NCBI RefSeq assembly: GCF_014863605.1
Contig: NZ_CP062252.1
Coordinates: forward strand, 1,249,001 to 1,313,000
Direction: 5' to 3'
Length of the DNA stretch: 64,000 nt
DNA from: Pseudomonas allokribbensis
Lineage (GTDB): Bacteria > Pseudomonadota > Gammaproteobacteria > Pseudomonadales > Pseudomonadaceae
Part shown: positions 1 through 64,000 of the stretch, piece by piece
How the letters are laid out: the number at the start of each line of letters is the position of its first letter
Position numbering within the stretch: the stretch's first letter is position 1
Notes under the pieces: model-generated
The model's input: only the letters and a program-made list of their open reading frames with translations
What the model was told of the DNA's origin: nothing
The model's database searches: none
Made by a program: the position numbers and the translations under genes

Positions 1-1
1 A

Positions 2-1105
2 GCGCTGATCGAGGCGGTGATCGTCCCTGAGACGTGGTTTTTCCGTTACCCGGAATCCTTCGCCACCTTGGGCAAACTGGCGCGCAAGCGCCTGGCCGAG
101 CTGAACAACATGCGTGCGCTGCGCATTCTCAGCCTGCCGTGCTCCACCGGTGAAGAACCTTATTCGATTGCCATGGCGTTGCTCGATGCGGGCCTCAAGC
201 CCCATCAGTTCAAGGTCGATGGCATGGATGTCAGCCCCTTGTCGGTGGACAAGGCGCAACGGGCGCTGTACGGCAAGAACTCGTTTCGCGGCCAGGAACT
301 GGCGTTCCGCGAACGGCATTTCATGCCGGAGGACGAAGGCTATCGCCTGAATGAATACGTGCGCGAACAGGTGCGTTTGCAGGTCGGCAATGTGCTGGAT
401 CCGACGCTGTTGGCCAGCGAGCCACCGTTCGATTTCGTGTTCTGTCGCAACCTGCTGATCTATTTCGATCAACCGACCCAGCAACAGGTGTTCGCCGTGC
501 TCAAGCGCCTGACCCATGTGGATGGCGTGCTGTTTATCGGCCCGGCTGAGGGCAGCCTGCTCGGGCGGTTGGGCATGCGTTCGATCGGGATTCCGCAGTC
601 TTTCGCGTTCAGTCGCCACAGCGATCCGCAACCCGAGCCGTTGCCAATGCCGGTCGCCATCCCGACACCGTTGCCGGTGCGCCAGCCGGTGCGCAGCGCG
701 CCACCGCCGCCCGTGCGCAACCGGCCGTTTGCCGCTGTGACACCGTTGCCCGCCACCGTCAAAAGCCCGAATCCCGACGCCACGACCCTGCTGGCCAACA
801 TCGCCGCCCTGGCCAACGAAGGCAAAAGCGCCGAAGCCCGCGCTGCGTGCGAACAGTATTTGCGCAGCCATGAGCCGGTGGCCCAGGTGTTTTACTGGCT
901 TGGCCTGCTCAGCGATGTTGCCGGCAGTGCTCTCGAAGCCCAGGGTTTTTACCGCAAGGCGTTGTACCTCGAGCCGCAACACGCCGAAGCCTTGATGCAC
1001 CTGGCCGGGTTGCTGCAGGCCCAGGGCGACACGGCCGGTGCCCGACGATTGCAGGAGCGCGCCGCCCGCAGCGGCCGCACCGCCGACAGTGAGCGTAAAC
1101 GATGA
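2..1105 (+). CDS. wspC: WspC, CheR-type methyltransferase (5' end outside window)
   Basis: This is the SAM-dependent methyltransferase of the Wsp chemosensory system. It methylates the WspA receptor and opposes WspF. The frame is open from base 2, and the visible protein starts inside the CheR catalytic domain (PETWFFR, then the SAM-binding LSLPCSTGEEPYS motif, then FVFCRNLLIYF), so the N-terminal part lies upstream of the window. A Pro-rich linker at about residues 200-245 joins it to a C-terminal TPR-like region (about 260-355), the usual WspC layout. The stop overlaps the wspD start by four bases (ATGA), which indicates translational coupling. Family is certain. The true start cannot be seen; the GTG at 17 is only an internal codon. 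Confidence 0.95.
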   Translation, partial: ALIEAVIVPETWFFRYPESFATLGKLARKRLAELNNMRALRILSLPCSTGEEPYSIAMALLDAGLKPHQFKVDGMDVSPLSVDKAQRALYGKNSFRGQELAFRERHFMPEDEGYRLNEYVREQVRLQVGNVLDPTLLASEPPFDFVFCRNLLIYFDQPTQQQVFAVLKRLTHVDGVLFIGPAEGSLLGRLGMRSIGIPQSFAFSRHSDPQPEPLPMPVAIPTPLPVRQPVRSAPPPPVRNRPFAAVTPLPATVKSPNPDATTLLANIAALANEGKSAEARAACEQYLRSHEPVAQVFYWLGLLSDVAGSALEAQGFYRKALYLEPQHAEALMHLAGLLQAQGDTAGARRLQERAARSGRTADSERKR

Positions 1106-1785
1106 TCCCGTCCGACACCTTGAACGTCACCCACGAAGACGCCCGGGCCATCGACGATTGCTGGAATCGCATCGGCATCCACGGCGACAAGTCCTGCCCG
1201 CTGCTGGAAGAACACATTCACTGCCGCAATTGCTCGGTGTATTCCGCCGCCGCCACACGCCTGCTCGACCGCTATGCGCTGCAGCAGGACGAACGCGATC
1301 CGGTGGCGATCCAGGTTGAGACCGAGCTGAAAACCCGCTCACTGCTGATGTTCCGCCTCGGTGAGGAATGGCTCGGCCTGGCCACCCGCAGTCTGGTGGA
1401 GGTCGCGCCGTTGCAGGCGATTCACTCTTTGCCGCATCAGCGCTCCCGGGCCTTGCTCGGCGTGGCGAACGTGCGCGGGGCGCTGGTGGCGTGCCTGTCG
1501 CTGGTCGAACTGCTCGACCTCGACAGCAACGCCGCCCCGGCGACGGGCGCACGGATCATGCCGCGCATGCTGATCATCGCGGCCCAGGGCGGGCCGGTGG
1601 TGGTGCCGGTGGACGAAGTCGACGGGATTCACGCCATCGACGAACGAATTCTCGATGCTGCGTCGCGTTCCGGGGCGCAGGTCAGTGCGAAATACACCCG
1701 AGGCGTGTTGCCTTTCAAAGGTCGCAGCCTGCGTTGGCTGGATGAAGAACAGCTGCTGTCCGCCGTGACCCGGAGCCTCACATGA
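1102..1785 (+). CDS. wspD: WspD, CheW-like coupling protein
   Basis: This is an adaptor of 227 residues that should link the WspA receptor to the WspE kinase at the membrane. The CheW-like domain runs from about residue 70 to 220 (LLMFRLGEEWLGLATRSL, then VANVRGALVACLSL). The N-terminal extension carries four cysteines (C20, C32, C41, C44), in the stretches DDCWNRIG and SCPLLEEHIHCRNC, which a plain CheW lacks. It overlaps wspC by four bases upstream and wspE by four bases downstream, so it is in the middle of a tight operon. The order C-D-E-F-R identifies it as WspD rather than WspB. Confidence 0.95.
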   Translation: MIPSDTLNVTHEDARAIDDCWNRIGIHGDKSCPLLEEHIHCRNCSVYSAAATRLLDRYALQQDERDPVAIQVETELKTRSLLMFRLGEEWLGLATRSLVEVAPLQAIHSLPHQRSRALLGVANVRGALVACLSLVELLDLDSNAAPATGARIMPRMLIIAAQGGPVVVPVDEVDGIHAIDERILDAASRSGAQVSAKYTRGVLPFKGRSLRWLDEEQLLSAVTRSLT

Positions 1786-4076
1786 CCCCCGAGCAAATGC
1801 GCGACGCCTCCCTGCTGGAGCTGTTCAGCCTCGAAGCCGAAGCCCAGACCCTGGTGCTCAGCGCCGGGCTGCTGGCGTTGGAACGCAACCCGACCCAGGC
1901 CGATCAGCTCGAGTCGTGCATGCGGGCGGCGCATTCGTTGAAAGGTGCGGCGCGGATTGTCGGCATCGACAGCGGCGTCAGCGTCGCCCACGTGATGGAA
2001 GACTGTCTGGTCAGTGCGCAGGAAGGGCGGTTGTTCCTGCGCCCGGAACATATCGATGCGTTGTTGCAGGGCACCGACTTGCTGATGCGCATTGCCACGC
2101 CGGCCAACGGCCCGCAACCGGCGGACATCGAGGCTTACGTGGCGTTGATGGGCAGTTTGCTCGATCCGGCTGCGCCGGCAGTGGTGCCCGCCGCTCCGAG
2201 CGCGCCGCCGATGGCCGAGTTGCAGCTTCAGCCTCCGCCGATGGTCGAGCCGGCGCCCGTTGAAATCCCCGTCGAGGTTGCCGAGCCGGAACCCGCACCG
2301 CGCAAGAGCAAGCGCACCACCGAAGGCGGCGAGCGGGTTCTGCGGGTTACCGCCGAGCGCCTGAACAGCCTGCTCGATCTGTCGAGCAAATCCCTGGTGG
2401 AAACCCAGCGTCTGAAGCCGCATCTGGCCACGATGCAACGCCTCAAACGCATGCAGAACAATGGTCTGCGGGCGCTGGAAAGTCTCAATGTGCATCTCAA
2501 GGAGCATGCCCTGAGCCTTGAGGCCCAGGAAGCGCTGGAGGACGCGCGGCGTTTGCTCGCCGAATCCCAGCAGTTGCTGGCAGAAAAAAACGCCGAGCTC
2601 GACGAGTTTGCCTGGCAAGCGAGCCAGCGCGCGCAAGTGCTCTACGACACCGCGCTGGCTTGCCGCATGCGGCCGTTTGCCGATGTGCTGTCGGGTCAGG
2701 TGCGGATGGTGCGCGACCTCGGTCGCAGTCTCGGCAAACAGGTGCGACTGGAGATTGAAGGCGAGAAAACCCAGGTCGACCGCGATGTGTTGGAAAAGCT
2801 CGAAGCACCGCTGACGCACCTGCTGCGCAATGCGGTCGATCACGGCATCGAAACGCCGGAAGAACGCCTGCTCAAAGGCAAGTCCGAAGAAGGGCTGATC
2901 CGCCTGCGCGCCTCACACCAGGCCGGGCTGCTGGTGCTGGAACTGAGCGATGATGGCAACGGCGTGGACCTGGAAAAGGTCCGCCGCAGCATCGTCGAAC
3001 GCCAATTGTCGCCGGCCGAGACCGCCGCCCAGTTGAGCGAAGAAGAACTGCTGACCTTCCTGTTCCTGCCGGGATTCAGCCTGCGGGACAAGGTCACCGA
3101 AGTCTCCGGGCGTGGCGTCGGCCTCGATGCCGTTCAGCACATGGTCCGCCAGTTGCGCGGCGCAGTGGTGCTGGAGCAGACGGCGGGCGAGGGCAGCCGC
3201 TTCCATCTCGAAGTACCGCTGACCCTGTCGGTGGTGCGCAGCCTGGTGGTGGAGGTCGGCGATGAGGCCTACGCCTTCCCGCTGGCCCACATCGAGCGCA
3301 TGTGCGACCTGGCACCGGACGACATCGTGCAGGTCGAAGGGCGCCAGCATTTCTGGCACGAGGGCCGCCATGTCGGGCTCGTCGCGGCCAGTCAGTTATT
3401 GCAGCGTCCGGCCAGCCAGAACAGCGGCGATACCCTGAAAGTCGTGGTGATCCGCGAGCGCGACGCGATCTATGGTGTGGCGGTCGAGCGTTTCATCGGC
3501 GAGCGCACGCTGGTGGTGCTGCCGCTGGACGAGCGACTGGGCAAGGTGCAGGACATTTCCGCCGGCGCTCTGCTCGACGATGGCTCGGTGGTGCTGATCG
3601 TCGATGTCGAAGACATGCTGCGTTCGGTGGACAAACTGCTCAACACCGGGCGTCTGGAGCGCATTGCCCGCCACGGCCATCAGGCCGCAGAAGCGGCGCG
3701 CAAACGGATTCTGGTGGTCGACGATTCGCTGACCGTGCGCGAGTTGCAACGCAAGCTGTTGCTCAATCGCGGCTATGACGTGGCCGTTGCGGTGGACGGC
3801 ATGGACGGCTGGAATGCCCTGCGTTCCGAGGACTTTGACCTGTTGATCACCGACATCGACATGCCGCGCATGGACGGCATCGAATTGGTCTCGCTGTTGC
3901 GCCGCGACAACCGTCTGCAATCGCTGCCGGTGATGGTGGTGTCCTACAAGGATCGCGAGGAAGACCGGCGCCGTGGACTGGACGCCGGAGCCGACTATTA
4001 TTTAGCCAAGGCCAGTTTTCATGACGACGCCCTGCTCGACGCGGTGGTTGAGCTCATCGGAGGAGCGCGGGCATGA
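1782..4076 (+). CDS. wspE: WspE, hybrid CheA-type histidine kinase with receiver domain
   Basis: This is the kinase of the Wsp pathway, 764 residues. It autophosphorylates and passes phosphate to WspR and WspF. In order: an HPt domain with the phospho-accepting His near residue 51 ([10 protein letters not shown]); an Ala/Pro-rich linker (about 125-180); a dimerisation region and HATPase domain with N box (LLRNAVDHG), G1 (DDGNGVD) and G2 (GRGVGLD); a CheW-like P5 domain; and a C-terminal receiver from about 641 (RILVVDDS) with the phospho-acceptor Asp near 691 ([11 protein letters not shown]). All catalytic motifs are intact. It overlaps both neighbours by four bases. In SBW25 wspE is, from memory, a site of wrinkly-spreader mutations; nothing here looks damaged. 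Confidence 0.96.
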
Positions 4077-5083
4077 AAATCGCAATCGTCAACGACATGC
4101 CTTTGGCGGTGGAGGCCCTGCGCCGGGCGCTGGCCTTCGAGCCGGCGCATCAGGTGGTGTGGGTCGCCAGCAACGGCGCCGAAGCGGTGCGGCTGTGCGC
4201 GGAAAACACCCCGGACCTGATCCTGATGGATTTGATCATGCCGGTGATGGATGGCGTTGAAGCCACCCGGCGCATCATGGCCGAGAGCCCGTGCGCGATT
4301 GTCATCGTTACCGTTGACCGCCAGCAGAACGTGCACCGGGTGTTCGAAGCCATGGGCCACGGCGCGCTGGACGTGGTCGACACGCCGGCCCTTGGCGCCG
4401 GCAACGCCCAGCAGGCAGCGGCGCCGCTGTTGCGCAAGATTCTGAATATCGGCTGGCTGATCGGCGAGAAAACCGCTCGCGCACGCCCGGCCCAGACGAC
4501 ACCGCGCAGTTCCGGGTCGTGCCAGCGGCTGGTGGCGATCGGATCGTCAGCCGGTGGGCCGGCGGCGCTGGAGGTTTTGCTCAAAGGCCTGCCGCGCAAC
4601 TTTTCGGCGGCCATCGTGCTGGTGCAGCATGTCGATCAGGTGTTCGCCGCCGGCATGGCCGAATGGCTGGCCAGCGCCAGCGGCCTGGACGTGCGCCTGG
4701 CCCGGGAAGGCGAGCCGCCGCAGGCCGGCGCGGTGTTGCTGGCCGGCACCAATCATCACATCCGATTACTCAAGAACGGCACGCTGGCTTACACCGCCGA
4801 GCCGGTCAACGAAATCTACCGCCCCTCGATCGACGTGTTTTTCGAAAGCGTCGCCAATTACTGGAACGGTGACGCAGTAGGGGTTTTATTGACCGGGATG
4901 GGACGCGACGGGGCTCAAGGGCTTAAGCTCATGCGCCAACAGGGTTACCTGACCATCGCGCAGGATCAGCAAAGCAGTGCGGTGTACGGCATGCCCAAGG
5001 CCGCCGCGGCCATTGATGCAGCCGTAGAAATCCGTCCACTGGAAAAGATAGCGCCACGATTGCTGGAGATTTTCCCCAAATGA
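4073..5083 (+). CDS. wspF: WspF, CheB-type methylesterase
   Basis: This is a receptor methylesterase of 336 residues and the negative regulator of Wsp. It removes methyl groups from WspA when phosphorylated by WspE. The N-terminal receiver has its acceptor Asp near residue 53 ([11 protein letters not shown]). The C-terminal CheB domain has the catalytic triad in place: Ser159 in GSSAGG, His186 in VQHVD and Asp279 in GMGRDG. Loss of WspF is known to raise cyclic-di-GMP and give wrinkly colonies; this copy looks functional. It overlaps wspE by four bases. A 48-base gap separates it from wspR. Confidence 0.96.
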
Positions 5084-5131
5084 ACACGTCCATCCGCAAT
5101 CCTGGCCCCCGCAGCACTCAGGTGACCGCCC

Positions 5132-6133
5132 ATGAATGACTTACAGATCGATGACATCAAAACCGACGAGAACGCCGCCATGGTGTTGTTGGTGGACGAT
5201 CAGGCGATGATCGGCGAAGCCGTGCGCCGTGGGCTGTCGAATGAAGAGAACATCGACTTCCACTTCTGCTCCGACCCGCATCAGGCCGTGGCTCACGCGG
5301 TGCGGATCAAACCCACGGTGATCCTGCAGGATCTGGTGATGCCCGGCCTCGATGGCCTGAGCCTGGTGCGCGAATACCGCAATCACCCGGCGACCAAGGA
5401 CATTCCGATCATCGTCCTGTCGACCAAGGAAGACCCGCTGATCAAGAGTGCGGCGTTTTCGGCCGGGGCCAACGATTACCTGGTGAAGCTGCCGGACAAC
5501 ATCGAACTGGTGGCGCGCATCCGTTATCACTCGCGCTCCTACATGACCCTGCTGCAACGGGACGCGGCCTATCGCGCGTTGCGGGTCAGCCAGCAGCAAT
5601 TGCTCGACACCAACCTCGTCTTGCAGCGGCTGATGAACTCCGACGGCCTGACCGGGCTGTCCAACCGCCGGCACTTCGACGAATACCTGGAGCTGGAATG
5701 GCGCCGTTCGCTGCGTGACCAGAGTCAGTTGTCGCTGCTGATGATCGACGTCGACTACTTCAAGTCCTACAACGACACGTTCGGCCACGTCGAAGGCGAC
5801 GAGGCTCTGCGCAAGGTCGCCACGGCGATCCGCGAGGCCAGCGCCCGGCCGTCGGACCTGCCGGCGCGTTATGGCGGTGAAGAGTTTGCGCTGGTGCTGC
5901 CCAACACCTCGCCGGGCGGGGCGCGACTGGTGGCGGAGAAGCTGCGCCAGACCGTGGCGGCACTGAAGATTCCGCACAATGCTCCGGTCGAAGGGTCGAG
6001 CCTGACCATCAGCATCGGCCTGGCGACGATGGTGCCGGAGGCGGGCAGCGACTGCCGGTTGCTGATCTCGGCGGCGGACCGTGGTTTGTATCTGGCGAAG
6101 AACAATGGGCGCAATCAGGTGAGGATCGAATGA
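5132..6133 (+). CDS. wspR: WspR, response-regulator diguanylate cyclase
   Basis: This is the output protein of the Wsp system, 333 residues. On phosphorylation it makes cyclic-di-GMP from two GTP. The receiver domain (about 17-135) has the acceptor Asp near 67 ([11 protein letters not shown]). After a helical linker comes the GGDEF domain with an intact active site GGEEF at about 248-252. The inhibitory I-site RPSD sits five residues before it (about 239-242), so product inhibition should be preserved. The stop lies inside a nine-base inverted repeat (6129-6150) that could end the wsp transcript, although no T-run follows. Confidence 0.97.
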
Positions 6134-6239
6134 ACCATCGGGTTCATTCGCCTCAAGAGCCGCCAGACGGGCTGCCGTGACAGCTTGATTACGTTATACT
6201 CGCCGGCTTTCAAAAGTTCGCCAACGAGTGCTGCCCGTC

Positions 6240-7335
6240 ATGGAAATCAACCCGATCCTGAACACCATCAAGGACCTGTCCGAGCGCTCCGAAACTATTC
6301 GGGGGTATCTTTGACTACGATCAAAAGCATGAGCGTCTGATCGAAGTCAATCGCGAGCTTGAAGATCCTGCAGTCTGGAACAAACCTGAATACGCCCAGG
6401 AACTGGGCCGCGAGCGCGCTGCGCTGGCGCAGATCGTCGACACCCTCGACGAACTGAACGGTGGCCTGGCCGATTGCCGCGAGCTGCTGGACATGGCCGT
6501 TGAGGAGAACGACGAGGGCGCGGTCAACGACGTCGTCGAAGTCCTTCAAGGTCTCGAAGAGTCCCTGTCCAAGCTCGAATTCCGCCGTATGTTCAGCCAC
6601 GAGATGGACCCGAACAACGCCTACCTGGACATCCAGGCCGGTTCCGGCGGCACCGAAGCCCAGGACTGGGCCAACATCCTGCTGCGCATGTACCTGCGCT
6701 GGGCCGACAAACGCGGTTTCGACGCGACCATCATGGAGCTGTCGGCCGGTGAAGTCGCCGGGATCAAGGGCGCCACCGTGCACATCAAGGGCGAATACGC
6801 CTTTGGCTGGCTGCGGACCGAGATCGGCGTGCACCGTCTGGTGCGCAAGAGCCCGTTCGACTCCGGCAACCGTCGCCACACCTCGTTCTCCGCGGTGTTC
6901 GTCTCGCCAGAGATCGACGACAAGGTGGAAATCGAAATCAACCCGGCAGACCTGCGGATCGACACCTATCGTTCCTCCGGTGCCGGTGGTCAGCACGTAA
7001 ACACCACCGACTCGGCCGTACGTATCACCCACGTACCGACCAACACCGTGGTCAGCTGCCAGAACGAACGTTCCCAGCACGCGAACAAGGACACCGCCAT
7101 GAAAATGCTGCGGGCCAAGTTGTACGAGCAGGAAATGCAGAAGCGCAACGCGGCGTCCCAGGCGCTGGAAGACACCAAGTCGGATATCGGCTGGGGTCAC
7201 CAGATCCGTTCGTACGTGCTCGATGCGTCGCGGATCAAGGATCTGCGCACCAACATCGAACGCAGCGACTGCGACAAGGTGCTCGACGGCGACATCGACG
7301 AATACCTGGAAGCCAGCCTGAAATCGGGGCTGTAA
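6240..7335 (+). CDS. prfB: Peptide chain release factor 2 (programmed +1 frameshift)
   Basis: RF2 recognises UGA and UAA and releases finished proteins from the ribosome. Translation starts at ATG 6240, and the zero frame meets TGA at 6312-6314 after 24 codons. A +1 shift there continues in frame from GAC 6313 to the stop at 7335, giving about 364 residues. The shift site (GGGGG, TAT, CTT, TGA C) is the classical RF2 autoregulatory slippery site. The GGQ motif ([14 protein letters not shown]) and the codon-recognition loop ([15 protein letters not shown]) are intact. A TATACT at 6195-6200 is a reasonable -10 element. lysS follows after 69 bases, an order shared with many gamma-proteobacteria. 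Confidence 0.97.
6300..6315 (+). promoter_or_regulatory. RF2 programmed +1 frameshift site
   Basis: An internal Shine-Dalgarno-like GGGGG lies just before TAT CTT TGA C. Slippage of the CUU-decoding tRNA by one base bypasses the TGA when RF2 is scarce, so RF2 controls its own synthesis. All the classical elements are present: the purine run, CTT, the weak UGA-C context and the spacing. Confidence 0.95.
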
Positions 7336-7355
7336 GCTTTCACCCGACCTCAAGT

Positions 7356-7374
7356 CCCCCGCCATCGGCGGGGG
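7356..7374. repeat. Perfect 8-bp GC hairpin between prfB and lysS
   Basis: CCCCCGCC and GGCGGGGG are separated by three bases. No T-run follows, so it is more likely an mRNA-stabilising or processing hairpin in a prfB-lysS transcript than a terminator. Confidence 0.5.
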
Positions 7375-7404
7375 CAACGAACCTGTGATGGAATATTTAA
7401 AGAC

Positions 7405-8907
7405 ATGAGCGACCAACAACTCGATCCGCAAGCCCTGCAACAGGAAGAAAACTCCCTGATCGCCCTGCGCAAGGAAAAGCTTGCTGCCGAGCGCGCCAAG
7501 GGCAATGCCTTCCCGAACGACTTCCGCCGCGAAAACTACTGCGAAGCACTGCAGAAACAGTACGCGGACAAGACCAAGGAAGAGCTGGCAGAGGCTGCGA
7601 TCCCGGTCAAGGTTGCGGGTCGCATCATGCTCAACCGTGGCTCGTTCATGGTGATCCAGGACATGACCGGTCGCATCCAGGTCTACGTCAACCGCAAGAC
7701 CCTGTCCGAAGACACCCTGGCCGCGGTGAAAACTTGGGACATGGGCGACATCATCGCCGCCGAAGGCACCCTGGCCCGTTCCGGCAAGGGCGACCTGTAC
7801 GTCGAGATGACCAGCGTGCGCCTGCTGACCAAATCCCTGCGCCCGCTGCCGGACAAGCACCACGGCCTGACCGACACCGAACAGCGCTACCGTCAGCGCT
7901 ACGTTGACCTGATCGTCAACGAAGACGTGCGTCAGACCTTCCGCGTGCGTTCGCAAGTGATTGCGCACATCCGCAGCTTCCTGATGAAGCGCGACTTCCT
8001 CGAAGTCGAAACGCCGATGCTGCAGACCATTCCTGGCGGCGCTGCAGCCAAGCCGTTCGAAACCCACCACAACGCGCTGGACATGGAAATGTTCCTGCGT
8101 ATCGCGCCAGAGCTGTACCTCAAGCGTCTGGTGGTTGGTGGCTTCGAGAAAGTGTTCGAGATCAACCGCAACTTCCGTAACGAAGGCGTTTCGACTCGTC
8201 ACAACCCTGAATTCACCATGTTGGAGTTCTACCAGGCTTACGCCGACTACGAAGACAACATGGACCTGACCGAAGAACTGTTCCGTGAACTGGCGCAGCT
8301 GGTTCTGGGCAGCACCGACGTGCCGTACGGCGACAAGGTGTTCCACTTCGGCGAGCCGTTCGTGCGCCTGTCGGTGTTCGATTCGATCCTCAAGTACAAC
8401 CCTGAGCTGACCGCCGATGACCTGAACGACATCGACAAGGCTCGCGCCATCGCCAAGAAGGCCGGTGCCAAGGTGCTGGGCTTCGAAGGTCTGGGCAAAC
8501 TGCAGGTGATGATTTTCGAAGAACTGGTCGAGCACAAGCTGGAGCAGCCGCACTTCATCACTCAGTACCCGTTCGAAGTGTCGCCGCTGGCCCGTCGCAA
8601 CGATGACAACCCGAACGTCACCGACCGCTTCGAGCTGTTCATCGGCGGCCGTGAAATCGCCAACGCCTACTCCGAGCTGAACGACGCGGAAGACCAGGCC
8701 GAACGCTTCATGGCGCAGGTGGCCGACAAGGACGCCGGCGACGACGAAGCCATGCACTACGACGCCGACTTCGTTCGCGCGCTGGAGTACGGCATGCCGC
8801 CAACGGCCGGTGAAGGTATCGGCATCGACCGTCTGGTGATGTTGCTGACCAACTCGCCGTCGATCCGCGACGTGATCCTGTTCCCGCACATGCGGCCGCA
8901 AGCGTAA
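7405..8907 (+). CDS. lysS: Lysyl-tRNA synthetase, class II
   Basis: This cytosolic enzyme of 500 residues charges tRNA-Lys with lysine using ATP. An N-terminal OB-fold anticodon-binding domain (about 60-165) precedes the class II catalytic core. Motif 2 ([18 protein letters not shown]) and motif 3 ([12 protein letters not shown], near the C-terminus) are complete. The length is normal for the bacterial enzyme. It follows prfB closely and ends just before a strong intrinsic terminator, so it is probably the last gene of that transcript. Confidence 0.98.
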
Positions 8908-8918
8908 GTGTTTCAATA

Positions 8919-8947
8919 AAAAAGCCGCCTGAAATGGGCGGCTTTTT
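8919..8947 (+). terminator. Intrinsic terminator after lysS
   Basis: The stem AAAAGCCGCC / GGCGGCTTTT has a short loop and runs directly into T residues. It lies 12 bases past the lysS stop and fits a Rho-independent terminator. Confidence 0.9.
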
Positions 8948-8974
8948 ATTGCCTGTCTGGTACAAACGTATCAA

Positions 8975-9730
8975 ATGGTTAATTTTGAAGAAAACAACAG
9001 AGGTATGCCTGTCGTGATCGGTGCAATGGCTCAAGAGGGTGCAGCGGGAATCGCCACTGCGGTCGCTGAAAGTGTTCAGTACCAGGGCCGCAAGGCCAGC
9101 CGACAGGGCAGCGAGCAGCGTCGGCAGGACATTCTCGACGCGGCGATGCGCATTGTCGTGCGCGACGGCGTGCGTGCCGTGCGCCACCGTGCGGTGGCGG
9201 CCGAAGCCGGTGTGCCGTTGTCGGCGACCACCTATTACTTCAAGGATATCGATGACCTGCTCACCGATACCTTCGCCCAATACGTCGAACGCAGCGCGGC
9301 CTACATGGCCAAGTTGTGGATCAACAACGAAGGCCTGCTGCGCGAAATGGTGGTCAGCGGCGACGGCAGCCCGGAGTCGCGCTCGCAGCTGGCGGACGAT
9401 ATCGCCCGGTTGATGGCTGACTACGTGCACCGGCAACTGGTCAATCGCCGCGAGCACTTGATGGCCGAACAGGCCTTCCGTCAGGAAGCGCTGCTCAACC
9501 CGCGTCTGGCGGTATTGGTGCGCTCCCACCAGCAGATTCTGTTGCAGGGCACCTGCCAGTTGTTCCAGGTGCTGGGCTCACGCGAGCCGCAGCAGGATGC
9601 CAAGGTGTTGACGGCGATTATCGGACGGATGGAATATCAGGGCCTGCTCAACGACGCCGAGCCTTTGGCCGAAGAGGACATGCTCGGCATTCTGACCCGC
9701 TATATGCATCTGGTGCTGGCGTCGATGTAA
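8975..9730 (+). CDS. TetR-family transcriptional regulator
   Basis: This is a DNA-binding regulator of 251 residues. The helix-turn-helix lies after a long N-terminal tail, at about residues 48-95 (RRQDILDAAMRIV, then VRHRAVAAEAGVPLSATTYYF). The C-terminal ligand-binding domain is helical and without a recognised motif. The start is uncertain: ATG 8975, 9005 and 9026 are in frame, and none has a clear ribosome-binding site (the GAGGT before 9005 is too close). The gene stands alone after the lysS terminator. Its target is not apparent; the lipoprotein gene just downstream on the same strand is one candidate. In PAO1 a TetR gene holds the same position after lysS (from memory). Confidence 0.88.
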   Translation: MVNFEENNRGMPVVIGAMAQEGAAGIATAVAESVQYQGRKASRQGSEQRRQDILDAAMRIVVRDGVRAVRHRAVAAEAGVPLSATTYYFKDIDDLLTDTFAQYVERSAAYMAKLWINNEGLLREMVVSGDGSPESRSQLADDIARLMADYVHRQLVNRREHLMAEQAFRQEALLNPRLAVLVRSHQQILLQGTCQLFQVLGSREPQQDAKVLTAIIGRMEYQGLLNDAEPLAEEDMLGILTRYMHLVLASM

Positions 9731-9776
9731 CGCTCCCACAGGTCCGGTGGCGAGTTCGGTTCATAGGGAGTGTTGA

Positions 9777-10331
9777 ATGAAAGCCTGGCGTGGCGCGTTG
9801 ATCGCGCTGTCGTTCCTGCTGCTCAGCGGTTGTCTGGTGACCTTCAAGGAGCCGCTGCCCGCCAGTGAGCCGGCACCCAAGGGCCTGCTCGGCCAATGGT
9901 CGAGCACCAACGCCTGGGGCGAACCGATGAACCTGGAACTGACGCGCCTGGGCAACGACCGCTATCAGGCGGTCGCGTACTTCAAGGCCAGACCGCGCGA
10001 GCGCGAAGCCTATCCGTTCACCGTGTCGCGCCATGGCAACCGCTGGTATCTGTCGGCGAAGGTGCCGGCGCAGTATGGCGGGCACTTCACCATCGCCGGT
10101 TTCGAGATTACCGATAAGCACGAACTGGTGATCTACAACCTCGATCTCGAACAGATCAACCAGGCCATCGCGCAGAAAAGCCTCGACGGCCAGGGCTTCC
10201 AGACCGATGACGGCGAGGGCGTGCAAGTCGACAGCACTCTCGAAAAGGTCTTTGCTTACCTCGACGACCCGGCCAATTCCGACGTTTTCGTCGAAGCGGC
10301 GCGCTATCAGCATCAGGCCAAGGCCAAATAA
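9777..10331 (+). CDS. Conserved lipoprotein, unknown function
   Basis: This is a protein of 184 residues with a type II signal peptide: a basic start (MKAWRG), a hydrophobic run and the lipobox LLSGC, with Cys19 as the lipidated residue. Residue +2 is Leu, so outer-membrane sorting is likely. The mature part shows a GQWSS...WGEPMNLEL stretch like small ligand-binding lipoproteins, but I do not recognise a named family. The start has GGGAG upstream. It is 33 bases ahead of the DUF1704 gene and may be co-transcribed with it. Confidence 0.8.
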   Translation: MKAWRGALIALSFLLLSGCLVTFKEPLPASEPAPKGLLGQWSSTNAWGEPMNLELTRLGNDRYQAVAYFKARPREREAYPFTVSRHGNRWYLSAKVPAQYGGHFTIAGFEITDKHELVIYNLDLEQINQAIAQKSLDGQGFQTDDGEGVQVDSTLEKVFAYLDDPANSDVFVEAARYQHQAKAK

Positions 10332-10364
10332 TTCAGTTCGTCACGTTTTCTACAGGAGTTTCGG

Positions 10365-11642
10365 GTGGACGATTACCAGCAGACGATACGCACGCTGTCC
10401 GATCGCATTGTGCTGGCGCAGACGCCGATTCGCGTCCTTGACGCAGTCAAGTGGGACGAGAACATCCGCAAGGGTTTTCTCAAGGCCAAGGGCAAGGAAT
10501 TGCCGGCGGTGGATCGCGACTACTACCTCAACCGGCCGCTGTCCTTCGATTCGAGCAAGGTGAAGCTGGAATTCCAGAACATCGAGCGCGACATCACCCG
10601 CCAGCTCGGCCAGTTCAACCCGGTCGGCCAGATCATGCGTCGCATGTGCAAGGAATACCGGATGGTGGTGCGCATGCTCGAAGCGCGTGGCACCGAGGAT
10701 TTCGGCCTGATTTCCCAGGAACTGTACGGCGCTGCGTCCGATGCGTTCCACGCCGGTGACCCGACCCTGGCCGACCTTGGCCTGATGATGTCGGACTACC
10801 TGAACAACATCGACGGTCGTGGCGACCTGAAGGACGAACCGAAGATCCTCACCGCCAAGGATGCCGTGCACCTGCTGCAAACCCGCCTGAACAAGGTGTT
10901 CGGCGAGGCCGAGGAAACCATCCGCGTGTTCGAGTCCGACGGGATCGTCGCCGACGCGGCGGCGGGCGCCGACTACATCAAGATCCGCACCGACGCGATG
11001 TTCAACGACCGCGACGTGCGCGCGCTGGAAGTCCACGAAGGCCTGGTGCACGTCGGCACCACGCTCAACGGTCTGAACCAGCCGATCTGCACCTTCCTGT
11101 CCAAGGGCCCGCCCTCGTCGACCGTGACTCAGGAAGGCCTGGCGATCCTGATGGAAATCATCACGTTCGCCTCCTACCCGAGCCGCTTGCGCAAACTGAC
11201 CAACCGCACTCGCGCCATTCACATGGTCGAGGAGGGCGCGGACTTCCTGCAGATCTTCGAGTTCTTCCGCGAGCAGGGCTTTGAAATGGCCGAAAGCTAT
11301 GGCAATGCCAGTCGGGTTTTCCGGGGATCGACGCCGACCGGTCTGCCATTCACCAAAGACTTGTCCTACCTCAAGGGCTTCATCATGGTTTACAACTACA
11401 TTCAGTTGGCCGTGCGCAAGGGCAAGCTTGAGCAGATCCCGCTGTTGTTCTGCGGCAAGACCACCCTTGAGGACATGCGAACCCTGCGTCAGCTGGTGGA
11501 CGAAGGCCTGGTGGTACCGCCGAAGTATCTGCCGGACCAGTTCCGCGACATGAACGCGTTGTCGGCGTGGATGTGCTTCTCCAACTTCCTCAATCACTTG
11601 AGCCTGGACCGGATCGAGGCCGATTACTCGAACATCCTGTAG
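10365..11642 (+). CDS. DUF1704 / QEGLA-motif putative metallopeptidase
   Basis: This protein of 425 residues belongs to the family annotated as flavohemoglobin-expression-modulating QEGLA-motif protein (DUF1704). It starts at GTG with a good CAGGAG site. Visible features are HEGLVH (His224, Glu225, His229) and the naming motif TQEGLA with Glu257. Together these form an HExxxH-plus-Glu zinc site like that of the eukaryotic MATCAP tyrosine carboxypeptidases, which are established relatives of DUF1704. No signal peptide is seen, so it should be cytosolic. The true substrate in bacteria is not known to me. The NO-related name is historical and is not supported by anything here. Confidence 0.85.
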   Translation: MDDYQQTIRTLSDRIVLAQTPIRVLDAVKWDENIRKGFLKAKGKELPAVDRDYYLNRPLSFDSSKVKLEFQNIERDITRQLGQFNPVGQIMRRMCKEYRMVVRMLEARGTEDFGLISQELYGAASDAFHAGDPTLADLGLMMSDYLNNIDGRGDLKDEPKILTAKDAVHLLQTRLNKVFGEAEETIRVFESDGIVADAAAGADYIKIRTDAMFNDRDVRALEVHEGLVHVGTTLNGLNQPICTFLSKGPPSSTVTQEGLAILMEIITFASYPSRLRKLTNRTRAIHMVEEGADFLQIFEFFREQGFEMAESYGNASRVFRGSTPTGLPFTKDLSYLKGFIMVYNYIQLAVRKGKLEQIPLLFCGKTTLEDMRTLRQLVDEGLVVPPKYLPDQFRDMNALSAWMCFSNFLNHLSLDRIEADYSNIL

Positions 11643-11653
11643 CCCCCTTGAAC

Positions 11654-11676
11654 GTTCCCACGCGGTGCGTGGGAAC
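11654..11676. repeat. Ten-bp perfect palindromic hairpin (REP-like)
   Basis: GTTCCCACGC and GCGTGGGAAC are separated by GGT. This resembles the short 'TTCCCACGC...GCGTGGGAA' palindromes scattered in fluorescens-group intergenic regions. It sits between the DUF1704 gene and the hydrolase gene and has no T-run. Confidence 0.6.
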
Positions 11677-11700
11677 CCGAATTTCGCGAGGTTTCAACGG

Positions 11701-12615
11701 ATGAGAATCCTCGGCATCTTCTGCCTGCTCCTGATCCTCGGCGGTTGCAGCTCTTTGCTGTTCTACCCCGAGCCGGGCCAGTTGTTCACCCCGGAGAGGG
11801 CCAAACTCGAATACCGCACCGTCACCCTGACCACCGCCGACGGCCTCAAGTTGAACGCCTGGTGGCTGCCGGCCAAACCGGGTGTCGAGGTCAAGGGCAC
11901 GGTCCTGCACCTGCACGGCAACGGCGGCAACCTGCCGATGCACTTGGGTGGGAGCTGGTGGTTGCCGAAAAACGGCTATCAAGTGTTGCTGGTGGACTAT
12001 CGCGGTTACGGCTTGTCCGAGGGCGAACCGAGCCTGCCGGCGATCTATCAGGACATCGACGCCGCGTTCGCCTGGCTGGACAAGGCGCCGGAAGTCAAAG
12101 GCAAACCGCTGGTGTTGCTGGGCCAGAGCCTCGGTGGCTCGATGGCCGTGCATTGGCTGGTGCAACATCCGGAAAGACAAAAACAGCTCAAGGCGCTGGT
12201 GCTCGACGGCGTGCCCGCCAGTTACCGCAGCGTCGGCCAGTACGCCCTCAGCACCTCATGGATGACCTGGCCATTTCAGGTGCCGCTGTCGTGGCTGGTG
12301 CCGGATGGCGACAGTGCGATCAACGCGATGCCGCAACTCAACGGCGTGCCGAAACTGATCTTCCACAGCCTCGACGATCCGCTGGTGCCCCTTTCCAACG
12401 GCATCCGTCTGTATCAAGCTGCGCCGCCGCCTCGCGTGCTGCAACTGACCCGAGGTGGCCATGTGCAGACCTTCGGCGACCCGGTGTGGCGCCAGGTGAT
12501 GCTGCGCTACCTCGACGATCCCGAGCACTTCAACGGCCTGCGCCGCCTCGGCGAGATCCCGAATTATCCGCCTCCCCAGAATTCTGAAGCTGAACCACCA
12601 GAGAGTCCGCAATGA
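11701..12615 (+). CDS. Alpha/beta hydrolase lipoprotein
   Basis: This is a serine hydrolase-fold protein of 304 residues. The chosen ATG follows GCGAGG and opens a lipoprotein signal peptide with lipobox ILGGC (Cys near 16); the in-frame extension back to 11665 has no such signal. The core shows LHLHGNGGN (oxyanion region), VDYRGYGLSEG, the nucleophile elbow GQSLGGS, an Asp in FHSLDDPLVP and a late His in TRGGHVQTF. A complete Ser-Asp-His triad is therefore plausible. It is related to the BEM46/YfhR type. Substrate unknown. The stop overlaps the next gene by four bases. Confidence 0.88.
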   Translation: MRILGIFCLLLILGGCSSLLFYPEPGQLFTPERAKLEYRTVTLTTADGLKLNAWWLPAKPGVEVKGTVLHLHGNGGNLPMHLGGSWWLPKNGYQVLLVDYRGYGLSEGEPSLPAIYQDIDAAFAWLDKAPEVKGKPLVLLGQSLGGSMAVHWLVQHPERQKQLKALVLDGVPASYRSVGQYALSTSWMTWPFQVPLSWLVPDGDSAINAMPQLNGVPKLIFHSLDDPLVPLSNGIRLYQAAPPPRVLQLTRGGHVQTFGDPVWRQVMLRYLDDPEHFNGLRRLGEIPNYPPPQNSEAEPPESPQ

Positions 12616-12941
12616 GTGAAGAACGTAACGCCATCCCGCTGATCATCACCGGTATCTGCAGCATCCTCGGCACTGTTGGTGCCCTGTGGTACTACGGTTA
12701 CCTGCACTTCGCCAAACCCGAGGACGCGTTGCTGCTCAACGAATTCACCATGCTCAAGACCATTCCCGGCGAAGACTACAAAGTCTCTCTGGACCCGGCG
12801 CCGCAAGTGGCGCAATGCATCGATGGCGTGCTGGTGCTGTTCGACACCGAACAGAAAGGCCTGACCGGGGTGTTGATCAACGGCCAGAAAAAGGCTGTGC
12901 GCTGCATGGGCCAGGAGACCCCGCAGAAGCTGGAAGAGTAA
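12612..12941 (+). CDS. Small membrane-anchored conserved protein
   Basis: This is a protein of 109 residues whose start overlaps the hydrolase stop (ATGA), so it is translationally coupled to it. One hydrophobic segment (about residues 8-28, IPLIITGICSILGTVGALWYYGYL) should anchor it in the inner membrane, leaving a soluble C-terminal domain of about 75 residues with two Cys (QCIDG, RCMGQ). I do not recognise a family. The coupling suggests a shared role with the lipoprotein hydrolase. Confidence 0.75.
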   Translation: MSEERNAIPLIITGICSILGTVGALWYYGYLHFAKPEDALLLNEFTMLKTIPGEDYKVSLDPAPQVAQCIDGVLVLFDTEQKGLTGVLINGQKKAVRCMGQETPQKLEE

Positions 12942-12954
12942 TCCTGCGGCAAAC

Positions 12955-12989
12955 AAAAGCCCCGCCTGATCACTCAGGCGGGGCTTTTT
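12955..12989. terminator. Bidirectional intrinsic terminator
   Basis: A 15-bp perfect stem (AAAAGCCCCGCCTGA / TCAGGCGGGGCTTTT) with a 4-base loop and A/T tracts on both sides sits between convergent genes, so it can end transcripts from both directions. Confidence 0.93.
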
Positions 12990-13005
12990 CGTTACCGCGT
13001 GACGC

Positions 13006-13794
13006 TTAGTTCGAGCTGACAGCCGAACGCGGAATTACCGGCTGGTTATCGTTGGAAATGGTCACTTCCACCCGACGGTTCATCGCACGGCCCGAGACGC
13101 TGCCGTTATCGGCCACCGGGTATTCCTTGCCATAACCCTGCGCCACGATGCGCGACGGATCGACGCCCATTTTGATCAGCGCCACCTGCACCGAAGTCGC
13201 ACGACGCTCGGACAGCGACTGGTTGTAGTTCGCCGCGCCAGTGCTGTCGGTGTAGCCCTCGACGATCACTTTGCGATCAGGGTTTTCCTGAAGGAATTGC
13301 GCCAGTTTGTTGATGTTCACCAGGCCGCTGGATTTCAGGTCAGCCTTGTTGGTGGCGAACAGCACGTCACCGAAGGTCACCAGCGTACCGCGATCGGTCT
13401 GCTTGGCGTTGAGGCTGTCCTGCAACTGCTTGATCTGTTGATCGCGGGCATCCAGACGTGCCTGGGCACGTTGGGCGGAGGCGTTCTTCAGGTTGTTTTC
13501 AGCGGTGCGCAGGGCGATGGTCTGCTTGGCCACTTCCACGCGCTGGTTGGTCAGGTAGGCCAGTTGGTCAACCTTGGCCGCGTTTTCCTTGTCCAGATAA
13601 GCCTTGTCAGCCTTGTCCAGGTAATCGCTGGCGTCCTTGGTTTCCAGTGCGGCCACTTTGCTCGCCTGCGGGTTGGCCTGCAGACCGGCGTAGTTGGTGC
13701 GCGCCTGTTCCAGGTTCGGGTTCGGCGGCGTCGAGCAGGCAGCCAGGGCAACACTTGCGGCCAGCAGAGCGGGGATCATCAGTTGTTTACGCAT
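13006..13794 (-). CDS. lptF: OmpA-family outer-membrane lipoprotein (LptF-like)
   Basis: This is a lipoprotein of 262 residues with lipobox ALAAC (Cys near 20). The N-terminal half is a DUF4398-like coiled coil rich in Ala, Lys and Asp (about 28-140). The C-terminal OmpA peptidoglycan-binding domain begins near 140 (LVTFGDVLFATNKADLK) and includes VEGYTDSTGAANYNQSLSERRA and the closing NRRVEVTI. It probably tethers the outer membrane to peptidoglycan. In PAO1 the gene in this place (PA3692, lptF) is an AlgU-dependent osmotic-stress lipoprotein (from memory). The gene upstream on the same strand carries a matching promoter, and only 55 bases separate the two. Confidence 0.85.
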   Translation of the reverse strand: MRKQLMIPALLAASVALAACSTPPNPNLEQARTNYAGLQANPQASKVAALETKDASDYLDKADKAYLDKENAAKVDQLAYLTNQRVEVAKQTIALRTAENNLKNASAQRAQARLDARDQQIKQLQDSLNAKQTDRGTLVTFGDVLFATNKADLKSSGLVNINKLAQFLQENPDRKVIVEGYTDSTGAANYNQSLSERRATSVQVALIKMGVDPSRIVAQGYGKEYPVADNGSVSGRAMNRRVEVTISNDNQPVIPRSAVSSN

Positions 13795-13849
13795 AATCGT
13801 TCGTCCTTTCTATCGGTAAGAGATTCAGCCTTGCAGTCGGGATGCGCGC

Positions 13850-14254
13850 TTATTGCACGGTGCGCTGACTTTCCTGACGCAGTTCCTGAACACCTTTCTG
13901 GGCATCCTTCACAGCCAGTTCAGCCTTGGCCGCCTGAGCCTTGCGTTCTGCTACGCGAGCGTCCCACTCGGCCTGCTCGGACAGTGTGCGAGCCTCGTCA
14001 TACTTCTTGTCGTGCATGGCGATTTCGGCTTGTTTGAGCTTGTCCTGTGCCTGCTTCATTTCCACGGCGGCGAATTCGGTACCGCCGGCGCTGACCGCGC
14101 TGTTGACCGCCGATTGGGTGACGGCGTACTGCTCGGTCGGTGGATTGCCGGCGCAACCGGCCAGCACGAAGCTGGTGCCGATGGCGAGAGCGGCCAGTTT
14201 CAGACCGCGCAGGTGGGAGAACGAGGTTTGGGTCTTCATGGTCTTCAACTCCAT
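13850..14254 (-). CDS. DUF4398 lipoprotein
   Basis: This is a small envelope lipoprotein of 134 residues. The signal region (MKTQTSFSHLRGLKLAALAI...) ends in lipobox VLAGC, and the mature part is a single long Ala/Lys/Glu/Gln-rich helix typical of DUF4398. Two starts are possible: ATG 14254, with AAGGAG seven bases before it, and the in-frame ATG 14239 with a nearer GGAG. I kept the first. It is paralogous in design to the N-terminal half of the OmpA-type gene that follows, and both probably share the AlgU-like promoter at 14357-14384. Confidence 0.85.
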   Translation of the reverse strand: MELKTMKTQTSFSHLRGLKLAALAIGTSFVLAGCAGNPPTEQYAVTQSAVNSAVSAGGTEFAAVEMKQAQDKLKQAEIAMHDKKYDEARTLSEQAEWDARVAERKAQAAKAELAVKDAQKGVQELRQESQRTVQ

Positions 14255-14356
14255 TGGTTAACTCCTTGAAAGCTTCGAAATCCATCCTGGTAGCGGAGCC
14301 GCAACCGTCATGTGCAAGTGCGTTTTGAAACGCTCGTTCCAGGCGTGGTTACCTGT

Positions 14357-14384
14357 TCCGACCGAAGGCTTTTTTTAAAAGTTC
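14357..14384 (-). promoter_or_regulatory. Predicted AlgU (sigma-22, sigma-E-like) promoter
   Basis: On the minus strand GAACTT (14384-14379) is followed after 17 bases by TCGGA (14361-14357). This fits the AlgU/sigma-E consensus GAACTT-N16/17-TCtgA at ten of eleven positions. It lies about 100 bases before the DUF4398 gene, in the right direction to drive it and the lptF-like gene, which are envelope-stress genes in P. aeruginosa. Confidence 0.75.
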
Positions 14385-14468
14385 AGAAAAGATGGCTCAT
14401 CGCCAAAAAATATTCTGACCGAATGGACAGGGCTCTAAACCGGGAACTTTGGACGTGCGCAGCGGTAT

Positions 14469-14492
14469 CCCCGAGCCATTTCAGGCTCGGGG
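14469..14492 (-). terminator. Hairpin after the 14529-14873 gene
   Basis: CCCCGAGCC and GGCTCGGGG are separated by six bases. The hairpin is 37 bases past the stop of the minus-strand gene. There is no T-run, so termination efficiency is uncertain. Confidence 0.45.
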
Positions 14493-14528
14493 ACAGGGCT
14501 GTTCAAGGGAGAGGAGAGGCAGGGAAAA

Positions 14529-14873
14529 TCAGTGTTTCTGCTTACCGACGGCGGCCGATAAATCGTGCAGATGACGCCGCGACAACGCGAGAAAACGCGG
14601 CGTCGGGCCGACGTCTTCATACAGCGGATCACCTTCCTCATCGGTCGCGACCACGGTCGAACCTTTCACATACGGCAGGCTCGCTTCGAACTCTTCGAGG
14701 GCGGCGCCGATCAGCTCGCCGAGCAGTTCTTCGGCGTGGCGTTTGGGGTACATCTCGGCGATCGCGGCCAGCCGTGCGGCCGCTTCCACATCCAGATGAA
14801 TCGTGTAGCCGGTCTCGGTCAGACGACCCTTGGCGGTTTCTTCCCAATGCTGGGCGAGTTCACGGATTTTCAT
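14529..14873 (-). CDS. Conserved hypothetical protein
   Basis: This is a protein of 114 residues from the ATG preceded by GAGGTC; an upstream in-frame ATG at 14891 has a poorer site. The first part (TGYTIHLDVEAAARLAAIAEMYP) resembles a short strand followed by helices, as in ribbon-helix-helix proteins, but no family is recognised. The rest is acidic (TDEEGDPLYEDVGP). No signal peptide or membrane segment. It is single and divergent from ppc. Confidence 0.7.
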   Translation of the reverse strand: MKIRELAQHWEETAKGRLTETGYTIHLDVEAAARLAAIAEMYPKRHAEELLGELIGAALEEFEASLPYVKGSTVVATDEEGDPLYEDVGPTPRFLALSRRHLHDLSAAVGKQKH

Positions 14874-15087
14874 AATGACCTCATGTCGCACCTGCTCGTG
14901 GCAGGTCTGGGTGAGTGTCCGCCGTCAGCCGGCGGCAAGCCGTTGTGGGGCTTACTGTTGAGACTAGCTTCAAGCCTCAAGGTTTAAAGTCCCTTCGTCG
15001 TCTGCTTGTAAGAAGCGTCCCAGAGCGGCACTCTCTGTTCATCTACTCACTTGCGATCCGTCACCGATTACTGCTGGAGAGATGCAG

Positions 15088-17718
15088 ATGACCGATATTG
15101 ATGCACGCTTGCGCGAAGACGTTCACCTGCTCGGTGAGCTGTTGGGCAACACCATCCGTGACCAGTACGGCGAGGCGTTTCTCGACAAGATCGAGCAGAT
15201 TCGCAAGGGCGCCAAGGCCGACCGACGCGGCTCGATGGACGCTGAACTCAGTGCCAGCCTCAATCAGTTGAGCGAAGACGAATTGCTCCCGGTGGCGCGG
15301 GCGTTCAACCAGTTTCTCAACCTGGCGAACATCGCCGAGCAGTACCAGCTCATCCATCGCCGCGAAGAGTCGCAGGCCGCACCGTTCGAGTCCCGCGTGC
15401 TGCCGGAATTGCTCGCCCGCCTGCGTGAAGAAGGGCACAGCGCCGATTCCCTCGCCCGACAGTTGTCGCGACTGGAAATCGAACTGGTGCTGACCGCGCA
15501 CCCGACCGAAGTGGCCCGGCGCACGCTGATCCAGAAGTACGACGCGATCGCCGCGCAACTGGCCGCTCAGGATCACCGTGACCTGACCAGCGCCGAGCGC
15601 GAGCAGATCCAGAACACCCTGCAACGTTTGATCGCCGAAGCCTGGCACACCGAAGAAATCCGCCGCACCCGGCCGACCCCGGTGGACGAGGCCAAGTGGG
15701 GTTTTGCAGTGATCGAGCACTCGCTGTGGCAGGCGATTCCCAACCATATGCGCAAGGCCGATCAGGCACTGTTCGCCGCCACGGGCCTGCGTTTGCCGCT
15801 GGAGGCTGCGCCGATCCGCTTCGCGTCGTGGATGGGCGGCGACCGTGACGGCAACCCGAATGTCACCGCTGCGGTGACTCGTGAAGTGCTGTTGCTGGCG
15901 CGCTGGATGGCAGCAGATTTGTATTTGCGCGATGTCGATCACCTGGCGGCTGAACTGTCGATGCAACAGGCCAGCGAGTCGCTCAAGGCCAAGGCCGGCG
16001 ACAGCGCCGAACCCTATCGCGCCGTGCTCAAGCAATTGCGCGAGCGCCTGCGCGCCACGCGCAACTGGGCCCATGCATCTTTGGCGGCGACCACCCCGGC
16101 ACCGGCCGATGTGTTGCACAACAACCGCGACCTGCTCGATCCGCTGGAGCTGTGCTACCACTCGCTGCACGAGTGCGGCATGGGCGTGATCGCTGACGGG
16201 CCGTTGCTCGATTGCTTGCGCCGGGCCGTGACCTTCGGCCTGTTCCTGGTGCGCCTCGACGTACGTCAGGATTCGTCGCGACACAGCGCGGCCATGACCG
16301 AAATCACCGATTACCTCGGCCTCGGTCGCTATGAAGACTGGGACGAAGAACAACGCATCAGCTTCCTGACCCGCGAACTGCAAAATCGTCGGCCGTTGCT
16401 GCCGGCGCATTTCAAACCCTCGGCGGACACTGCCGAAGTGCTCGCCACCTGCAAGGAAATCGCTGCCGCGCCGGGCGCTTCGCTGGGCTCCTACGTGATC
16501 TCCATGGCCGGCGCTGCCTCCGATGTATTGGCGGTGCAACTGTTGCTGAAAGAGTCCGGCGTACTGCGGCCGATGCGCGTGGTGCCGCTGTTCGAAACCC
16601 TCGCCGACCTCGACAACGCCGGCCCGGTGATCGAGCGCCTGTTGCTGCTGCCGGGTTATCGCGCGCGTCTGCAAGGCCCGCAGGAAGTGATGATCGGTTA
16701 CTCCGACTCGGCCAAGGACGCCGGCACCACCGCAGCGGCCTGGGCGCAATATCGGGCGCAGGAGCGGCTGGTGGAAATCTGTCGCGAGCAGCAAGTCGAA
16801 CTGCTGCTGTTCCACGGTCGCGGTGGCACCGTGGGCCGTGGTGGTGGCCCGGCTCACGCGGCGATCCTGTCGCAGCCGCCGGGTTCGGTGGCCGGGCGTT
16901 TCCGCACCACCGAGCAGGGGGAAATGATTCGATTCAAATTCGGCCTGCCGGACATCGCCGAACAAAACCTCAATCTCTATTTGGCTGCCGTGCTCGAAGC
17001 GACCCTGCTGCCACCACCGCCTCCGACGCCGGAGTGGCGGCATCTGATGGACGAATTGGCCGCCGACGGTGTCGCCGCTTACCGTGCAGTGGTGCGGGAG
17101 AATCCACAGTTTGTCGAGTATTTCCGCCAGTCGACGCCGGAGCAGGAGTTGGGGCGTTTGCCGTTGGGCAGCCGTCCGGCCAAGCGCCGAGCTGGCGGCA
17201 TTGAAAGCCTGCGGGCGATTCCGTGGATCTTCGGCTGGACCCAGACACGCTTGATGCTGCCGGCCTGGCTCGGTTGGGAAACCGCGTTGAGCAAGGCACT
17301 GGCGCGTGGCGAAGGCGAATTGCTGGGGCAGATGCGCGAGCAGTGGCCGTTTTTCCGCACCCGCATCGACATGCTGGAGATGGTGCTGGCCAAGGCTGAC
17401 GCCGACATTGCGCTGTCCTACGACGAGCGACTGGTTGAGTCGGACTTGTTACCTTTGGGTGTGCACTTACGCGACCTATTGTCGCAGGCATGTTCCGTGG
17501 TCCTCGGCCTGACCGGTCAGTCGCAACTGCTGGCACATAGCCCGGACACCCTCGAATTCATCCGTCTGCGCAACACCTATCTCGACCCGCTGCATCTATT
17601 GCAGGCTGAGCTGCTGGCGCGTTCGCGGCAGCAGAATGTCGAGCAGGGCAGCCCGGTGGAACAGGCGTTGCTGGTGTCTGTGGCGGGGATTGCCGCCGGT
17701 TTGCGAAATACCGGCTAA
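15088..17718 (+). CDS. ppc: Phosphoenolpyruvate carboxylase
   Basis: This cytosolic enzyme adds bicarbonate to PEP to give oxaloacetate, refilling the TCA cycle. It has 876 residues, full length for the bacterial enzyme. The catalytic His138 motif ([10 protein letters not shown]), the [16 protein letters not shown] active-site segment, [10 protein letters not shown], and the [14 protein letters not shown] loop are all present, and the C-terminus ends RNTG as expected. The second ATG (15088) was chosen because GGAG is eight bases before it; ATG 15082 is only two codons earlier and too close to that site. It is monocistronic, with no clear promoter visible. Confidence 0.97.
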
Positions 17719-18666
<948 letters not shown>

Positions 18667-18690
18667 AAAACCTGATCCGCTGCATCATCC

Positions 18691-18710
18691 ACGGCCCGCT
18701 TGCGGGCCGT
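18691..18710 (+). terminator. Hairpin after adk
   Basis: ACGGCCCGC and GCGGGCCGT with a 2-base spacer are followed by AGTTGTTTA. It is a plausible terminator of adk. The AT-rich tail also holds a TATACT-like element (18718-18723) ahead of tsaB. Confidence 0.65.
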
Positions 18711-18760
18711 AGTTGTTTATACTGGCGCACTTTTTCCCCACCTGATTTACGGACACATCG

Positions 18761-19435
18761 ATGAGCACCTTGCTGGCCCTGGACACCGCGACTGAAGCTT
18801 GCTCCGTTGCCTTGCTGCATGACGGCAAGGTCACGAGCCATTACGAGGTGATCCCGCGCCTGCACGCGCAGAAACTGCTGCCGATGATCCAGCAACTGCT
18901 GGCCGACGCCGGCACCACGCTGCAAGCCGTGGACGCTATCGCCTTCGGTCGTGGCCCGGGCGCTTTCACCGGTGTGCGCATCGCCATCGGCGTGGTGCAA
19001 GGCCTGGCATTTGCGCTGGATCGCCCTGTGTTGCCGGTGTCGAACCTGGCGGTGCTGGCGCAACGTGCTTATCGCGAATACGGCGTGAGCCAGGTCGCGG
19101 CGGCCATCGATGCGCGCATGGATGAAGTGTATTGGGGCTGCTATCGCGAGACGGCAGGGGAGATGCGTCTGGTCGGCACCGAAGCGGTGTTGCCGCCGGA
19201 AGTCGCCGCGCTGCCGGACGATGCGACTGGCGACTGGTTCGGTGCCGGCACCGGTTGGGGCTACGGCGAGCGCATCGCGGTCAATCTGATCGGCTCCGAC
19301 GCGGGCATGCTGCCCCATGCCGAAGACCTGCTGACGCTGGCCCGCTTCGCTTGGGAGCGCGGTGAGTCGATCCCTGCAGACGACGCCCAGCCGGTTTACC
19401 TGCGCGATAAAGTGGCCACCCCGAAAGCCCGCTGA
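18761..19435 (+). CDS. tsaB: TsaB, tRNA t6A biosynthesis dimerisation protein
   Basis: This is a protein of 224 residues of the ASKHA fold (YeaZ). It is the partner of TsaD and TsaE in forming N6-threonylcarbamoyl-adenosine at position 37 of ANN-decoding tRNAs. Visible family features are LLALDTATEACSVAL at the start, the HAQKLLPMI segment and FGRGPGAFTGVRIAIG. The last is the conserved stretch of the inactive-kinase-like core. Full length. It is followed by a 10-bp hairpin at 19444-19467. tcdA, which modifies t6A further, is in the same window at 39.6 kb. Confidence 0.96.
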   Translation: MSTLLALDTATEACSVALLHDGKVTSHYEVIPRLHAQKLLPMIQQLLADAGTTLQAVDAIAFGRGPGAFTGVRIAIGVVQGLAFALDRPVLPVSNLAVLAQRAYREYGVSQVAAAIDARMDEVYWGCYRETAGEMRLVGTEAVLPPEVAALPDDATGDWFGAGTGWGYGERIAVNLIGSDAGMLPHAEDLLTLARFAWERGESIPADDAQPVYLRDKVATPKAR

Positions 19436-19443
19436 AGACAATC

Positions 19444-19467
19444 ACCCTGTGGCATTCGCCACAGGGT
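19444..19467 (+). terminator. Ten-bp hairpin after tsaB
   Basis: ACCCTGTGGC and GCCACAGGGT with a 4-base loop begin eight bases past the tsaB stop. The next bases are CCCG rather than T, so it could be a REP remnant or a weak terminator. Confidence 0.5.
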
Positions 19468-19608
19468 CCCGCCAGTTCCTGCCAACCGTCAGTTTCCAAC
19501 GCCCCGCTTTAAACCTTTTGTCTTTTATGTGTTCTAGTTATCACTCGGCGATTTGCTAAGTCGGTCAGGTGCCGCTAAATTGCCATCATCGATACCGAGC
19601 ATGACTTT

Positions 19609-19917
19609 ATGCGTATAGACGGCGTTTCCACTCAGTCCTACCCCATCAAGCGCAAGCCTCGCAAAGGCAATCCGGCGCTGGATGAGTCCGTCGAGGATAT
19701 CGACGGCGAGCTGGAATTCCCCACCGAGGCGCAACTGGCCGCTCGTGCTGCCAAAAACGCTGCGCAACGCCTGAGCAATCTGCCCGCCCGCCAACAAGAC
19801 ATGATTTATCACCGTGCGATGAAGAAAAGCGTGGCCATGGCCTTGGCCAGCTACCTGAGCACCGCCGGTTTTGTCGATTGGGACGCAGACGTGCTGGGCC
19901 TCGACCTTTACATCTGA
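19609..19917 (+). CDS. Conserved small hypothetical protein
   Basis: This is a protein of 102 residues, highly charged and without signal peptide or membrane segment. The N-terminus is Lys/Arg-rich (KRKPRKGNP), the centre is an acidic then Ala-rich helix (EAQLAARAAKNAAQRL), and the C-terminus ends WDADVLGLDLYI. No family recognised. Its stop overlaps the DUF72 start (TGATG), so the two are translationally coupled. Confidence 0.75.
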   Translation: MRIDGVSTQSYPIKRKPRKGNPALDESVEDIDGELEFPTEAQLAARAAKNAAQRLSNLPARQQDMIYHRAMKKSVAMALASYLSTAGFVDWDADVLGLDLYI

Positions 19918-20777
19918 TGGATCTGCCTTACTACCTCGGCTGCCCGTCCTGGAGTGAAAACGCCTGGCGCGAGTATCTGTATCCGGTAGACGCCAAGACC
20001 TCTGATTTCCTCGGTCTCTATTCGCAAGTGTTCAACGCCGTGGAAGGCAACACGACCTTCTATGCCAGCCCCTCGCCGGCCACCGTGCAGCGTTGGGCCG
20101 AGGTCATGCCCGAGCACTTTCGCTTCACCGCAAAATTCCCCGGCGACATCAGCCATAGCGGCGATCTGCGCGATCAACTGACCGCCGCTGAAACCTTTAT
20201 CCAGTTACTCAGCCCTCTCGGCGAGCGTGTGTCGCCGCTGTGGCTGCAACTGTCGAAAAGCTTCACTCCGCAACGTCTGCCAGAGCTCGCAGCCTTCATC
20301 GACGCGTTTGATCGGCCATTGGCGGTGGAAGTGCGGCACGAACAGTTCTTCGCCAAGGGCGAAAGCGAACGCCTGCTCAATCGTCTGCTGCTGGATCGCG
20401 GTGTGGAGCGCATCTGCCTCGATCCGCGCGCGTTGTTCAGTTGTCTGTCCACCGAGTCTTCGGTGATCCACGCCCAATCGAAAAAGCCCCGGGTGCCAAC
20501 CCGTCCGGCAGCGTTCACCCAGTTTCCGCAGGTGCGCTTCATCGGCCATCCCGAGCTTGAAGCCAATGACCCGTTCCTGGTGCCGTGGGTGGCGAAAATC
20601 GCCGAGTGGATCGAAGAAGGGCGCACGCCGTATATCTTCCTGCACACCGCCGATAACCTTCTGGCGGCGAAGCTCGCGCAACGTTTCCATGCACAACTGA
20701 TGCAACGTTTGCCTGGCCTGCCGTCCCTGCCTGAGCTATACAGAGAGCCCGCTGCCGAGCAACTTGGCCTGCTCTGA
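19917..20777 (+). CDS. DUF72 domain-containing protein (YecE-like)
   Basis: This is a protein of 286 residues. The ATG overlapping the stop of the upstream gene gives the usual DUF72 beginning (YYLGCPSWSENAWRE); the longer frame is an artefact. The family has a TIM-barrel fold. Seen here are VEGNTTFYASPSPATVQRWAEVMPEHFRFTAKFP and LAVEVRHEQFF. The function of DUF72 is unresolved. It is not an obvious enzyme of any pathway here. Confidence 0.9.
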   Translation: MDLPYYLGCPSWSENAWREYLYPVDAKTSDFLGLYSQVFNAVEGNTTFYASPSPATVQRWAEVMPEHFRFTAKFPGDISHSGDLRDQLTAAETFIQLLSPLGERVSPLWLQLSKSFTPQRLPELAAFIDAFDRPLAVEVRHEQFFAKGESERLLNRLLLDRGVERICLDPRALFSCLSTESSVIHAQSKKPRVPTRPAAFTQFPQVRFIGHPELEANDPFLVPWVAKIAEWIEEGRTPYIFLHTADNLLAAKLAQRFHAQLMQRLPGLPSLPELYREPAAEQLGLL

Positions 20778-20810
20778 GGCGGATTTTTTTTCCTGCCCAG
20801 GAGCCTGCCG

Positions 20811-21647
20811 ATGGACGCCCAAGCCCGCAAAGAACAAGCCCGTAAAGCCGAAGCCTTCAAAGCCCTGCATGAACGTCCCGGGATTTTCGTGATTCCCAAT
20901 CCGTGGGACGCAGGTTCGGCGAAGATGCTGGCCAGTCTGGGCTACCAGGCGTTGGCGACCACCAGTGCCGGTTATGCGTTTTCCCAGGGCAAACCCGATG
21001 GCGCTTTGGGGCTCGAACAGACTCTGGACAATGTTCGGGCAATTGCCGCAGCCACGGATCTGCCGGTGGCGGTGGACCTGGAAAACGGTTTTGCCGACGC
21101 GCCGGCTGAATCGGCACAAAGTCTGCTTCGCGCAGCTGAAGCGGGTGCGGTGGGTGGTTCGATCGAAGATGCCACTGGCCGTCCGGACGCTCCGATCTAC
21201 TGTTTCGAACACGCGGTGGCGCGGATCGAAGCCGCCGTCGCAGCGGTGCGCACGCTGCCGTTTCCCTTCACCCTGACGGCCCGCGCGGAAAACTACCTGC
21301 ACGGCAATCCGGACATCAACGACACCATTCGCCGTTTGCAGGCGTTCGCCGAGGCTGGCGCCGACGTGCTCTACGCTCCGGGCCTGAGGACGGCTGAAGA
21401 GGTCCTGGCGGTGGTGCGCGCAGTCGCGCCGAAACCGGTCAACGTGTTGATGTCCGGTGGCCTGAAACTGACCGTGCAGCAACTGGAAGAAATGGGCGTG
21501 CGGCGCATCAGCACCGGTTCGGCGCTGGCACTGGCGGCGTTTGGCGAGTTTTTCCGGGCTGCCGAGGAAATCCAGCAATCGGGCACGTTCGGCTTCACTT
21601 CGCGTTCGATGCCGTACGCCAAGGCCAATCAGTTTTTCAAAGGCTAA
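20811..21647 (+). CDS. Isocitrate lyase / PEP mutase superfamily enzyme
   Basis: This is a TIM-barrel enzyme of 278 residues of the PEP mutase/isocitrate lyase group. It has the early PNPWDAGSAKMLASLGY segment, VDLENGFAD, the metal-binding IEDATGR and TARAENYL. The isocitrate lyase signature KKCGH is absent, so it is not a glyoxylate-cycle lyase. Oxaloacetate decarboxylase or a C-C lyase on a 2-methyl(iso)citrate-like substrate is possible. The AGGAG site before the ATG is clear. It is the last gene on this strand before a convergent gene. Confidence 0.85.
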   Translation: MDAQARKEQARKAEAFKALHERPGIFVIPNPWDAGSAKMLASLGYQALATTSAGYAFSQGKPDGALGLEQTLDNVRAIAAATDLPVAVDLENGFADAPAESAQSLLRAAEAGAVGGSIEDATGRPDAPIYCFEHAVARIEAAVAAVRTLPFPFTLTARAENYLHGNPDINDTIRRLQAFAEAGADVLYAPGLRTAEEVLAVVRAVAPKPVNVLMSGGLKLTVQQLEEMGVRRISTGSALALAAFGEFFRAAEEIQQSGTFGFTSRSMPYAKANQFFKG

Positions 21648-21659
21648 GGAGAGGCGGGA

Positions 21660-22274
21660 TCAGGCGGCGATGCGCAGGTTCTGCTGAACGATCGGGCGCA
21701 CCCAGCCGTTATCGAAGTCCAGCGCTTTCTGTTGTTCGACGATTTCTTCCGGCGGGAACGGCGGGTAAGGCTGCAGCAGATCCAGGTCGAACTCGGCAAT
21801 CGGCAGGTACAACGGCTTTTTCTGCGGGGCAGGGCCCGGTTCCGGAATCGGCTGGCCGTTGTTGATCACGACCGGACGAACCCAGCTGCTGTCGAAATCC
21901 TGCTGCTTTTGCTGAGTCTTGATGGCTTCCGGCGGGAACGGAGGGTATGGCTCGGCCAGTGTCATGTCGATTTCGGCAATCGGCAGGAACAGCGGCTCAG
22001 GCGGTCGAACCGGAGTTTCCACCACGTTGCATTCGCGCTGGTCGATGATGTGGGCGTGCAGTTCACTGCCGACGGTTGGTTCTTCAGGGCTATCGAGATC
22101 AACCGGTGGGAATGTGCCGCAGGCCGGCACCACATCACTCGACTGCTCGGCCATCGCCTGGGCAAAGAAATCCTGCCACAGGTGACTGACGCCGCTCAGT
22201 GCTTGAGTGTTTTGACGGCTGAAATCGCCATGGGGCGAGATGTAGCCAATCGATGTGGGAAGAATGCCTGACAT
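21660..22274 (-). CDS. Hypothetical Pro-rich protein with a duplicated motif
   Basis: This is a protein of 204 residues, not recognised. It contains two imperfect copies of a unit of about 45 residues: [22 protein letters not shown]...FDSSWVRPV and [22 protein letters not shown]...FDNGWVRPI (about residues 95-140 and 153-198). The N-terminus has no signal peptide. A central region holds single Cys residues (VPACGTF, ECNVVE). It faces the PEP mutase-like gene and is divergent from rsmJ, with 93 bases between. See the separate finding. Confidence 0.75.
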
Positions 22275-22367
22275 TTTTTTCGGTTGACGCTCAGCTCTGG
22301 CAAAATGCGCGTTGATTGGGTTATCGGCGGTTTTTGCCGATCCTTAACTTTTTTGAGCGTGTTTTCC

Positions 22368-23150
22368 ATGATTGAGCAACCCGCGGCCTGCCGCATCCAT
22401 GTCGAAGCCCTCGGCCCGACGTTCGAGGCGCAGGCCGAGCAGTGGGCCGAGCGCCTGAATCTGCCGTTGCAGGTGGCCGACGGCGAGTTCGCCTTGCAGG
22501 TCGGCGAGCAGGGTTTGCAACTGCAACAGCTGGGGCCGGATGCGCCGGGGCCGGTGCGGGTCGACTTCGTCGAGGGTGGCGCGGCCCATCGTCGGTTGTA
22601 CGGCGGCGGTAGCGGTCAGATGATCGCCAAGGCGGTCGGCATCGCCCAGGGTGTGCGTCCGCGGGTGCTGGATGCCACGGCGGGGCTCGGGAAAGATGCG
22701 TTCGTGCTGGCGAGCCTGGGCTGCGAGATGAGCCTGATCGAGCGCCAGCCGCTGATCGGCGCCTTGCTGGAGGATGGCCTGGCCCGCGCGGCGGAAGATT
22801 TCGACGTGGCGCCGATCGTGGCGCGGATGACGCTGCTCAAGGGCAACTCCATCGACGTGATGCGTAACTGGGAGGGCGAGCCGCCGCAGGTGATCTACCT
22901 TGACCCGATGTTCCCGCACCGTGAGAAAACCGCGCTGGTGAAGAAGGAAATGCGCCTGTTCCGTCCGCTGGTGGGCGATGATCCGGATGCACCGGCCCTG
23001 CTGGAAGCGGCGTTGGCGCTGGCCACGCATCGGGTGGTGGTCAAGCGCCCGCGCAAGGCGCCGTGCATCGAAGGGCCGAAGCCGAGTCACGCGCTGGACG
23101 GCAAGTCCAGTCGCTATGACATTTACCCGAAGAAAGCGCTCAAGGCCTGA
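22368..23150 (+). CDS. rsmJ: RsmJ, 16S rRNA m2G1516 methyltransferase
   Basis: This SAM-dependent methyltransferase of 260 residues modifies G1516 of 16S rRNA. The start was set at the ATG giving [15 protein letters not shown]; longer frames back to 22284 run through the promoter region. The Rossmann motif I is [18 protein letters not shown], and the catalytic-region motif is [10 protein letters not shown]. The C-terminus ([30 protein letters not shown]) is typical of RsmJ. It ends before a strong two-way terminator. Confidence 0.96.
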
Positions 23151-23163
23151 GTCGCCGCATAAG

Positions 23164-23191
23164 AAAATCCCACGCATGGCGTGGGATTTTT
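23164..23191. terminator. Bidirectional terminator between rsmJ and TetR gene
   Basis: AAAATCCCACGC and GCGTGGGATTTT form a 12-bp stem with a 3-base loop and A/T tracts on both sides. It separates convergent genes. Confidence 0.92.
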
Positions 23192-23195
23192 GTTT

Positions 23196-23831
23196 TCAGG
23201 GGCGATAGGCCCGCATGAACAGCTCGACCACTTCCTGCACGTGGCTTTCCGCCGCCTCGCCCGTCAGTGGTTCACCGCAGCCGTACAGCAGCCGGAAATT
23301 CCCCGCGCCCTTGATCAGGCAGAAGAAGTGCTCGGCGGCGTTGTGCGGGTTGTCGATGCTCAGCACGCCGGTTTCATGAATCCGCCGCAGTAAGCGCTCC
23401 ATGCCTTGCACCATGCGCTGGGGACCGGCCTCGAAGAAGATCAGCGACAGCTTCGGATCCTGACTGCCCAGCGCCATGATCAGGCGATGCAGGTTCACCG
23501 ACTCGTTGCTGTTGATCAGGTGATGAAAGCCTCTGGCAATGTTCAGCAACACATTTTCCACCGCGATGCCGTCCGGCAATTCGAAGAACAGCGGCGGCAA
23601 TTGCTCCTCGCATTTGGCGACGACGGCGGCAGAAAACAGCGTTTCCTTGTCATTGAAATGGCTGTAGACCGTCAGCTTCGACACGCCAGCCTCGGCGGCC
23701 ACCGCGTCCATGCTGGTGTTGGCATAGCCGTGACTCAGGAACAGGATTTTCGCCGCTTCGAGAATCGCCTGGCGCTTGGCCGGATCCTTCGGGCGGCCGG
23801 GGCCGTTTGGAGCTGAAAGATTGTTCGACAT
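23196..23831 (-). CDS. TetR-family repressor of the adjacent RND pump (MexL-like)
   Basis: This is a regulator of 211 residues. The helix-turn-helix is near residues 25-65 (ILEAAKILFLSHGYANTSMDAVAAEAGVSKLTVYSHF), the standard TetR/AcrR layout. The gene is divergent from the efflux pair, and a 13-bp inverted repeat lies in the shared 94-base region, so it most likely represses both. In PAO1 mexL is arranged this way upstream of mexJK near rsmJ (from memory). The inducer is unknown. Confidence 0.9.
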   Translation of the reverse strand: MSNNLSAPNGPGRPKDPAKRQAILEAAKILFLSHGYANTSMDAVAAEAGVSKLTVYSHFNDKETLFSAAVVAKCEEQLPPLFFELPDGIAVENVLLNIARGFHHLINSNESVNLHRLIMALGSQDPKLSLIFFEAGPQRMVQGMERLLRRIHETGVLSIDNPHNAAEHFFCLIKGAGNFRLLYGCGEPLTGEAAESHVQEVVELFMRAYRP

Positions 23832-23843
23832 TCTTCGCTTTTA

Positions 23844-23888
23844 ATACTGGACTGGTGAGTTTGCTATTAATAACATACCGGTCAGTAT
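23844..23888. promoter_or_regulatory. Candidate TetR operator between repressor and RND genes
   Basis: The left arm ATACTGGACTGGT (23844-23856) is mirrored on the other strand by the right arm ATACCGGTCAGTAT (23875-23888), with about ten of thirteen positions matching. Each arm is itself partly palindromic (ATACnG...CnGTAT), as expected for a TetR dimer site. It sits 13 to 57 bases upstream of the TetR start codon and 38 to 82 bases upstream of the adaptor start codon. Confidence 0.65.
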
Positions 23889-23925
23889 AATTATTCCAAG
23901 CCTCCTTAGCGAAAGGTCCTTCACC

Positions 23926-25026
23926 ATGTTCCGCCATGCGTTGTCCTTTGCGGTGCCAGTCACTCTGGCGTTCTTATTGTCGGCATGTGGCAAGGAAGAG
24001 GTGACGCAAGTCAGCGTGCGACCGGCCATGGTGGTGCAGCCAGAGCCTTCGGCGCAGGCGATGGAAAGTTATCCGGGCGAGGTTCGTGCCCGGTATGAAC
24101 CGGATCTGGCGTTCCGTATCGGTGGCAAAGTCAGCCGACGACTGGTCGAGGAAGGCCAGCGCGTGAAGGCCGATCAGCCCCTGGCCGAGCTCGATCCGCA
24201 GGACGTACGCCTGCAACTGGAGGCGACCCGCGCCCAGGTCACCGCCGCCGAAGCCAATCTGAATCTGGTGCGCGCCGAGCGTGACCGCTACAAGACTTTG
24301 ATGGAACGGCAGATGGTCAGCCGCTCAGCGTACGACAACGCCGAAAACCTCTACCGCTCCGGCGAAGCCCGCCTCAAACAGATCAAAGCCGAATTCAACG
24401 TCTCGACCAATCAGGCCAGTTACGCCGTGCTGCGTGCGCCACAGGATGGCGTGGTCGCCAAACGCTCGGTAGAGGTCGGACAAGTGGTCGCCGCCGGGCA
24501 GACCGTTTTCACCCTCGCCACCGATGGTGAGCGTGAAGTACTGATCAGCCTGCCGGAACAGAGCTTCGGTCGCTTCAAGGTCGGCCAGCCAGTGTCGGTG
24601 GAGCTGTGGACTCAACAGAACCAGCGCTTCGCCGGGCAGATCCGCGAACTGTCGCCGGCCGCCGATCCGAAATCCCGCACCTTCGCCGCGCGCATTTCAT
24701 TCACCGCCGGCAAAGTCCCGGCAGAACTCGGCCAGAGCGCCCGGGTATTCGTGCAGACCGCCGACGTAATCCCGCTGTCGGTGCCGCTCTCGGCCCTGAC
24801 CGCCGAAAACGGCGCGACCTATGTCTGGGTCGTCAGCGCCAACAACACCTTGAAAAAGACGCCCGTGCGCATCGGTCCGTTCGGTGAGAAAACCGTGCCG
24901 GTGCTCGAAGGCCTCAACGCCAGCGACTGGGTAGTGGCCGCCGGCGTGCATGTGCTGCTGGAAGGGCAGCAGGTGCGTCCCGTGGATCGCTCCAACCGTG
25001 TGGTCAATCTGGCGGACAAGGAGTAA
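23926..25026 (+). CDS. RND efflux periplasmic adaptor subunit (MexJ-like)
   Basis: This is a membrane-fusion protein of 366 residues. A lipobox (LLSAC, Cys near 23) anchors it to the inner membrane. A barrel-sandwich domain (FRIGGKVSRRLVEEGQRVKADQPLAELDPQDV), a helical hairpin of about residues 100-160, the return lipoyl half (APQDGVVAKRSVEVGQVV), and a beta-barrel are in order. The adaptor links the pump to an outer-membrane channel. No channel gene is present here, as with mexJK, which borrow OprM or OpmH. The permease starts seven bases after its stop. Confidence 0.92.
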   Translation: MFRHALSFAVPVTLAFLLSACGKEEVTQVSVRPAMVVQPEPSAQAMESYPGEVRARYEPDLAFRIGGKVSRRLVEEGQRVKADQPLAELDPQDVRLQLEATRAQVTAAEANLNLVRAERDRYKTLMERQMVSRSAYDNAENLYRSGEARLKQIKAEFNVSTNQASYAVLRAPQDGVVAKRSVEVGQVVAAGQTVFTLATDGEREVLISLPEQSFGRFKVGQPVSVELWTQQNQRFAGQIRELSPAADPKSRTFAARISFTAGKVPAELGQSARVFVQTADVIPLSVPLSALTAENGATYVWVVSANNTLKKTPVRIGPFGEKTVPVLEGLNASDWVVAAGVHVLLEGQQVRPVDRSNRVVNLADKE

Positions 25027-25032
25027 GGCCCG

Positions 25033-28000
25033 ATGCGCTTCAACCTTTCCGAATGGGCGCTGCGTAATCGCCAGATCGTACTGTTCCTGATGCTTCTGCT
25101 GGCCATCGTCGGCGCCTTGTCCTACACCAAGCTGGGGCAGAGTGAAGACCCGCCGTTCACCTTCAAGGCCATGGTCATCCAGACCCGCTGGCCGGGCGCC
25201 ACGGCGCAGGAAGTCTCGCGTCAGGTCACCGAGCGCATCGAAAAGAAACTGATGGAAACCGGCGAGTACGAACGCATTGTCTCGTTCTCCCGTCCCGGCG
25301 AATCCCAGGTCACGTTCATTGCCCGCGACTCGATGCATTCGGTGGAAATTCCAGACCTCTGGTATCAGGTGCGCAAGAAGGTCAGCGACATCCGCCAGAC
25401 CCTCCCGCCGGGGATTCAGGGCCCCTTTTTCAACGATGAATTCGGTACCACGTTCGGCAATATCTATGCGCTGACCGGCGACGGTTTCGACTACGCCGTG
25501 CTCAAGGATTATGCCGACCGCATCCAGATCCAGCTGCAGCGGGTCAAGGATGTGGGCAAGGTCGATCTGCTCGGGCTGCAGGACGAGAAGATCTGGGTCG
25601 AGCTGTCCAACGTCAAACTCGCCACGCTCGGCCTGCCATTGGCGGCAGTGCAGCAGGCGCTGGAAGAACAGAACGCGGTATCCACCGCCGGGTTCTTCGA
25701 AACCGGCAGCGAGCGATTGCAGCTACGGGTCTCGGGGAATTTTCAGACAGTCGACGAGATCAGAAACTTCCCGATCCGCGTCGGTGATCGTACGTTCCGT
25801 ATCTCCGATGTCGCCGATGTGCGGCGCGGTTTCAACGATCCGCCGGCGCCGCGCATGCGCTTCATGGGCGAAGACGCGATCGGGCTTGCGGTGGCGATGA
25901 AGGACGGCGGCGACATTCTGGTGCTGGGCAAGGCCCTGGAAGTCGAATTCTCCCGCATCCAGAAAAACCTGCCGGCCGGCATGCAGTTGCGCAAGGTGTC
26001 CGATCAGCCGGCGGCGGTGAAAAGTGGCGTCGGTGAGTTCGTCCAGGTGTTGGTTGAAGCGCTGGCCATCGTGTTGCTGGTGAGCTTCTTCTCCCTCGGC
26101 GTGCGCACCGGCATGGTGGTGGCGCTGACCATTCCGCTGGTGCTGGCGATGACGTTCGCCTGCATGTATTACCTCGGTATCGGCCTGCACAAGATTTCCC
26201 TCGGCGCGCTGGTGCTGGCGTTGGGCTTGCTGGTGGACGACGCGATCATTGCCGTGGAAATGATGGCAATCAAAATGGAGCAGGGTTTCGACCGGATCAA
26301 GGCGGCCAGTTACGCCTGGACCAGCACTGCATTCCCGATGCTCACCGGTACGCTGATCACCGCCGCAGGCTTCCTGCCGATTGCCACCGCGCAGTCCGGC
26401 ACCGGCGAATACACCCGCTCGATCTTCCAGGTCGTCACCATTGCGTTGCTCGCTTCCTGGGTGGCGGCGGTGATGTTTGTGCCATACCTCGGGGAAAAAC
26501 TCCTGCCGGATCTGGCGAAAATTCACGCCGCCAAACACGGTTCGGGGGACGGACATCCGGACCCTTATGCCACACCGTTTTACCAGCGGGTTCGACGGCT
26601 GGTGGAATGGTGCGTGCGTCGGCGCAAAACGGTGATCGTGCTGACGGTGGGGCTGTTCGTCGCCTCGGTGATGCTGTTCAAGTTCGTCCCGCAGCAGTTC
26701 TTCCCGGCCTCCAACCGGCTGGAGCTGATGGTCGATCTGAAACTGGCCGAAGGCGCTTCGCTGGCCAACACCACCGCCGAGGTCAAGCGACTGGAAGCGA
26801 TGCTCAAGGATCACGCCGGCATCGACAATTACGTGGCCTACGTCGGCACCGGATCGCCGCGTTTCTACCTGCCGCTGGATCAACAACTGCCGGCGGCGAG
26901 CTTCGCCCAGTTCGTCGTGCTGGCGAAAACCATCGAGGAGCGTGAAGCGCTGCGTACGTGGCTGATCGATACCTTGAACGAGCAATTCCCGGCCCTGCGC
27001 TCGCGGGTCACGCGGCTGGAAAACGGCCCACCGGTCGGTTATCCGGTGCAGTTCCGCGTCACCGGCGAGCACATCGAGGAAGTCCGCGCATTGGCACGCA
27101 AGGTCGCGGCCAAGGTTCGCGAGAATCCGCATGTGGTGAACGTGCATCTGGACTGGGAAGAGCCGAGCAAGGTCGTGTACCTGAACATCGATCAGGATCG
27201 CGCCCGGGCACTGGGTGTGAGCACGGCGAATCTGGCGAAATTCCTCCAGAGTTCGTTGACCGGTTCCAGCGTCAGCCAGTACCGCGAAGACAACGAATTG
27301 ATTGAAATCCTCCTGCGCGGCACCGTGCATGAACGCACCGAACTTTCGCTGCTGCCGAGTCTGGCAGTACCGACCGACAACGGCCGCAGCGTTGCGCTGT
27401 CGCAGATTGCCACGCTGGAATATGGCTTCGAGGAAGGCATCATCTGGCACCGCAACCGGCTGCCGACCGTGACCGTGCGTGCGGACATTTACGGCAAGGA
27501 GCAGCCGGCGTCGCTGGTCAAACAGATCATGCCGACCCTCGATCCGATTCGCGCTGAATTGCCTGACGGTTATCTGCTGGATGTCGGCGGTACGGTGGAG
27601 GATTCCGAGCGTGGGCAGAAGTCGGTGAATGCCGGTGTGCCGATGTTCATTGTCGTGGTGCTGACGTTGCTGATGGTGCAACTGCGCAGTTTCTCGCGCA
27701 CGGCGATGGTGTTTCTGACGGCGCCGCTGGGGTTGATCGGGGTGACGCTGTTTCTGTTGGTATTCCGTCAGCCGTTCGGGTTTGTGGCGATGCTCGGGAC
27801 GATTGCGTTGTCGGGGATGATCATGCGCAACTCGGTGATTCTGGTGGATCAGATCGAGCAGGATATTGCGGCGGGGCTCAGGCCTTGGCAGGCAATTATC
27901 GAGGCGACGGTGCGCCGGTTCCGGCCGATTGTGTTGACGGCGCTGGCGGCGGTGCTGGCGATGATTCCGTTGTCGCGCAGTGTGTTTTTCGGGCCGATGG

Positions 28001-28101
28001 CGGTGGCGATCATGGGGGGGTTGATTGTGGCGACGGCTCTGACGCTTTTGTTTTTGCCGGCGTTGTATGCGGCTTGGTTCCGGGTGCGTAAGGAGGTTTG
28101 A
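25033..28101 (+). CDS. RND efflux permease (MexK-like)
   Basis: This is a proton-driven inner-membrane pump of 1022 residues, full length for the family. It has 12 expected transmembrane segments in two repeats, with large periplasmic loops after TM1 and TM7. The proton-relay pair lies in GLLVDDAIIAVEM within TM4. The second half ends with PLGLIGVTLFLLVF, GMIMRNSVILVDQIE and AVLAMIPLSRSVFFGPMAVAIMGG. It is coupled to the adaptor and probably controlled by the divergent TetR gene. Drug range cannot be read from sequence. MexK is the best match by position. Confidence 0.94.
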   Translation: MRFNLSEWALRNRQIVLFLMLLLAIVGALSYTKLGQSEDPPFTFKAMVIQTRWPGATAQEVSRQVTERIEKKLMETGEYERIVSFSRPGESQVTFIARDSMHSVEIPDLWYQVRKKVSDIRQTLPPGIQGPFFNDEFGTTFGNIYALTGDGFDYAVLKDYADRIQIQLQRVKDVGKVDLLGLQDEKIWVELSNVKLATLGLPLAAVQQALEEQNAVSTAGFFETGSERLQLRVSGNFQTVDEIRNFPIRVGDRTFRISDVADVRRGFNDPPAPRMRFMGEDAIGLAVAMKDGGDILVLGKALEVEFSRIQKNLPAGMQLRKVSDQPAAVKSGVGEFVQVLVEALAIVLLVSFFSLGVRTGMVVALTIPLVLAMTFACMYYLGIGLHKISLGALVLALGLLVDDAIIAVEMMAIKMEQGFDRIKAASYAWTSTAFPMLTGTLITAAGFLPIATAQSGTGEYTRSIFQVVTIALLASWVAAVMFVPYLGEKLLPDLAKIHAAKHGSGDGHPDPYATPFYQRVRRLVEWCVRRRKTVIVLTVGLFVASVMLFKFVPQQFFPASNRLELMVDLKLAEGASLANTTAEVKRLEAMLKDHAGIDNYVAYVGTGSPRFYLPLDQQLPAASFAQFVVLAKTIEEREALRTWLIDTLNEQFPALRSRVTRLENGPPVGYPVQFRVTGEHIEEVRALARKVAAKVRENPHVVNVHLDWEEPSKVVYLNIDQDRARALGVSTANLAKFLQSSLTGSSVSQYREDNELIEILLRGTVHERTELSLLPSLAVPTDNGRSVALSQIATLEYGFEEGIIWHRNRLPTVTVRADIYGKEQPASLVKQIMPTLDPIRAELPDGYLLDVGGTVEDSERGQKSVNAGVPMFIVVVLTLLMVQLRSFSRTAMVFLTAPLGLIGVTLFLLVFRQPFGFVAMLGTIALSGMIMRNSVILVDQIEQDIAAGLRPWQAIIEATVRRFRPIVLTALAAVLAMIPLSRSVFFGPMAVAIMGGLIVATALTLLFLPALYAAWFRVRKEV

Positions 28102-28109
28102 TTTTGTTT

Positions 28110-28140
28110 GAGCGTGGCGGCCTTTGGGCCGGCCATGCTC
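28110..28140 (+). terminator. Hairpin after the RND permease gene
   Basis: GAGCGTGGC and GCCATGCTC form a 9-bp stem with one G-T pair around an inner GGCC/GGCC stem, beginning eight bases past the stop. A short T-rich stretch (GTTCTTTG) follows. It is probably a terminator. Confidence 0.55.
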
Positions 28141-28152
28141 TGGGTGTTCTTT

Positions 28153-28440
28153 GTGAATATCCGTTGCTTCGGGTGCTGCCGCTGGCGGTTCCGCTCTTAC
28201 AGCGGCTCACTTTTTCAAACGCCAAAAAGTAAGCAAAAGGCTGGGCCCCGGCGTTCGGCACCTCGCTTTGGCTCGGTGTTCCTTCGTTCCGGGATTCATC
28301 CGGGGGCATCGCCTCCGGTTTGCTTCGCTGCACCTCCTCTCGATGTATTCGACTTCGTCGAACGGCGCTTCGCGCCTACCCCCGGATGAATCCCTCCACT
28401 CAGCCTGCCGAAGGGGCCGGCACGTCAAGAGCGGTACTCG
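28153..28440. repeat. Large dispersed Pseudomonas intergenic repeat with nested hairpins
   Basis: From AATATCCGTTGCTTC to the TACTCGAGC region this matches, from memory, the long non-coding repeat found many times in fluorescens-group genomes (CGCTCTTACAGCGG, CTCACTTTTTCAAACGCC, AAAAAGTAAGCAAAA). It contains a perfect 16-bp inverted repeat (28291-28306 with 28379-28394), and inside that two more hairpins (TTCGAC-TTC-GTCGAA near 28348 and GGCGC-TTC-GCGCC near 28363). Short open frames across it are not genes. The rest of the gap to 28579 shows only a GAGAGG ribosome-binding site. Confidence 0.7.
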
Positions 28441-28579
28441 AGCTAACGCTCATTGTGTTTGCGTGGTTGTGGGTTGTGGGGGCTCCTACAGCTTTTTCAG
28501 AATTCTCTGATATTGAGGACGTCCGGTCTTGGGTGTTGTACTCGATCCTCTGTTTTTATGAGTGATCGAGAGGTTTTTT

Positions 28580-29971
28580 GTGAAGAAGCCGCCGGTATTG
28601 AAAGGACGGTCTGATCCGGTGTTCGATTTGTTGGCGCGGGCGCCTCACAAGCAGCATCTGGTGGATTATCTGGCGCTGCTCAAGCCTCTTGATGATCGGG
28701 GGCGTTATTTGCCTTTTGAGGATTTGCGCTATCGCTGGGCGCCGGGGCTGGATGCTCGTTTGTGTTGGGCGTTGGTGAAGAAGGCGAGGGCTGCGCAGTA
28801 CATCAATCTCCTGCCATTGAGCGAGCCACCGCAGTGGGGCAAGTATTTGCTGACACCCTCGGCACGGAAAACCCTTTCGGCCGTCGATCTGCAGACGACT
28901 TCCGCTTCGCTGGAATGCATGACCGGGCAGATCGGCGAACGGTCGCATTTCAGTTATTTGCTCAATGATCTGATCGAAGACGAAGTGGTCGCCAGCAGCC
29001 AGTTGGAAGGTGCGGCCACGACCACGCGAGTTGCCAAGGACATGCTCAAGTATCAACGGCAGCCGCGCACACCGGATGAGCGCATGGTCATGGGCAATTA
29101 CAGGATGATGAATTTCGCCTGGGAAAACCGTTACCAGCCTTTGAGCGTCGACTTGATCGCGGCAATGCATCGGGTGGGCGTCGAGGGGATCGATGACGCG
29201 CAATACAGTCCCGGTTTTTTCAGGACGAACGATGAAGTGGTGGTACAGGATGGCGAGGGCAACACGGTGCATACACCGCCGCCGGCTGTCGGGCTGGTGA
29301 TGCGTTTGCAGAGGCTTGTACGCTGGATCAATCAGCCACTCGGTTCACCTCAAGAAAGGGACTACCTGCACCCGTTGATCAAGGCGATCACGCTGCATTT
29401 TTCTCTGGGCTACGAACATCCGTTTCGCGATGGCAACGGACGGGGCGCGAGGGCGTTGTTCTACTGGTTCATGTTCAAGCACGAGTTTTCGGCAGTTCGC
29501 TACATTGCGATCAGTCCTTTGCTGCGCAATGCGCCGGTGAAGTACGGGCGGTCGTATTTGCACAGCGAGGCCGACGAGCTGGATCTGACGTATTTCATCG
29601 AGTTTCAGTGTTCGGTGATTCAGCGTGCAGTCAGTCGCTTCACGGATGTCTACCGCAAAAGCCTGGCGTACACGGAGGACTTTGAGCGCTGGCTGATGGC
29701 GTCGGGTTTTTTCGAGCGGCTGATGCAAAGGCAGCGGGCGCTGTATCAGGTGGCCAAGAGTGGAGTGGCGAAGGAGTTTACGGCGAGCAATGTGAAGGAG
29801 CACTTGGGCTGTTCTTGCAGCACGGCGATGTCAGCCCTGAATGGGCTGGTCGAGTTGCAGGTCTTCGAGAGAAGGAAAATGGGCAGCGAGTGGGTGTTCT
29901 TTTTACGCAGTCCAGCCAGTGAGTTGAAGGACGGGAGCGAGTTGTCTCGCTCCCGTGCAGCGTCGGCCTAG
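28580..29971 (+). CDS. Fic-domain protein, class II (putative AMPylase)
   Basis: This is a protein of 463 residues. The Fic signature HPFRDGNGR (His280 to Arg288) is complete, so nucleotide transfer, usually AMP from ATP to a hydroxyl side chain, is plausible. An inhibitory helix motif SSQLEG (Ser139, Glu143) lies before the core, which makes it a self-inhibited class II Fic protein. A C-terminal winged-helix-like region (about 400-450, TASNVKEHLGCSCSTAMSALNGL) may bind DNA. The GTG at 28580 was chosen because GAGAGG lies six bases before it; an earlier GTG at 28562 lacks a site. Its stop overlaps that of the convergent next gene in CTAG. Target unknown. Confidence 0.9.
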   Translation: MKKPPVLKGRSDPVFDLLARAPHKQHLVDYLALLKPLDDRGRYLPFEDLRYRWAPGLDARLCWALVKKARAAQYINLLPLSEPPQWGKYLLTPSARKTLSAVDLQTTSASLECMTGQIGERSHFSYLLNDLIEDEVVASSQLEGAATTTRVAKDMLKYQRQPRTPDERMVMGNYRMMNFAWENRYQPLSVDLIAAMHRVGVEGIDDAQYSPGFFRTNDEVVVQDGEGNTVHTPPPAVGLVMRLQRLVRWINQPLGSPQERDYLHPLIKAITLHFSLGYEHPFRDGNGRGARALFYWFMFKHEFSAVRYIAISPLLRNAPVKYGRSYLHSEADELDLTYFIEFQCSVIQRAVSRFTDVYRKSLAYTEDFERWLMASGFFERLMQRQRALYQVAKSGVAKEFTASNVKEHLGCSCSTAMSALNGLVELQVFERRKMGSEWVFFLRSPASELKDGSELSRSRAASA

Positions 29972-30657
29972 AGGCTGCCAAACACCTTCTTCGCCAGACT
30001 CGTCGCCGCAGCGGCCGGGTTCTTGCGAATGGTTTCTTCCTGTTTGCCGATCATTTCGAACAGACCGTTCAGTGCCTGTTCGGTGACGTAGTTTTCGACA
30101 TTGGCGCTTTTTGCATCGACTACGCCCAACGTTGCAGCCTGGCCGGCGAAGGCGTTGTATTTCTGCGCCACGCCGACTTTGTCGGTCGCCTGTTTGACGA
30201 TCGGCAGGAACTTGGCGCGGATCTGTTCGCGGCTGGATTTGTCCAGGTATTGGGTGGCGGAGTCGTTGCCACCGCTGAGGATGCCTTTGGCGTCGGCCAC
30301 GCTCATTTTCTTCACGGCGTCGACCAGGATCGGCTGGGCCTGGGTCACGGCGGTTTCCGCGGCCTTGTTCATGGCGGTTTCCAGCTCGTCGACCTGGGCG
30401 CCCATGCCGAACGCTTTCATCTTGCCGGCGACTTTGCCGAGTTTGCCCGGCAGCTCGATTTTCACGTCCGGGTTATTGCTGAAGCCGCCCGGCGTGCCAA
30501 GTTGTTTGACGGCCAGTTGCGCACCTTGGGTCAGGGCATCCTTGAGGCCGCCGGTGGCGTCGCCTTGCGACAGGTCGCTCAGTGACAGGGCCATAGCGTT
30601 GGCGGAGATCATCAGGCCCGCGCACAGGCCGGCGAAGCGAAGGGTTGGACGGAGCAT
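29968..30657 (-). CDS. DUF4197 periplasmic protein
   Basis: This is a protein of 229 residues with a Sec signal peptide (MLRPTLRFAGLCAGLMISANAMA, cleavage after about residue 23). The rest matches the DUF4197 type: GDATGGLKDALTQGAQLAVKQL, then VDAVKKMSVADAKGILSGG and LNGLFEMIGKQEETIRKNP. Function unknown. The chosen ATG has AAGGAAG upstream; the ORF extension by six residues does not. It ends tail-to-tail in CTAG with the Fic gene, and a lipoprotein gene lies 23 bases upstream on the same strand. Confidence 0.88.
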   Translation of the reverse strand: MLRPTLRFAGLCAGLMISANAMALSLSDLSQGDATGGLKDALTQGAQLAVKQLGTPGGFSNNPDVKIELPGKLGKVAGKMKAFGMGAQVDELETAMNKAAETAVTQAQPILVDAVKKMSVADAKGILSGGNDSATQYLDKSSREQIRAKFLPIVKQATDKVGVAQKYNAFAGQAATLGVVDAKSANVENYVTEQALNGLFEMIGKQEETIRKNPAAAATSLAKKVFGSL

Positions 30658-30680
30658 GAAAGCTTCCTTGTTCAAAAGAA

Positions 30681-31079
30681 TTAGCGGGCGGCGTCGACGC
30701 GGATTTTCAGCGGCTGCGGATCCTTGCCATCAAGCTGCACGGCATGGTTTTCGGTGGTGATGAACATCAGCTCGCCGTTGACTTCGATGCGTGCGCTGAC
30801 CGAATAGCGGTGGCCGGGTTTGACCTGGGCCGGATCGTAGCTCAAGTGGAATGGCAGTGGCACCTGGCCTTTGACCGGGCCTTTCTGTTCGTCGAGCACT
30901 ACCGCCGGAGCATCGGCCAGCGAGACGTCCTGCAGGCTTACGCTCAAGGTTGCGCTCGGTGGCAGGGCGATGCGTTGCAGGTAGAACACTTCACCGTCGA
31001 GGCTGGCTTTGCCGGCTGGCGAGGTCGATTGGCAGGCGCTGAGCAATGTGGCTGCGGCCAGCAGGGATAGTTTTTTCAT
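30681..31079 (-). CDS. YbaY-family lipoprotein
   Basis: This is a lipoprotein of 132 residues with lipobox LLSAC (Cys near 16). The mature beta-rich domain shows VFYLQRIALPPSATLSVSLQDVSLADAP and PLPFHLSYDPAQVKPGHRYSVSARIEV, the pattern of the YbaY/META-like type III secretion pilotin group. Outer-membrane location is likely. It is probably in one unit with the DUF4197 gene, separated by 23 bases, and follows plsB on the same strand after 51 bases. Confidence 0.87.
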   Translation of the reverse strand: MKKLSLLAAATLLSACQSTSPAGKASLDGEVFYLQRIALPPSATLSVSLQDVSLADAPAVVLDEQKGPVKGQVPLPFHLSYDPAQVKPGHRYSVSARIEVNGELMFITTENHAVQLDGKDPQPLKIRVDAAR

Positions 31080-31130
31080 CGGATATCTCCATATCGACGG
31101 CGCCAGAAGAAGCCTGGCGCCTGTAGGAAT

Positions 31131-33635
31131 TTAGTCGCTCTGCGCAGGGGCGGCGGGCTGATCGGCTGCATCTTCACTGCGATGCAACGCCACCTGACGA
31201 ATCGACAAACGAATCTCCGCCGGCAATACCCGTTTGGCTGCGCCTTCGGCCAGTTCGCCGAGCAGTTCGTGATAGCTCAATTTGCCTGCTTCGTCGCGAC
31301 GCAACACGTCGAGGTCGAGCATGGTCTGGATGAAGTGGCGGAACAGGCTCTTGTCGAAGAACTCCGGTGCGTTCAGGCCATGCAGGATCGACAGGCGTTG
31401 GGCCATGACCGTGCACAGGTCTTCCAGCTCTTCGGCGCTGATGGTGTTCTGGCCTGCGTTGAGCAGCAACGACACGGTCATGTAGAAGCGTTGCAGGGTC
31501 TGGGCGATGCTCTTCGACAGCAGGGTCAGCAGCACGAAATGCCGCGAACTCGGTGCCGGGCGCAGGTACACGTCTTTTTCGAAGCGCAGCAGGCCTTGTT
31601 CGACGAACGCTTCCAGCCACTGATCGATCACCGCGTCCAGTTCGTCCAGGGTCCAACGGATGAACAGCTCCGATTGCAGGTACGGATACAGCGCGCGGGT
31701 GTAGCGCAGGATCTGTTCGCGGCTCATGCGCGATGCACTCTGGAAGAAGCTCGCCAGCAGCGCCGGCAGGGCGAAGATGTGTAGCACGTTGTTGCGGTAG
31801 TAAGTCATCAGGACGGCGTTCTGCTCGTCCAGATACAGAATCTTGCCCAGCGCATCATTCTGCTCGGACAGCAGGTCCATGTCCTTCACGTGTTCGATCA
31901 GCGCCCGGCCATCGCCCTCCGGCAACGTGGTATGCGGCGAGTACGGGACTTTGCGCAGCAGCGCCAGGTACAGATCCAGCACCCGCGCCATGGCCCGATC
32001 GTCGAGCGCCAGCCGGGTGGTCGACAGCAGCGCCAGCGCCACCAGATTCACCGGGTTGATCGCCGCCGCTTCGTTCAGATGCTGCGCGACTTTCTCGCCG
32101 AGGCGATTGGTGGTTTCGTTGAGCCACGCCGGTTTGTACTGCGGGCCGAGTTCCTGCTGACGCCAGCCCGGTTGTTCGCTGTCGAGGAATTCCGCGAGCT
32201 TGATCGGTTCGCCGAAGTTCACCGCCACCTGGCCGAAGCGCTGCTTGAGCGCGCCGATGACTTTGAAGATGTCGAAAATCGACTCTTTCTTCTTGCTCGC
32301 ACCGCGCAGTTCGCCGAGGTAGGTACGACCTTCAAGTACGCGCTCATAGCCGATGTACACCGGCACGAACACGATCGGCATCCGCGACGAACGCAGGAAG
32401 CTGCGCATGGTGATCGCCAGCATCCCGGTTTTCGGTTGCAGCATGCGCCCGGTACGCGAGCGACCGCCCTCGACGAAATATTCGACCGGGAAACCTTTGG
32501 TGAACAGGGTGTGTAGGTATTCGTTGAACACCGAGGTGTACAGCGGGTTGCCCTTGAACGTGCGGCGCATGAAGAACGCACCGCCACGGCGCAGCAGACT
32601 GCCGATCACCGGCATGTTGAGGTTGATCCCGGCGGCAATGTGCGGCGGGGTCAGGCCGTTGCGAAACAGCAAGTACGACAGCAGCAGATAGTCGATGTGG
32701 CTGCGATGGCACGGCACGTAGATCACTTCGTGACCCTGGGCGACCTTCTGCACGCCTTCGATGTGGTTGACCTTGATCCCGTCGTAGATCTTGTTCCAGA
32801 ACCAGCTCAGCACCACTTCCAGAAAACGGATCGCGGTGTAGGTGTAGTCCGAGGCGATCTCGTTGCCGTAGCGCAGGGCCTGGGCCTTGGCTTTTTCCGG
32901 GGAGATGTTTTCGCGTTCGGCTTCGTCGAGGATCGCTTGCTTGACCAGTGGCTGGTTGAGCAGGCCCTTGACCAGGTTACGGCGGTGGGAAATGTCCGGG
33001 CCGATCACCGCAGCCTTGAGGTTGCGGAAGTGCACCCGCAGGATCCGCTGGGCCATCCGCACGGTGCGCTCGTGGCCCTTGTTGTGTTCTATCAGCTCGC
33101 GCAGGTGGATCGGTGCTGAGAATTGCACGCGGGTCTTGCGGCCCAGAATCATGATGCTCAGCAGGCGACGCAGGCGCCCGGTGACGGCCCAGCTGTCGGC
33201 GAACAGCAATTTCCACGGGCTGTTCTCGCTGTCCGGCGACTGGCCCCAGAACACGCTGACCGGAATGATCTGCGCGTCTTCGGCGGCATTCTGGCTGAGG
33301 GCGCTGACCAGTCGGGTCAGGGTCGGCGGCGCACCGCGCTTGTCCTGGCGGCCGAGCCAGTCCGGGTCCGGCGTCAGGTAGAAGAACGCCGCCGGCTCCA
33401 GCAGATTTCCGACTGACACCGGCAGCACCGGGCGCGGCAAACCGGCCTTGGTGCATTCGGTGTCGACCACCGCCAGATCAGTCAGCGATGGGTTTTGCAG
33501 GACGTAGAACACCGGACGACTGCGGTCGAGGTTGAGGGTGAACGACGACTGGTTGATCGTCTCGGAGCGAACCCAGAGATACAACAGTCGGCGCAAGGTG
33601 CCAAACACAAGACGGCGGAACGGGGAACGGGTCAT
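31131..33635 (-). CDS. plsB: Glycerol-3-phosphate acyltransferase PlsB
   Basis: This inner-membrane enzyme of 834 residues acylates glycerol-3-phosphate at position 1, the first step of phospholipid synthesis. The acyltransferase motif I is HRSHIDYLL near residue 307, and substrate motifs follow ([34 protein letters not shown] and [13 protein letters not shown]). Length and order are as in other gamma-proteobacterial PlsB. The ribosome-binding site is weak. The upstream 237 bases are shared with the divergent cold-shock gene. Confidence 0.97.
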
Positions 33636-33736
33636 ACGGCTTCTGCATGAGTGGATAAACCGAGCGTTTGCTCGGGCGGTCGACAGTTTGCCGGATTACT
33701 CGAAAATCGGCAAAAAAGCGGCGAAGTAATCTCCTG

Positions 33737-33764
33737 TTGAGAGTTTTGTCGCCTGTCATATACT
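33737..33764 (+). promoter_or_regulatory. Predicted sigma-70 promoter of the cold-shock gene
   Basis: TTGAGA (33737-33742), a 16-base spacer and TATACT (33759-33764) lie about 110 bases before the cold-shock start codon. This gives a long 5' leader, as is usual for csp genes. Confidence 0.7.
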
Positions 33765-33822
33765 CGGCGCTCTGTCGCCGGGGCCCTTTTATGGACGTCG
33801 GACGCAGGCTGACGTTCCGCAA

Positions 33823-33843
33823 AGGCTTTCCTGCGAAAAGCCT
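33823..33843 (+). promoter_or_regulatory. Leader hairpin of the cold-shock mRNA
   Basis: AGGCTTT and AAAGCCT with a 7-base loop lie about 30 bases before the start codon. Structured leaders of csp mRNAs change with temperature in E. coli; this one may play a similar part (inference). Confidence 0.4.
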
Positions 33844-33872
33844 GTTCAATAATAAAAAAGGAGTATGAACAG

Positions 33873-34082
33873 ATGGCAACACGTGAAACCGGCAACGTGA
33901 AGTGGTTCAACGACGCCAAGGGCTACGGCTTCATTCAGCGCGAAGACGGGGTGGACGTGTTCGTGCACTACCGCGCGATCCGCGGTGAAGGCCACCGTTC
34001 GCTGACCGAGGGTCAGCAGGTTGAATACGCGGTGGTGGAAGGGCAGAAGGGCTTGCAGGCCGAGGATGTTGTAGGCCTGTAA
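33873..34082 (+). CDS. CspA-family cold-shock protein
   Basis: This is a single-stranded nucleic-acid chaperone of 69 residues. Both RNP motifs are present: KGYGFI and VFVHYRAI. It lacks any extra domain. RNP2 reads VFVHY instead of the more common VFVHF, which keeps an aromatic residue. Ribosome-binding site AAAGGAG. By position (before the rlmA-dapE-ndvB genes) it corresponds to PA1159 in PAO1 from memory. Confidence 0.93.
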
Positions 34083-34090
34083 TGATCGTT

Positions 34091-34128
34091 CCCGCGCTCT
34101 GCGTCCGCCGTGGGTCGCAGAGCGTGGG
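34091..34128. repeat. REP-like imperfect palindrome after the cold-shock gene
   Basis: CCCGCGCTCTGCG and CGCAGAGCGTGGG match at 12 of 13 paired positions around a 12-base loop. It sits between convergent genes (cold-shock protein and the 125-residue protein) and resembles the 'GTTCCC-CGCTCTGCG' repeats of fluorescens-group intergenic regions. Confidence 0.6.
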
Positions 34129-34139
34129 AGTGTTCAGCG

Positions 34140-34517
34140 TCAGGCAGTTTTCCAGGTGATCTCTTCTTCACCGTCTTCGCTGATGCGAATCCAGCGATCC
34201 GCCGTTTCCTCACCTTCTTCCTCGACCCACGTCCCCGGCGCGCAGCGCACTTCGACGTTCAGCGCGGCAAAGGCTGCGCGGGCGCAGGCGATGTCGTCGT
34301 CCCATGGGGTCGCATCGCTTTCCAGGTACAGGCTGTTCCACTTGCCCACGGCTTTTGGCAGCCAGGTCACCGGGATGTTGCCGGCCTTGCACTTGTAGGT
34401 CTGACCTTTCTGTACCCAGTCGCTGCACGGGCCAAGGGCGGCGCCCAGCCAGGCGGAAATGGCCTTGTGGTCGACGTCGGCGTCTTTCAGGTAAATCTCG
34501 ATGTCCGGTTGGCGCAT
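34140..34517 (-). CDS. Conserved hypothetical protein
   Basis: This is a protein of 125 residues from the ATG with GAGGATATCC before it (MRQPDIEIYLKDAD). It is acidic, without signal peptide, and rich in Trp near the C-terminus (DRWIRIS, ITWKTA). Two Cys lie in the middle (PCSDW, YKCKAG) and two more later (IACARA, VRCAPG). No family recognised. It is downstream of rlmA on the same strand after a 75-base gap, and the pair is conserved in Pseudomonas as far as I remember. Confidence 0.75.
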   Translation of the reverse strand: MRQPDIEIYLKDADVDHKAISAWLGAALGPCSDWVQKGQTYKCKAGNIPVTWLPKAVGKWNSLYLESDATPWDDDIACARAAFAALNVEVRCAPGTWVEEEGEETADRWIRISEDGEEEITWKTA

Positions 34518-34592
34518 GGATATCCTCACTGCGGGTCTGAAAAATCCATTCGCGGATTTAGCCGGCCCCGGGTCGTTGCCCGGGACCAAAAG

Positions 34593-35402
34593 TTATTGAA
34601 GAACGAAATAATCGTAGCGCATCGACACGGTGGTCACGAACGGCTCGGGCTGCTCAATCACCGCCGCGCGGCGTTCGGCACTGGCGCGCCAGCCGTGGGG
34701 CGTCATCGCCAGTAGGTTGGCGCGATCCTCTGGCTTGTCCAGCGTCAGCTTGAATTCGAGGGTTTCACTGTGCGCCAGCGCCATGCCTTCCGGCACCAGG
34801 GCCAGGTGCTTGTCGTCGGTGTACTCGCGCACTTCGTCGTACAGGCGCTCGCGCAGTTCCATCAGATGGCCGCTGGTCGGGCCGACTTTCATCAGGCCGC
34901 CGCCGACGCTGAGCAGACGCTTGGCTTCTTCCCAATCCAGTGGACTGAAGACGCTGGCCAGAAACTGGCAGCTGCCGGAGGCCAAAGGCACCCGGGCCAT
35001 GCTGGCGATCAACCAGGTCAGCGCCGGATTGCGTTTGCAGGCGCGTTTGACCGCTTCCTTCGAAATATCCAGCGCATAGCCGTCAGCGTCCGGCAAGGCC
35101 TCGGCGATCTGCGCGGTGTAGTAACCCTCGCCACAACCGATATCGACCCAACGGGCCGGCGCATAACTCGCCGCCAGTTCCGCCAGACGCTTGGCTACCG
35201 GCGCATAGTGGCCGGCGTTCAGGAAGTCGCGGCGAGCCTCGACCATCGCCTGATTGTCGCCGGGATCACGGCTGTTCTTGTGCTGCACCGGCAACAGGTT
35301 CAGGTAACCCTGGCGCGCACGGTCGAAGCGGTGGCCGGCGGGGCAGACCACGCCATTGTCCACCGCGTTCAGTGGTTCACTGCAGATCGGGCACGCGAGC
35401 AT
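34593..35402 (-). CDS. rlmA: 23S rRNA (guanine-745-N1) methyltransferase RlmA
   Basis: This enzyme of 269 residues methylates G745 in helix 35 of 23S rRNA with SAM. The N-terminal zinc finger is visible as CPIC (Cys4, Cys7) with CPAGH (Cys20, His24). The Rossmann motif is WVDIGCGEGYYT (about 90-100), followed by YALDISKEAV. The start ATG shares one base with the dapE stop, so translation is coupled to dapE. Full length. Confidence 0.94.
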   Translation of the reverse strand: MLACPICSEPLNAVDNGVVCPAGHRFDRARQGYLNLLPVQHKNSRDPGDNQAMVEARRDFLNAGHYAPVAKRLAELAASYAPARWVDIGCGEGYYTAQIAEALPDADGYALDISKEAVKRACKRNPALTWLIASMARVPLASGSCQFLASVFSPLDWEEAKRLLSVGGGLMKVGPTSGHLMELRERLYDEVREYTDDKHLALVPEGMALAHSETLEFKLTLDKPEDRANLLAMTPHGWRASAERRAAVIEQPEPFVTTVSMRYDYFVLQ

Positions 35403-36553
35403 CAGGCGAGCAACTTGATCAGGGTCTGGTAGTAGATCTCGGTCAGCACGTCGAGATCGGCCGCCAGTACGCGCTCGTTGACCTGGTGGATGGTCGCGTT
35501 GACCGGGCCCAGTTCAACCACTTGCGTGCCCATGGTCGCGATGAAACGGCCATCGGAGGTGCCGCCGCTGGTGGACGCCTTGGTCTCGCGACCGGTGATC
35601 TGCTTGATGCTCGACGACACCGCGTCGAGCAGCGCGCCCGGTTCGGTGAGGAACGGCAGACCGGACAGCGCCCAGTCGATGTGCCAGTCCAGGCCGTGCT
35701 TGTCGAGGATGTCGGCGACGCGCTTTTGCAGGCCTTCGACCGTCGATTCGGTGGAGAAACGGAAGTTGAACAACGCCACCAGATCGCCCGGAATCACGTT
35801 GGTCGCGCCGGTGCCGGAGTTGACGTTGGAAATCTGGAAACTGGTCGGCGGGAAGAAGTCGTTGCCGTGATCCCAATGCTCGGCGGCCAGTTCGGCCAGA
35901 GCCGGAGCCGCGAGGTGGATCGGGTTCTTCGCCAGGTGCGGATAGGCCACGTGGCCCTGCACGCCGCGCACGGTCAGTTTGGCGCCGAGGGAGCCGCGAC
36001 GACCGTTCTTCACCACGTCGCCCACCAGGGTAGTGCTCGATGGCTCGCCGACGATGCACCAGTCCAGACGCTCGTTACGGGCGGCCAGACGCTCGACCAC
36101 AGCCTTGGTGCCGTGATGCGCCGGGCCTTCTTCGTCGCTGGTGATCAGGAACGCAACCTTGCCCTTGTGATCCGGGTAGTCGGCGACGAAGCGCTCTGCC
36201 GCCACGGTCATCGAGGCCAGGCTGCCTTTCATGTCCGCCGCGCCACGGCCGCAGAGCATGCCGTGTTCGTCGATCACTGCGTTGAACGGGTCGATCTGCC
36301 ACGCGGTCACCGGGCCGGTCGGCACCACGTCGGTGTGACCGGCGAAGCACAGCACCGGGCCGTCGTGTTTGCCGTGGATCGCCCAGAAGTTATCCACATC
36401 TTCGATGCGCATCGGCTCCAGGGTGAAACCGGCATCGCCCAGGCGCTGCATCATCTGCTTCTGGCAATCGGCGTCGACCGGCGTCACGGACGGACGGCGG
36501 ATCAGGTCGATGGCGAGTTGGAGGGTCGGCGAAAGGTCGGCGTGGGCCGTCAT
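35402..36553 (-). CDS. dapE: Succinyl-diaminopimelate desuccinylase DapE
   Basis: This dinuclear zinc M20 enzyme of 383 residues hydrolyses N-succinyl-LL-diaminopimelate, late in lysine and peptidoglycan precursor synthesis. Metal-ligand motifs are intact: [25 protein letters not shown] and [12 protein letters not shown]. The ATG with CCGGAG before it was chosen; the reading-frame extension upstream has no site. dapD and dapC, earlier steps of the same succinylase path, are in this window at 42.2 and 48.1 kb. The region upstream carries two REP elements. Confidence 0.97.
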
Positions 36554-36591
36554 GGAAAACTCCGGATGCTTGAAATTGGGCAAGGGCCAAT

Positions 36592-36683
36592 GGGGAAGCC
36601 AGCCTGCTGGCGATGGCGGTGTGTCAGTCAACATAAAGGCTGATTGTTACATTGCCATCGCGAGTCAGCTCGCTCCCACAGGG
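36592..36683. repeat. REP doublet (two facing palindromes)
   Basis: The first unit (36592-36627) has a perfect GCCAGC/GCTGGC stem within GAAGCCAGCCTGCTGGCGAT. The second (36656-36683) reads CATCGCGAGTCAGCTCGCTCCCACAG. Both match well-known fluorescens-group REP sequences and are about 30 bases apart, the arrangement called a REPIN or REP doublet. They lie between ndvB and dapE. Confidence 0.8.
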
Positions 36684-36729
36684 TTGGATATCACGCCAAG
36701 CCCCGCAAAATGGCGGTTATCTTAAAGCA

Positions 36730-36754
36730 AAACGGCGACCATTGGCCGCCGTTT
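36730..36754 (-). terminator. Intrinsic terminator of the ndvB-type gene
   Basis: On the minus strand AAACGGCG and CGCCGTTT form a stem with a 9-base loop, running into TTTTGCTTT. It lies 18 bases past the stop of the glucan synthase gene. Confidence 0.85.
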
Positions 36755-36771
36755 AGTGCATCGCAGAGGAT

Positions 36772-39363
36772 TTAGACAGCCGGTGCCGGTTCAGGCGTCG
36801 GCGTCGGTTTTGGCAGCGACGACAGGAACGCCATGACCAGCGCCGCCACGTACGGCAGCGACTGCACCAGCAGCATGGTCACCCAGAAGCGCATGTCGTT
36901 GCTCGGCAGGCCCTGCACCAGGAAGATCCCCAGCGCCGCGCCCCACAACAGCAGCATGATGAACAGCTCTTCCCGGGCCTCGGAAATCGCCACCCAGAAG
37001 CCGTGGTTGTCAGCGTTTTTCGGCGTACGGAAGAACGGAATGCTGCTGGTGAAGAAGCCGTACAGCACCGCTTTGGCGATGGTGTGCGACAACGCCAGAC
37101 CGGCCAGTGCCGCGCAGAACGCATCCTTCAGGTTCACGCCCACGGCGCGACGGTAGAGGAAGATGATCTTGCCGACCTTGAACACAAACAGCGCCAACGG
37201 CGGAATTGCGAAAATCAGCAGCGGCGGATCGACCCGTTGCGGCACGATGATCATCGCCGCCGACCACAACAGCGCGCCGACGGTGAAGAAAATATTCATG
37301 CCGTCCGCCACCCACGGCAGCCAGCCCGCGAGGAAGTGGTAGCGCTGGCCGCGAGTCAGTTCGGTGTCTTTGCCGCGCAGCAGGCTGCCGGTGTGACGCT
37401 TGATGATCTGGATCGCACCGTAGGCCCAGCGGAAACGCTGCTTCTTGAAGTCGATGAAGGTGTCCGGCATCAGACCCTTGCCGTAACTGTCGTGGTAATA
37501 CGCCGCCGACAGGCCTTTCTCGAATACGCGCAGACCGAGTTCGGCGTCTTCACAGATACACCAGTCGGCCCAGCCCAGTTCTTCGAGCACCGAGCGACGG
37601 GTCATGGTCATGGTGCCGTGCTGGATGATCGCGTCGCGGTCGTTGCGGGTCACCATGCCGATGTGGAAGAAGCCTTTGTATTCGGCGTAGCAGAGCTTCT
37701 TGAAGGTGGTTTCGTTCTGGTCGCGGTAGTCCTGCGGCGACTGCACCACGGCGATTTTCGGGTCAGCGAAGTGCGGCACCATGTGCTTGAGCCAGTTCGG
37801 GTGCACGCAGTAGTCGGAGTCGATCACCGCGATCACTTCGGCGTCCTTGGCTGTGTGCGGGATCAGGTAGTTCAGCGCACCGCCCTTGAAGCCGGCCAGG
37901 GGCGAGACGTGGAAGAACTTGAAGCGCGGGCCGAGGGTTTCGCAGTAGTCGCGCACCGGTTCCCAGACCGCCGGATCCTTGGTGTTGTTGTCGATGATCA
38001 GGACTTCGAAGTCCGGATAGTCGAGGTTGGCCAAGGCATCGAGGGTCTGTTTGACCATCTCCGGCGGCTCGTTGTAGCAAGGCACGTGGATCGAGACTTT
38101 CGGGCGGTAGTCGGAATCGCCGACCACCGGCAGGAATTCACGGCGACGTTTGTGAATCCACACGGCCTCGGCCAGTTCGTGGGCCTCGGTCAGCAGCACG
38201 ATGAACACCCCGAGCGCACCAAGCGCCAGCAGGAAACCCACCGTCAGGCTGAACCACGTGCTGTATTGCTGACTGTAGTCGTAACCGATCCACACCAGCA
38301 CCGAACCGCACAGGAACGCGATAAAGGTCAGGAAGGTACGGCCGCGCTGGCGCAGGGCCGAGCCGTCGATCATCAGCAGGGTCAGCGACAGCAGCGCCAG
38401 CACCACCGAGCCGATGGCCAGCACGCGCCATTGCGGGATTGCCACGACCGGGCCTTCGAAGTTGAATTTCTGCTGGCGCGCGGCGTTGAACACGCCCCAG
38501 TAAGCGCCGACCGAACCTTCGTCGCTGGCCTTCCACGGCTGGTCAAACGCTTCGATCACGAAGTAGTTGAAGCCCTGGCGGTTGAGTTTGTTGACCAGCG
38601 TGCGCAGGTAGATCGCCTGATCTGCAGGCGACGCATCGGCGCCACCGCGCATGCGGCCGTTGCTCGGCCAGCCCACTTCGGACAGCAGCAGTGGTTTTTT
38701 CGGGAACATCTTTTTCAGGTCGCGGGCGCGGTCGAAAACGAACTGCCCGGCCTTGTCCACCGGAATGAATTCCCAGTAGGGCAGAACGTGCGCGGCGATC
38801 AGGTCGACGTGCTTGGCCAGCTCCGGGTGCTCTTCCCAGACGTGCCACTGTTCGGAAGTGGTCACCGGCACTTTCACCGCTGCGCGTACGCGGTCGAGCA
38901 GCACGCTGAGTTGTTCGGCGGTGATTTCCTTGCGGAAGATCGCTTCGTTACCGACCACCACGCGCACCACGCTGCGCGAGGTATTGGCCAGTTCGATGGC
39001 GCGGGTGATTTCGCGCTCGTTGCGTTCCTGGTCCGGGCTGATCCAGATCCCCAGTGTCACGCGCAGGCCGAACTCTTCAGCCAGTTTCGGGATGTCCTGC
39101 AGGGAACCGTCGACCGAGTAGATGCGGATGTTGTCCGTCAGCTTGCTCATGATCTCCAGGTCGCGGCGCATTTCATCGTCGGACGGATACTGATCCTTCT
39201 GCGGGAACTGTCCTTGCTGGAACGGTGAATAGGAGAAACCGGAGATCTGCTCCGGCCAGTTCGGCGCGGAGACGGGGCGGTTGATCAGCGCCCAGAAACC
39301 GGTGAACAGGGCGGCGATTGCCAGAACCACCACCAGGTTGAGTCCAAATTTACGCGATGACAT
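36772..39363 (-). CDS. ndvB: NdvB-type beta-glucan synthase (GH17 + GT2)
   Basis: This is a membrane protein of 863 residues that joins a periplasmic GH17-like glucanosyl domain (about 30-320, including VVVGNEAIFRKE and LLLSEVGWPSNG) to a cytosolic GT2 glycosyltransferase (about 420-680). Several transmembrane segments precede, follow and separate the domains. GT2 motifs are VIDSDYCVHP (DxD), ICEDAELG and QRFRWAYG. The family makes cyclic or linear beta-1,3-glucans; in P. aeruginosa NdvB products bind aminoglycosides in biofilms. ATG 39363 was chosen; a TTG 18 bases upstream is possible, and neither has a strong site. Confidence 0.93.
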   Translation of the reverse strand: MSSRKFGLNLVVVLAIAALFTGFWALINRPVSAPNWPEQISGFSYSPFQQGQFPQKDQYPSDDEMRRDLEIMSKLTDNIRIYSVDGSLQDIPKLAEEFGLRVTLGIWISPDQERNEREITRAIELANTSRSVVRVVVGNEAIFRKEITAEQLSVLLDRVRAAVKVPVTTSEQWHVWEEHPELAKHVDLIAAHVLPYWEFIPVDKAGQFVFDRARDLKKMFPKKPLLLSEVGWPSNGRMRGGADASPADQAIYLRTLVNKLNRQGFNYFVIEAFDQPWKASDEGSVGAYWGVFNAARQQKFNFEGPVVAIPQWRVLAIGSVVLALLSLTLLMIDGSALRQRGRTFLTFIAFLCGSVLVWIGYDYSQQYSTWFSLTVGFLLALGALGVFIVLLTEAHELAEAVWIHKRRREFLPVVGDSDYRPKVSIHVPCYNEPPEMVKQTLDALANLDYPDFEVLIIDNNTKDPAVWEPVRDYCETLGPRFKFFHVSPLAGFKGGALNYLIPHTAKDAEVIAVIDSDYCVHPNWLKHMVPHFADPKIAVVQSPQDYRDQNETTFKKLCYAEYKGFFHIGMVTRNDRDAIIQHGTMTMTRRSVLEELGWADWCICEDAELGLRVFEKGLSAAYYHDSYGKGLMPDTFIDFKKQRFRWAYGAIQIIKRHTGSLLRGKDTELTRGQRYHFLAGWLPWVADGMNIFFTVGALLWSAAMIIVPQRVDPPLLIFAIPPLALFVFKVGKIIFLYRRAVGVNLKDAFCAALAGLALSHTIAKAVLYGFFTSSIPFFRTPKNADNHGFWVAISEAREELFIMLLLWGAALGIFLVQGLPSNDMRFWVTMLLVQSLPYVAALVMAFLSSLPKPTPTPEPAPAV

Positions 39364-39642
39364 AGCTGTGTCGGGTTCCAAGGTCTGTGGAACGAAGGGT
39401 CGGCTGGTTGACGCCCGAGGGCGCGCATCCTACACCGGCAGTTCGCCGAGTCCTACAACAGACAGGGAAATGCCGGACGTTGGGCAATCCAACCCGACTT
39501 AAGTTCTTTCGTTTCAGCATGTAAGGCAAATCTTTGTTACGTGCAGCTTTAATTAAAGCAGGCAGGCTCACCGTTCATAGCGCAAAGATGCTCTTGGCCG
39601 CCGACGGCCCTATAATGCGCGCCGGTTTTTGGGGTAATGGTC
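39364..39642. promoter_or_regulatory. Divergent intergenic region ndvB / tcdA
   Basis: This stretch of 279 bases separates the glucan synthase from tcdA. A TATAAT box at 39611-39616 lies 27 bases before the tcdA start codon; its -35 element (39588-39593) is weak. Long A/T tracts at 39509-39560 could hold the ndvB promoter. No gene was seen. Confidence 0.55.
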
Positions 39643-40455
39643 ATGAGTACAGAAGATCCGCGGTTTGCAGGCATCGCCCGTTTGTATGGCGTTGAGGGGA
39701 TGGCGCGTTTGCGCGCCGCCCACGTGGCGATTGTCGGCGTTGGCGGCGTCGGTTCCTGGGCGGCGGAAGCCATGGCCCGTTGCGGGGTGGGCGAGATTTC
39801 GCTGTTCGACCTCGACGATGTCTGCGTCAGCAACGCCAACCGGCAGCTGCATGCGCTGGACAGCACGGTCGGCAAACCCAAGGTCGAGGTGATGGCCGAG
39901 CGTCTGCGTGGGATCAACCCGGACTGCAAGGTGCACGCCGTGGCGGACTTCGTCACCCGCGACACCATGGCCGAATACATCACGCCGAACATTGACTGCG
40001 TGATCGACTGCATCGATGCGGTCAACGCCAAGGCGGCGCTGATCGCCTGGTGCAAGCGCCGCAAGATCCAGATCATCACCACCGGCGGTGCCGGCGGGCA
40101 GATCGATCCGACGTTGATTCAGGTCTGCGACCTCAACCGCACCTTCAACGATCCACTGGCCTCGAAAGTGCGTTCTACGTTGCGCCGCGACTACGGCTTC
40201 TCGCGCACCGTGACCCGTCACTACAGCGTGCCGTGCGTGTTCTCCACCGAACAGCTGCGCTATCCGAAACCGGACGGTAGCATTTGCCTGCAGAAGAGTT
40301 TTGTCGGCGACGGCGTGAAACTGGACTGCGCCGGCGGCTTTGGCGCGGTGATGATGGTGACGGCGACGTTCGGCATGGTCGCGGCGACCAAGGCCGTGGA
40401 CAAGATTGTGGCGGGCGTCCGGCGCCCGGCGGATCGAGTCAAGCCTCAGGCCTGA
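39643..40455 (+). CDS. tcdA: TcdA (CsdL), tRNA t6A dehydratase
   Basis: This is an E1-like ThiF-fold enzyme of 270 residues that cyclises t6A in tRNA to ct6A with ATP. The nucleotide-binding motif is VGVGGVGSWAAEAMARCGVG (residues 28-47), followed by the activation segment (DLDDVCVSNANRQLHAL) and a TTGGAGGQIDPT stretch. The Cys in SVPCVF matches the conserved cysteine region. ATG 39643 was preferred to the one six bases earlier because GGGGT is well spaced. Adjacent csdA and sufE-like genes fit the known CsdA-CsdE-CsdL link. Confidence 0.95.
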   Translation: MSTEDPRFAGIARLYGVEGMARLRAAHVAIVGVGGVGSWAAEAMARCGVGEISLFDLDDVCVSNANRQLHALDSTVGKPKVEVMAERLRGINPDCKVHAVADFVTRDTMAEYITPNIDCVIDCIDAVNAKAALIAWCKRRKIQIITTGGAGGQIDPTLIQVCDLNRTFNDPLASKVRSTLRRDYGFSRTVTRHYSVPCVFSTEQLRYPKPDGSICLQKSFVGDGVKLDCAGGFGAVMMVTATFGMVAATKAVDKIVAGVRRPADRVKPQA

Positions 40456-40460
40456 AGCAG

Positions 40461-40482
40461 AGGGCTGCGTAGCAGCCCTTTT
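40461..40482. terminator. Terminator between convergent tcdA and sufE-like genes
   Basis: AGGGCTGC and GCAGCCCT are separated by three bases and followed by TTTT, so this is good for tcdA. It overlaps the stop codon region of the minus-strand gene. Confidence 0.8.
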
Positions 40483-40885
40483 AGCGGGCCAGCTCGTTCA
40501 TTCGCTGCAACACGGCATTCAGGCCATTGCTGCGCGACGGCGACAACTGTCGCGACAGCCCCAGTTGATTGAACCAGTCCGGCAGATCGACCTGCTGCAA
40601 CTCGCCGGCGGTCAGACCGTTGACCCGCAGCAGCAACAACGCCACCAACCCGCGAATCATCCGCGCATCGCTGCTCGCCGCGAACTGCCAGTGACCGTCG
40701 CGCAACTCGCCGACCAGCCACACCTGGCTTTCGCAGCCATGCACCCGGTTGGCATCACACTTGTCCGCATCGCTCAACGGCGGCAGACGATCCCCGAACT
40801 GCATCAACAGCCGCGCCCGTTGTTCCCAACCGGCGGCGTTCTGAAACGTTTGCAGTGCTTCGGTGGCCTCGACCGGCAGGCTCAT
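40481..40885 (-). CDS. SufE/CsdE-family sulfur acceptor
   Basis: This is a protein of 134 residues that takes the persulfide sulfur from a cysteine desulfurase. The active Cys is in HGCESQVWL (near residue 51). A second Cys (KCDANR) precedes it. It overlaps the end of csdA upstream (four bases), so it is the CsdE partner by context; sequence alone cannot separate CsdE from SufE. Confidence 0.92.
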   Translation of the reverse strand: MSLPVEATEALQTFQNAAGWEQRARLLMQFGDRLPPLSDADKCDANRVHGCESQVWLVGELRDGHWQFAASSDARMIRGLVALLLLRVNGLTAGELQQVDLPDWFNQLGLSRQLSPSRSNGLNAVLQRMNELAR

Positions 40886-42087
40886 CGCAACAACTCCAGT
40901 GCCTGATCCAGCGCTTCAAAGAACCGCTCCAGATCCTCGGAATCGTTGTACAGCGCCAGCGACACACGAATCGCGCCGGCCAGCTCAAAGCGTTTGAGCA
41001 GCGGCATCGCGCAGTGGTGCCCGGCACGTACGGCAATGCCCTGTTCAGTCAGCAAATGCGCCAGATCGGCGTTATGCACGCCTTCGACGACAAAACTGGC
41101 CAGCGCCAGTTGTGGCTTGCCCAGCAGACGGATGCCATTGCGGGCAGCGAGGCCACGCAACAGGTAATCGTGCAGCGCGGCTTCGTGGGCGGATACGGCG
41201 TCCAGATCCAGACCGGCGAGGTAGTCGAGGGTCGCGCCAAGGCCGATCACGCTGGCAATCGGCGGTGTTCCCGCCTCGAAGCCCAGCGGGGCAGGGCGGA
41301 AACGCGCGTCGTGGTAATTGGCTTCCAGCACCATCTCGCCACCGAACTGCCACGGGCGCAGTTGCTCGAGCGCTTCGTTGCGCCCGAACAGCACACCGAG
41401 GCCATCGGGGCCGTACAGCTTGTGGCTGGAAAACACATAAAAGTCGCAACCCAGGGCCTGCACGTCATGCCGGCCGTGGACCACGCCTTGAGCGCCATCG
41501 ACTACGGTCAGCGCGTTTTGCGCCTTGGCCATCGCCAGCAAGGCCGGCAAGGGTTGCCAGGCACCGAGCACGTTGGACAACTGGCTGACCGCCAGCAACC
41601 GGGTACGCGGGCCGATCAGGTGCACGGCGGCGGTGAGGTCGATCACCCCGTCATCGTCCAGCGGCAGGATCACCAGTTTGAGGTCGCGACGTTGTGCCAG
41701 TTGCTGCCAAGGCAGCAGGTTGGCGTGATGCTCCAGGGCGCTGATGACAATTTCATCGCCCGGATGGAAAAGATGGTCCAGGCCGTAAGCCAGGAGATTC
41801 AGCGCGCTGGTGGCGCCGTGGGTGAAGATGATCTGCCCGCTGTCACCGGCATTCAGCCACTGGGCAACCTTCAGGCGACTGTCCTCGAACGCCTGCGTGG
41901 CATGGGCGCCGGGCAGATGCTGGGCACGATGCACGTTGGCTGCGCCATTGGCGTAGTAATGCGCCAGCGCGTCAAGCAGGGCCTGGGGTTTTTGCGTGGT
42001 GGCGGCGTTGTCCAGATAGGTCTGGTCTTGCCGTTGCAGGGCGGCGATGGCCGGGAAATCGGCGCGCCAGGGGGAGGGAATCATCAT
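40882..42087 (-). CDS. csdA: Cysteine desulfurase CsdA
   Basis: This is a PLP enzyme of 401 residues, group II, that releases sulfur from cysteine as a bound persulfide. The PLP lysine is in FSSHKLYGPDGLG, and the active Cys in RAGHHCAMPLL near the C-terminus. The N-terminal DNAATTQKP and the HHANLLPW segment are typical. The start is the ATG giving MMIPSPWRADFP; the longer frame starting at 42126 lacks a site. It is coupled to the sufE-like gene and probably feeds sulfur to tcdA-linked reactions. A REP palindrome separates it from dapD. Confidence 0.94.
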   Translation of the reverse strand: MMIPSPWRADFPAIAALQRQDQTYLDNAATTQKPQALLDALAHYYANGAANVHRAQHLPGAHATQAFEDSRLKVAQWLNAGDSGQIIFTHGATSALNLLAYGLDHLFHPGDEIVISALEHHANLLPWQQLAQRRDLKLVILPLDDDGVIDLTAAVHLIGPRTRLLAVSQLSNVLGAWQPLPALLAMAKAQNALTVVDGAQGVVHGRHDVQALGCDFYVFSSHKLYGPDGLGVLFGRNEALEQLRPWQFGGEMVLEANYHDARFRPAPLGFEAGTPPIASVIGLGATLDYLAGLDLDAVSAHEAALHDYLLRGLAARNGIRLLGKPQLALASFVVEGVHNADLAHLLTEQGIAVRAGHHCAMPLLKRFELAGAIRVSLALYNDSEDLERFFEALDQALELLR

Positions 42088-42130
42088 GCTTTCGAGCCCT
42101 GGTGAACTTGGGCGGGTGTACGCCAAACCC

Positions 42131-42158
42131 TGTGGAAGCGAGCAAGCCCGCTCCCACA
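42131..42158. repeat. REP palindrome between csdA and dapD
   Basis: TGTGGAAGCG and CGCTCCCACA pair over 9 of 10 bases around AGCAAGCC. This is the classical fluorescens-group REP (GAGCAAGC...CTCCCACAG). On the minus strand it lies between the end of dapD (42176) and the start of csdA (42087). Confidence 0.8.
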
Positions 42159-42175
42159 GAAGGATTACGCGGCGC

Positions 42176-43210
42176 TTAGTTGTGAGCGTGCAGCGCTTCG
42201 TTCAGTTCGATCGCCGATTTGTGGGTCTTGCATTCCACGGCACCGGTTTCCGAATTGCGACGGAACAGCAGGTCGGTCTGACCGGCCAGTTCACGGGCCT
42301 TGACCACTTTGACCAGGTTGTTGTGCTCGTCCAGCAGCGCCACCTTGGTACCGGCGGTCACGTACAGGCCCGACTCGACGGTGTTGCGGTCGCCCAACGG
42401 GATACCGATACCGGCGTTGGCGCCGATCAGGCAGCCTTCGCCGACCTTGATCACGATGTTGCCGCCGCCCGACAGGGTGCCCATGGTCGAGCAGCCGCCG
42501 CCCAGGTCCGAACCCTTGCCGACGAACACGCCAGCGGAGACGCGGCCTTCGATCATGCCCGGGCCTTCGGTACCGGCGTTGAAGTTGATGAAACCTTCGT
42601 GCATCACGGTAGTGCCTTCGCCCACATAGGCGCCCAGACGCAGACGTGCGGCGTCAGCGATACGCACGCCGGCCGGAACCACGTAGTCGGTCATTTTCGG
42701 GAACTTGTCCACCGAGAACACTTCCAGCAGCTCGCCGCGCAGACGGGCTTCGAGTTGCAGCTCGGCCAGTTCGCTCAGGTCGATCGCGCCCTGGCTGGTC
42801 CAGGCAACGTTTGGCAGCAGCGGGAAGATCCCGGCCAGGCTCACGCCGTGCGGCTTGACCAGACGATGGGACAGCAGGTGCAGCTTGAGGTAAGCCTCAG
42901 GCGTGGAAGTCAGTTGCGCGTCTTCGGCCAGCAGGGTGGCGACCAGCGGCTTGTGGCTTTCGGCCAGGCGGGTCAGCAGCTTGCCTTGTACCGCGTCGAT
43001 GCCTTTCACGGCTTCAGCCAGTTGGGCGGCTTGTGCTGTGGTGAAGGTGATGGCCTGGTTGCCTTCGGTGTAACCGAGGATCGGTGCAACAGCGGCGACC
43101 AGCTCGGCCGAAGGATTGAGCAGTGGCTGAGCGTAGAACACTTCCAGCCATGCGCCTTGACGGTTCTGGGTGCCGACGCCGAAGGCAATGCTGAACAGGG
43201 AATTGGACAT
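42176..43210 (-). CDS. dapD: Tetrahydrodipicolinate N-succinyltransferase DapD
   Basis: This trimeric left-handed beta-helix enzyme of 344 residues transfers succinyl from succinyl-CoA to tetrahydrodipicolinate. Hexapeptide-type repeats are clear from about residue 170 to 270 (ADAARLRLGAYVGEGTTVMHEGFINFNAG, then VGKGSDLGGGCSTMGTLSGGG). The first ATG with GAGG before it (43210) was chosen; the longer frame is not supported. It is the DapD2-type of Pseudomonas, longer than the E. coli protein. It sits downstream of an ArsC-like gene on the same strand. Confidence 0.96.
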   Translation of the reverse strand: MSNSLFSIAFGVGTQNRQGAWLEVFYAQPLLNPSAELVAAVAPILGYTEGNQAITFTTAQAAQLAEAVKGIDAVQGKLLTRLAESHKPLVATLLAEDAQLTSTPEAYLKLHLLSHRLVKPHGVSLAGIFPLLPNVAWTSQGAIDLSELAELQLEARLRGELLEVFSVDKFPKMTDYVVPAGVRIADAARLRLGAYVGEGTTVMHEGFINFNAGTEGPGMIEGRVSAGVFVGKGSDLGGGCSTMGTLSGGGNIVIKVGEGCLIGANAGIGIPLGDRNTVESGLYVTAGTKVALLDEHNNLVKVVKARELAGQTDLLFRRNSETGAVECKTHKSAIELNEALHAHN

Positions 43211-43241
43211 GTGAATACCTCTGCAAAAAGTGACGGGCTGC

Positions 43242-43604
43242 TTACTTGAGGGCGGCCGCGTAGATATCTGGCTTGAAGCCAATCAGGGTTCGGTCACCGA
43301 GATCGAGCACCGGGCGCTTGATCATCGAGGGTTGAGCGAGCATCAGTTCGATGGCTTTCGACTGGTCGAGATCGGCTTTGCGTTCGTCGTCGAGTTTGCG
43401 AAAGGTCGTGCCTGCGCGGTTCAACACCGTTTGCCAGCCGTGTTCGTCACACCATTGGGTCAGGTGTTCACGGTCGATGCCGGCGGTTTTGTAATCGTGG
43501 AAGTCGTAGCTGACAGCGTGTTCATCGAGCCAGGTGCGCGCCTTTTTCATGGTGTCGCAGGCTTTGATGCCGAAAAGGTGCAACGTTTTGCTTGAAACGG
43601 TCAA
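43242..43604 (-). CDS. ArsC/Spx-like reductase family protein (YffB type)
   Basis: This is a thioredoxin-fold protein of 120 residues. The family motif is FGIKACDTMKKARTWL, with one Cys in place of a CxxC pair, then DFHDYKTAGI, RPVLDLG and an end (GFKPDIYAAAL) as in YffB. It probably works with glutathione but the substrate is unknown. The TTG at 43604, preceded by AGGGGG at a reasonable distance, was chosen; the frame extends to 43730, but that part is not family-like. It is located upstream of dapD, 31 bases away. Confidence 0.88.
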   Translation of the reverse strand: MTVSSKTLHLFGIKACDTMKKARTWLDEHAVSYDFHDYKTAGIDREHLTQWCDEHGWQTVLNRAGTTFRKLDDERKADLDQSKAIELMLAQPSMIKRPVLDLGDRTLIGFKPDIYAAALK

Positions 43605-43787
43605 GGAATCGCCCCCTTTACAGGTGCTGGAGAAAAATGGTGTCGGATTATGCCATGACCAAACCGTTTCGCGGCGGCCGAGGTTGATTTCCCGGACGGG
43701 GGCTGCGACATAGGTGCAACGGTCAGCCACAGCCTAAGCGGCTAATATGGCAGTTCAACGCTGTCGATTGTCTGAGATTTCCGCTTT

Positions 43788-45419
43788 ATGCAAACCGCTT
43801 ATACGGTCCTGATCCTGCTGATGCTGGTCAGTGTTTCGCGTCTGGTCGGACGGGTCATCCCGTTGCCGCTGCCGCTGGTACAGATCGCCGCCGGGGCTTT
43901 GCTGGCCTGGCCGACTCTCGGCCTGCACGTGGCTCTGGATCCCGAGCTGTTCCTGTTTCTGTTCCTGCCGCCGCTGCTGTTTTCCGATGGCTGGCGCATG
44001 CCCAAGCGCGAACTGTGGCGTCTGCGCGGGCCGGTGCTGACGCTGGCGGTCGGGTTGGTGCTGTTTACCGTGGTAGGTGCCGGCTACTTCATTCACTGGC
44101 TGCTGCCGACGATTCCATTGCCGGTGGCGTTCGCGCTGGCGGCGGTGTTGTCGCCGACCGACGCCGTGGCGGTGTCGGCGATTTCGCAGAACCGCTTGCC
44201 GACGCCGCTGATGCACATGCTGCAAGGCGAAGCGCTGATGAACGATGCCTCGGGCCTGGTGACGTTCAAGTTCGCCCTGGTTGCGGCGGTCACTGGCGCG
44301 TTTTCCTTGGCCAACGCCAGTCTGACGTTCGTGCTGGTGGCGGTCGGCGGGCTCGCAGTCGGTGTGGCATTGAGTTGGTTGGTGGGGCGGCTGCGGGCAT
44401 GGATGATCGCTCGGGGCTGGGACGATCCGGCGACCCACGTGGTGTTCATGTTGCTGCTGCCGTTTGCCGCTTACGTGTTGGCCGAACGGCTCGGCGCCTC
44501 GGGCATTCTCTCGGCAGTGGCAGCGGGGATGATGCAGAGCTGGCTCGACCTGCTGCCGCGCCAGACCAGCACCCGTTTGCTCAACCGCAGCGTCTGGTCG
44601 TTGCTGGAGTTCGCCTTCAACGGTTTGATCTTCCTGCTGCTCGGCCTGCAATTGCCGGACATCATCAAGGCTGTGGTCAGCCACGAGACTTCTTTGTGGC
44701 CGACGCTGTTCTATCGCTGCCTCGATGTGGTGGCGATTTTCCTGGCGCTGGTGCTGTTGCGCTTTATCTGGGTGCAGAGCATCTGGCGTCTGTCGGTGTT
44801 GCTGCGTCGCTTGCGCGGCAAGGGTGAATTGACACAAGTGCCGACTGCCCGGTCCTGCTGGCTGCTGACCGTCGGCGGTGTGCGCGGTGCGGTGACCCTG
44901 GCGGGCGTGATGTCGGTGCCGATGCTGATGGGCAGCGAGGCGTTTCCCGAGCGTGATTTGCTGATCTTCATCGCCGCCGGGGTGATTTTGATGTCGCTGG
45001 TCGCAGCCTGCATCGCCTTGCCGTTGCTGCTGCGCGGAATCCAGAAAAGCCCCGACGACAAACGCCGCCAGGAAGTGCGCGACGCCTGGCGCAAGACGGC
45101 GGAAGCAGCGATTCATGCGCTCGAGATCGAAGAGGTCAACCCACAGGACGCTGCGCAAGCCGCGCTGTCAGCGGAACTCAAGGCGCGGATCATGTCCGAG
45201 TATCGCCATCAACTGGAGGTGTTCAACGATTCGGCTGAAGCCCAGGCGCTGGCATTCCAGATGGATCTGCTTGAGCGCCGTTTGCGCCTCAAGGCGCTGC
45301 GCGCGCAACGCCTTGAGCTGTACAGCCTGAGTCGTCAACACCAGATTGGCGATGACGTGTTGCGGGAGGTGTTGGGCGAATTGGATTTGAGTGAGGCCAA
45401 TCTGGGGCAGGTCAAGTAA
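43788..45419 (+). CDS. CPA1-family Na+/H+ antiporter
   Basis: This is an inner-membrane protein of 543 residues with 12 or so transmembrane segments followed by a soluble C-terminal tail (about 420-543). Ion-site motifs are visible: LSPTDAVAVSAIS in TM5-like position, EALMNDASGLVTFKFAL in TM6 and GVRGAVTLAGVM in a later segment. These fit the NhaP/YjcE group. The tail is charged and helical. It is the last gene before a cluster of convergent peptidase genes and probably ends there. Confidence 0.92.
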   Translation: MQTAYTVLILLMLVSVSRLVGRVIPLPLPLVQIAAGALLAWPTLGLHVALDPELFLFLFLPPLLFSDGWRMPKRELWRLRGPVLTLAVGLVLFTVVGAGYFIHWLLPTIPLPVAFALAAVLSPTDAVAVSAISQNRLPTPLMHMLQGEALMNDASGLVTFKFALVAAVTGAFSLANASLTFVLVAVGGLAVGVALSWLVGRLRAWMIARGWDDPATHVVFMLLLPFAAYVLAERLGASGILSAVAAGMMQSWLDLLPRQTSTRLLNRSVWSLLEFAFNGLIFLLLGLQLPDIIKAVVSHETSLWPTLFYRCLDVVAIFLALVLLRFIWVQSIWRLSVLLRRLRGKGELTQVPTARSCWLLTVGGVRGAVTLAGVMSVPMLMGSEAFPERDLLIFIAAGVILMSLVAACIALPLLLRGIQKSPDDKRRQEVRDAWRKTAEAAIHALEIEEVNPQDAAQAALSAELKARIMSEYRHQLEVFNDSAEAQALAFQMDLLERRLRLKALRAQRLELYSLSRQHQIGDDVLREVLGELDLSEANLGQVK

Positions 45420-45461
45420 GTTGCGGGTGCGCCTGTTCGATCAATGAACCGGTGAGCGAAA

Positions 45462-46214
45462 TCATGGGCGGTACGACGGATCGTCAGGGGATTCGGAAGG
45501 CGTCTCCGGGTAGACCGCTCTGACCAGACGAATGTCTTCTTCGCTGAGCATCATGTTTATGCCGACCTCCAAGAGGTCGTCCGTGAATGCTTTATCAATC
45601 GGGTAATGCATGATCGACAGTCTGTCGTAGTCCGTAAGCACCGGGCGTAACTCGTGGATAGGATCGAAAAAATTTCGGTCGATCTCTTCGCGACTCCAGC
45701 CGAGTGCGGCGTAGTGGTCCCGGACTTTGGATTTGTTCCAGGGGATATTCGCCTCAGGGTGCAAGTGCTCGTGCTGGAGGCCGAGTACGTGACCAAATTC
45801 GTGAAGTACTGTTGCTTCGAAAAACTCGGAGCCGGGTTTTTCTGCGATCCAGGTCGTCGGTTCACCGGGGGTTGCCAATAAAGCATCTGTGCCGATCGCA
45901 GAAAGGTTCTCCTGGGTATTTGTCTTGATTCTGATCGTTGCAGCAAGGGAACTGACGAAAACGATATTCAGGTTCGTCAACCTTGCCCATTTCCAGATGG
46001 TTCTTTTAAAGGCCTGTTTGTCATCTTCGCTTAAGTCATCCAGAAAACAGACGGAAAGCGTTCGGAAGTTTTTCCAGAGTTTTGAGTAGAGCCCGACCGA
46101 GTGCATAGAGTTGCTGTCTGCTCGTGAGTTTCCAGGGCGTTCCGTGATGGCGGTCTTGTAAGAAAGAAAGGGGTCAGCGGCTTGAAAGGTTTTGCATAGG
46201 TTGCGGCAGTTCAT
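45462..46214 (-). CDS. Astacin-like (M12A) zinc metallopeptidase, paralogue 1
   Basis: This is a putative zinc endopeptidase of 250 residues. The signature HEFGHVLGLQHEH (His138, Glu139, His142, His148) matches HExxHxxGxxHE of astacins, and the Met-turn SIMHY is at 200-204 with the switch Tyr204. No Sec or lipoprotein signal is present. The N-terminal piece (TERPGNS...SMHSVGLYSKLW) aligns with the pro-like region of the other two copies but has lost the polybasic site. Codon use looks less GC-rich than the flanking genes. It is last in the three-gene run and convergent with the antiporter gene, ending 42 bases from it. Confidence 0.88.
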   Translation of the reverse strand: MNCRNLCKTFQAADPFLSYKTAITERPGNSRADSNSMHSVGLYSKLWKNFRTLSVCFLDDLSEDDKQAFKRTIWKWARLTNLNIVFVSSLAATIRIKTNTQENLSAIGTDALLATPGEPTTWIAEKPGSEFFEATVLHEFGHVLGLQHEHLHPEANIPWNKSKVRDHYAALGWSREEIDRNFFDPIHELRPVLTDYDRLSIMHYPIDKAFTDDLLEVGINMMLSEEDIRLVRAVYPETPSESPDDPSYRP

Positions 46215-46280
46215 TACTCAATTTCCCTATTAGAGTCTGGATGGTTTGGGGCGCTTTAAATAGGGCCCTGGTTGAATGGT

Positions 46281-47039
46281 TCAGTCATGCTGGACCGCAG
46301 AGTGTGGATAGGCCTTTTCCATGAACGCCTTGTCCTTTTCGCTGAGCACCAGATTCAGATCAATCTTGAAGTTGCCGTGGGTCCAGTTCTGGCGCACGGC
46401 GTAATGCATGATCGATTTCGGATCGTAAGGCGAATAGTCGAAATCGCTGGCGTCGAGCAGGTTGAAGTACCGTTCATCGACAGATCGGCGGGCGTAGTCG
46501 TCTTCGTCGGCGTTTTCGTCCACCCAGTGTGCAGCGTAGACCGCAGGCTTGTTCCAAGGGATGTTCGACTCGGGATGCAGGTGCTCATGTTCGGCGCCCA
46601 GAGCATGTCCGAACTCATGCATGACATTGGCGGCGAACAATGCCGGGGCGAGATGGTGCTCCGGGGACAGCCTCATGGTGGGTTCTTCTGCTTCGACCAG
46701 CAGCGCGTTGGTTCCGATCATCGACCAGTAAATGCCGTCTTCACTGCTGATACGGATATCTCCCGTCTCACCTTCGACAAAGTCGAACGTCAGGTTGATA
46801 TGAGGCAGCCAGTTGTTCGCCGCGGATTTGACGGCGTCCTTGAACGCTTGATCACCACTCAGGAACGCGATGCGCAAGGTCCGGCCTGGCGCCCAGAAGT
46901 AACCGTGTTTCCCGACGGCTCGTTTTTTACGAGCGGATGCCGAGGTTTTTTCATTGGCTGGGTTCTCGTCTACAGCGACTTCATAAGCGCGTTGAAGCGA
47001 AACCGTTTTTTCTGTAAGGCAAAGTGTTGCGGAGTTCAT
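46281..47039 (-). CDS. Astacin-like (M12A) zinc metallopeptidase, paralogue 2
   Basis: This is a protein of 252 residues with the signature HEFGHALGAEHEH (His141, Glu142, His145, His151) and Met-turn SIMHY at 209-213, so all zinc ligands and the Tyr switch are in place. Before the catalytic domain lies a region with DENPANE and the polybasic site RKKRAV (about 24-42), followed by FWAPGRTLRIAF, a possible pro-segment boundary. No signal peptide. It is 66 bases upstream of paralogue 1 in the same direction, with a candidate promoter in the 183-base gap behind it. Confidence 0.9.
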   Translation of the reverse strand: MNSATLCLTEKTVSLQRAYEVAVDENPANEKTSASARKKRAVGKHGYFWAPGRTLRIAFLSGDQAFKDAVKSAANNWLPHINLTFDFVEGETGDIRISSEDGIYWSMIGTNALLVEAEEPTMRLSPEHHLAPALFAANVMHEFGHALGAEHEHLHPESNIPWNKPAVYAAHWVDENADEDDYARRSVDERYFNLLDASDFDYSPYDPKSIMHYAVRQNWTHGNFKIDLNLVLSEKDKAFMEKAYPHSAVQHD

Positions 47040-47170
47040 GCTAAGTGTCCGTACTGATGTTGATCCAATAGGCTGTTGTTTATTTCGGGCAAGTTGGGCC
47101 GGATAACAGGCGGGTGAAAGCTAAAGGAAAGTGCGGATTGAACAAAGTCGGGTTGTGTTGCGTGATATTG

Positions 47171-47203
47171 AAAGTTCGCGAGGTGTTGCGCCAGGCGAAC
47201 TTT
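47171..47203 (-). terminator. Hairpin between peptidase paralogues 3 and 2
   Basis: AAAGTTCGC and GCGAACTTT form a 9-bp stem with a 15-base loop, 20 bases past the stop of paralogue 3 on the minus strand. It would separate that gene from the next two. Confidence 0.6.
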
Positions 47204-47222
47204 TTGTGTCGGTGTCGGTTAT

Positions 47223-47951
47223 TTATTTTGGATAAAGCAATCGCATCAGTCGTTTGTCTTTTCTACTGATCCGGCGGTTGATCGGCACTTCCCAGTTGCC
47301 CATTGTCAATGTGTTTGCCACCGGGTGATGCATGATCGATTTTCGGTCGTAGGAGGTGTAGATCGCGTCGAGTGTGTCGAAGGACGCGAACAGGTTCCTG
47401 TCGACCTGCTCCTCGGTCAGCGGGTTCATTTCACGGTTCTTGTAGAACTCGTACACCTTTGGCTTATCCCATGGAATATTGGCCTTGGGGTGTTGATGTT
47501 CGTGCATTGCACCCAGTGCGTGGCCGAATTCGTGGATCACGATCACCTCAAAGTCTTCATGTTCCGGTTTGACCCCCAGGTTCATGGTGGGATGGTCGGG
47601 GTGGATCAACAGCGCATCGGTGCCCAGCATCGAGTTGTTGTCATTGTTCTTTGTTGCAATCCGGATGTCGCCTTTCAAATCGTCGACAAATTCAAACTTC
47701 AGGTTGATGTACGGCAGCCATTGCCTGGCTGCAGCGATAATCCTGTTCTTGTGATCGGTATCGGGTGAATCCATGAAGGCAACTTTCAAGGTTCGGCCGT
47801 TGGCCCATAGCTTTGAATAGTTAATGACGGAGCGTTTGCGTCGGGTGCCAGTATTTGCGCCTGCATTGGCGGGGTTTTCATTGATGGCCGCCGCGTACGC
47901 AGCTTGATCATCGGGCCATTGAATAAGTTGGCAATCCAGCAGGTTGTTCAT
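47223..47951 (-). CDS. Astacin-like (M12A) zinc metallopeptidase, paralogue 3
   Basis: This is a protein of 242 residues from ATG 47951, which has AAGGAAG eight bases before it; GTG 47957 is also possible. The signature is HEFGHALGAMHEH (His140, Glu141, His144, His150). The Met-turn reads SIMHH (205-209), so the tyrosine normally following the Met-turn His is replaced by His. The N-terminal NENPAN and RRKRSV, then KLWANGRTLKVAF, mirror paralogue 2. No signal peptide. It is the first of the three in transcription order, with a nested inverted repeat in its leader. Confidence 0.88.
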   Translation of the reverse strand: MNNLLDCQLIQWPDDQAAYAAAINENPANAGANTGTRRKRSVINYSKLWANGRTLKVAFMDSPDTDHKNRIIAAARQWLPYINLKFEFVDDLKGDIRIATKNNDNNSMLGTDALLIHPDHPTMNLGVKPEHEDFEVIVIHEFGHALGAMHEHQHPKANIPWDKPKVYEFYKNREMNPLTEEQVDRNLFASFDTLDAIYTSYDRKSIMHHPVANTLTMGNWEVPINRRISRKDKRLMRLLYPK

Positions 47952-47974
47952 GTTCACTTCTTCCTTGAAGTTAA

Positions 47975-48020
47975 AGTCTTGAGTTTGTTTTAGGCGCAGA
48001 GATATGCGCGGCTCAAGACT
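47975..48020 (-). promoter_or_regulatory. Nested inverted repeat upstream of the peptidase cluster
   Basis: AGTCTTGAG (47975-47983) pairs exactly with CTCAAGACT (48012-48020), and inside them GCGCA and TGCGC pair again. It begins 24 bases before the start codon of paralogue 3 and could be an operator or a leader hairpin. Confidence 0.5.
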
Positions 48021-48083
48021 AACGTCTGGCCGGACGGCAAGTGGGGTAAATAGTTGGAGGATCTGTAACTTGTTGTATGAGGC

Positions 48084-48112
48084 GCCCGTGCCGGATTGCC
48101 CGGCGCGGGCGT
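48084..48112 (-). terminator. Hairpin after dapC
   Basis: CGCCCGTGCCGG pairs with CCGGCGCGGGCG over 12 positions with one G-T pair and a 5-base loop, eight bases past the dapC stop. No T-run follows. Confidence 0.55.
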
Positions 48113-48119
48113 TCAGGCA

Positions 48120-49319
48120 TTACTTGTGGCGCAGAACGAAATCGCGAATGCGCTCGGCCGCTTCCACGCATTCCGCCAGCGGCGCGACCAGCGCCATGCG
48201 TACACGACCGGCCCCGGGGTTGACCCCGTCGACATCGCGGGACAGGTACGAACCCGGCACCACGGTCACGTGCTCTTCGGCAAACAGATCACGGCAGAAC
48301 GCCGCGTCGTCACCTTGCACGTTCGGCCACAGGTAGAAGCTGCCATCCGGGCGCTGTACATCCATCACCGGGCTGAGAATGGCCAGCACGGCATCGAACT
48401 TCTCGCGATACAACGCACGGTTGGCGCGTACATGCACTTCATCGTTCCACGCGGCAACGCTGGCCAGTTGGGTCTGAACCGGCATCGCGCAGCCGTGGTA
48501 GGTGCGATACAGCAGGAAGCCCTTGAGGATATCGGCGTCGCCGGCAACGAAACCGGAGCGCAGGCCCGGCAGATTCGAGCGCTTGGACAGGCTGTGGAAC
48601 ACCACGCAACGCTTGAAATCCTTGCGACCCAGTTCGGCGCAAGCGCTGAGCAGGCCCGGCGGTGGCGTTTGCTCGTCGAAGTACAGCTCGCTGTAGCACT
48701 CGTCGGCGGCGATCACGAAGTCGTACTCGTCGGCCAGGGCGATCAGCTTTTTCAGGACGTCGACCGGAATCAGCGCGCCGGTCGGGTTGCCTGGCGAGCA
48801 CAGGAACAGGATCTGGCAGCGTTTCCAGATCTCCGGCGACACCGCGTCGAAGTCCGGGTTGAAGCCGTTTTCATCCAGGCATGGCAGGTAGTGCGGCTTG
48901 GCGCCGGCGAGGAACGCCGCACCTTCGTAGATCTGATAGAACGGGTTCGGGCTGACCACCAGCGCGTCGTCGCCACGGTTGACCACGGTCTGGGTGAAGG
49001 CGAACAGCGCTTCACGGGTGCCGTTGACCGGCAGCACATTGCGCGCCGGATCGATCCAGCCGCCCGGTACGTTGAAGCGACGTTCGCACCAGGCTGCAAT
49101 GGCCTCGCGCAGGGCCGGGATGCCCAGGGTGGTCGGGTACACCGCCATCTGATCCAGATTGTTGGCCAGCGCCTCGGCGACAAAGCTTGGCGAACGGTGT
49201 TTCGGCTCGCCGATGGACAGCGCGATCGGGCGCTTGTCCGGGTTCGGCGTGACGCTGCCGAGCAGGGCGCGGAGCTTTTCGAACGGGTAGGGCTGCAACT
49301 GGGTCAGAGCGTTGTTCAT
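48120..49319 (-). CDS. dapC: N-succinyl-diaminopimelate aminotransferase DapC
   Basis: This is a PLP enzyme of 399 residues, class I/II. It transaminates N-succinyl-2-amino-6-ketopimelate with glutamate in the succinylase lysine path. The PLP lysine is in HSLSKRSNLPGLRSGF, with NPFYQIYEGAA, CSPGNPTG and ADECYSELYF as expected. The C-terminus contains FYLWPNV and PGAGRVRMALVAP. It is downstream of glnD on the same strand, 43 bases away. Annotation as DapC rests on this context, shared with other Pseudomonas. Confidence 0.9.
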   Translation of the reverse strand: MNNALTQLQPYPFEKLRALLGSVTPNPDKRPIALSIGEPKHRSPSFVAEALANNLDQMAVYPTTLGIPALREAIAAWCERRFNVPGGWIDPARNVLPVNGTREALFAFTQTVVNRGDDALVVSPNPFYQIYEGAAFLAGAKPHYLPCLDENGFNPDFDAVSPEIWKRCQILFLCSPGNPTGALIPVDVLKKLIALADEYDFVIAADECYSELYFDEQTPPPGLLSACAELGRKDFKRCVVFHSLSKRSNLPGLRSGFVAGDADILKGFLLYRTYHGCAMPVQTQLASVAAWNDEVHVRANRALYREKFDAVLAILSPVMDVQRPDGSFYLWPNVQGDDAAFCRDLFAEEHVTVVPGSYLSRDVDGVNPGAGRVRMALVAPLAECVEAAERIRDFVLRHK

Positions 49320-49362
49320 CGGTGCTGGGTCTCGTGCAAAGCGGTTGAATCCGGGCGCTCAG

Positions 49363-52065
49363 TCAAATGCTGATACGCGACAGTTTGATATCGGGTTCCT
49401 GATTGACGCTGAGCTGCTCAACGATTGCATCCTGCAAACGGCTGCACAGCAGCGGGTCGGACAGCGGCTGATTGTGGGCGTCGGTGATGAAGAACACGTC
49501 TTCCACCCGCTCGCCCAGGGTGGCGATCTTGGCGTTCTGCAGCGACAGATCGAACTCCAGGAAAATCCCGCCGATCCGTGCCAGCAGGCCTGGACGGTCG
49601 GGTGCGGTGAGTTCCAGCACCGTCACCGGACGCTGGGCGTCGTTGTGGATCGTTACTTGTGGTGCGAACGCAAAGTGCTTGAGCTGGCGCGGCACCCGAC
49701 GCTGGATGATGGTCGGGTAATCGTCCGGGTTGCGCAGGGCTTCGGTCAGGCCGTCGCGGATCTGTTTGACCCGGGTCGGATTGTCGCCGATGGATTCGCC
49801 TTCGGTGTCGAGCACGATGTAGGTGTCGAGGGTGAACTGGCTGCTGGAGGTGATGACCCGGGCGTCGTGAATGTTCAGGTTGAGCTGGTCCATCGCGGCC
49901 ACGGTCACGGCGAAGAAATCGTGCTGGTCCGGCGCATAGATGAAGATCTGCGTACCGCCCTCGAATTCGCGCTGGGTGGTTTCCTTGATCAGCACCAGCG
50001 GCCCGCCGTCGGCCGGCTGCTGGAGAATCGCATCGCTGTGCCAGGCCACGTCGCCGGCAGTGTGGCGCAGGAAATAGTCATCGCCCAGTTGCGCCCACAA
50101 CTGCTCGACATCGTCCGGATCGGTGCCGCCGCGCACCAGAATATCCAGCGCTGCGCTCTGGGTCTGGCGGATCTGTTCTTCGCGATCCACCGGGTTTTCC
50201 AGGCCGCGGCGCAGGGCGCGCTTGGTCTCGGTGTAGAGCTGGCGCAACAGGCTGGCGCGCCAGGAGTTCCACAGGGTCGGGTTGGTCGCGTTGATGTCGG
50301 CCACGGTCAGCACGTACAGGTAATCCAGACGGGTTTCATCACCGACCGCCAGGGCGAAGTCATGGATCACCTGCGGGTCGGACAAATCCTTGCGCTGGGC
50401 GGTGGTCGACATCACCAGGTGGTTTTGCACCAGCCAGACGATCAGGCGACTGTCCCACACCGGCAGTTGGTGGCGCTGACAGAACGCCTCGGCATCGACC
50501 GCGCCGATCTCCGAGTGGTCGCCATGCCGGCCCTTGCCGATGTCGTGATACAGGCCTGCCATGTAGATGAGTTCGGGCTTGGGCAACTTGGCCATGAGCT
50601 TGGCGGCCAGCGGGAATTTTTCCGACACCTGGGTGTACTGCAATTTACGCAGGTGCTTGATCAGATTCAGCGTGTGCGCGTCGACCGTATAAATGTGGAA
50701 CAGGTCGTGCTGCATCTGCCCGACGATGAAGCCGAACTCCGGCAGGTAGCGCCCGAGAATGCCGTAGCGGTTCATTCGCCGCAGGTTGCGGTGGATGCCG
50801 ATCTTGCACTTGAACAGTTCGATGAACAGGCTGGTATTGCGGATGTCGTTGCGGAAGTTGTCGTCGATCAGGTGACGGTTTTCCCGCAGCAGACGAATGG
50901 TGTCGGCGCGCACGCCTTTGATTTCCGGCTGCTGGGCCATCAGCACGAAAATCTCGAGCATGGCGAACGGTGTACGGCGGAACACGTTGTCGTTGCGTGC
51001 TTCGATGTAACCGTCGTGCAACTGGAAGCGCGAGTTGATCGGCTGCGGTGGCGCTTCGTCTTCCGGGGCGAGGATGACTTCCTCGAAGTGCTGGATGATC
51101 AGGTCGCTGAGCTGGGCGATGCTCATCACCACGCGGAAATACTGCTGCATGAAGTTTTCGACAGCCTGCTTGGCGTCGTCACCTTCAAACCCCAGCAGCC
51201 CCGCAATAGTGCGTTGATGATCGAACAGCAGGCGGTCTTCGGAGCGCCCGGCCAGCATGTGCAGGGCATAGCGCACTTTCCACAGGAATTCCTGGGACGA
51301 CGCCAGCAGTGCGTTTTCGCTCTCGACCAGAAAGCCTTCGCCTGCCAGGGCGCGCAGGTTCAGGGTGCCGTACTGGCGACGGGCGACCCACAGAATCGTC
51401 TGAATATCCCGTAGTCCGCCGGGTGAGCCTTTGACGTTGGGTTCCAGGTTGTATTCGGTGTCGTTGTACTTGTGGTGGCGGGCCTTCTGCTCGGCGCGCT
51501 TGGCCAGGAAGAACTCCTTGGCCGGCCACATGTGGGCGGTGCTGGTGACATCGAGCATGCGCTGGCGCAGACGCTCGGGACCGCAGATGGTGCGGCTTTC
51601 CATCAGGTTGGTGACCACCGTCAGGTCGGCGCGGGCCTCTTCGGCGCACTCGTCCACCGAACGAACGCTCTGACCGACTTCCAGGCCGATGTCCCACAAC
51701 AGCGTGAGAAAACGCTCGATGGAATCGCGGAAGATTTCGTGATCGGCGCTGTCCAGCAGGATCAGCAGGTCGATATCGGAATAGGGGTGCAACTCACCGC
51801 GACCGTAGCCGCCGACCGCGACCAGCGCGATGTCGGCGTCTTCGCTCCAGTTGAACTGGTCCCAGGCCTTTTGCAGGATGTTGTCGACGAACCAGGCGCG
51901 ATCCTCGATCAGTCGCCGGATGTCGCGGCCGCTGCGAAAACGTGCGTCGAGCACTTCGCGGGCCTGGCGGATCGCCTTCTTGAAGGCGGCGATAGGGCTC
52001 GCTTTCAGGGCCAGTTCAGCCTGGAACTGGCCGCGGTCGAAGAGTTCGGGATCCACCTGCGGCAT
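49363..52065 (-). CDS. glnD: Bifunctional PII uridylyltransferase/uridylyl-removing enzyme GlnD
   Basis: This nitrogen sensor of 900 residues uridylylates PII when nitrogen is low and removes UMP when glutamine is high. The nucleotidyltransferase site is [17 protein letters not shown] with Asp97 and Asp99. The HD domain is in the middle ([19 protein letters not shown] and [16 protein letters not shown]), and two ACT domains end the protein (about 700-780 and 815-890; [17 protein letters not shown]). Full length and intact. Divergent transcription is not seen: map lies upstream on the same strand after 40 bases. Confidence 0.97.
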
Positions 52066-52105
52066 CGATTGGCTTTCCTTCTATAGGCTGGGAGCGGTGT
52101 CGGGA

Positions 52106-52888
52106 TCAGGCCGATACGCGCGGGATCGTGTCATCGCTGCGCAGGGTGAAGATCTCGTAGCCGGTGTCGGTGACAAGCAAAGTGTGTTCCCACTGTGCCG
52201 ACAGCTTGCGATCCTTGGTGATCGCGGTCCAGCCGTCGCCCAGTACCTTGGTGTCGGCCTTGCCCTGGTTGATCATCGGTTCGATGGTGAAGGTCATTCC
52301 GGCCTTCAGTTCCATGCCGGTGCCGGCGCGGCCGTAGTGCAGGATCTGCGGCTCTTCGTGGAACACCTTGCCGATGCCGTGACCGCAAAACTCGCGCACC
52401 ACGGAGAAGCCGTTCTTTTCAGCGTGCTTCTGGATGATCTCGCCGATGTCGCCGAGACGGCAGCCGGGTTTGACGATCTCGATCGCCTTGTACATGCATT
52501 CCTGGGTGACCTGGGACAGGCGCTCGGCCCAGACCGGCACGGTGCCGACGTGGAACATGCGGCTGGTGTCGCCGTGGTAACCGTCCTTGATCACGGTGAC
52601 ATCGATGTTCAGGGTGTCGCCGTTCTTCAGCGGCTTGTCGTTCGGGATGCCGTGGCAGACCACGTGGTTGATCGAGGTGCAGATCGACTTCGGGTAGCCC
52701 TTGTAGTTGAGCGGGGCAGGGATGGCCTTCTGCACGTCGACAATGTAGTCGTGGCAGATCTGGTTCAGCTCATCGGTGGTCACGCCCGGCTTGACGTGTT
52801 CGGCAATCATTTCCAGCACATCGGCGGCCAGTTTGCCGGCGACACGCATGGCGGCGATGTCCTCGGGGGTTTTGAGGGTGACGGTCAT
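52106..52888 (-). CDS. map: Methionine aminopeptidase, type I
   Basis: This dimetal enzyme of 260 residues removes the N-terminal Met from new proteins. Metal-ligand residues are visible in NIDVTVIKDGYHGDTSRMF (two Asp), GHGIGKVFHEEP (His), TIEPMINQG (Glu) and WEHTLLVT (Glu). ATG 52888 was chosen (MTVTLKTPED); an upstream part of the frame is rich in Pro and Arg and is not family-like. It is divergent from rpsB and upstream of glnD. Normal length. Confidence 0.97.
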   Translation of the reverse strand: MTVTLKTPEDIAAMRVAGKLAADVLEMIAEHVKPGVTTDELNQICHDYIVDVQKAIPAPLNYKGYPKSICTSINHVVCHGIPNDKPLKNGDTLNIDVTVIKDGYHGDTSRMFHVGTVPVWAERLSQVTQECMYKAIEIVKPGCRLGDIGEIIQKHAEKNGFSVVREFCGHGIGKVFHEEPQILHYGRAGTGMELKAGMTFTIEPMINQGKADTKVLGDGWTAITKDRKLSAQWEHTLLVTDTGYEIFTLRSDDTIPRVSA

Positions 52889-53261
52889 ACAGGCTCTCTC
52901 TGCGCTCGGCGGCGCTTGTTGATACGGGCAGGGCGGCGGTTTTCGCCTGGTGGCCCTGAAAAACGCGATTCTAACAGACCAAAGGCGCAAATCCGCGCCT
53001 GCGTGCATCGCTTCGACCTATACAATAGTGCGCGGCAGGGCGATTCCAAGGGGCTGGCGCCCATGTCCCTGACGCGATTACAGATTCCGGGTTCCGTTTG
53101 CGCCCTTCCTGTGATATAAAATGCGCCGCTTTCCGGGGATAGCTCCGGGAGCATTAACCCACACACGTGTCGACACGATGACCTGGGTGCCTTTGATCCT
53201 TGGATCAGGGGTTGGTCATTGGGATACGTGGAGGCCCAACCCGACTTATCAAGGAACTATC
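52889..53261 (+). promoter_or_regulatory. Divergent map / rpsB region with the rpsB leader
   Basis: These 373 bases hold no gene. A TATAAA at 53115-53120 with TTCCGT 17 bases before it is a plausible rpsB promoter, leaving a leader of about 130 bases. In the leader GGTTGG (near 53210) can pair with CCAACC (near 53237) just before the ribosome-binding site AAGGAA. This could be an S2 autoregulation element, as in E. coli rpsB (inference). Confidence 0.55.
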
Positions 53262-53999
53262 ATGTCCCAAGTCAATATGCGCGATATGCTGAAGGCCGGT
53301 GTGCACTTCGGTCACCAAACCCGTTACTGGAACCCGAAAATGGGTAAATACATTTTCGGCGCGCGTAACAAGATTCACATCATCAACCTTGAAAAAACCC
53401 TGCCAATGTTCAACGAAGCTCTGACTTTCGTAGAGCGTCTGGCCCAGGGCAAAAACAAGATTCTGTTCGTCGGCACCAAGCGTTCCGCTGGCAAGATCGT
53501 TGCTGAAGAAGCAGCACGTTGCGGTTCGCCGTACGTCGATCACCGCTGGTTGGGCGGCATGCTGACCAACTTCAAAACCATTCGTGCTTCCATCAAGCGT
53601 CTGCGTGACCTTGAAGTACAAGCCGAAGACGGTACTTTCGCCAAGCTGACCAAGAAAGAAGCGCTGATGCGCTCCCGTGATCTTGAGAAGCTGGATCGCT
53701 CCCTGGGCGGCATCAAGGACATGGGCGGTCTGCCAGACGCACTGTTCGTGATCGACGTTGACCACGAGCGCATCGCGATCACCGAAGCCAACAAGCTGGG
53801 CATCCCGGTCATCGGCGTTGTCGATACCAACAGCAGCCCGGAAGGCGTTGACTACATCATCCCAGGCAACGATGACGCAATCCGCGCTATCCAGCTGTAC
53901 ATGGGTTCGATGGCTGACGCAGTAATCCGCGGTCGCAACAACGTTGCTGGCGGTACTGTTGAGTTCGCAGCTGAAGAAACTCAGGCTGCAGCTGAGTAA
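53262..53999 (+). CDS. rpsB: 30S ribosomal protein S2
   Basis: This is a ribosomal protein of 245 residues. The start [25 protein letters not shown] and the later [15 protein letters not shown] are diagnostic. The frame is open further upstream, but ATG 53262 follows AAGGAACTATC. It is followed by an intrinsic terminator-like hairpin (54028-54052) and tsf, so partial termination may adjust the S2 to EF-Ts ratio. Confidence 0.98.
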
Positions 54000-54027
54000 T
54001 TGACGCCCTGGCGTTGACTCAGTAAGC

Positions 54028-54052
54028 AAAAAGGGGGCTTGGCCCCCTTTTT
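54028..54052 (+). terminator. Hairpin between rpsB and tsf
   Basis: AAAAAGGGGGC and GCCCCCTTTTT are separated by TTG. The 11-bp stem with flanking A/T tracts is a strong terminator. Because tsf follows on the same strand, it probably attenuates instead of fully ending transcription, or tsf has its own promoter. Confidence 0.85.
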
Positions 54053-54190
54053 GCCACCTCGAAAACCAACTTGTCGGCAGCGCAGCTACAGCATCTGTAA
54101 CGTGCAGCGGCTACAAGGTGGCTCGGGAAGAATTGAACGCCCGTTCGATCGGGTGGAATGGTTGAAAACCTATCCAAGAGGAATTTGAAA

Positions 54191-55054
54191 ATGGCAGCAA
54201 TTACTGCAGCGTTGGTTAAAGAACTGCGCGAGCGTACCGGCGAAGGCATGATGGATTGCAAGAAAGCCCTGGAAAAGGCTGACGGCGACATCGAAAAAGC
54301 CATTGATGACATGCGTGCTTCGGGCGCGATCAAGGCTGCCAAGAAAGCTGGCAACGTTGCCGCTGAAGGCGCAATCGCCATCAAGTCGAACGACAAGGCA
54401 GCCGTACTGCTGGAAGTCAACTCGCAGACCGACTTCCTGGCCCTGCAAGACGACTTCAAAAACTTCGTTGCTGCCAGCGTAGAAAAAGCCTTCGACGAAA
54501 AACTGACCGACGCAGCTCCGCTGATCGCCGCTCAAGAATCGGCTCGTGAAGCTCTGGTTGCCAAAGTTGGCGAGAACGTCAACATCCGTCGTCTGGTACG
54601 CGTAGAGGGTGACGTTGTCGGCACCTACCTGCACGGTAACAAGATCGGTGTTGCTGTTGTCCTGAAAGGCGGTGACGTCGAGCTGGCCAAAGACATCGCG
54701 ATGCACGTTGCTGCAAGCAACCCTGAGTTCCTGCTGCCTTCGCAAGTCTCCGACGAAGCGATCGAGCGTGAGAAGGCTGTGTTCCTGCAGCTGAACGAAG
54801 AGAAGATCAAAGGCAAGCCAGAAAACATTGTTGAGAACATGGTCAAAGGCCGTATCAGCAAGTTCCTGGCAGAAGCGAGCCTGGTTGAGCAGGCGTTCGT
54901 CAAGAACCCTGAAGTCAAGGTTGGCGATCTGGCCAAGAAAGCCGGTGCTGAAATCGTTTCCTTCACCTACTTCAAAGTAGGCGAAGGCATCGAGAAGCCG
55001 GTCGACAACTTCGCTGAAGAAGTTGCTGCCCAGCTGGCTGCCGCCAAGCAATAA
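54191..55054 (+). CDS. tsf: Elongation factor Ts
   Basis: This is the nucleotide exchange factor for EF-Tu, 287 residues. The N-terminal UBA-like domain (MAAITAALVKELRERTGEGMMDCKKAL) and the core motif (VEVNSQTDFLAL type, here LLEVNSQTDFLALQ) are intact. ATG 54191 was chosen, with AAGAGG upstream; the longer frame starts before any site. It follows rpsB. Confidence 0.98.
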   Translation: MAAITAALVKELRERTGEGMMDCKKALEKADGDIEKAIDDMRASGAIKAAKKAGNVAAEGAIAIKSNDKAAVLLEVNSQTDFLALQDDFKNFVAASVEKAFDEKLTDAAPLIAAQESAREALVAKVGENVNIRRLVRVEGDVVGTYLHGNKIGVAVVLKGGDVELAKDIAMHVAASNPEFLLPSQVSDEAIEREKAVFLQLNEEKIKGKPENIVENMVKGRISKFLAEASLVEQAFVKNPEVKVGDLAKKAGAEIVSFTYFKVGEGIEKPVDNFAEEVAAQLAAAKQ

Positions 55055-55077
55055 GACGGTTTTTCAACTGTCGCCCG

Positions 55078-55112
55078 AAAGAGGCTGCCCGCTCACGCGC
55101 GCAGCCTCTTTT
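55078..55112 (+). terminator. Terminator after tsf
   Basis: AAAGAGGCTGC and GCAGCCTCTTT form an 11-bp stem with a 12-base loop, ending in TTTT. It is 24 bases past the tsf stop. Confidence 0.85.
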
Positions 55113-55123
55113 CAGATAGGGTT

Positions 55124-55176
55124 ACCAATTTTTAATTGGTTTCCCCTTGGAACTGACTTACAAAGCCATGTTCCGA
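55124..55176 (+). promoter_or_regulatory. pyrH upstream region: small palindrome and weak AlgU-like promoter
   Basis: ACCAATT-TTT-AATTGGT (55124-55140) is a perfect 7-bp palindrome. Just after it, GAACTG (55150-55155), 16 bases and TCCGA (55172-55176) match the sigma-E/AlgU pattern at nine of eleven positions. This may be chance. If real, it would put the envelope genes further down the block under stress control. Confidence 0.35.
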
Positions 55177-55264
55177 TGGCGCTGAAGCAGCGCCAAGCTA
55201 GAGTGAACGCCAGCTGTAAACAGCTCGCAAAGAATTTTTAAATACGCCGCAGGAGAGATTCGCA

Positions 55265-56008
55265 ATGGCTCAGCAGGGCAGTGGTTATCAGGCTCGCTAT
55301 AAACGCATTCTACTCAAGCTTAGCGGCGAGGCCCTGATGGGCTCGGAAGAGTTCGGGATCGATCCGAAAGTGCTGGATCGCATGGCGCTGGAAGTCGGCC
55401 AGCTGGTCGGTATCGGTGTTCAGGTCGGTCTGGTGATCGGTGGCGGCAACCTGTTCCGCGGTGAAGCGCTGAGCAAGGCCGGCATGGATCGGGTCACGGG
55501 CGACCACATGGGCATGCTGGCCACTGTGATGAACGCCCTGGCCATGCGCGATGCGCTGGAACGTGCCAATATCTCGGCCATCGTGATGTCGGCCATCTCC
55601 ATGGTCGGTGTGACCGATCACTATGATCGTCGCAAGGCCATGCGTCACCTGAACTCCAAGGACGTGGTGATTTTCGCGGCCGGTACCGGCAATCCGTTTT
55701 TCACCACGGATTCGGCAGCCTGCCTGCGCGCAATCGAAATCGATGCGGACGTCGTGCTCAAGGCGACCAAGGTCGACGGCGTCTACACTGCCGACCCGTT
55801 CAAAGACCCGCATGCCGAGAAGTTCGATCATCTGACTTATGATGAAGTACTGGATCGCAAGCTGGGCGTAATGGACCTGACGGCCATCTGCCTGTGCCGC
55901 GACCACAAGATGCCGCTGCGCGTATTCAACATGAACAAGCCTGGTGCCCTGCTGAACATCGTCCATGGCGGCGCTGAAGGCACCCTGATCGAGGAAGGTC
56001 AACAATGA
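55265..56008 (+). CDS. pyrH: UMP kinase
   Basis: This bacterial UMP kinase of the amino-acid-kinase fold has 247 residues and makes UDP from [17 protein letters not shown] at the start, [10 protein letters not shown] and [15 protein letters not shown] are typical, and [16 protein letters not shown] is the core segment. A GGAGAGA site precedes the ATG. Its stop overlaps frr by four bases (ATGA). Confidence 0.98.
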
Positions 56009-56562
56009 TCAACGAAATCAAGAAAGACGCTAAAGAGCGCATGACGAAGTCCGTCGAGTCTCTGGCTCACAACTTCGGCCGCATTCGTACCGGTCAAGCG
56101 CACCCAAGCATCCTGGAGGGCGTAATGGTTCCGTACTACGGTTCCGATACCCCGATCAAGCAAGTGGCCAACATCACCGTCAAGGACGCCCGTACCCTGC
56201 AAGTGGTTGCGTTCGAGCGCAACATGCTCGGTGCTGTCGACAAGGCGATTGGTAGCGCGGGTCTGAACCTGAACCCGACCAACCTCGGTGAACTGCTGCT
56301 GATCAGCATGCCGGCCCTGACTGAAGAAACCCGTCGTGGTTTCACCAAGCAGGCGCGTGACGTGGCTGAAGACGCTCGTGTTGCCGTGCGCAACATTCGT
56401 CGCGATGCCAACAGCTCGCTGAAGGATCTGGTTAAAGAGAAAGAAATCAGTGAAGACGAAGAACGTCGTGCCACTGGCGAAATCGACGACCTGACCAAGA
56501 AGTTCGTGGCTGAAATCGACGCGAAGCTGGCAGAGAAAGAAAAAGACCTGATGGCCGTATAA
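56005..56562 (+). CDS. frr: Ribosome recycling factor
   Basis: This factor of 185 residues splits post-termination ribosomes together with EF-G. The family stretches [19 protein letters not shown] and [18 protein letters not shown] are intact. The start overlaps the pyrH stop (ATGA), showing translational coupling. uppS follows after 14 bases. Confidence 0.98.
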
Positions 56563-56576
56563 GGGTCGAGCTTTAA

Positions 56577-57332
56577 ATGGATAAGACCAAGCAGACTGCG
56601 CCGTCCGCGGTGCCGCGCCATGTCGCGATCATCATGGATGGCAACAATCGCTGGGCGAAAAAACGCTTTATGCCGGGTGTCGCCGGGCATAAAGCGGGCG
56701 TGGACGCTGTTCGGGCAGTGATCGAGGTGTGTGCCGAGGCCGGGGTCGAGGTGCTGACCCTGTTCGCCTTTTCCAGTGAGAACTGGCAGCGCCCGGCCGA
56801 TGAGGTCAGTGCCTTGATGGACCTGTTCTTCAAGGCATTGCGTCGTGAGGCCAAGCGCCTCAACGACAACAACATCAGTCTGCGCATCATTGGCGACCGC
56901 TCGCGTTTTCATCCCGAGCTTCAAGCTGCCATGCGCGAAGCCGAGGCCATGACCGCGGGCGCCAATCGTTTTGTCCTGCAGATCGCTGCCAACTACGGCG
57001 GTCAGTGGGATATCGCGCAAGCGGCGCAGCGTCTGGCTCGTGAGGTTCAGGCCGGGCATCTGCGTCCGGAAGACATCACGCCGGATCTTTTGCAAGCCTG
57101 TCTGGCGACCGGTGACCTGCCGCTGCCGGATCTGTGCATCCGCACTGGCGGCGAGCACCGCATCAGCAACTTCCTGCTGTGGCAACTGGCTTATGCCGAG
57201 TTGTACTTCTCCGACCTGTTCTGGCCGGACTTCAAACACGATGCCATGCGTATTGCGCTGGCCGATTTCGCTTCGCGTCAGCGTCGTTTCGGTAAAACGA
57301 GCGAGCAGATCGAAGCTGGAGCCCGGGTTTAA
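56577..57332 (+). CDS. uppS: Undecaprenyl diphosphate synthase
   Basis: This cis-prenyltransferase of 251 residues makes the C55 lipid carrier for peptidoglycan and other glycans. IIMDGNNRWAKKRF contains the catalytic Asp near residue 21. FAFSSENWQRP and the C-terminal RTGGEHRISNFLLWQLAYAELYF are typical. Its last base is the first base of cdsA (57332), so the two genes are coupled. Confidence 0.97.
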   Translation: MDKTKQTAPSAVPRHVAIIMDGNNRWAKKRFMPGVAGHKAGVDAVRAVIEVCAEAGVEVLTLFAFSSENWQRPADEVSALMDLFFKALRREAKRLNDNNISLRIIGDRSRFHPELQAAMREAEAMTAGANRFVLQIAANYGGQWDIAQAAQRLAREVQAGHLRPEDITPDLLQACLATGDLPLPDLCIRTGGEHRISNFLLWQLAYAELYFSDLFWPDFKHDAMRIALADFASRQRRFGKTSEQIEAGARV

Positions 57333-58138
57333 TGCTTAAACAACGAATCATCACTGCGCTGATCCTGCTGCCGATCGCCCTGGGCGGGTTTTTCCTGCTC
57401 GAGGGTTCCGGTTTTGCGCTGTTCATCGGGCTGGTCGTGAGTCTGGGTGCCTGGGAATGGGCGCGCCTGGCCGGCTTTACTGCGCAATCGTTCCGCGTCG
57501 GTTATGCGGCAGTGGTCGCGCTGATGTTGTTCGTCATGTACATTCTGCCGGGGCTGGCACCCTGGGTGCTCGGCGCCTCGGTGATCTGGTGGGCGGTGGC
57601 GACCTGGCTGGTGCTGACCTATCCGCGCTCCAGCGAGCGCTGGGCCAGCGCCGCGAGCAAACTGGTGATCGGTTTGTTGATTCTGCTGCCGGCCTGGCAA
57701 GGGCTGGTCCAGATCAAGCAATACCCGCTGGGCAACTGGCTGATCATGGCAGTGATGGTGCTGGTCTGGGGCGCCGATATCGGTGCCTATTTCTCCGGCC
57801 GTGCTTTCGGCAAGCGCAAGCTGGCCCCGCAAGTCAGCCCGGGTAAAAGCTGGGAAGGCGTGTATGGCGGTCTGGCGCTGAGCCTGGTGATCACCACGCT
57901 GGTCGCTCTGTTTCGTGACTGGACGGTGGCGCAGTTGTTCAAGGGCCTGATCGGCGCTGCGCTGATTGTGTTCATCTCGGTGGTGGGCGATCTGACGGAA
58001 AGCATGTTCAAGCGCCAGTCCGGCATCAAGGACAGCAGTAATCTGCTGCCTGGTCATGGCGGCGTACTGGATCGCATTGACAGTCTGACAGCGGCGATCC
58101 CGGTATTCGCGGTGTTGCTGTGGATGGCTGCGCCGTGA
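57332..58138 (+). CDS. cdsA: Phosphatidate cytidylyltransferase
   Basis: This inner-membrane enzyme of 268 residues makes CDP-diacylglycerol from phosphatidate and CTP. It has several transmembrane segments. The signature near the C-terminus, [33 protein letters not shown], is complete. It is coupled to uppS upstream and overlaps dxr downstream (GTGA). Confidence 0.97.
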
Positions 58139-59325
58139 GTCGCCCGCAGCAGATTACCGTATTGGGGGCAACCGGCTCGATCGGTCGGAGCACCCTTGAT
58201 GTCATTGCTCGTCACCCTGAGCGATATCAGGTTTTTGCACTGAGCGGCTTTGCTCGTCTCAGTGAGCTGTTTGCCTTGTGCGTGCGCCATGTCCCTCAGT
58301 TTGCAGTCGTGCCGGAAGTCGGCGCCGCTCGTGGCTTGCAGGACGACTTGCGTGCCGCGGGGCTGTCGACGCGGGTGCTGGTGGGGGAGGAGGGCCTGTG
58401 TCAGGTCGCGGCCGCCCCTGAGGTGGATGCCGTAATGGCGGCCATCGTCGGCGCCGCCGGTCTGCGCCCGACCCTTGCGGCGGTCGAGGCAGGCAAGAAG
58501 ATCCTTCTGGCCAACAAGGAGGCGCTGGTGATGTCCGGCGCCTTGTTCATGGACGCTGTGCGCAAGAGCGGTTCGGTCCTGCTGCCAATCGACAGCGAGC
58601 ACAATGCGATTTTCCAGTGCATGCCGCAGGATTTTGCCCGTGGCTTGAGTACTGTCGGCGTACGTCGGATTTTGCTGACAGCTTCCGGCGGTCCTTTCCG
58701 GCAGACGCCGATGGCCGAACTGGCGCATGTTTCACCCGACCAGGCCTGTGCTCATCCGAACTGGTCCATGGGGCGCAAGATTTCCGTGGATTCGGCCAGC
58801 ATGATGAACAAGGGCCTCGAGTTGATCGAGGCCTGCTGGTTGTTCGATGCCAGGCCGTCGCAAGTCGAAGTGGTGATCCATCCGCAGAGCGTGATTCATT
58901 CTCTGGTTGATTATGTGGACGGCTCGGTGCTGGCGCAGTTGGGCAATCCCGACATGCGCACCCCGATCGCCAATGCGCTGGCCTGGCCTGAGCGCATCGA
59001 TTCCGGCGTGGCGCCATTGGACCTGTTTGCCATCGCGCGCCTGGACTTCGAAGCGCCCGATGAAGAGCGCTTCCCGTGCCTGCGACTTGCGCGTCAGGCG
59101 GCCGAGGCCGGCAACAGTGCCCCGGCCATGCTCAATGCCGCGAATGAGGTGGCAGTGGCAGCGTTTCTCGACGGGCGGGTTCGCTACCTGGAAATCGCGA
59201 GTATCATCGAGGAAGTGTTGAATCTCGAGCCAGTGGTTGCTCTGAATGATCTCGATGCGGTGTTCACGGCGGACGCGGCAGCACGCGCTCTGGCCGGGCA
59301 ATGGTTGATCCGTCACGGTCGATAG
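58135..59325 (+). CDS. dxr: 1-deoxy-D-xylulose-5-phosphate reductoisomerase
   Basis: This is the MEP-pathway enzyme, 396 residues, that makes isoprenoid precursors from DXP using NADPH. The start is GTG 58135, which overlaps the cdsA stop and gives [17 protein letters not shown] with the NADPH-binding loop. Active-site stretches include [18 protein letters not shown] and [19 protein letters not shown]. Together with uppS it supplies polyprenyl lipids. Full length. Confidence 0.97.
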
Positions 59326-59377
59326 ACCCTGCGGTACAGGCTCCACGCGGCATAGGACAGGAATGCGGAGAAAGTAG

Positions 59378-60730
59378 ATGAGCGCGCTCTATATGATTGC
59401 CGGCACCCTGATCGCCTTGGGTGTGCTGGTCACCTTTCACGAATTCGGCCACTTCTGGGTCGCGCGTCGCTGTGGCGTCAAGGTTCTGCGCTTTTCCGTA
59501 GGCTTCGGCATGCCATTGCTGCGCTGGCACGACAAGCAGGGTACTGAGTTTGTTGTCGCAGCCATTCCGTTGGGCGGCTACGTCAAGATGCTCGACGAGC
59601 GTGAAGGCGAAGTGCCCGCTGATCAGCTTCATCAATCCTTCAATCGCAAGTCCGTTCGTCAGCGTATTGCCATCGTTGCAGCCGGCCCGGTCGCCAACTT
59701 CCTGCTGGCCATGGTGTTCTTCTGGGTGCTGGCCATGCTGGGCAGCGAACAGGTGCGTCCAGTCATTGGTGCGGTCGAGTCCGGCAGTCTCGCGGCAAAG
59801 GCCGGGCTGAGTGCGGGCCAGGAAATCATTGCCATCGATGGCGAGCCGACTACTGGCTGGGCTGCGGTCAATCTGCAATTGGTGCGTCGTCTGGGGGAAA
59901 GCGGTTCCTTGCAGGTGCTGGTGCGTGAGCAGGGCTCCACGGCTGATTCGCCACGTGAACTTGCACTCGATCACTGGCTGAAGGGTGCCGACGAGCCCGA
60001 TCCGATTCGCTCCCTGGGTATTCGCCCGTGGCGTCCGGCGTTGCCGCCGATTCTCGCTGAGCTCGATCCGAAAGGCCCGGCTCAGGCAGCCGGGCTGAAA
60101 ACCGGTGACCGTCTGCTGGCGCTGGATGGCAAGGCGCTGGATGACTGGCAGCAGGTGGTCGATACCGTTCGTACGCGTCCTGATACCAAAATCATGCTGC
60201 ACATTGAGCGCGACGGTGCTCAAATCGACGTCCCTGTGACCCTGGCTGCGCGCGGCGAGAGCAAATCGCCAAGTGGTTATCTGGGGGCGGGAGTGAAAGC
60301 TGTCGACTGGCCGCCGGAGATGATCCGCGAGGTCAGTTATGGTCCTTTGGCCGCGATTGGCGAGGGTGCCCGTCGTACCTGGACCATGAGTGTCCTGACG
60401 CTGGATTCACTGAAGAAAATGCTGTTCGGCGAGCTCTCGGTAAAAAACTTGAGTGGACCGATAACCATTGCTAAAGTGGCGGGCGCTTCTGCCCAGTCGG
60501 GTGTCGCTGATTTCCTGAATTTCCTTGCTTATCTGAGTATTAGCCTGGGGGTTCTGAATTTGCTGCCCATTCCTGTACTGGATGGGGGGCATTTGTTGTT
60601 TTATCTGATCGAGTGGGCGCGTGGTCGTCCCTTGTCGGATCGGGTGCAAGGTTGGGGGATACAGATCGGTATCAGTTTGGTGGTCGGGGTGATGTTGCTT
60701 GCTCTGGTCAACGATCTGGGTCGACTGTAA
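59378..60730 (+). CDS. rseP: RseP (MucP), site-2 intramembrane protease
   Basis: This membrane zinc protease of 450 residues cleaves the anti-sigma factor (MucA/RseA) after the site-1 cut and so releases AlgU. The HEFGH motif is at residues 21-25 and the zinc-ligand Asp in LDGGH near 402. Two PDZ domains fall between them (about 115-200 and 210-300, e.g. AGLSAGQEIIAIDGEPTTGW and GLKTGDRLLALDGKALD). It lies directly before bamA, from which a hairpin separates it. Confidence 0.96.
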   Translation: MSALYMIAGTLIALGVLVTFHEFGHFWVARRCGVKVLRFSVGFGMPLLRWHDKQGTEFVVAAIPLGGYVKMLDEREGEVPADQLHQSFNRKSVRQRIAIVAAGPVANFLLAMVFFWVLAMLGSEQVRPVIGAVESGSLAAKAGLSAGQEIIAIDGEPTTGWAAVNLQLVRRLGESGSLQVLVREQGSTADSPRELALDHWLKGADEPDPIRSLGIRPWRPALPPILAELDPKGPAQAAGLKTGDRLLALDGKALDDWQQVVDTVRTRPDTKIMLHIERDGAQIDVPVTLAARGESKSPSGYLGAGVKAVDWPPEMIREVSYGPLAAIGEGARRTWTMSVLTLDSLKKMLFGELSVKNLSGPITIAKVAGASAQSGVADFLNFLAYLSISLGVLNLLPIPVLDGGHLLFYLIEWARGRPLSDRVQGWGIQIGISLVVGVMLLALVNDLGRL

Positions 60731-60750
60731 CGCTTCGCTGAATTGCGAAT

Positions 60751-60774
60751 CTGCCGCATTTTGCGGCAGTTTGT
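60751..60774 (+). terminator. Hairpin between rseP and bamA
   Basis: CTGCCGC and GCGGCAG with loop ATTTT, then TTTGTTTATT. It would reduce read-through from rseP, so bamA may need its own promoter or tolerate partial termination. Confidence 0.75.
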
Positions 60775-60804
60775 TTATTGCCAGTTGGAATAAGAAAGGA
60801 CTTC

Positions 60805-63192
60805 ATGAAACGTCTGCTGCTAACTGCGGTTCTCACCGTATTGATGATCGCCGAAGTTCACGCCGAGTCCTTCACTATCTCTGATATTCGCGTCAATGGC
60901 CTCCAGCGGGTCTCCGCGGGTAGCGTCTTTGGTGCCTTGCCGTTGAACGTCGGCGAGCAGGCGGATGATCGTCGCCTGGTGGAATCCACTCGTGCGTTGT
61001 TCAAAACCGGTTTCTTTCAAGATATCCAGCTGGGCCGCGAAGGCAACGTTCTGGTGATCACTGTCGTCGAACGTCCATCGGTCGCGAGCATCGAGATCGA
61101 AGGCAACAAGGCGATCTCCACCGAAGACCTGATGAAGGGCCTCAAGCAATCCGGTCTGGCCGAAGGCGAGATCTTCCAGCGTGCGACCCTCGAAGGCGTG
61201 CGCAACGAGTTGCAACGTCAATACGTTGCACAAGGTCGTTACTCGGCCACGGTTGATACCGAAGTGGTATCGCAGCCGCGTAACCGTGTCGGCCTGAAAG
61301 TGAAGATCAACGAAGGCACCGTCGCCGCCATTCAGCACATCAACGTGGTGGGCAACACGGTTTTTCCCGAAGAAGACCTGACCGACCTGTTCGAGCTGAA
61401 AACCACCAACTGGCTGTCGTTCTTCAAGAACGACGACAAGTACGCCCGTGAAAAGCTTTCCGGTGACCTGGAGCGTCTGCGTTCCTACTACCTGGACCGC
61501 GGCTATATCAACATGGATATCGCTTCGACCCAGGTGTCCATCACTCCGGACAAAAAGCACGTCTACATCACCGTCAACGTGACCGAAGGCGAGAAGTACA
61601 CCGTCCGTGACGTCAAGCTCAGCGGTGACCTGAAAGTTCCTGAGGATCAGGTCAAGTCGCTGTTGCTGGTGCAGAAAGGCCAGGTGTTCTCGCGCAAGCT
61701 GATGACCACCACCTCGGAACTGATCACTCGTCGTCTGGGTAACGAGGGCTACACCTTCGCCAACGTCAACGGTGTTCCGCAGCCGCACGATGATGACCAC
61801 ACCGTGGACATCCTGTTCGCTGTCGATCCGGGCAAGCGTGCCTACGTCAACCGTATCAACTTCCGTGGCAACACCAAGTCCGAAGACGAAGTGCTGCGCC
61901 GTGAAATGCGTCAGATGGAAGGTGGCTGGGCTTCGACCTACCTGATCGACCAGTCCAAGACCCGTCTGGAGCGTCTGGGCTTCTTCAAAGAAGTCAACGT
62001 TGAAACTCCGGCCGTTCCGGGTGTCGACGACCAGGTTGACGTGAACTACAGCGTTGAAGAGCAGGCTTCCGGCTCGATCACCGCCAGCGTCGGTTTCGCC
62101 CAGAGCGCCGGTCTGATCCTCGGTGGCTCGATCACCCAGAACAACTTCCTGGGTACCGGTAACCGCGTCAGCGTCGGCCTGACCCGAAGCGAATACCAGA
62201 GCCGTTACAACTTCGGCTACGTTGACCCCTACTGGACCGCCGATGGCGTGAGCCTGGGCTACAACGCGTTCTATCGCACCACCGACTACAAAGACCTCGA
62301 CGTCGACGTAGCAAGCTACGCGGTGGACAGCCTGGGTGCCGGTGTGAACGTTGGCTACCCGATCAGCGAGACTTCGCGTCTGACCTTCGGTCTGTCCGCT
62401 CAGCAGGACAAGATCAAGACCGGTACTTACACCGTTGACGAGATTTTCGACTTCGTCAAGAAGGAAGGCGACCAATACCTGAACTTCAAGGCGTCGGCCG
62501 GCTGGTCCGAATCCACCCTGAACAAAGGCGTGTTGCCAACCCGTGGCCGTTCCCAGAGCCTGACCCTGGAATCGACCATTCCTGGCAGCGACCTGTCGTT
62601 CTACAAGCTTGATTACCGTGGCCAGCTGTTCCAGCCGATCACCGAGAACTACACACTGCGTCTGCATACCGAACTGGGTTACGGCGACGGTTATGGTTCG
62701 ACTGATGGCTTGCCATTCTACGAAAACTACTATGCTGGTGGTTTCAACTCGGTTCGTGGCTTCAAAGACAGCACCCTTGGTCCGCGCAGTACGCCGAGCC
62801 GTGGTCAGGCAGTAACCGGTAATACCGGTACGCTCGCCGACCCGGATCAGGATCCGCTGCCGTTCGGCGGTAACGTGTTGATCCAGGGTGGTGTCGAGGT
62901 GTTGTTCCCACTGCCGTTCGTGAAAGATCAGCGCTCCCTGCGTACATCGGTATTCTGGGACGTCGGTAACGTGTTCGATTCGACTTGCAAGTCGACCACT
63001 AACGCCGATGGTTCGAAGGCCAATACCCAATGCAACGACATCAGCCTGAGCAACATGGCCAGTTCCGTCGGTGTCGGCGTGACCTGGGTTACCGCACTGG
63101 GTCCTTTGAGCTTCGCGTTGGCCACACCGATCAAGAAACCGGATAACGCTGAAACTCAAGTGTTCCAATTCTCCCTCGGCCAGACGTTCTAA
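60805..63192 (+). CDS. bamA: BamA (Opr86), outer-membrane protein assembly factor
   Basis: This is the central barrel of the BAM machine, 795 residues, which folds outer-membrane proteins. The signal peptide ends EVHA near residue 20. Five POTRA domains follow (about 22-420), then the beta-barrel. The family loop VRGF is in GGFNSVRGFKDSTLGPRS, and the protein ends with the C-terminal Phe (QFSLGQTF). ATG 60805 with AAAGGA was chosen. skp is 45 bases downstream, completing the outer-membrane assembly set. Confidence 0.98.
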   Translation: MKRLLLTAVLTVLMIAEVHAESFTISDIRVNGLQRVSAGSVFGALPLNVGEQADDRRLVESTRALFKTGFFQDIQLGREGNVLVITVVERPSVASIEIEGNKAISTEDLMKGLKQSGLAEGEIFQRATLEGVRNELQRQYVAQGRYSATVDTEVVSQPRNRVGLKVKINEGTVAAIQHINVVGNTVFPEEDLTDLFELKTTNWLSFFKNDDKYAREKLSGDLERLRSYYLDRGYINMDIASTQVSITPDKKHVYITVNVTEGEKYTVRDVKLSGDLKVPEDQVKSLLLVQKGQVFSRKLMTTTSELITRRLGNEGYTFANVNGVPQPHDDDHTVDILFAVDPGKRAYVNRINFRGNTKSEDEVLRREMRQMEGGWASTYLIDQSKTRLERLGFFKEVNVETPAVPGVDDQVDVNYSVEEQASGSITASVGFAQSAGLILGGSITQNNFLGTGNRVSVGLTRSEYQSRYNFGYVDPYWTADGVSLGYNAFYRTTDYKDLDVDVASYAVDSLGAGVNVGYPISETSRLTFGLSAQQDKIKTGTYTVDEIFDFVKKEGDQYLNFKASAGWSESTLNKGVLPTRGRSQSLTLESTIPGSDLSFYKLDYRGQLFQPITENYTLRLHTELGYGDGYGSTDGLPFYENYYAGGFNSVRGFKDSTLGPRSTPSRGQAVTGNTGTLADPDQDPLPFGGNVLIQGGVEVLFPLPFVKDQRSLRTSVFWDVGNVFDSTCKSTTNADGSKANTQCNDISLSNMASSVGVGVTWVTALGPLSFALATPIKKPDNAETQVFQFSLGQTF

Positions 63193-63237
63193 GCGTCTGA
63201 CCCAAGATAACGACAATGGATTTTGTAGGAGTGCATC

Positions 63238-63741
63238 GTGCGTAAGTTGACTCAATTGGTTCTCCTGGCCTCCGTACTGGTGGCAGGCCCGGCATTTGCC
63301 GACATGAAAATCGCTGTTCTGAACTATCAGATGGCACTGCTGGAATCCGACGCAGCCAAGAAATACGCTGTGGATGCCGAGAAGAAGTTCGGCCCTCAAC
63401 TGACCAAGCTCAAGACGCTGGAAAGCAGCGCCAAGGGCATTCAGGATCGTTTGATGGCTGGTGGCGACAAGATGCAGCAGGGCGAGCGTGAGCGTCTGGA
63501 GCTGGAATTCAAGCAAAAGGCCCGTGACTTCCAGTTCCAGTCCAAGGAACTGAACGAAGCCAAAGCCGTTGCTGACCGTGAAATGCTCAAGCAGCTCAAG
63601 CCGAAACTGGATAGCGCAGTGGAAGAAGTCATCAAGAAAGGTGGTTTTGACCTGGTGTTCGAGCGTGGCGCAGTGATCGATGTCAAACCTCAATATGACA
63701 TCACGCGCCAGGTTATCGAGCGCATGAATCAGCTGAAGTAA
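63238..63741 (+). CDS. skp: Skp/OmpH periplasmic chaperone
   Basis: This chaperone of 167 residues carries unfolded outer-membrane proteins across the periplasm. A signal peptide (VLVAGPAFA, cleavage after about residue 21) is followed by a Lys/Glu-rich coiled-coil hairpin (KLKTLESSAKGIQDRLMAG...). It starts at GTG 63238, with TAGGAG before it. lpxD begins three bases after its stop. Confidence 0.95.
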   Translation: MRKLTQLVLLASVLVAGPAFADMKIAVLNYQMALLESDAAKKYAVDAEKKFGPQLTKLKTLESSAKGIQDRLMAGGDKMQQGERERLELEFKQKARDFQFQSKELNEAKAVADREMLKQLKPKLDSAVEEVIKKGGFDLVFERGAVIDVKPQYDITRQVIERMNQLK

Positions 63742-63744
63742 CCC

Positions 63745-64000
63745 ATGACCGTGACTATCAAACTCGGCCAGTTGGCCGAGTTCCTCGGTGCCACCCTGAG
63801 TGGCGACCCCGAGAAGCAAATTACTGGGCTAGCCACCTTGCAGGAGGCTGGCCCAGCTCAGTTGAGCTTTCTGGCAAACCCCCAATACCGCAAATACCTC
63901 GCTGGCTCGCAGGCGGCGGCACTGCTGCTCAAAGCGGCTGATGCCGAAGGTTATGCCGGTAATGCATTGGTGGTGCCGGATCCTTATCTGGCTTACGCAC
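63745..64000 (+). CDS. lpxD: LpxD, UDP-3-O-acylglucosamine N-acyltransferase (cut at window edge)
   Basis: The first 85 codons are present, starting at ATG 63745 ([22 protein letters not shown]). The part seen matches the N-terminal uridine-binding domain of LpxD, including [28 protein letters not shown]. LpxD adds an N-linked hydroxyacyl chain in lipid A synthesis. The beta-helix part lies outside the window. Confidence 0.95.

What the first reader, a model, noticed from the sequence alone, without database searches (positions are those of the whole stretch)
45462..47957. Three tandem astacin-like peptidases with no signal peptide, inserted in conserved gene order
Seen: three consecutive minus-strand genes of 242-252 residues, each with HExxHxxGxxHE and a SIMH Met-turn, none with a Sec or lipoprotein signal. 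Paralogues 2 and 3 share (N/D)ENPAN and a polybasic site (RKKRAV, RRKRSV) before GRTL(R/K)(I/V)AF, like a pro-segment and cleavage junction. They look less GC-rich than the flanks. Known: astacins are normally secreted and made as zymogens. From memory, the Na+/H+ antiporter and dapC genes are neighbours in PAO1, so the cluster looks like an insertion. Inference: a small family exported by a non-Sec route or acting inside the cell, perhaps in competition or defence.
Basis: partly seen in the sequence, partly recalled or inferred. Interest (0 to 1): 0.72.

Follow-up and report, generated by a model that had tools for sequence, protein, structure and literature searches.

The report
Cytoplasm-made astacin zymogens under Gac/Rsm control
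Many Pseudomonas carry, usually at one fixed spot in the chromosome, small protease genes that seem to be made inside the cell as locked precursors, with a single cysteine as the likely lock, a basic cutting site as the likely key, and an RNA hairpin that probably keeps them silent until the Gac/Rsm system releases them.

Summary
The three minus-strand genes are real, and each has a PF01400 (astacin) catalytic domain. Their nearest solved relative is myroilysin, a cysteine-switch astacin. None has a signal peptide under any ATG, GTG or TTG start. They are not a recent insertion: relatives were found in 104 of 298 genomes of the genus, and 56 of 60 carrier genomes inspected (picked for score or diversity) hold them in the dapC-antiporter interval. 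The paralogues are old, separate clades, and low GC is a family trait.

Three features emerge. (1) A ~40-residue prosegment has a Cys exactly 18 residues before ENPxN in 119 of 130 homologues; cysteines are almost absent elsewhere. Two AlphaFold models dock the prosegment; 8 of 14 pro-MMP-9 alignments imply Cys7 on the switch residue. (2) A conserved R-x-K-R precedes the catalytic domain in paralogues 2 and 3; paralogue 1 lost it. (3) A CsrA/RsmE-type ANGGAN-hexaloop hairpin ends 4 nt before all three start codons. It covaries across the family; 3 of 285 control leaders have one.

Best reading: Gac/Rsm-gated, cytoplasm-made cysteine-switch zymogens, matured by a basic-specific protease after release. 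Export route and target are unknown. No secretion, immunity or defence gene was recognised beside them; the window's genome has no T3SS secretin over cut-off.

The parts
47223..47951 (-). Paralogue 3, signal-less astacin zymogen, 242 aa (ATG start; the listed ORF begins at a GTG at 47957)
   Evidence: PF01400 28.9 bits; Met-turn SIMHH
47832..47951 (-). Prosegment of paralogue 3, residues 1-40: Cys7 (47933-47931), ENPAN 25-29 (47879-47865), RRKR 37-40 (47843-47832)
   Evidence: AlphaFold pLDDT 83 and 90 for residues 11-20 and 21-30
47956..47971 (-). Leader hairpin ACTTC-AAGGAA-GAAGT, ANGGAN hexaloop on a 5-bp stem over the SD, ends 4 nt before the ATG
46281..47039 (-). Paralogue 2, signal-less astacin zymogen, 252 aa
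   Evidence: PF01400 24.1 bits; nearest solved relative myroilysin, E 2.5e-35
46920..47039 (-). Prosegment of paralogue 2, residues 1-40: Cys7 (47021-47019), ENPAN 25-29 (46967-46953), RKKR 37-40 (46931-46920)
   Evidence: AlphaFold pLDDT 78 and 89 for residues 11-20 and 21-30
47044..47055 (-). Leader hairpin AGT-ACGGAC-ACT, ends 4 nt before the ATG
45462..46214 (-). Paralogue 1, signal-less astacin, 250 aa; Cys7 and ERPGN kept, basic site lost
   Evidence: PF01400 30.2 bits
46219..46232 (-). Leader hairpin TAAT-AGGGAA-ATTG, ends 4 nt before the ATG
48120..49319 (-). dapC, conserved flank of the fixed site
43788..45419 (+). Na+/H+ antiporter gene, the other conserved flank; missing or fragmentary in some carriers

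Best explanation
The genes encode cytoplasm-made astacin (M12A-fold) zymogens. Translation is probably repressed by a CsrA/RsmE-family protein bound to an ANGGAN hairpin over each Shine-Dalgarno site, and freed when GacS/GacA-driven small RNAs such as RsmZ titrate that protein. The protein folds as a latent enzyme: the short prosegment packs on the active-site cleft, with the ENPAN region as anchor and Cys7 as zinc ligand (a cysteine switch). Paralogues 2 and 3 are then matured by cleavage after R-x-K-R by a kexin-, furin- or trypsin-like protease, most likely after non-Sec release, in another organism or outside the cell; oxidation of Cys7 could also open the lock. Shown: fold family, absence of a signal, fixed Cys and basic site, covarying hairpins, old fixed location. 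Inferred: latency, Rsm binding, cleavage, release route and target.
Against: No binding, cleavage or activity data. Paralogue 1 lacks the basic site; 4 of 130 ENPxN-class proteins lack the Cys. 25 of 53 ENPxN-class leaders have no such hairpin, the three window hairpins are no more stable than shuffles (z -0.15, 0.69, 0.78), and two of the five covariation measures (pairs with any double change, further pair types) do not exceed shuffles. The start picker favoured SD-bearing starts, in controls as well. Models hold no zinc and no coordinates were seen; 6 of 14 pro-MMP-9 rows begin at another offset, and the pro-myroilysin rows (1 with 21 or 22) do not by themselves put residue 7 on its switch Cys. 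The pro-less clade shows that the prosegment can be lost.
Confidence: 0.62

Rival explanations
1. The enzymes are intracellular housekeeping or stress proteases that stay latent in the reducing cytosol and open on oxidation; the basic site is cut by a bacterial protease inside the cell, with no release.
For: No signal peptide; a single fixed Cys suits a reducing cytosol; two distant plasmid homologues lie beside caspase-like genes of bacterial conflict type, and the one in Bradyrhizobium shares an AIAENPENAP stretch.
Against: Patchy presence (104 of 298 genomes), paralogue turnover and Rsm-type leaders suit an exoproduct better; caspase genes occur in only 12 of 40 carriers and 2 of 20 non-carriers tested.
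Confidence: 0.25
2. They are T6SS- or T3SS-delivered effectors.
For: Small, signal-less, almost free of cysteines outside the prosegment; own genome has two T6SS sheath loci.
Against: T3SS secretin over cut-off in 9 of 40 carriers and 5 of 20 non-carriers, and not in the window's genome; no hrp box (recalled consensus) in the window; T6SS sheath absent from carriers G043 and G087 and present in 18 of 20 non-carriers; no immunity gene recognised beside the dapC-site copies.
Confidence: 0.12
3. A recently imported genomic island.
For: GC and codon usage differ from the flanks.
Against: Same interval in 56 of 60 inspected carrier genomes; old paralogue clades whose subtrees group the same genomes; low GC in all 51 dapC-site copies; no match in the phage collection.
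Confidence: 0.05

Closest known systems
Myroilysin (Myroides), PDB 5gwd / 5czw / 5zjk
   Same: Nearest solved relative in sequence and fold; prosegment of similar length (the mature entry 5zjk aligns from its residue 41 or 42); cysteine-switch astacin (review PMC9848320, passages)
   Different: Described as a secreted enzyme (recalled); here no signal peptide, ENPAN and R-x-K-R in the prosegment, Rsm-type leader, tandem paralogues at a fixed chromosomal site
Animal astacins, BMP1/tolloid, meprins (M12A)
   Different: Aspartate switch (FXGD) and signal peptide are absent here, and with so few cysteines disulfides are unlikely
LegP, Legionella Dot/Icm effector
   Same: Bacterial astacin-like protease; weak NCBIfam similarity
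   Different: 11-28 bits against a cut-off of 300; no such secretion context seen here
Protealysin and emfourin (Serratia, M4)
   Same: Intracellular metalloprotease made as a precursor (PMC9505478, passages)
   Different: Different peptidase family; inhibitor gene in the same operon there, none recognised here
Gac/Rsm target leaders such as hcnA
   Same: ANGGAX hexaloop directly on a stem over the ribosome binding site (PMC4005645, passages)
   Different: Target here is a signal-less protease zymogen; regulation not tested

Membership tests
M12A astacin (catalytic domain) | Profile match over curated cut-off | tested here: met
   PF01400 30.2, 24.1 and 28.9 bits against 22.5; no MEROPS library was on hand
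M12A astacin (catalytic domain) | HExxHxxGxxHE and Met-turn | tested here: met
   Invariant in A2 and A3; the residue after SIMH is Tyr in paralogues 1 and 2, His in paralogue 3
M12A astacin (catalytic domain) | Astacin fold | tested here: met
M12A astacin (usual whole architecture) | Signal peptide | tested here: not met
   No start further upstream; no hydrophobic N-terminus by eye
Aspartate-switch astacin zymogens | FXGD motif in the prosegment | tested here: not met
   Absent by eye in the window prosegments; Cys7 instead
Cysteine-switch zymogens | Conserved prosegment Cys | tested here: met
   119 of 130 at the same spacing to ENPxN
Cysteine-switch zymogens | Cys bound to the catalytic zinc | tested here: inconclusive
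   8 of 14 pro-MMP-9 rows imply residue 7 on Cys99, 6 do not; no coordinates, no zinc
LegP (NF045530) | NCBIfam cut-off of 300 bits | tested here: not met
   28.4, 21 and 11.4 bits
CsrA/RsmE target mRNA | ANGGAN hexaloop on a stem at the SD | tested here: met
   All three genes, stems of 5, 3 and 4 bp
CsrA/RsmE target mRNA | Binding and repression | not testable with these tools
   Needs gel shift and fusion assays
Proprotein-convertase (R-x-K-R) substrate | Cleavage after R-x-K-R | not testable with these tools
   Motif conserved; cleavage needs N-terminal sequencing

The most novel reading that the evidence does not exclude
A bacterial protease family, silenced by Rsm and released without Sec, is locked by a cytosol-compatible cysteine switch and is unlocked by a eukaryotic kexin- or furin-type convertase through a conserved R-x-K-R site, so that it becomes active only in a host, predator or fungal cell. 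One lineage dropped the lock, its start codon lying within two residues of the proposed cleavage site.
Probability: 0.15. Interest if true: 0.82.

Novelty: new variant of a known kind. Interest (0 to 1): 0.57.

Why it matters
[quoted passage not shown] Here is a large, divergent Pseudomonas family with what looks like the same kind of lock in proteins that carry no export signal, plus a conserved convertase-like site and a covarying RNA hairpin. It ties a protease family, for which my searches showed no study, to the Gac/Rsm regulon and makes release route, activator and target directly testable in laboratory strains.

Tried and rejected
Recent island or insertion: rejected on synteny, tree and GC. 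Hidden signal peptide from another start: rejected. T3SS with hrp box: not supported. T6SS: uninformative, 56 of 60 genomes have it, 2 carriers do not. Caspase-like activator in Pseudomonas: 12 of 40 carriers and 2 of 20 non-carriers, so not required. Prosegment shared with unrelated effectors: profile A1 on the own genome found only the three astacins and one chance match (E 3.5). Phage origin: no match. PADLOC: nothing for the three proteins. Rfam over 43000-52000: nothing at gathering score. Promoter and terminator scan: no more than shuffles. Window-wide CANGGANG scan: 43 hits, 41.8 expected, so the bare motif says nothing without its stem. Partner genes: 6 of 33 dapC-site loci have unassigned gaps of 400 bp or more; the largest, in L046, holds an acyltransferase-SGNH gene, the rest hold at most short ORFs that I did not identify. 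Literature: the listings showed no paper on these Pseudomonas proteins; the listings are capped (20 of 1,898) and the library holds open-access papers only. Fossil prosegment upstream of the pro-less genes: of nine loci from seven genomes only L020 keeps an upstream stretch with a Cys.

Full report
What is there. Three minus-strand ORFs at 45462-46214, 46281-47039 and 47223-47957 encode 250, 252 and 242 aa (the third from the ATG at 47951; the listed ORF begins at a GTG six bases upstream). All pass the Pfam Astacin cut-off. NCBIfam gives only sub-cut-off matches, among them AbsR1 and LegP. The nearest solved proteins are myroilysins (E 2.5e-35 for paralogue 2). No in-frame ATG, GTG or TTG lies further upstream in the three open frames and the N-termini are not hydrophobic (by eye), so there is no Sec signal; no Tat-like N-terminus is visible either (the RR of paralogue 3 is at residues 37-38 with no hydrophobic stretch).

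Where it sits. In 298 genomes of the genus, 104 have a match to paralogue 2. I looked at the surroundings of 69 carrier loci: the 29 best-scoring (L004-L032) and 40 picked by hand for diversity (L033-L072). All 29 of the first set lie in the dapC / antiporter / arsC interval (in L007 only the antiporter side is held) and 33 of the 40 lie beside dapC; by my count of the handles this is 56 of 60 distinct genomes. The other seven loci (L036, L063, L064, L067, L070, L071, L072) lie elsewhere and still have R-x-K-R before the catalytic domain in at least one copy each. In 30 genomes without the genes, 13 have dapC and the antiporter 22-256 bp apart, a fourteenth (L121) is similar once its split hits are read together, and in five dapC directly adjoins arsC. 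Some carriers have antiporter fragments beside or between the astacin copies (L010; L026 and L044, one genome; L035; L053), which look like scars of unequal duplication or of antiporter decay. Of 33 dapC-site loci 27 have no unassigned gap of 400 bp or more beside an astacin or dapC; the one large extra gene, in L046, is an acyltransferase-SGNH protein. Small genes would escape this test.

History. A tree of 88 catalytic domains puts the window's paralogues in three separate clades (7 rows, 100/98; 19 rows, 100/99; 21 rows, 100/100). In the paralogue 2 and 3 clades the same genomes group together (window, L004, L005; L007, L008, L009), which is what vertical descent of an old array gives; I built no species tree and ran no congruence test. 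All 51 copies beside dapC are lower in GC than dapC (mean 10.5 points). So low GC is no sign of a recent arrival.

The prosegment. An alignment of 68 sequences, chosen mostly for having a prosegment, has Cys7, A22, E25, N26, N29, R37, K39 and R40 at 90% or more. Of 173 homologues held, 130 are of the ENPxN class; 126 of these have a Cys before the motif, 119 at exactly 18 residues; 109 have no cysteine anywhere else, and 19 cysteines fall in 26,175 residues after the prosegment. A lone cysteine at a fixed place in the prosegment of a metzincin suggests a cysteine switch. Both AlphaFold models dock residues 11-30 (block pLDDT 78 and 89; 83 and 90), with a helix at 15-25 and low confidence at the basic site. 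Structural alignment reports only first and last aligned residues. Of 14 MMP-9 rows that include propeptide residues, eight start with an offset that puts residue 7 on residue 99 (one row begins exactly at 7 with 99), and six begin at 1 with 91. Cys99 is the switch cysteine of MMP-9 (PMC6211011, passage). The offsets in the proMMP-2, proMMP-3, proMMP-10 and karilysin rows also fit their switch residues, whose numbers I recall and did not check. The two pro-myroilysin entries begin at 1 with 21 or 22 in both calls and do not settle the register.

The basic site. R-x-K-R occurs in 72 of 79 ENPxN-class proteins of P0001-P0120 and in 47 of 56 from loci, and also in 20 of 34 locus ORFs without ENPxN. 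P4, P2 and P1 are near-fixed and P3 varies, which is the recalled pattern of furin/kexin sites. Paralogue 1 and its tree relatives lack it. In one clade inside the paralogue 2 group (6 rows, 100/99) the protein starts MWAK or MWIK with no prosegment; by alignment, Met lies at P2 and Trp at P1 (my reading). Possible intermediates keep prosegment and Cys but read RMMW in place of RKKR (P0060, L154), which fits a start codon arising within the cleavage site. Which start those genes use is unknown.

The leader. Each window gene has, ending 4 nt before its ATG, an ANGGAN hexaloop directly on a stem of 5, 3 or 4 bp, and all three loops appear in the minimum-energy folds, though with ordinary stability (z -0.15, 0.69, 0.78). 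In 53 distinct ENPxN-class leaders 28 have a stem of 3 bp or more (200 shuffles: mean 0.3, largest 2) and 22 have 4 or more; in pro-less leaders 1 of 7, in others 4 of 28. Of 285 leaders of other genes, picked by a similar rule from the window and L033-L072, 3 and 1. On 37 distinct pieces that hold ANGGA, whatever their stem, 66.5% of cells pair, against 40.2% shuffled and 23-45% slid, with 58 double changes against 25 (0 of 500 shuffles each); the counts of pairs with any double change and of further pair types do not exceed shuffles. Related sequences can exceed shuffles without structure, but stems as different as ACTTC/GAAGT, CAAAC/GTTTG and AGT/ACT around a constant loop are hard to explain otherwise. 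PMC4005645 (passages) names the hexaloop ANGGAX directly on a stem as the high-affinity CsrA/RsmE site. The own genome has four CsrA-family genes and RsmZ.

How it probably works. Rsm protein blocks translation until Gac signalling titrates it; the protease is made in the cytosol, locked by Cys7 and the ENPAN-anchored prosegment; after release it is cut after R-x-K-R. All steps after the sequence features are inference. The activator could be bacterial, environmental (trypsin-like) or eukaryotic (kexin or furin). T3SS is not the likely route in this genome (no secretin over cut-off), T6SS is not required across the family (38 of 40 carriers, 18 of 20 non-carriers have it), and no partner gene was recognised at the dapC site.

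Beyond Pseudomonas. In 398 genomes of the phylum only 12 match paralogue 3, six of them in the genus. Three of the others (L079, L080, L086) have an ATG that would give a Cys-bearing N-terminus without evident signal, and R-T-R-A or R-A-R-A where Pseudomonas has R-x-K-R-A; their starts are unsure. A Bradyrhizobium plasmid homologue carries AIAENPENAP and lies beside a caspase-domain gene, and a Sinorhizobium plasmid homologue lies beside a protein that is caspase-like by PADLOC but not by Pfam. This suggests an older link to intracellular proteolytic cascades and keeps the intracellular rival alive.

Verdict. Real, old and coherent; a new variant of a known kind (cysteine-switch astacin). The surprising parts are the absence of a signal, the convertase-like site and the covarying Rsm-type hairpins.

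Noticed in passing
L093:3932-6067 and L094:3926-7334: Signal-less M12 homologues on Bradyrhizobium and Sinorhizobium plasmids lie directly beside caspase-like genes; the Bradyrhizobium one shares the AIAENPENAP stretch of the Pseudomonas prosegment.
   Followed up: partly
L101:5247-7519: M12 homologue on a Thiodictyon plasmid lies beside a TIR-domain gene.
   Followed up: no
window 47223-47951: Paralogue 3 has SIMHH instead of SIMHY: the Tyr next to the Met-turn His is replaced by His, as in 54 of 173 homologues held.
   Followed up: partly
L154, P0060: Homologues with an intact prosegment but RMMW in place of RKKR, as if a start codon had arisen in the cleavage site; the related MWAK clade has no prosegment.
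   Followed up: partly
L010, L026, L035, L044, L053: Antiporter fragments beside or between astacin copies, like duplication scars or antiporter decay (L026 and L044 are one genome).
   Followed up: partly
G000:C1:347386-349479: Two caspase-domain (PF00656) genes close together elsewhere in the window's genome.
   Followed up: no
L046:6828-8960: An acyltransferase-SGNH gene lies between two astacin copies in this genome.
   Followed up: partly
window 45462-47957: NCBIfam model 'beta-glucuronidase AbsR1' matches all three proteins over the protease domain (48-72 bits, far below its cut-off of 650), so that family may itself be astacin-like.
   Followed up: no
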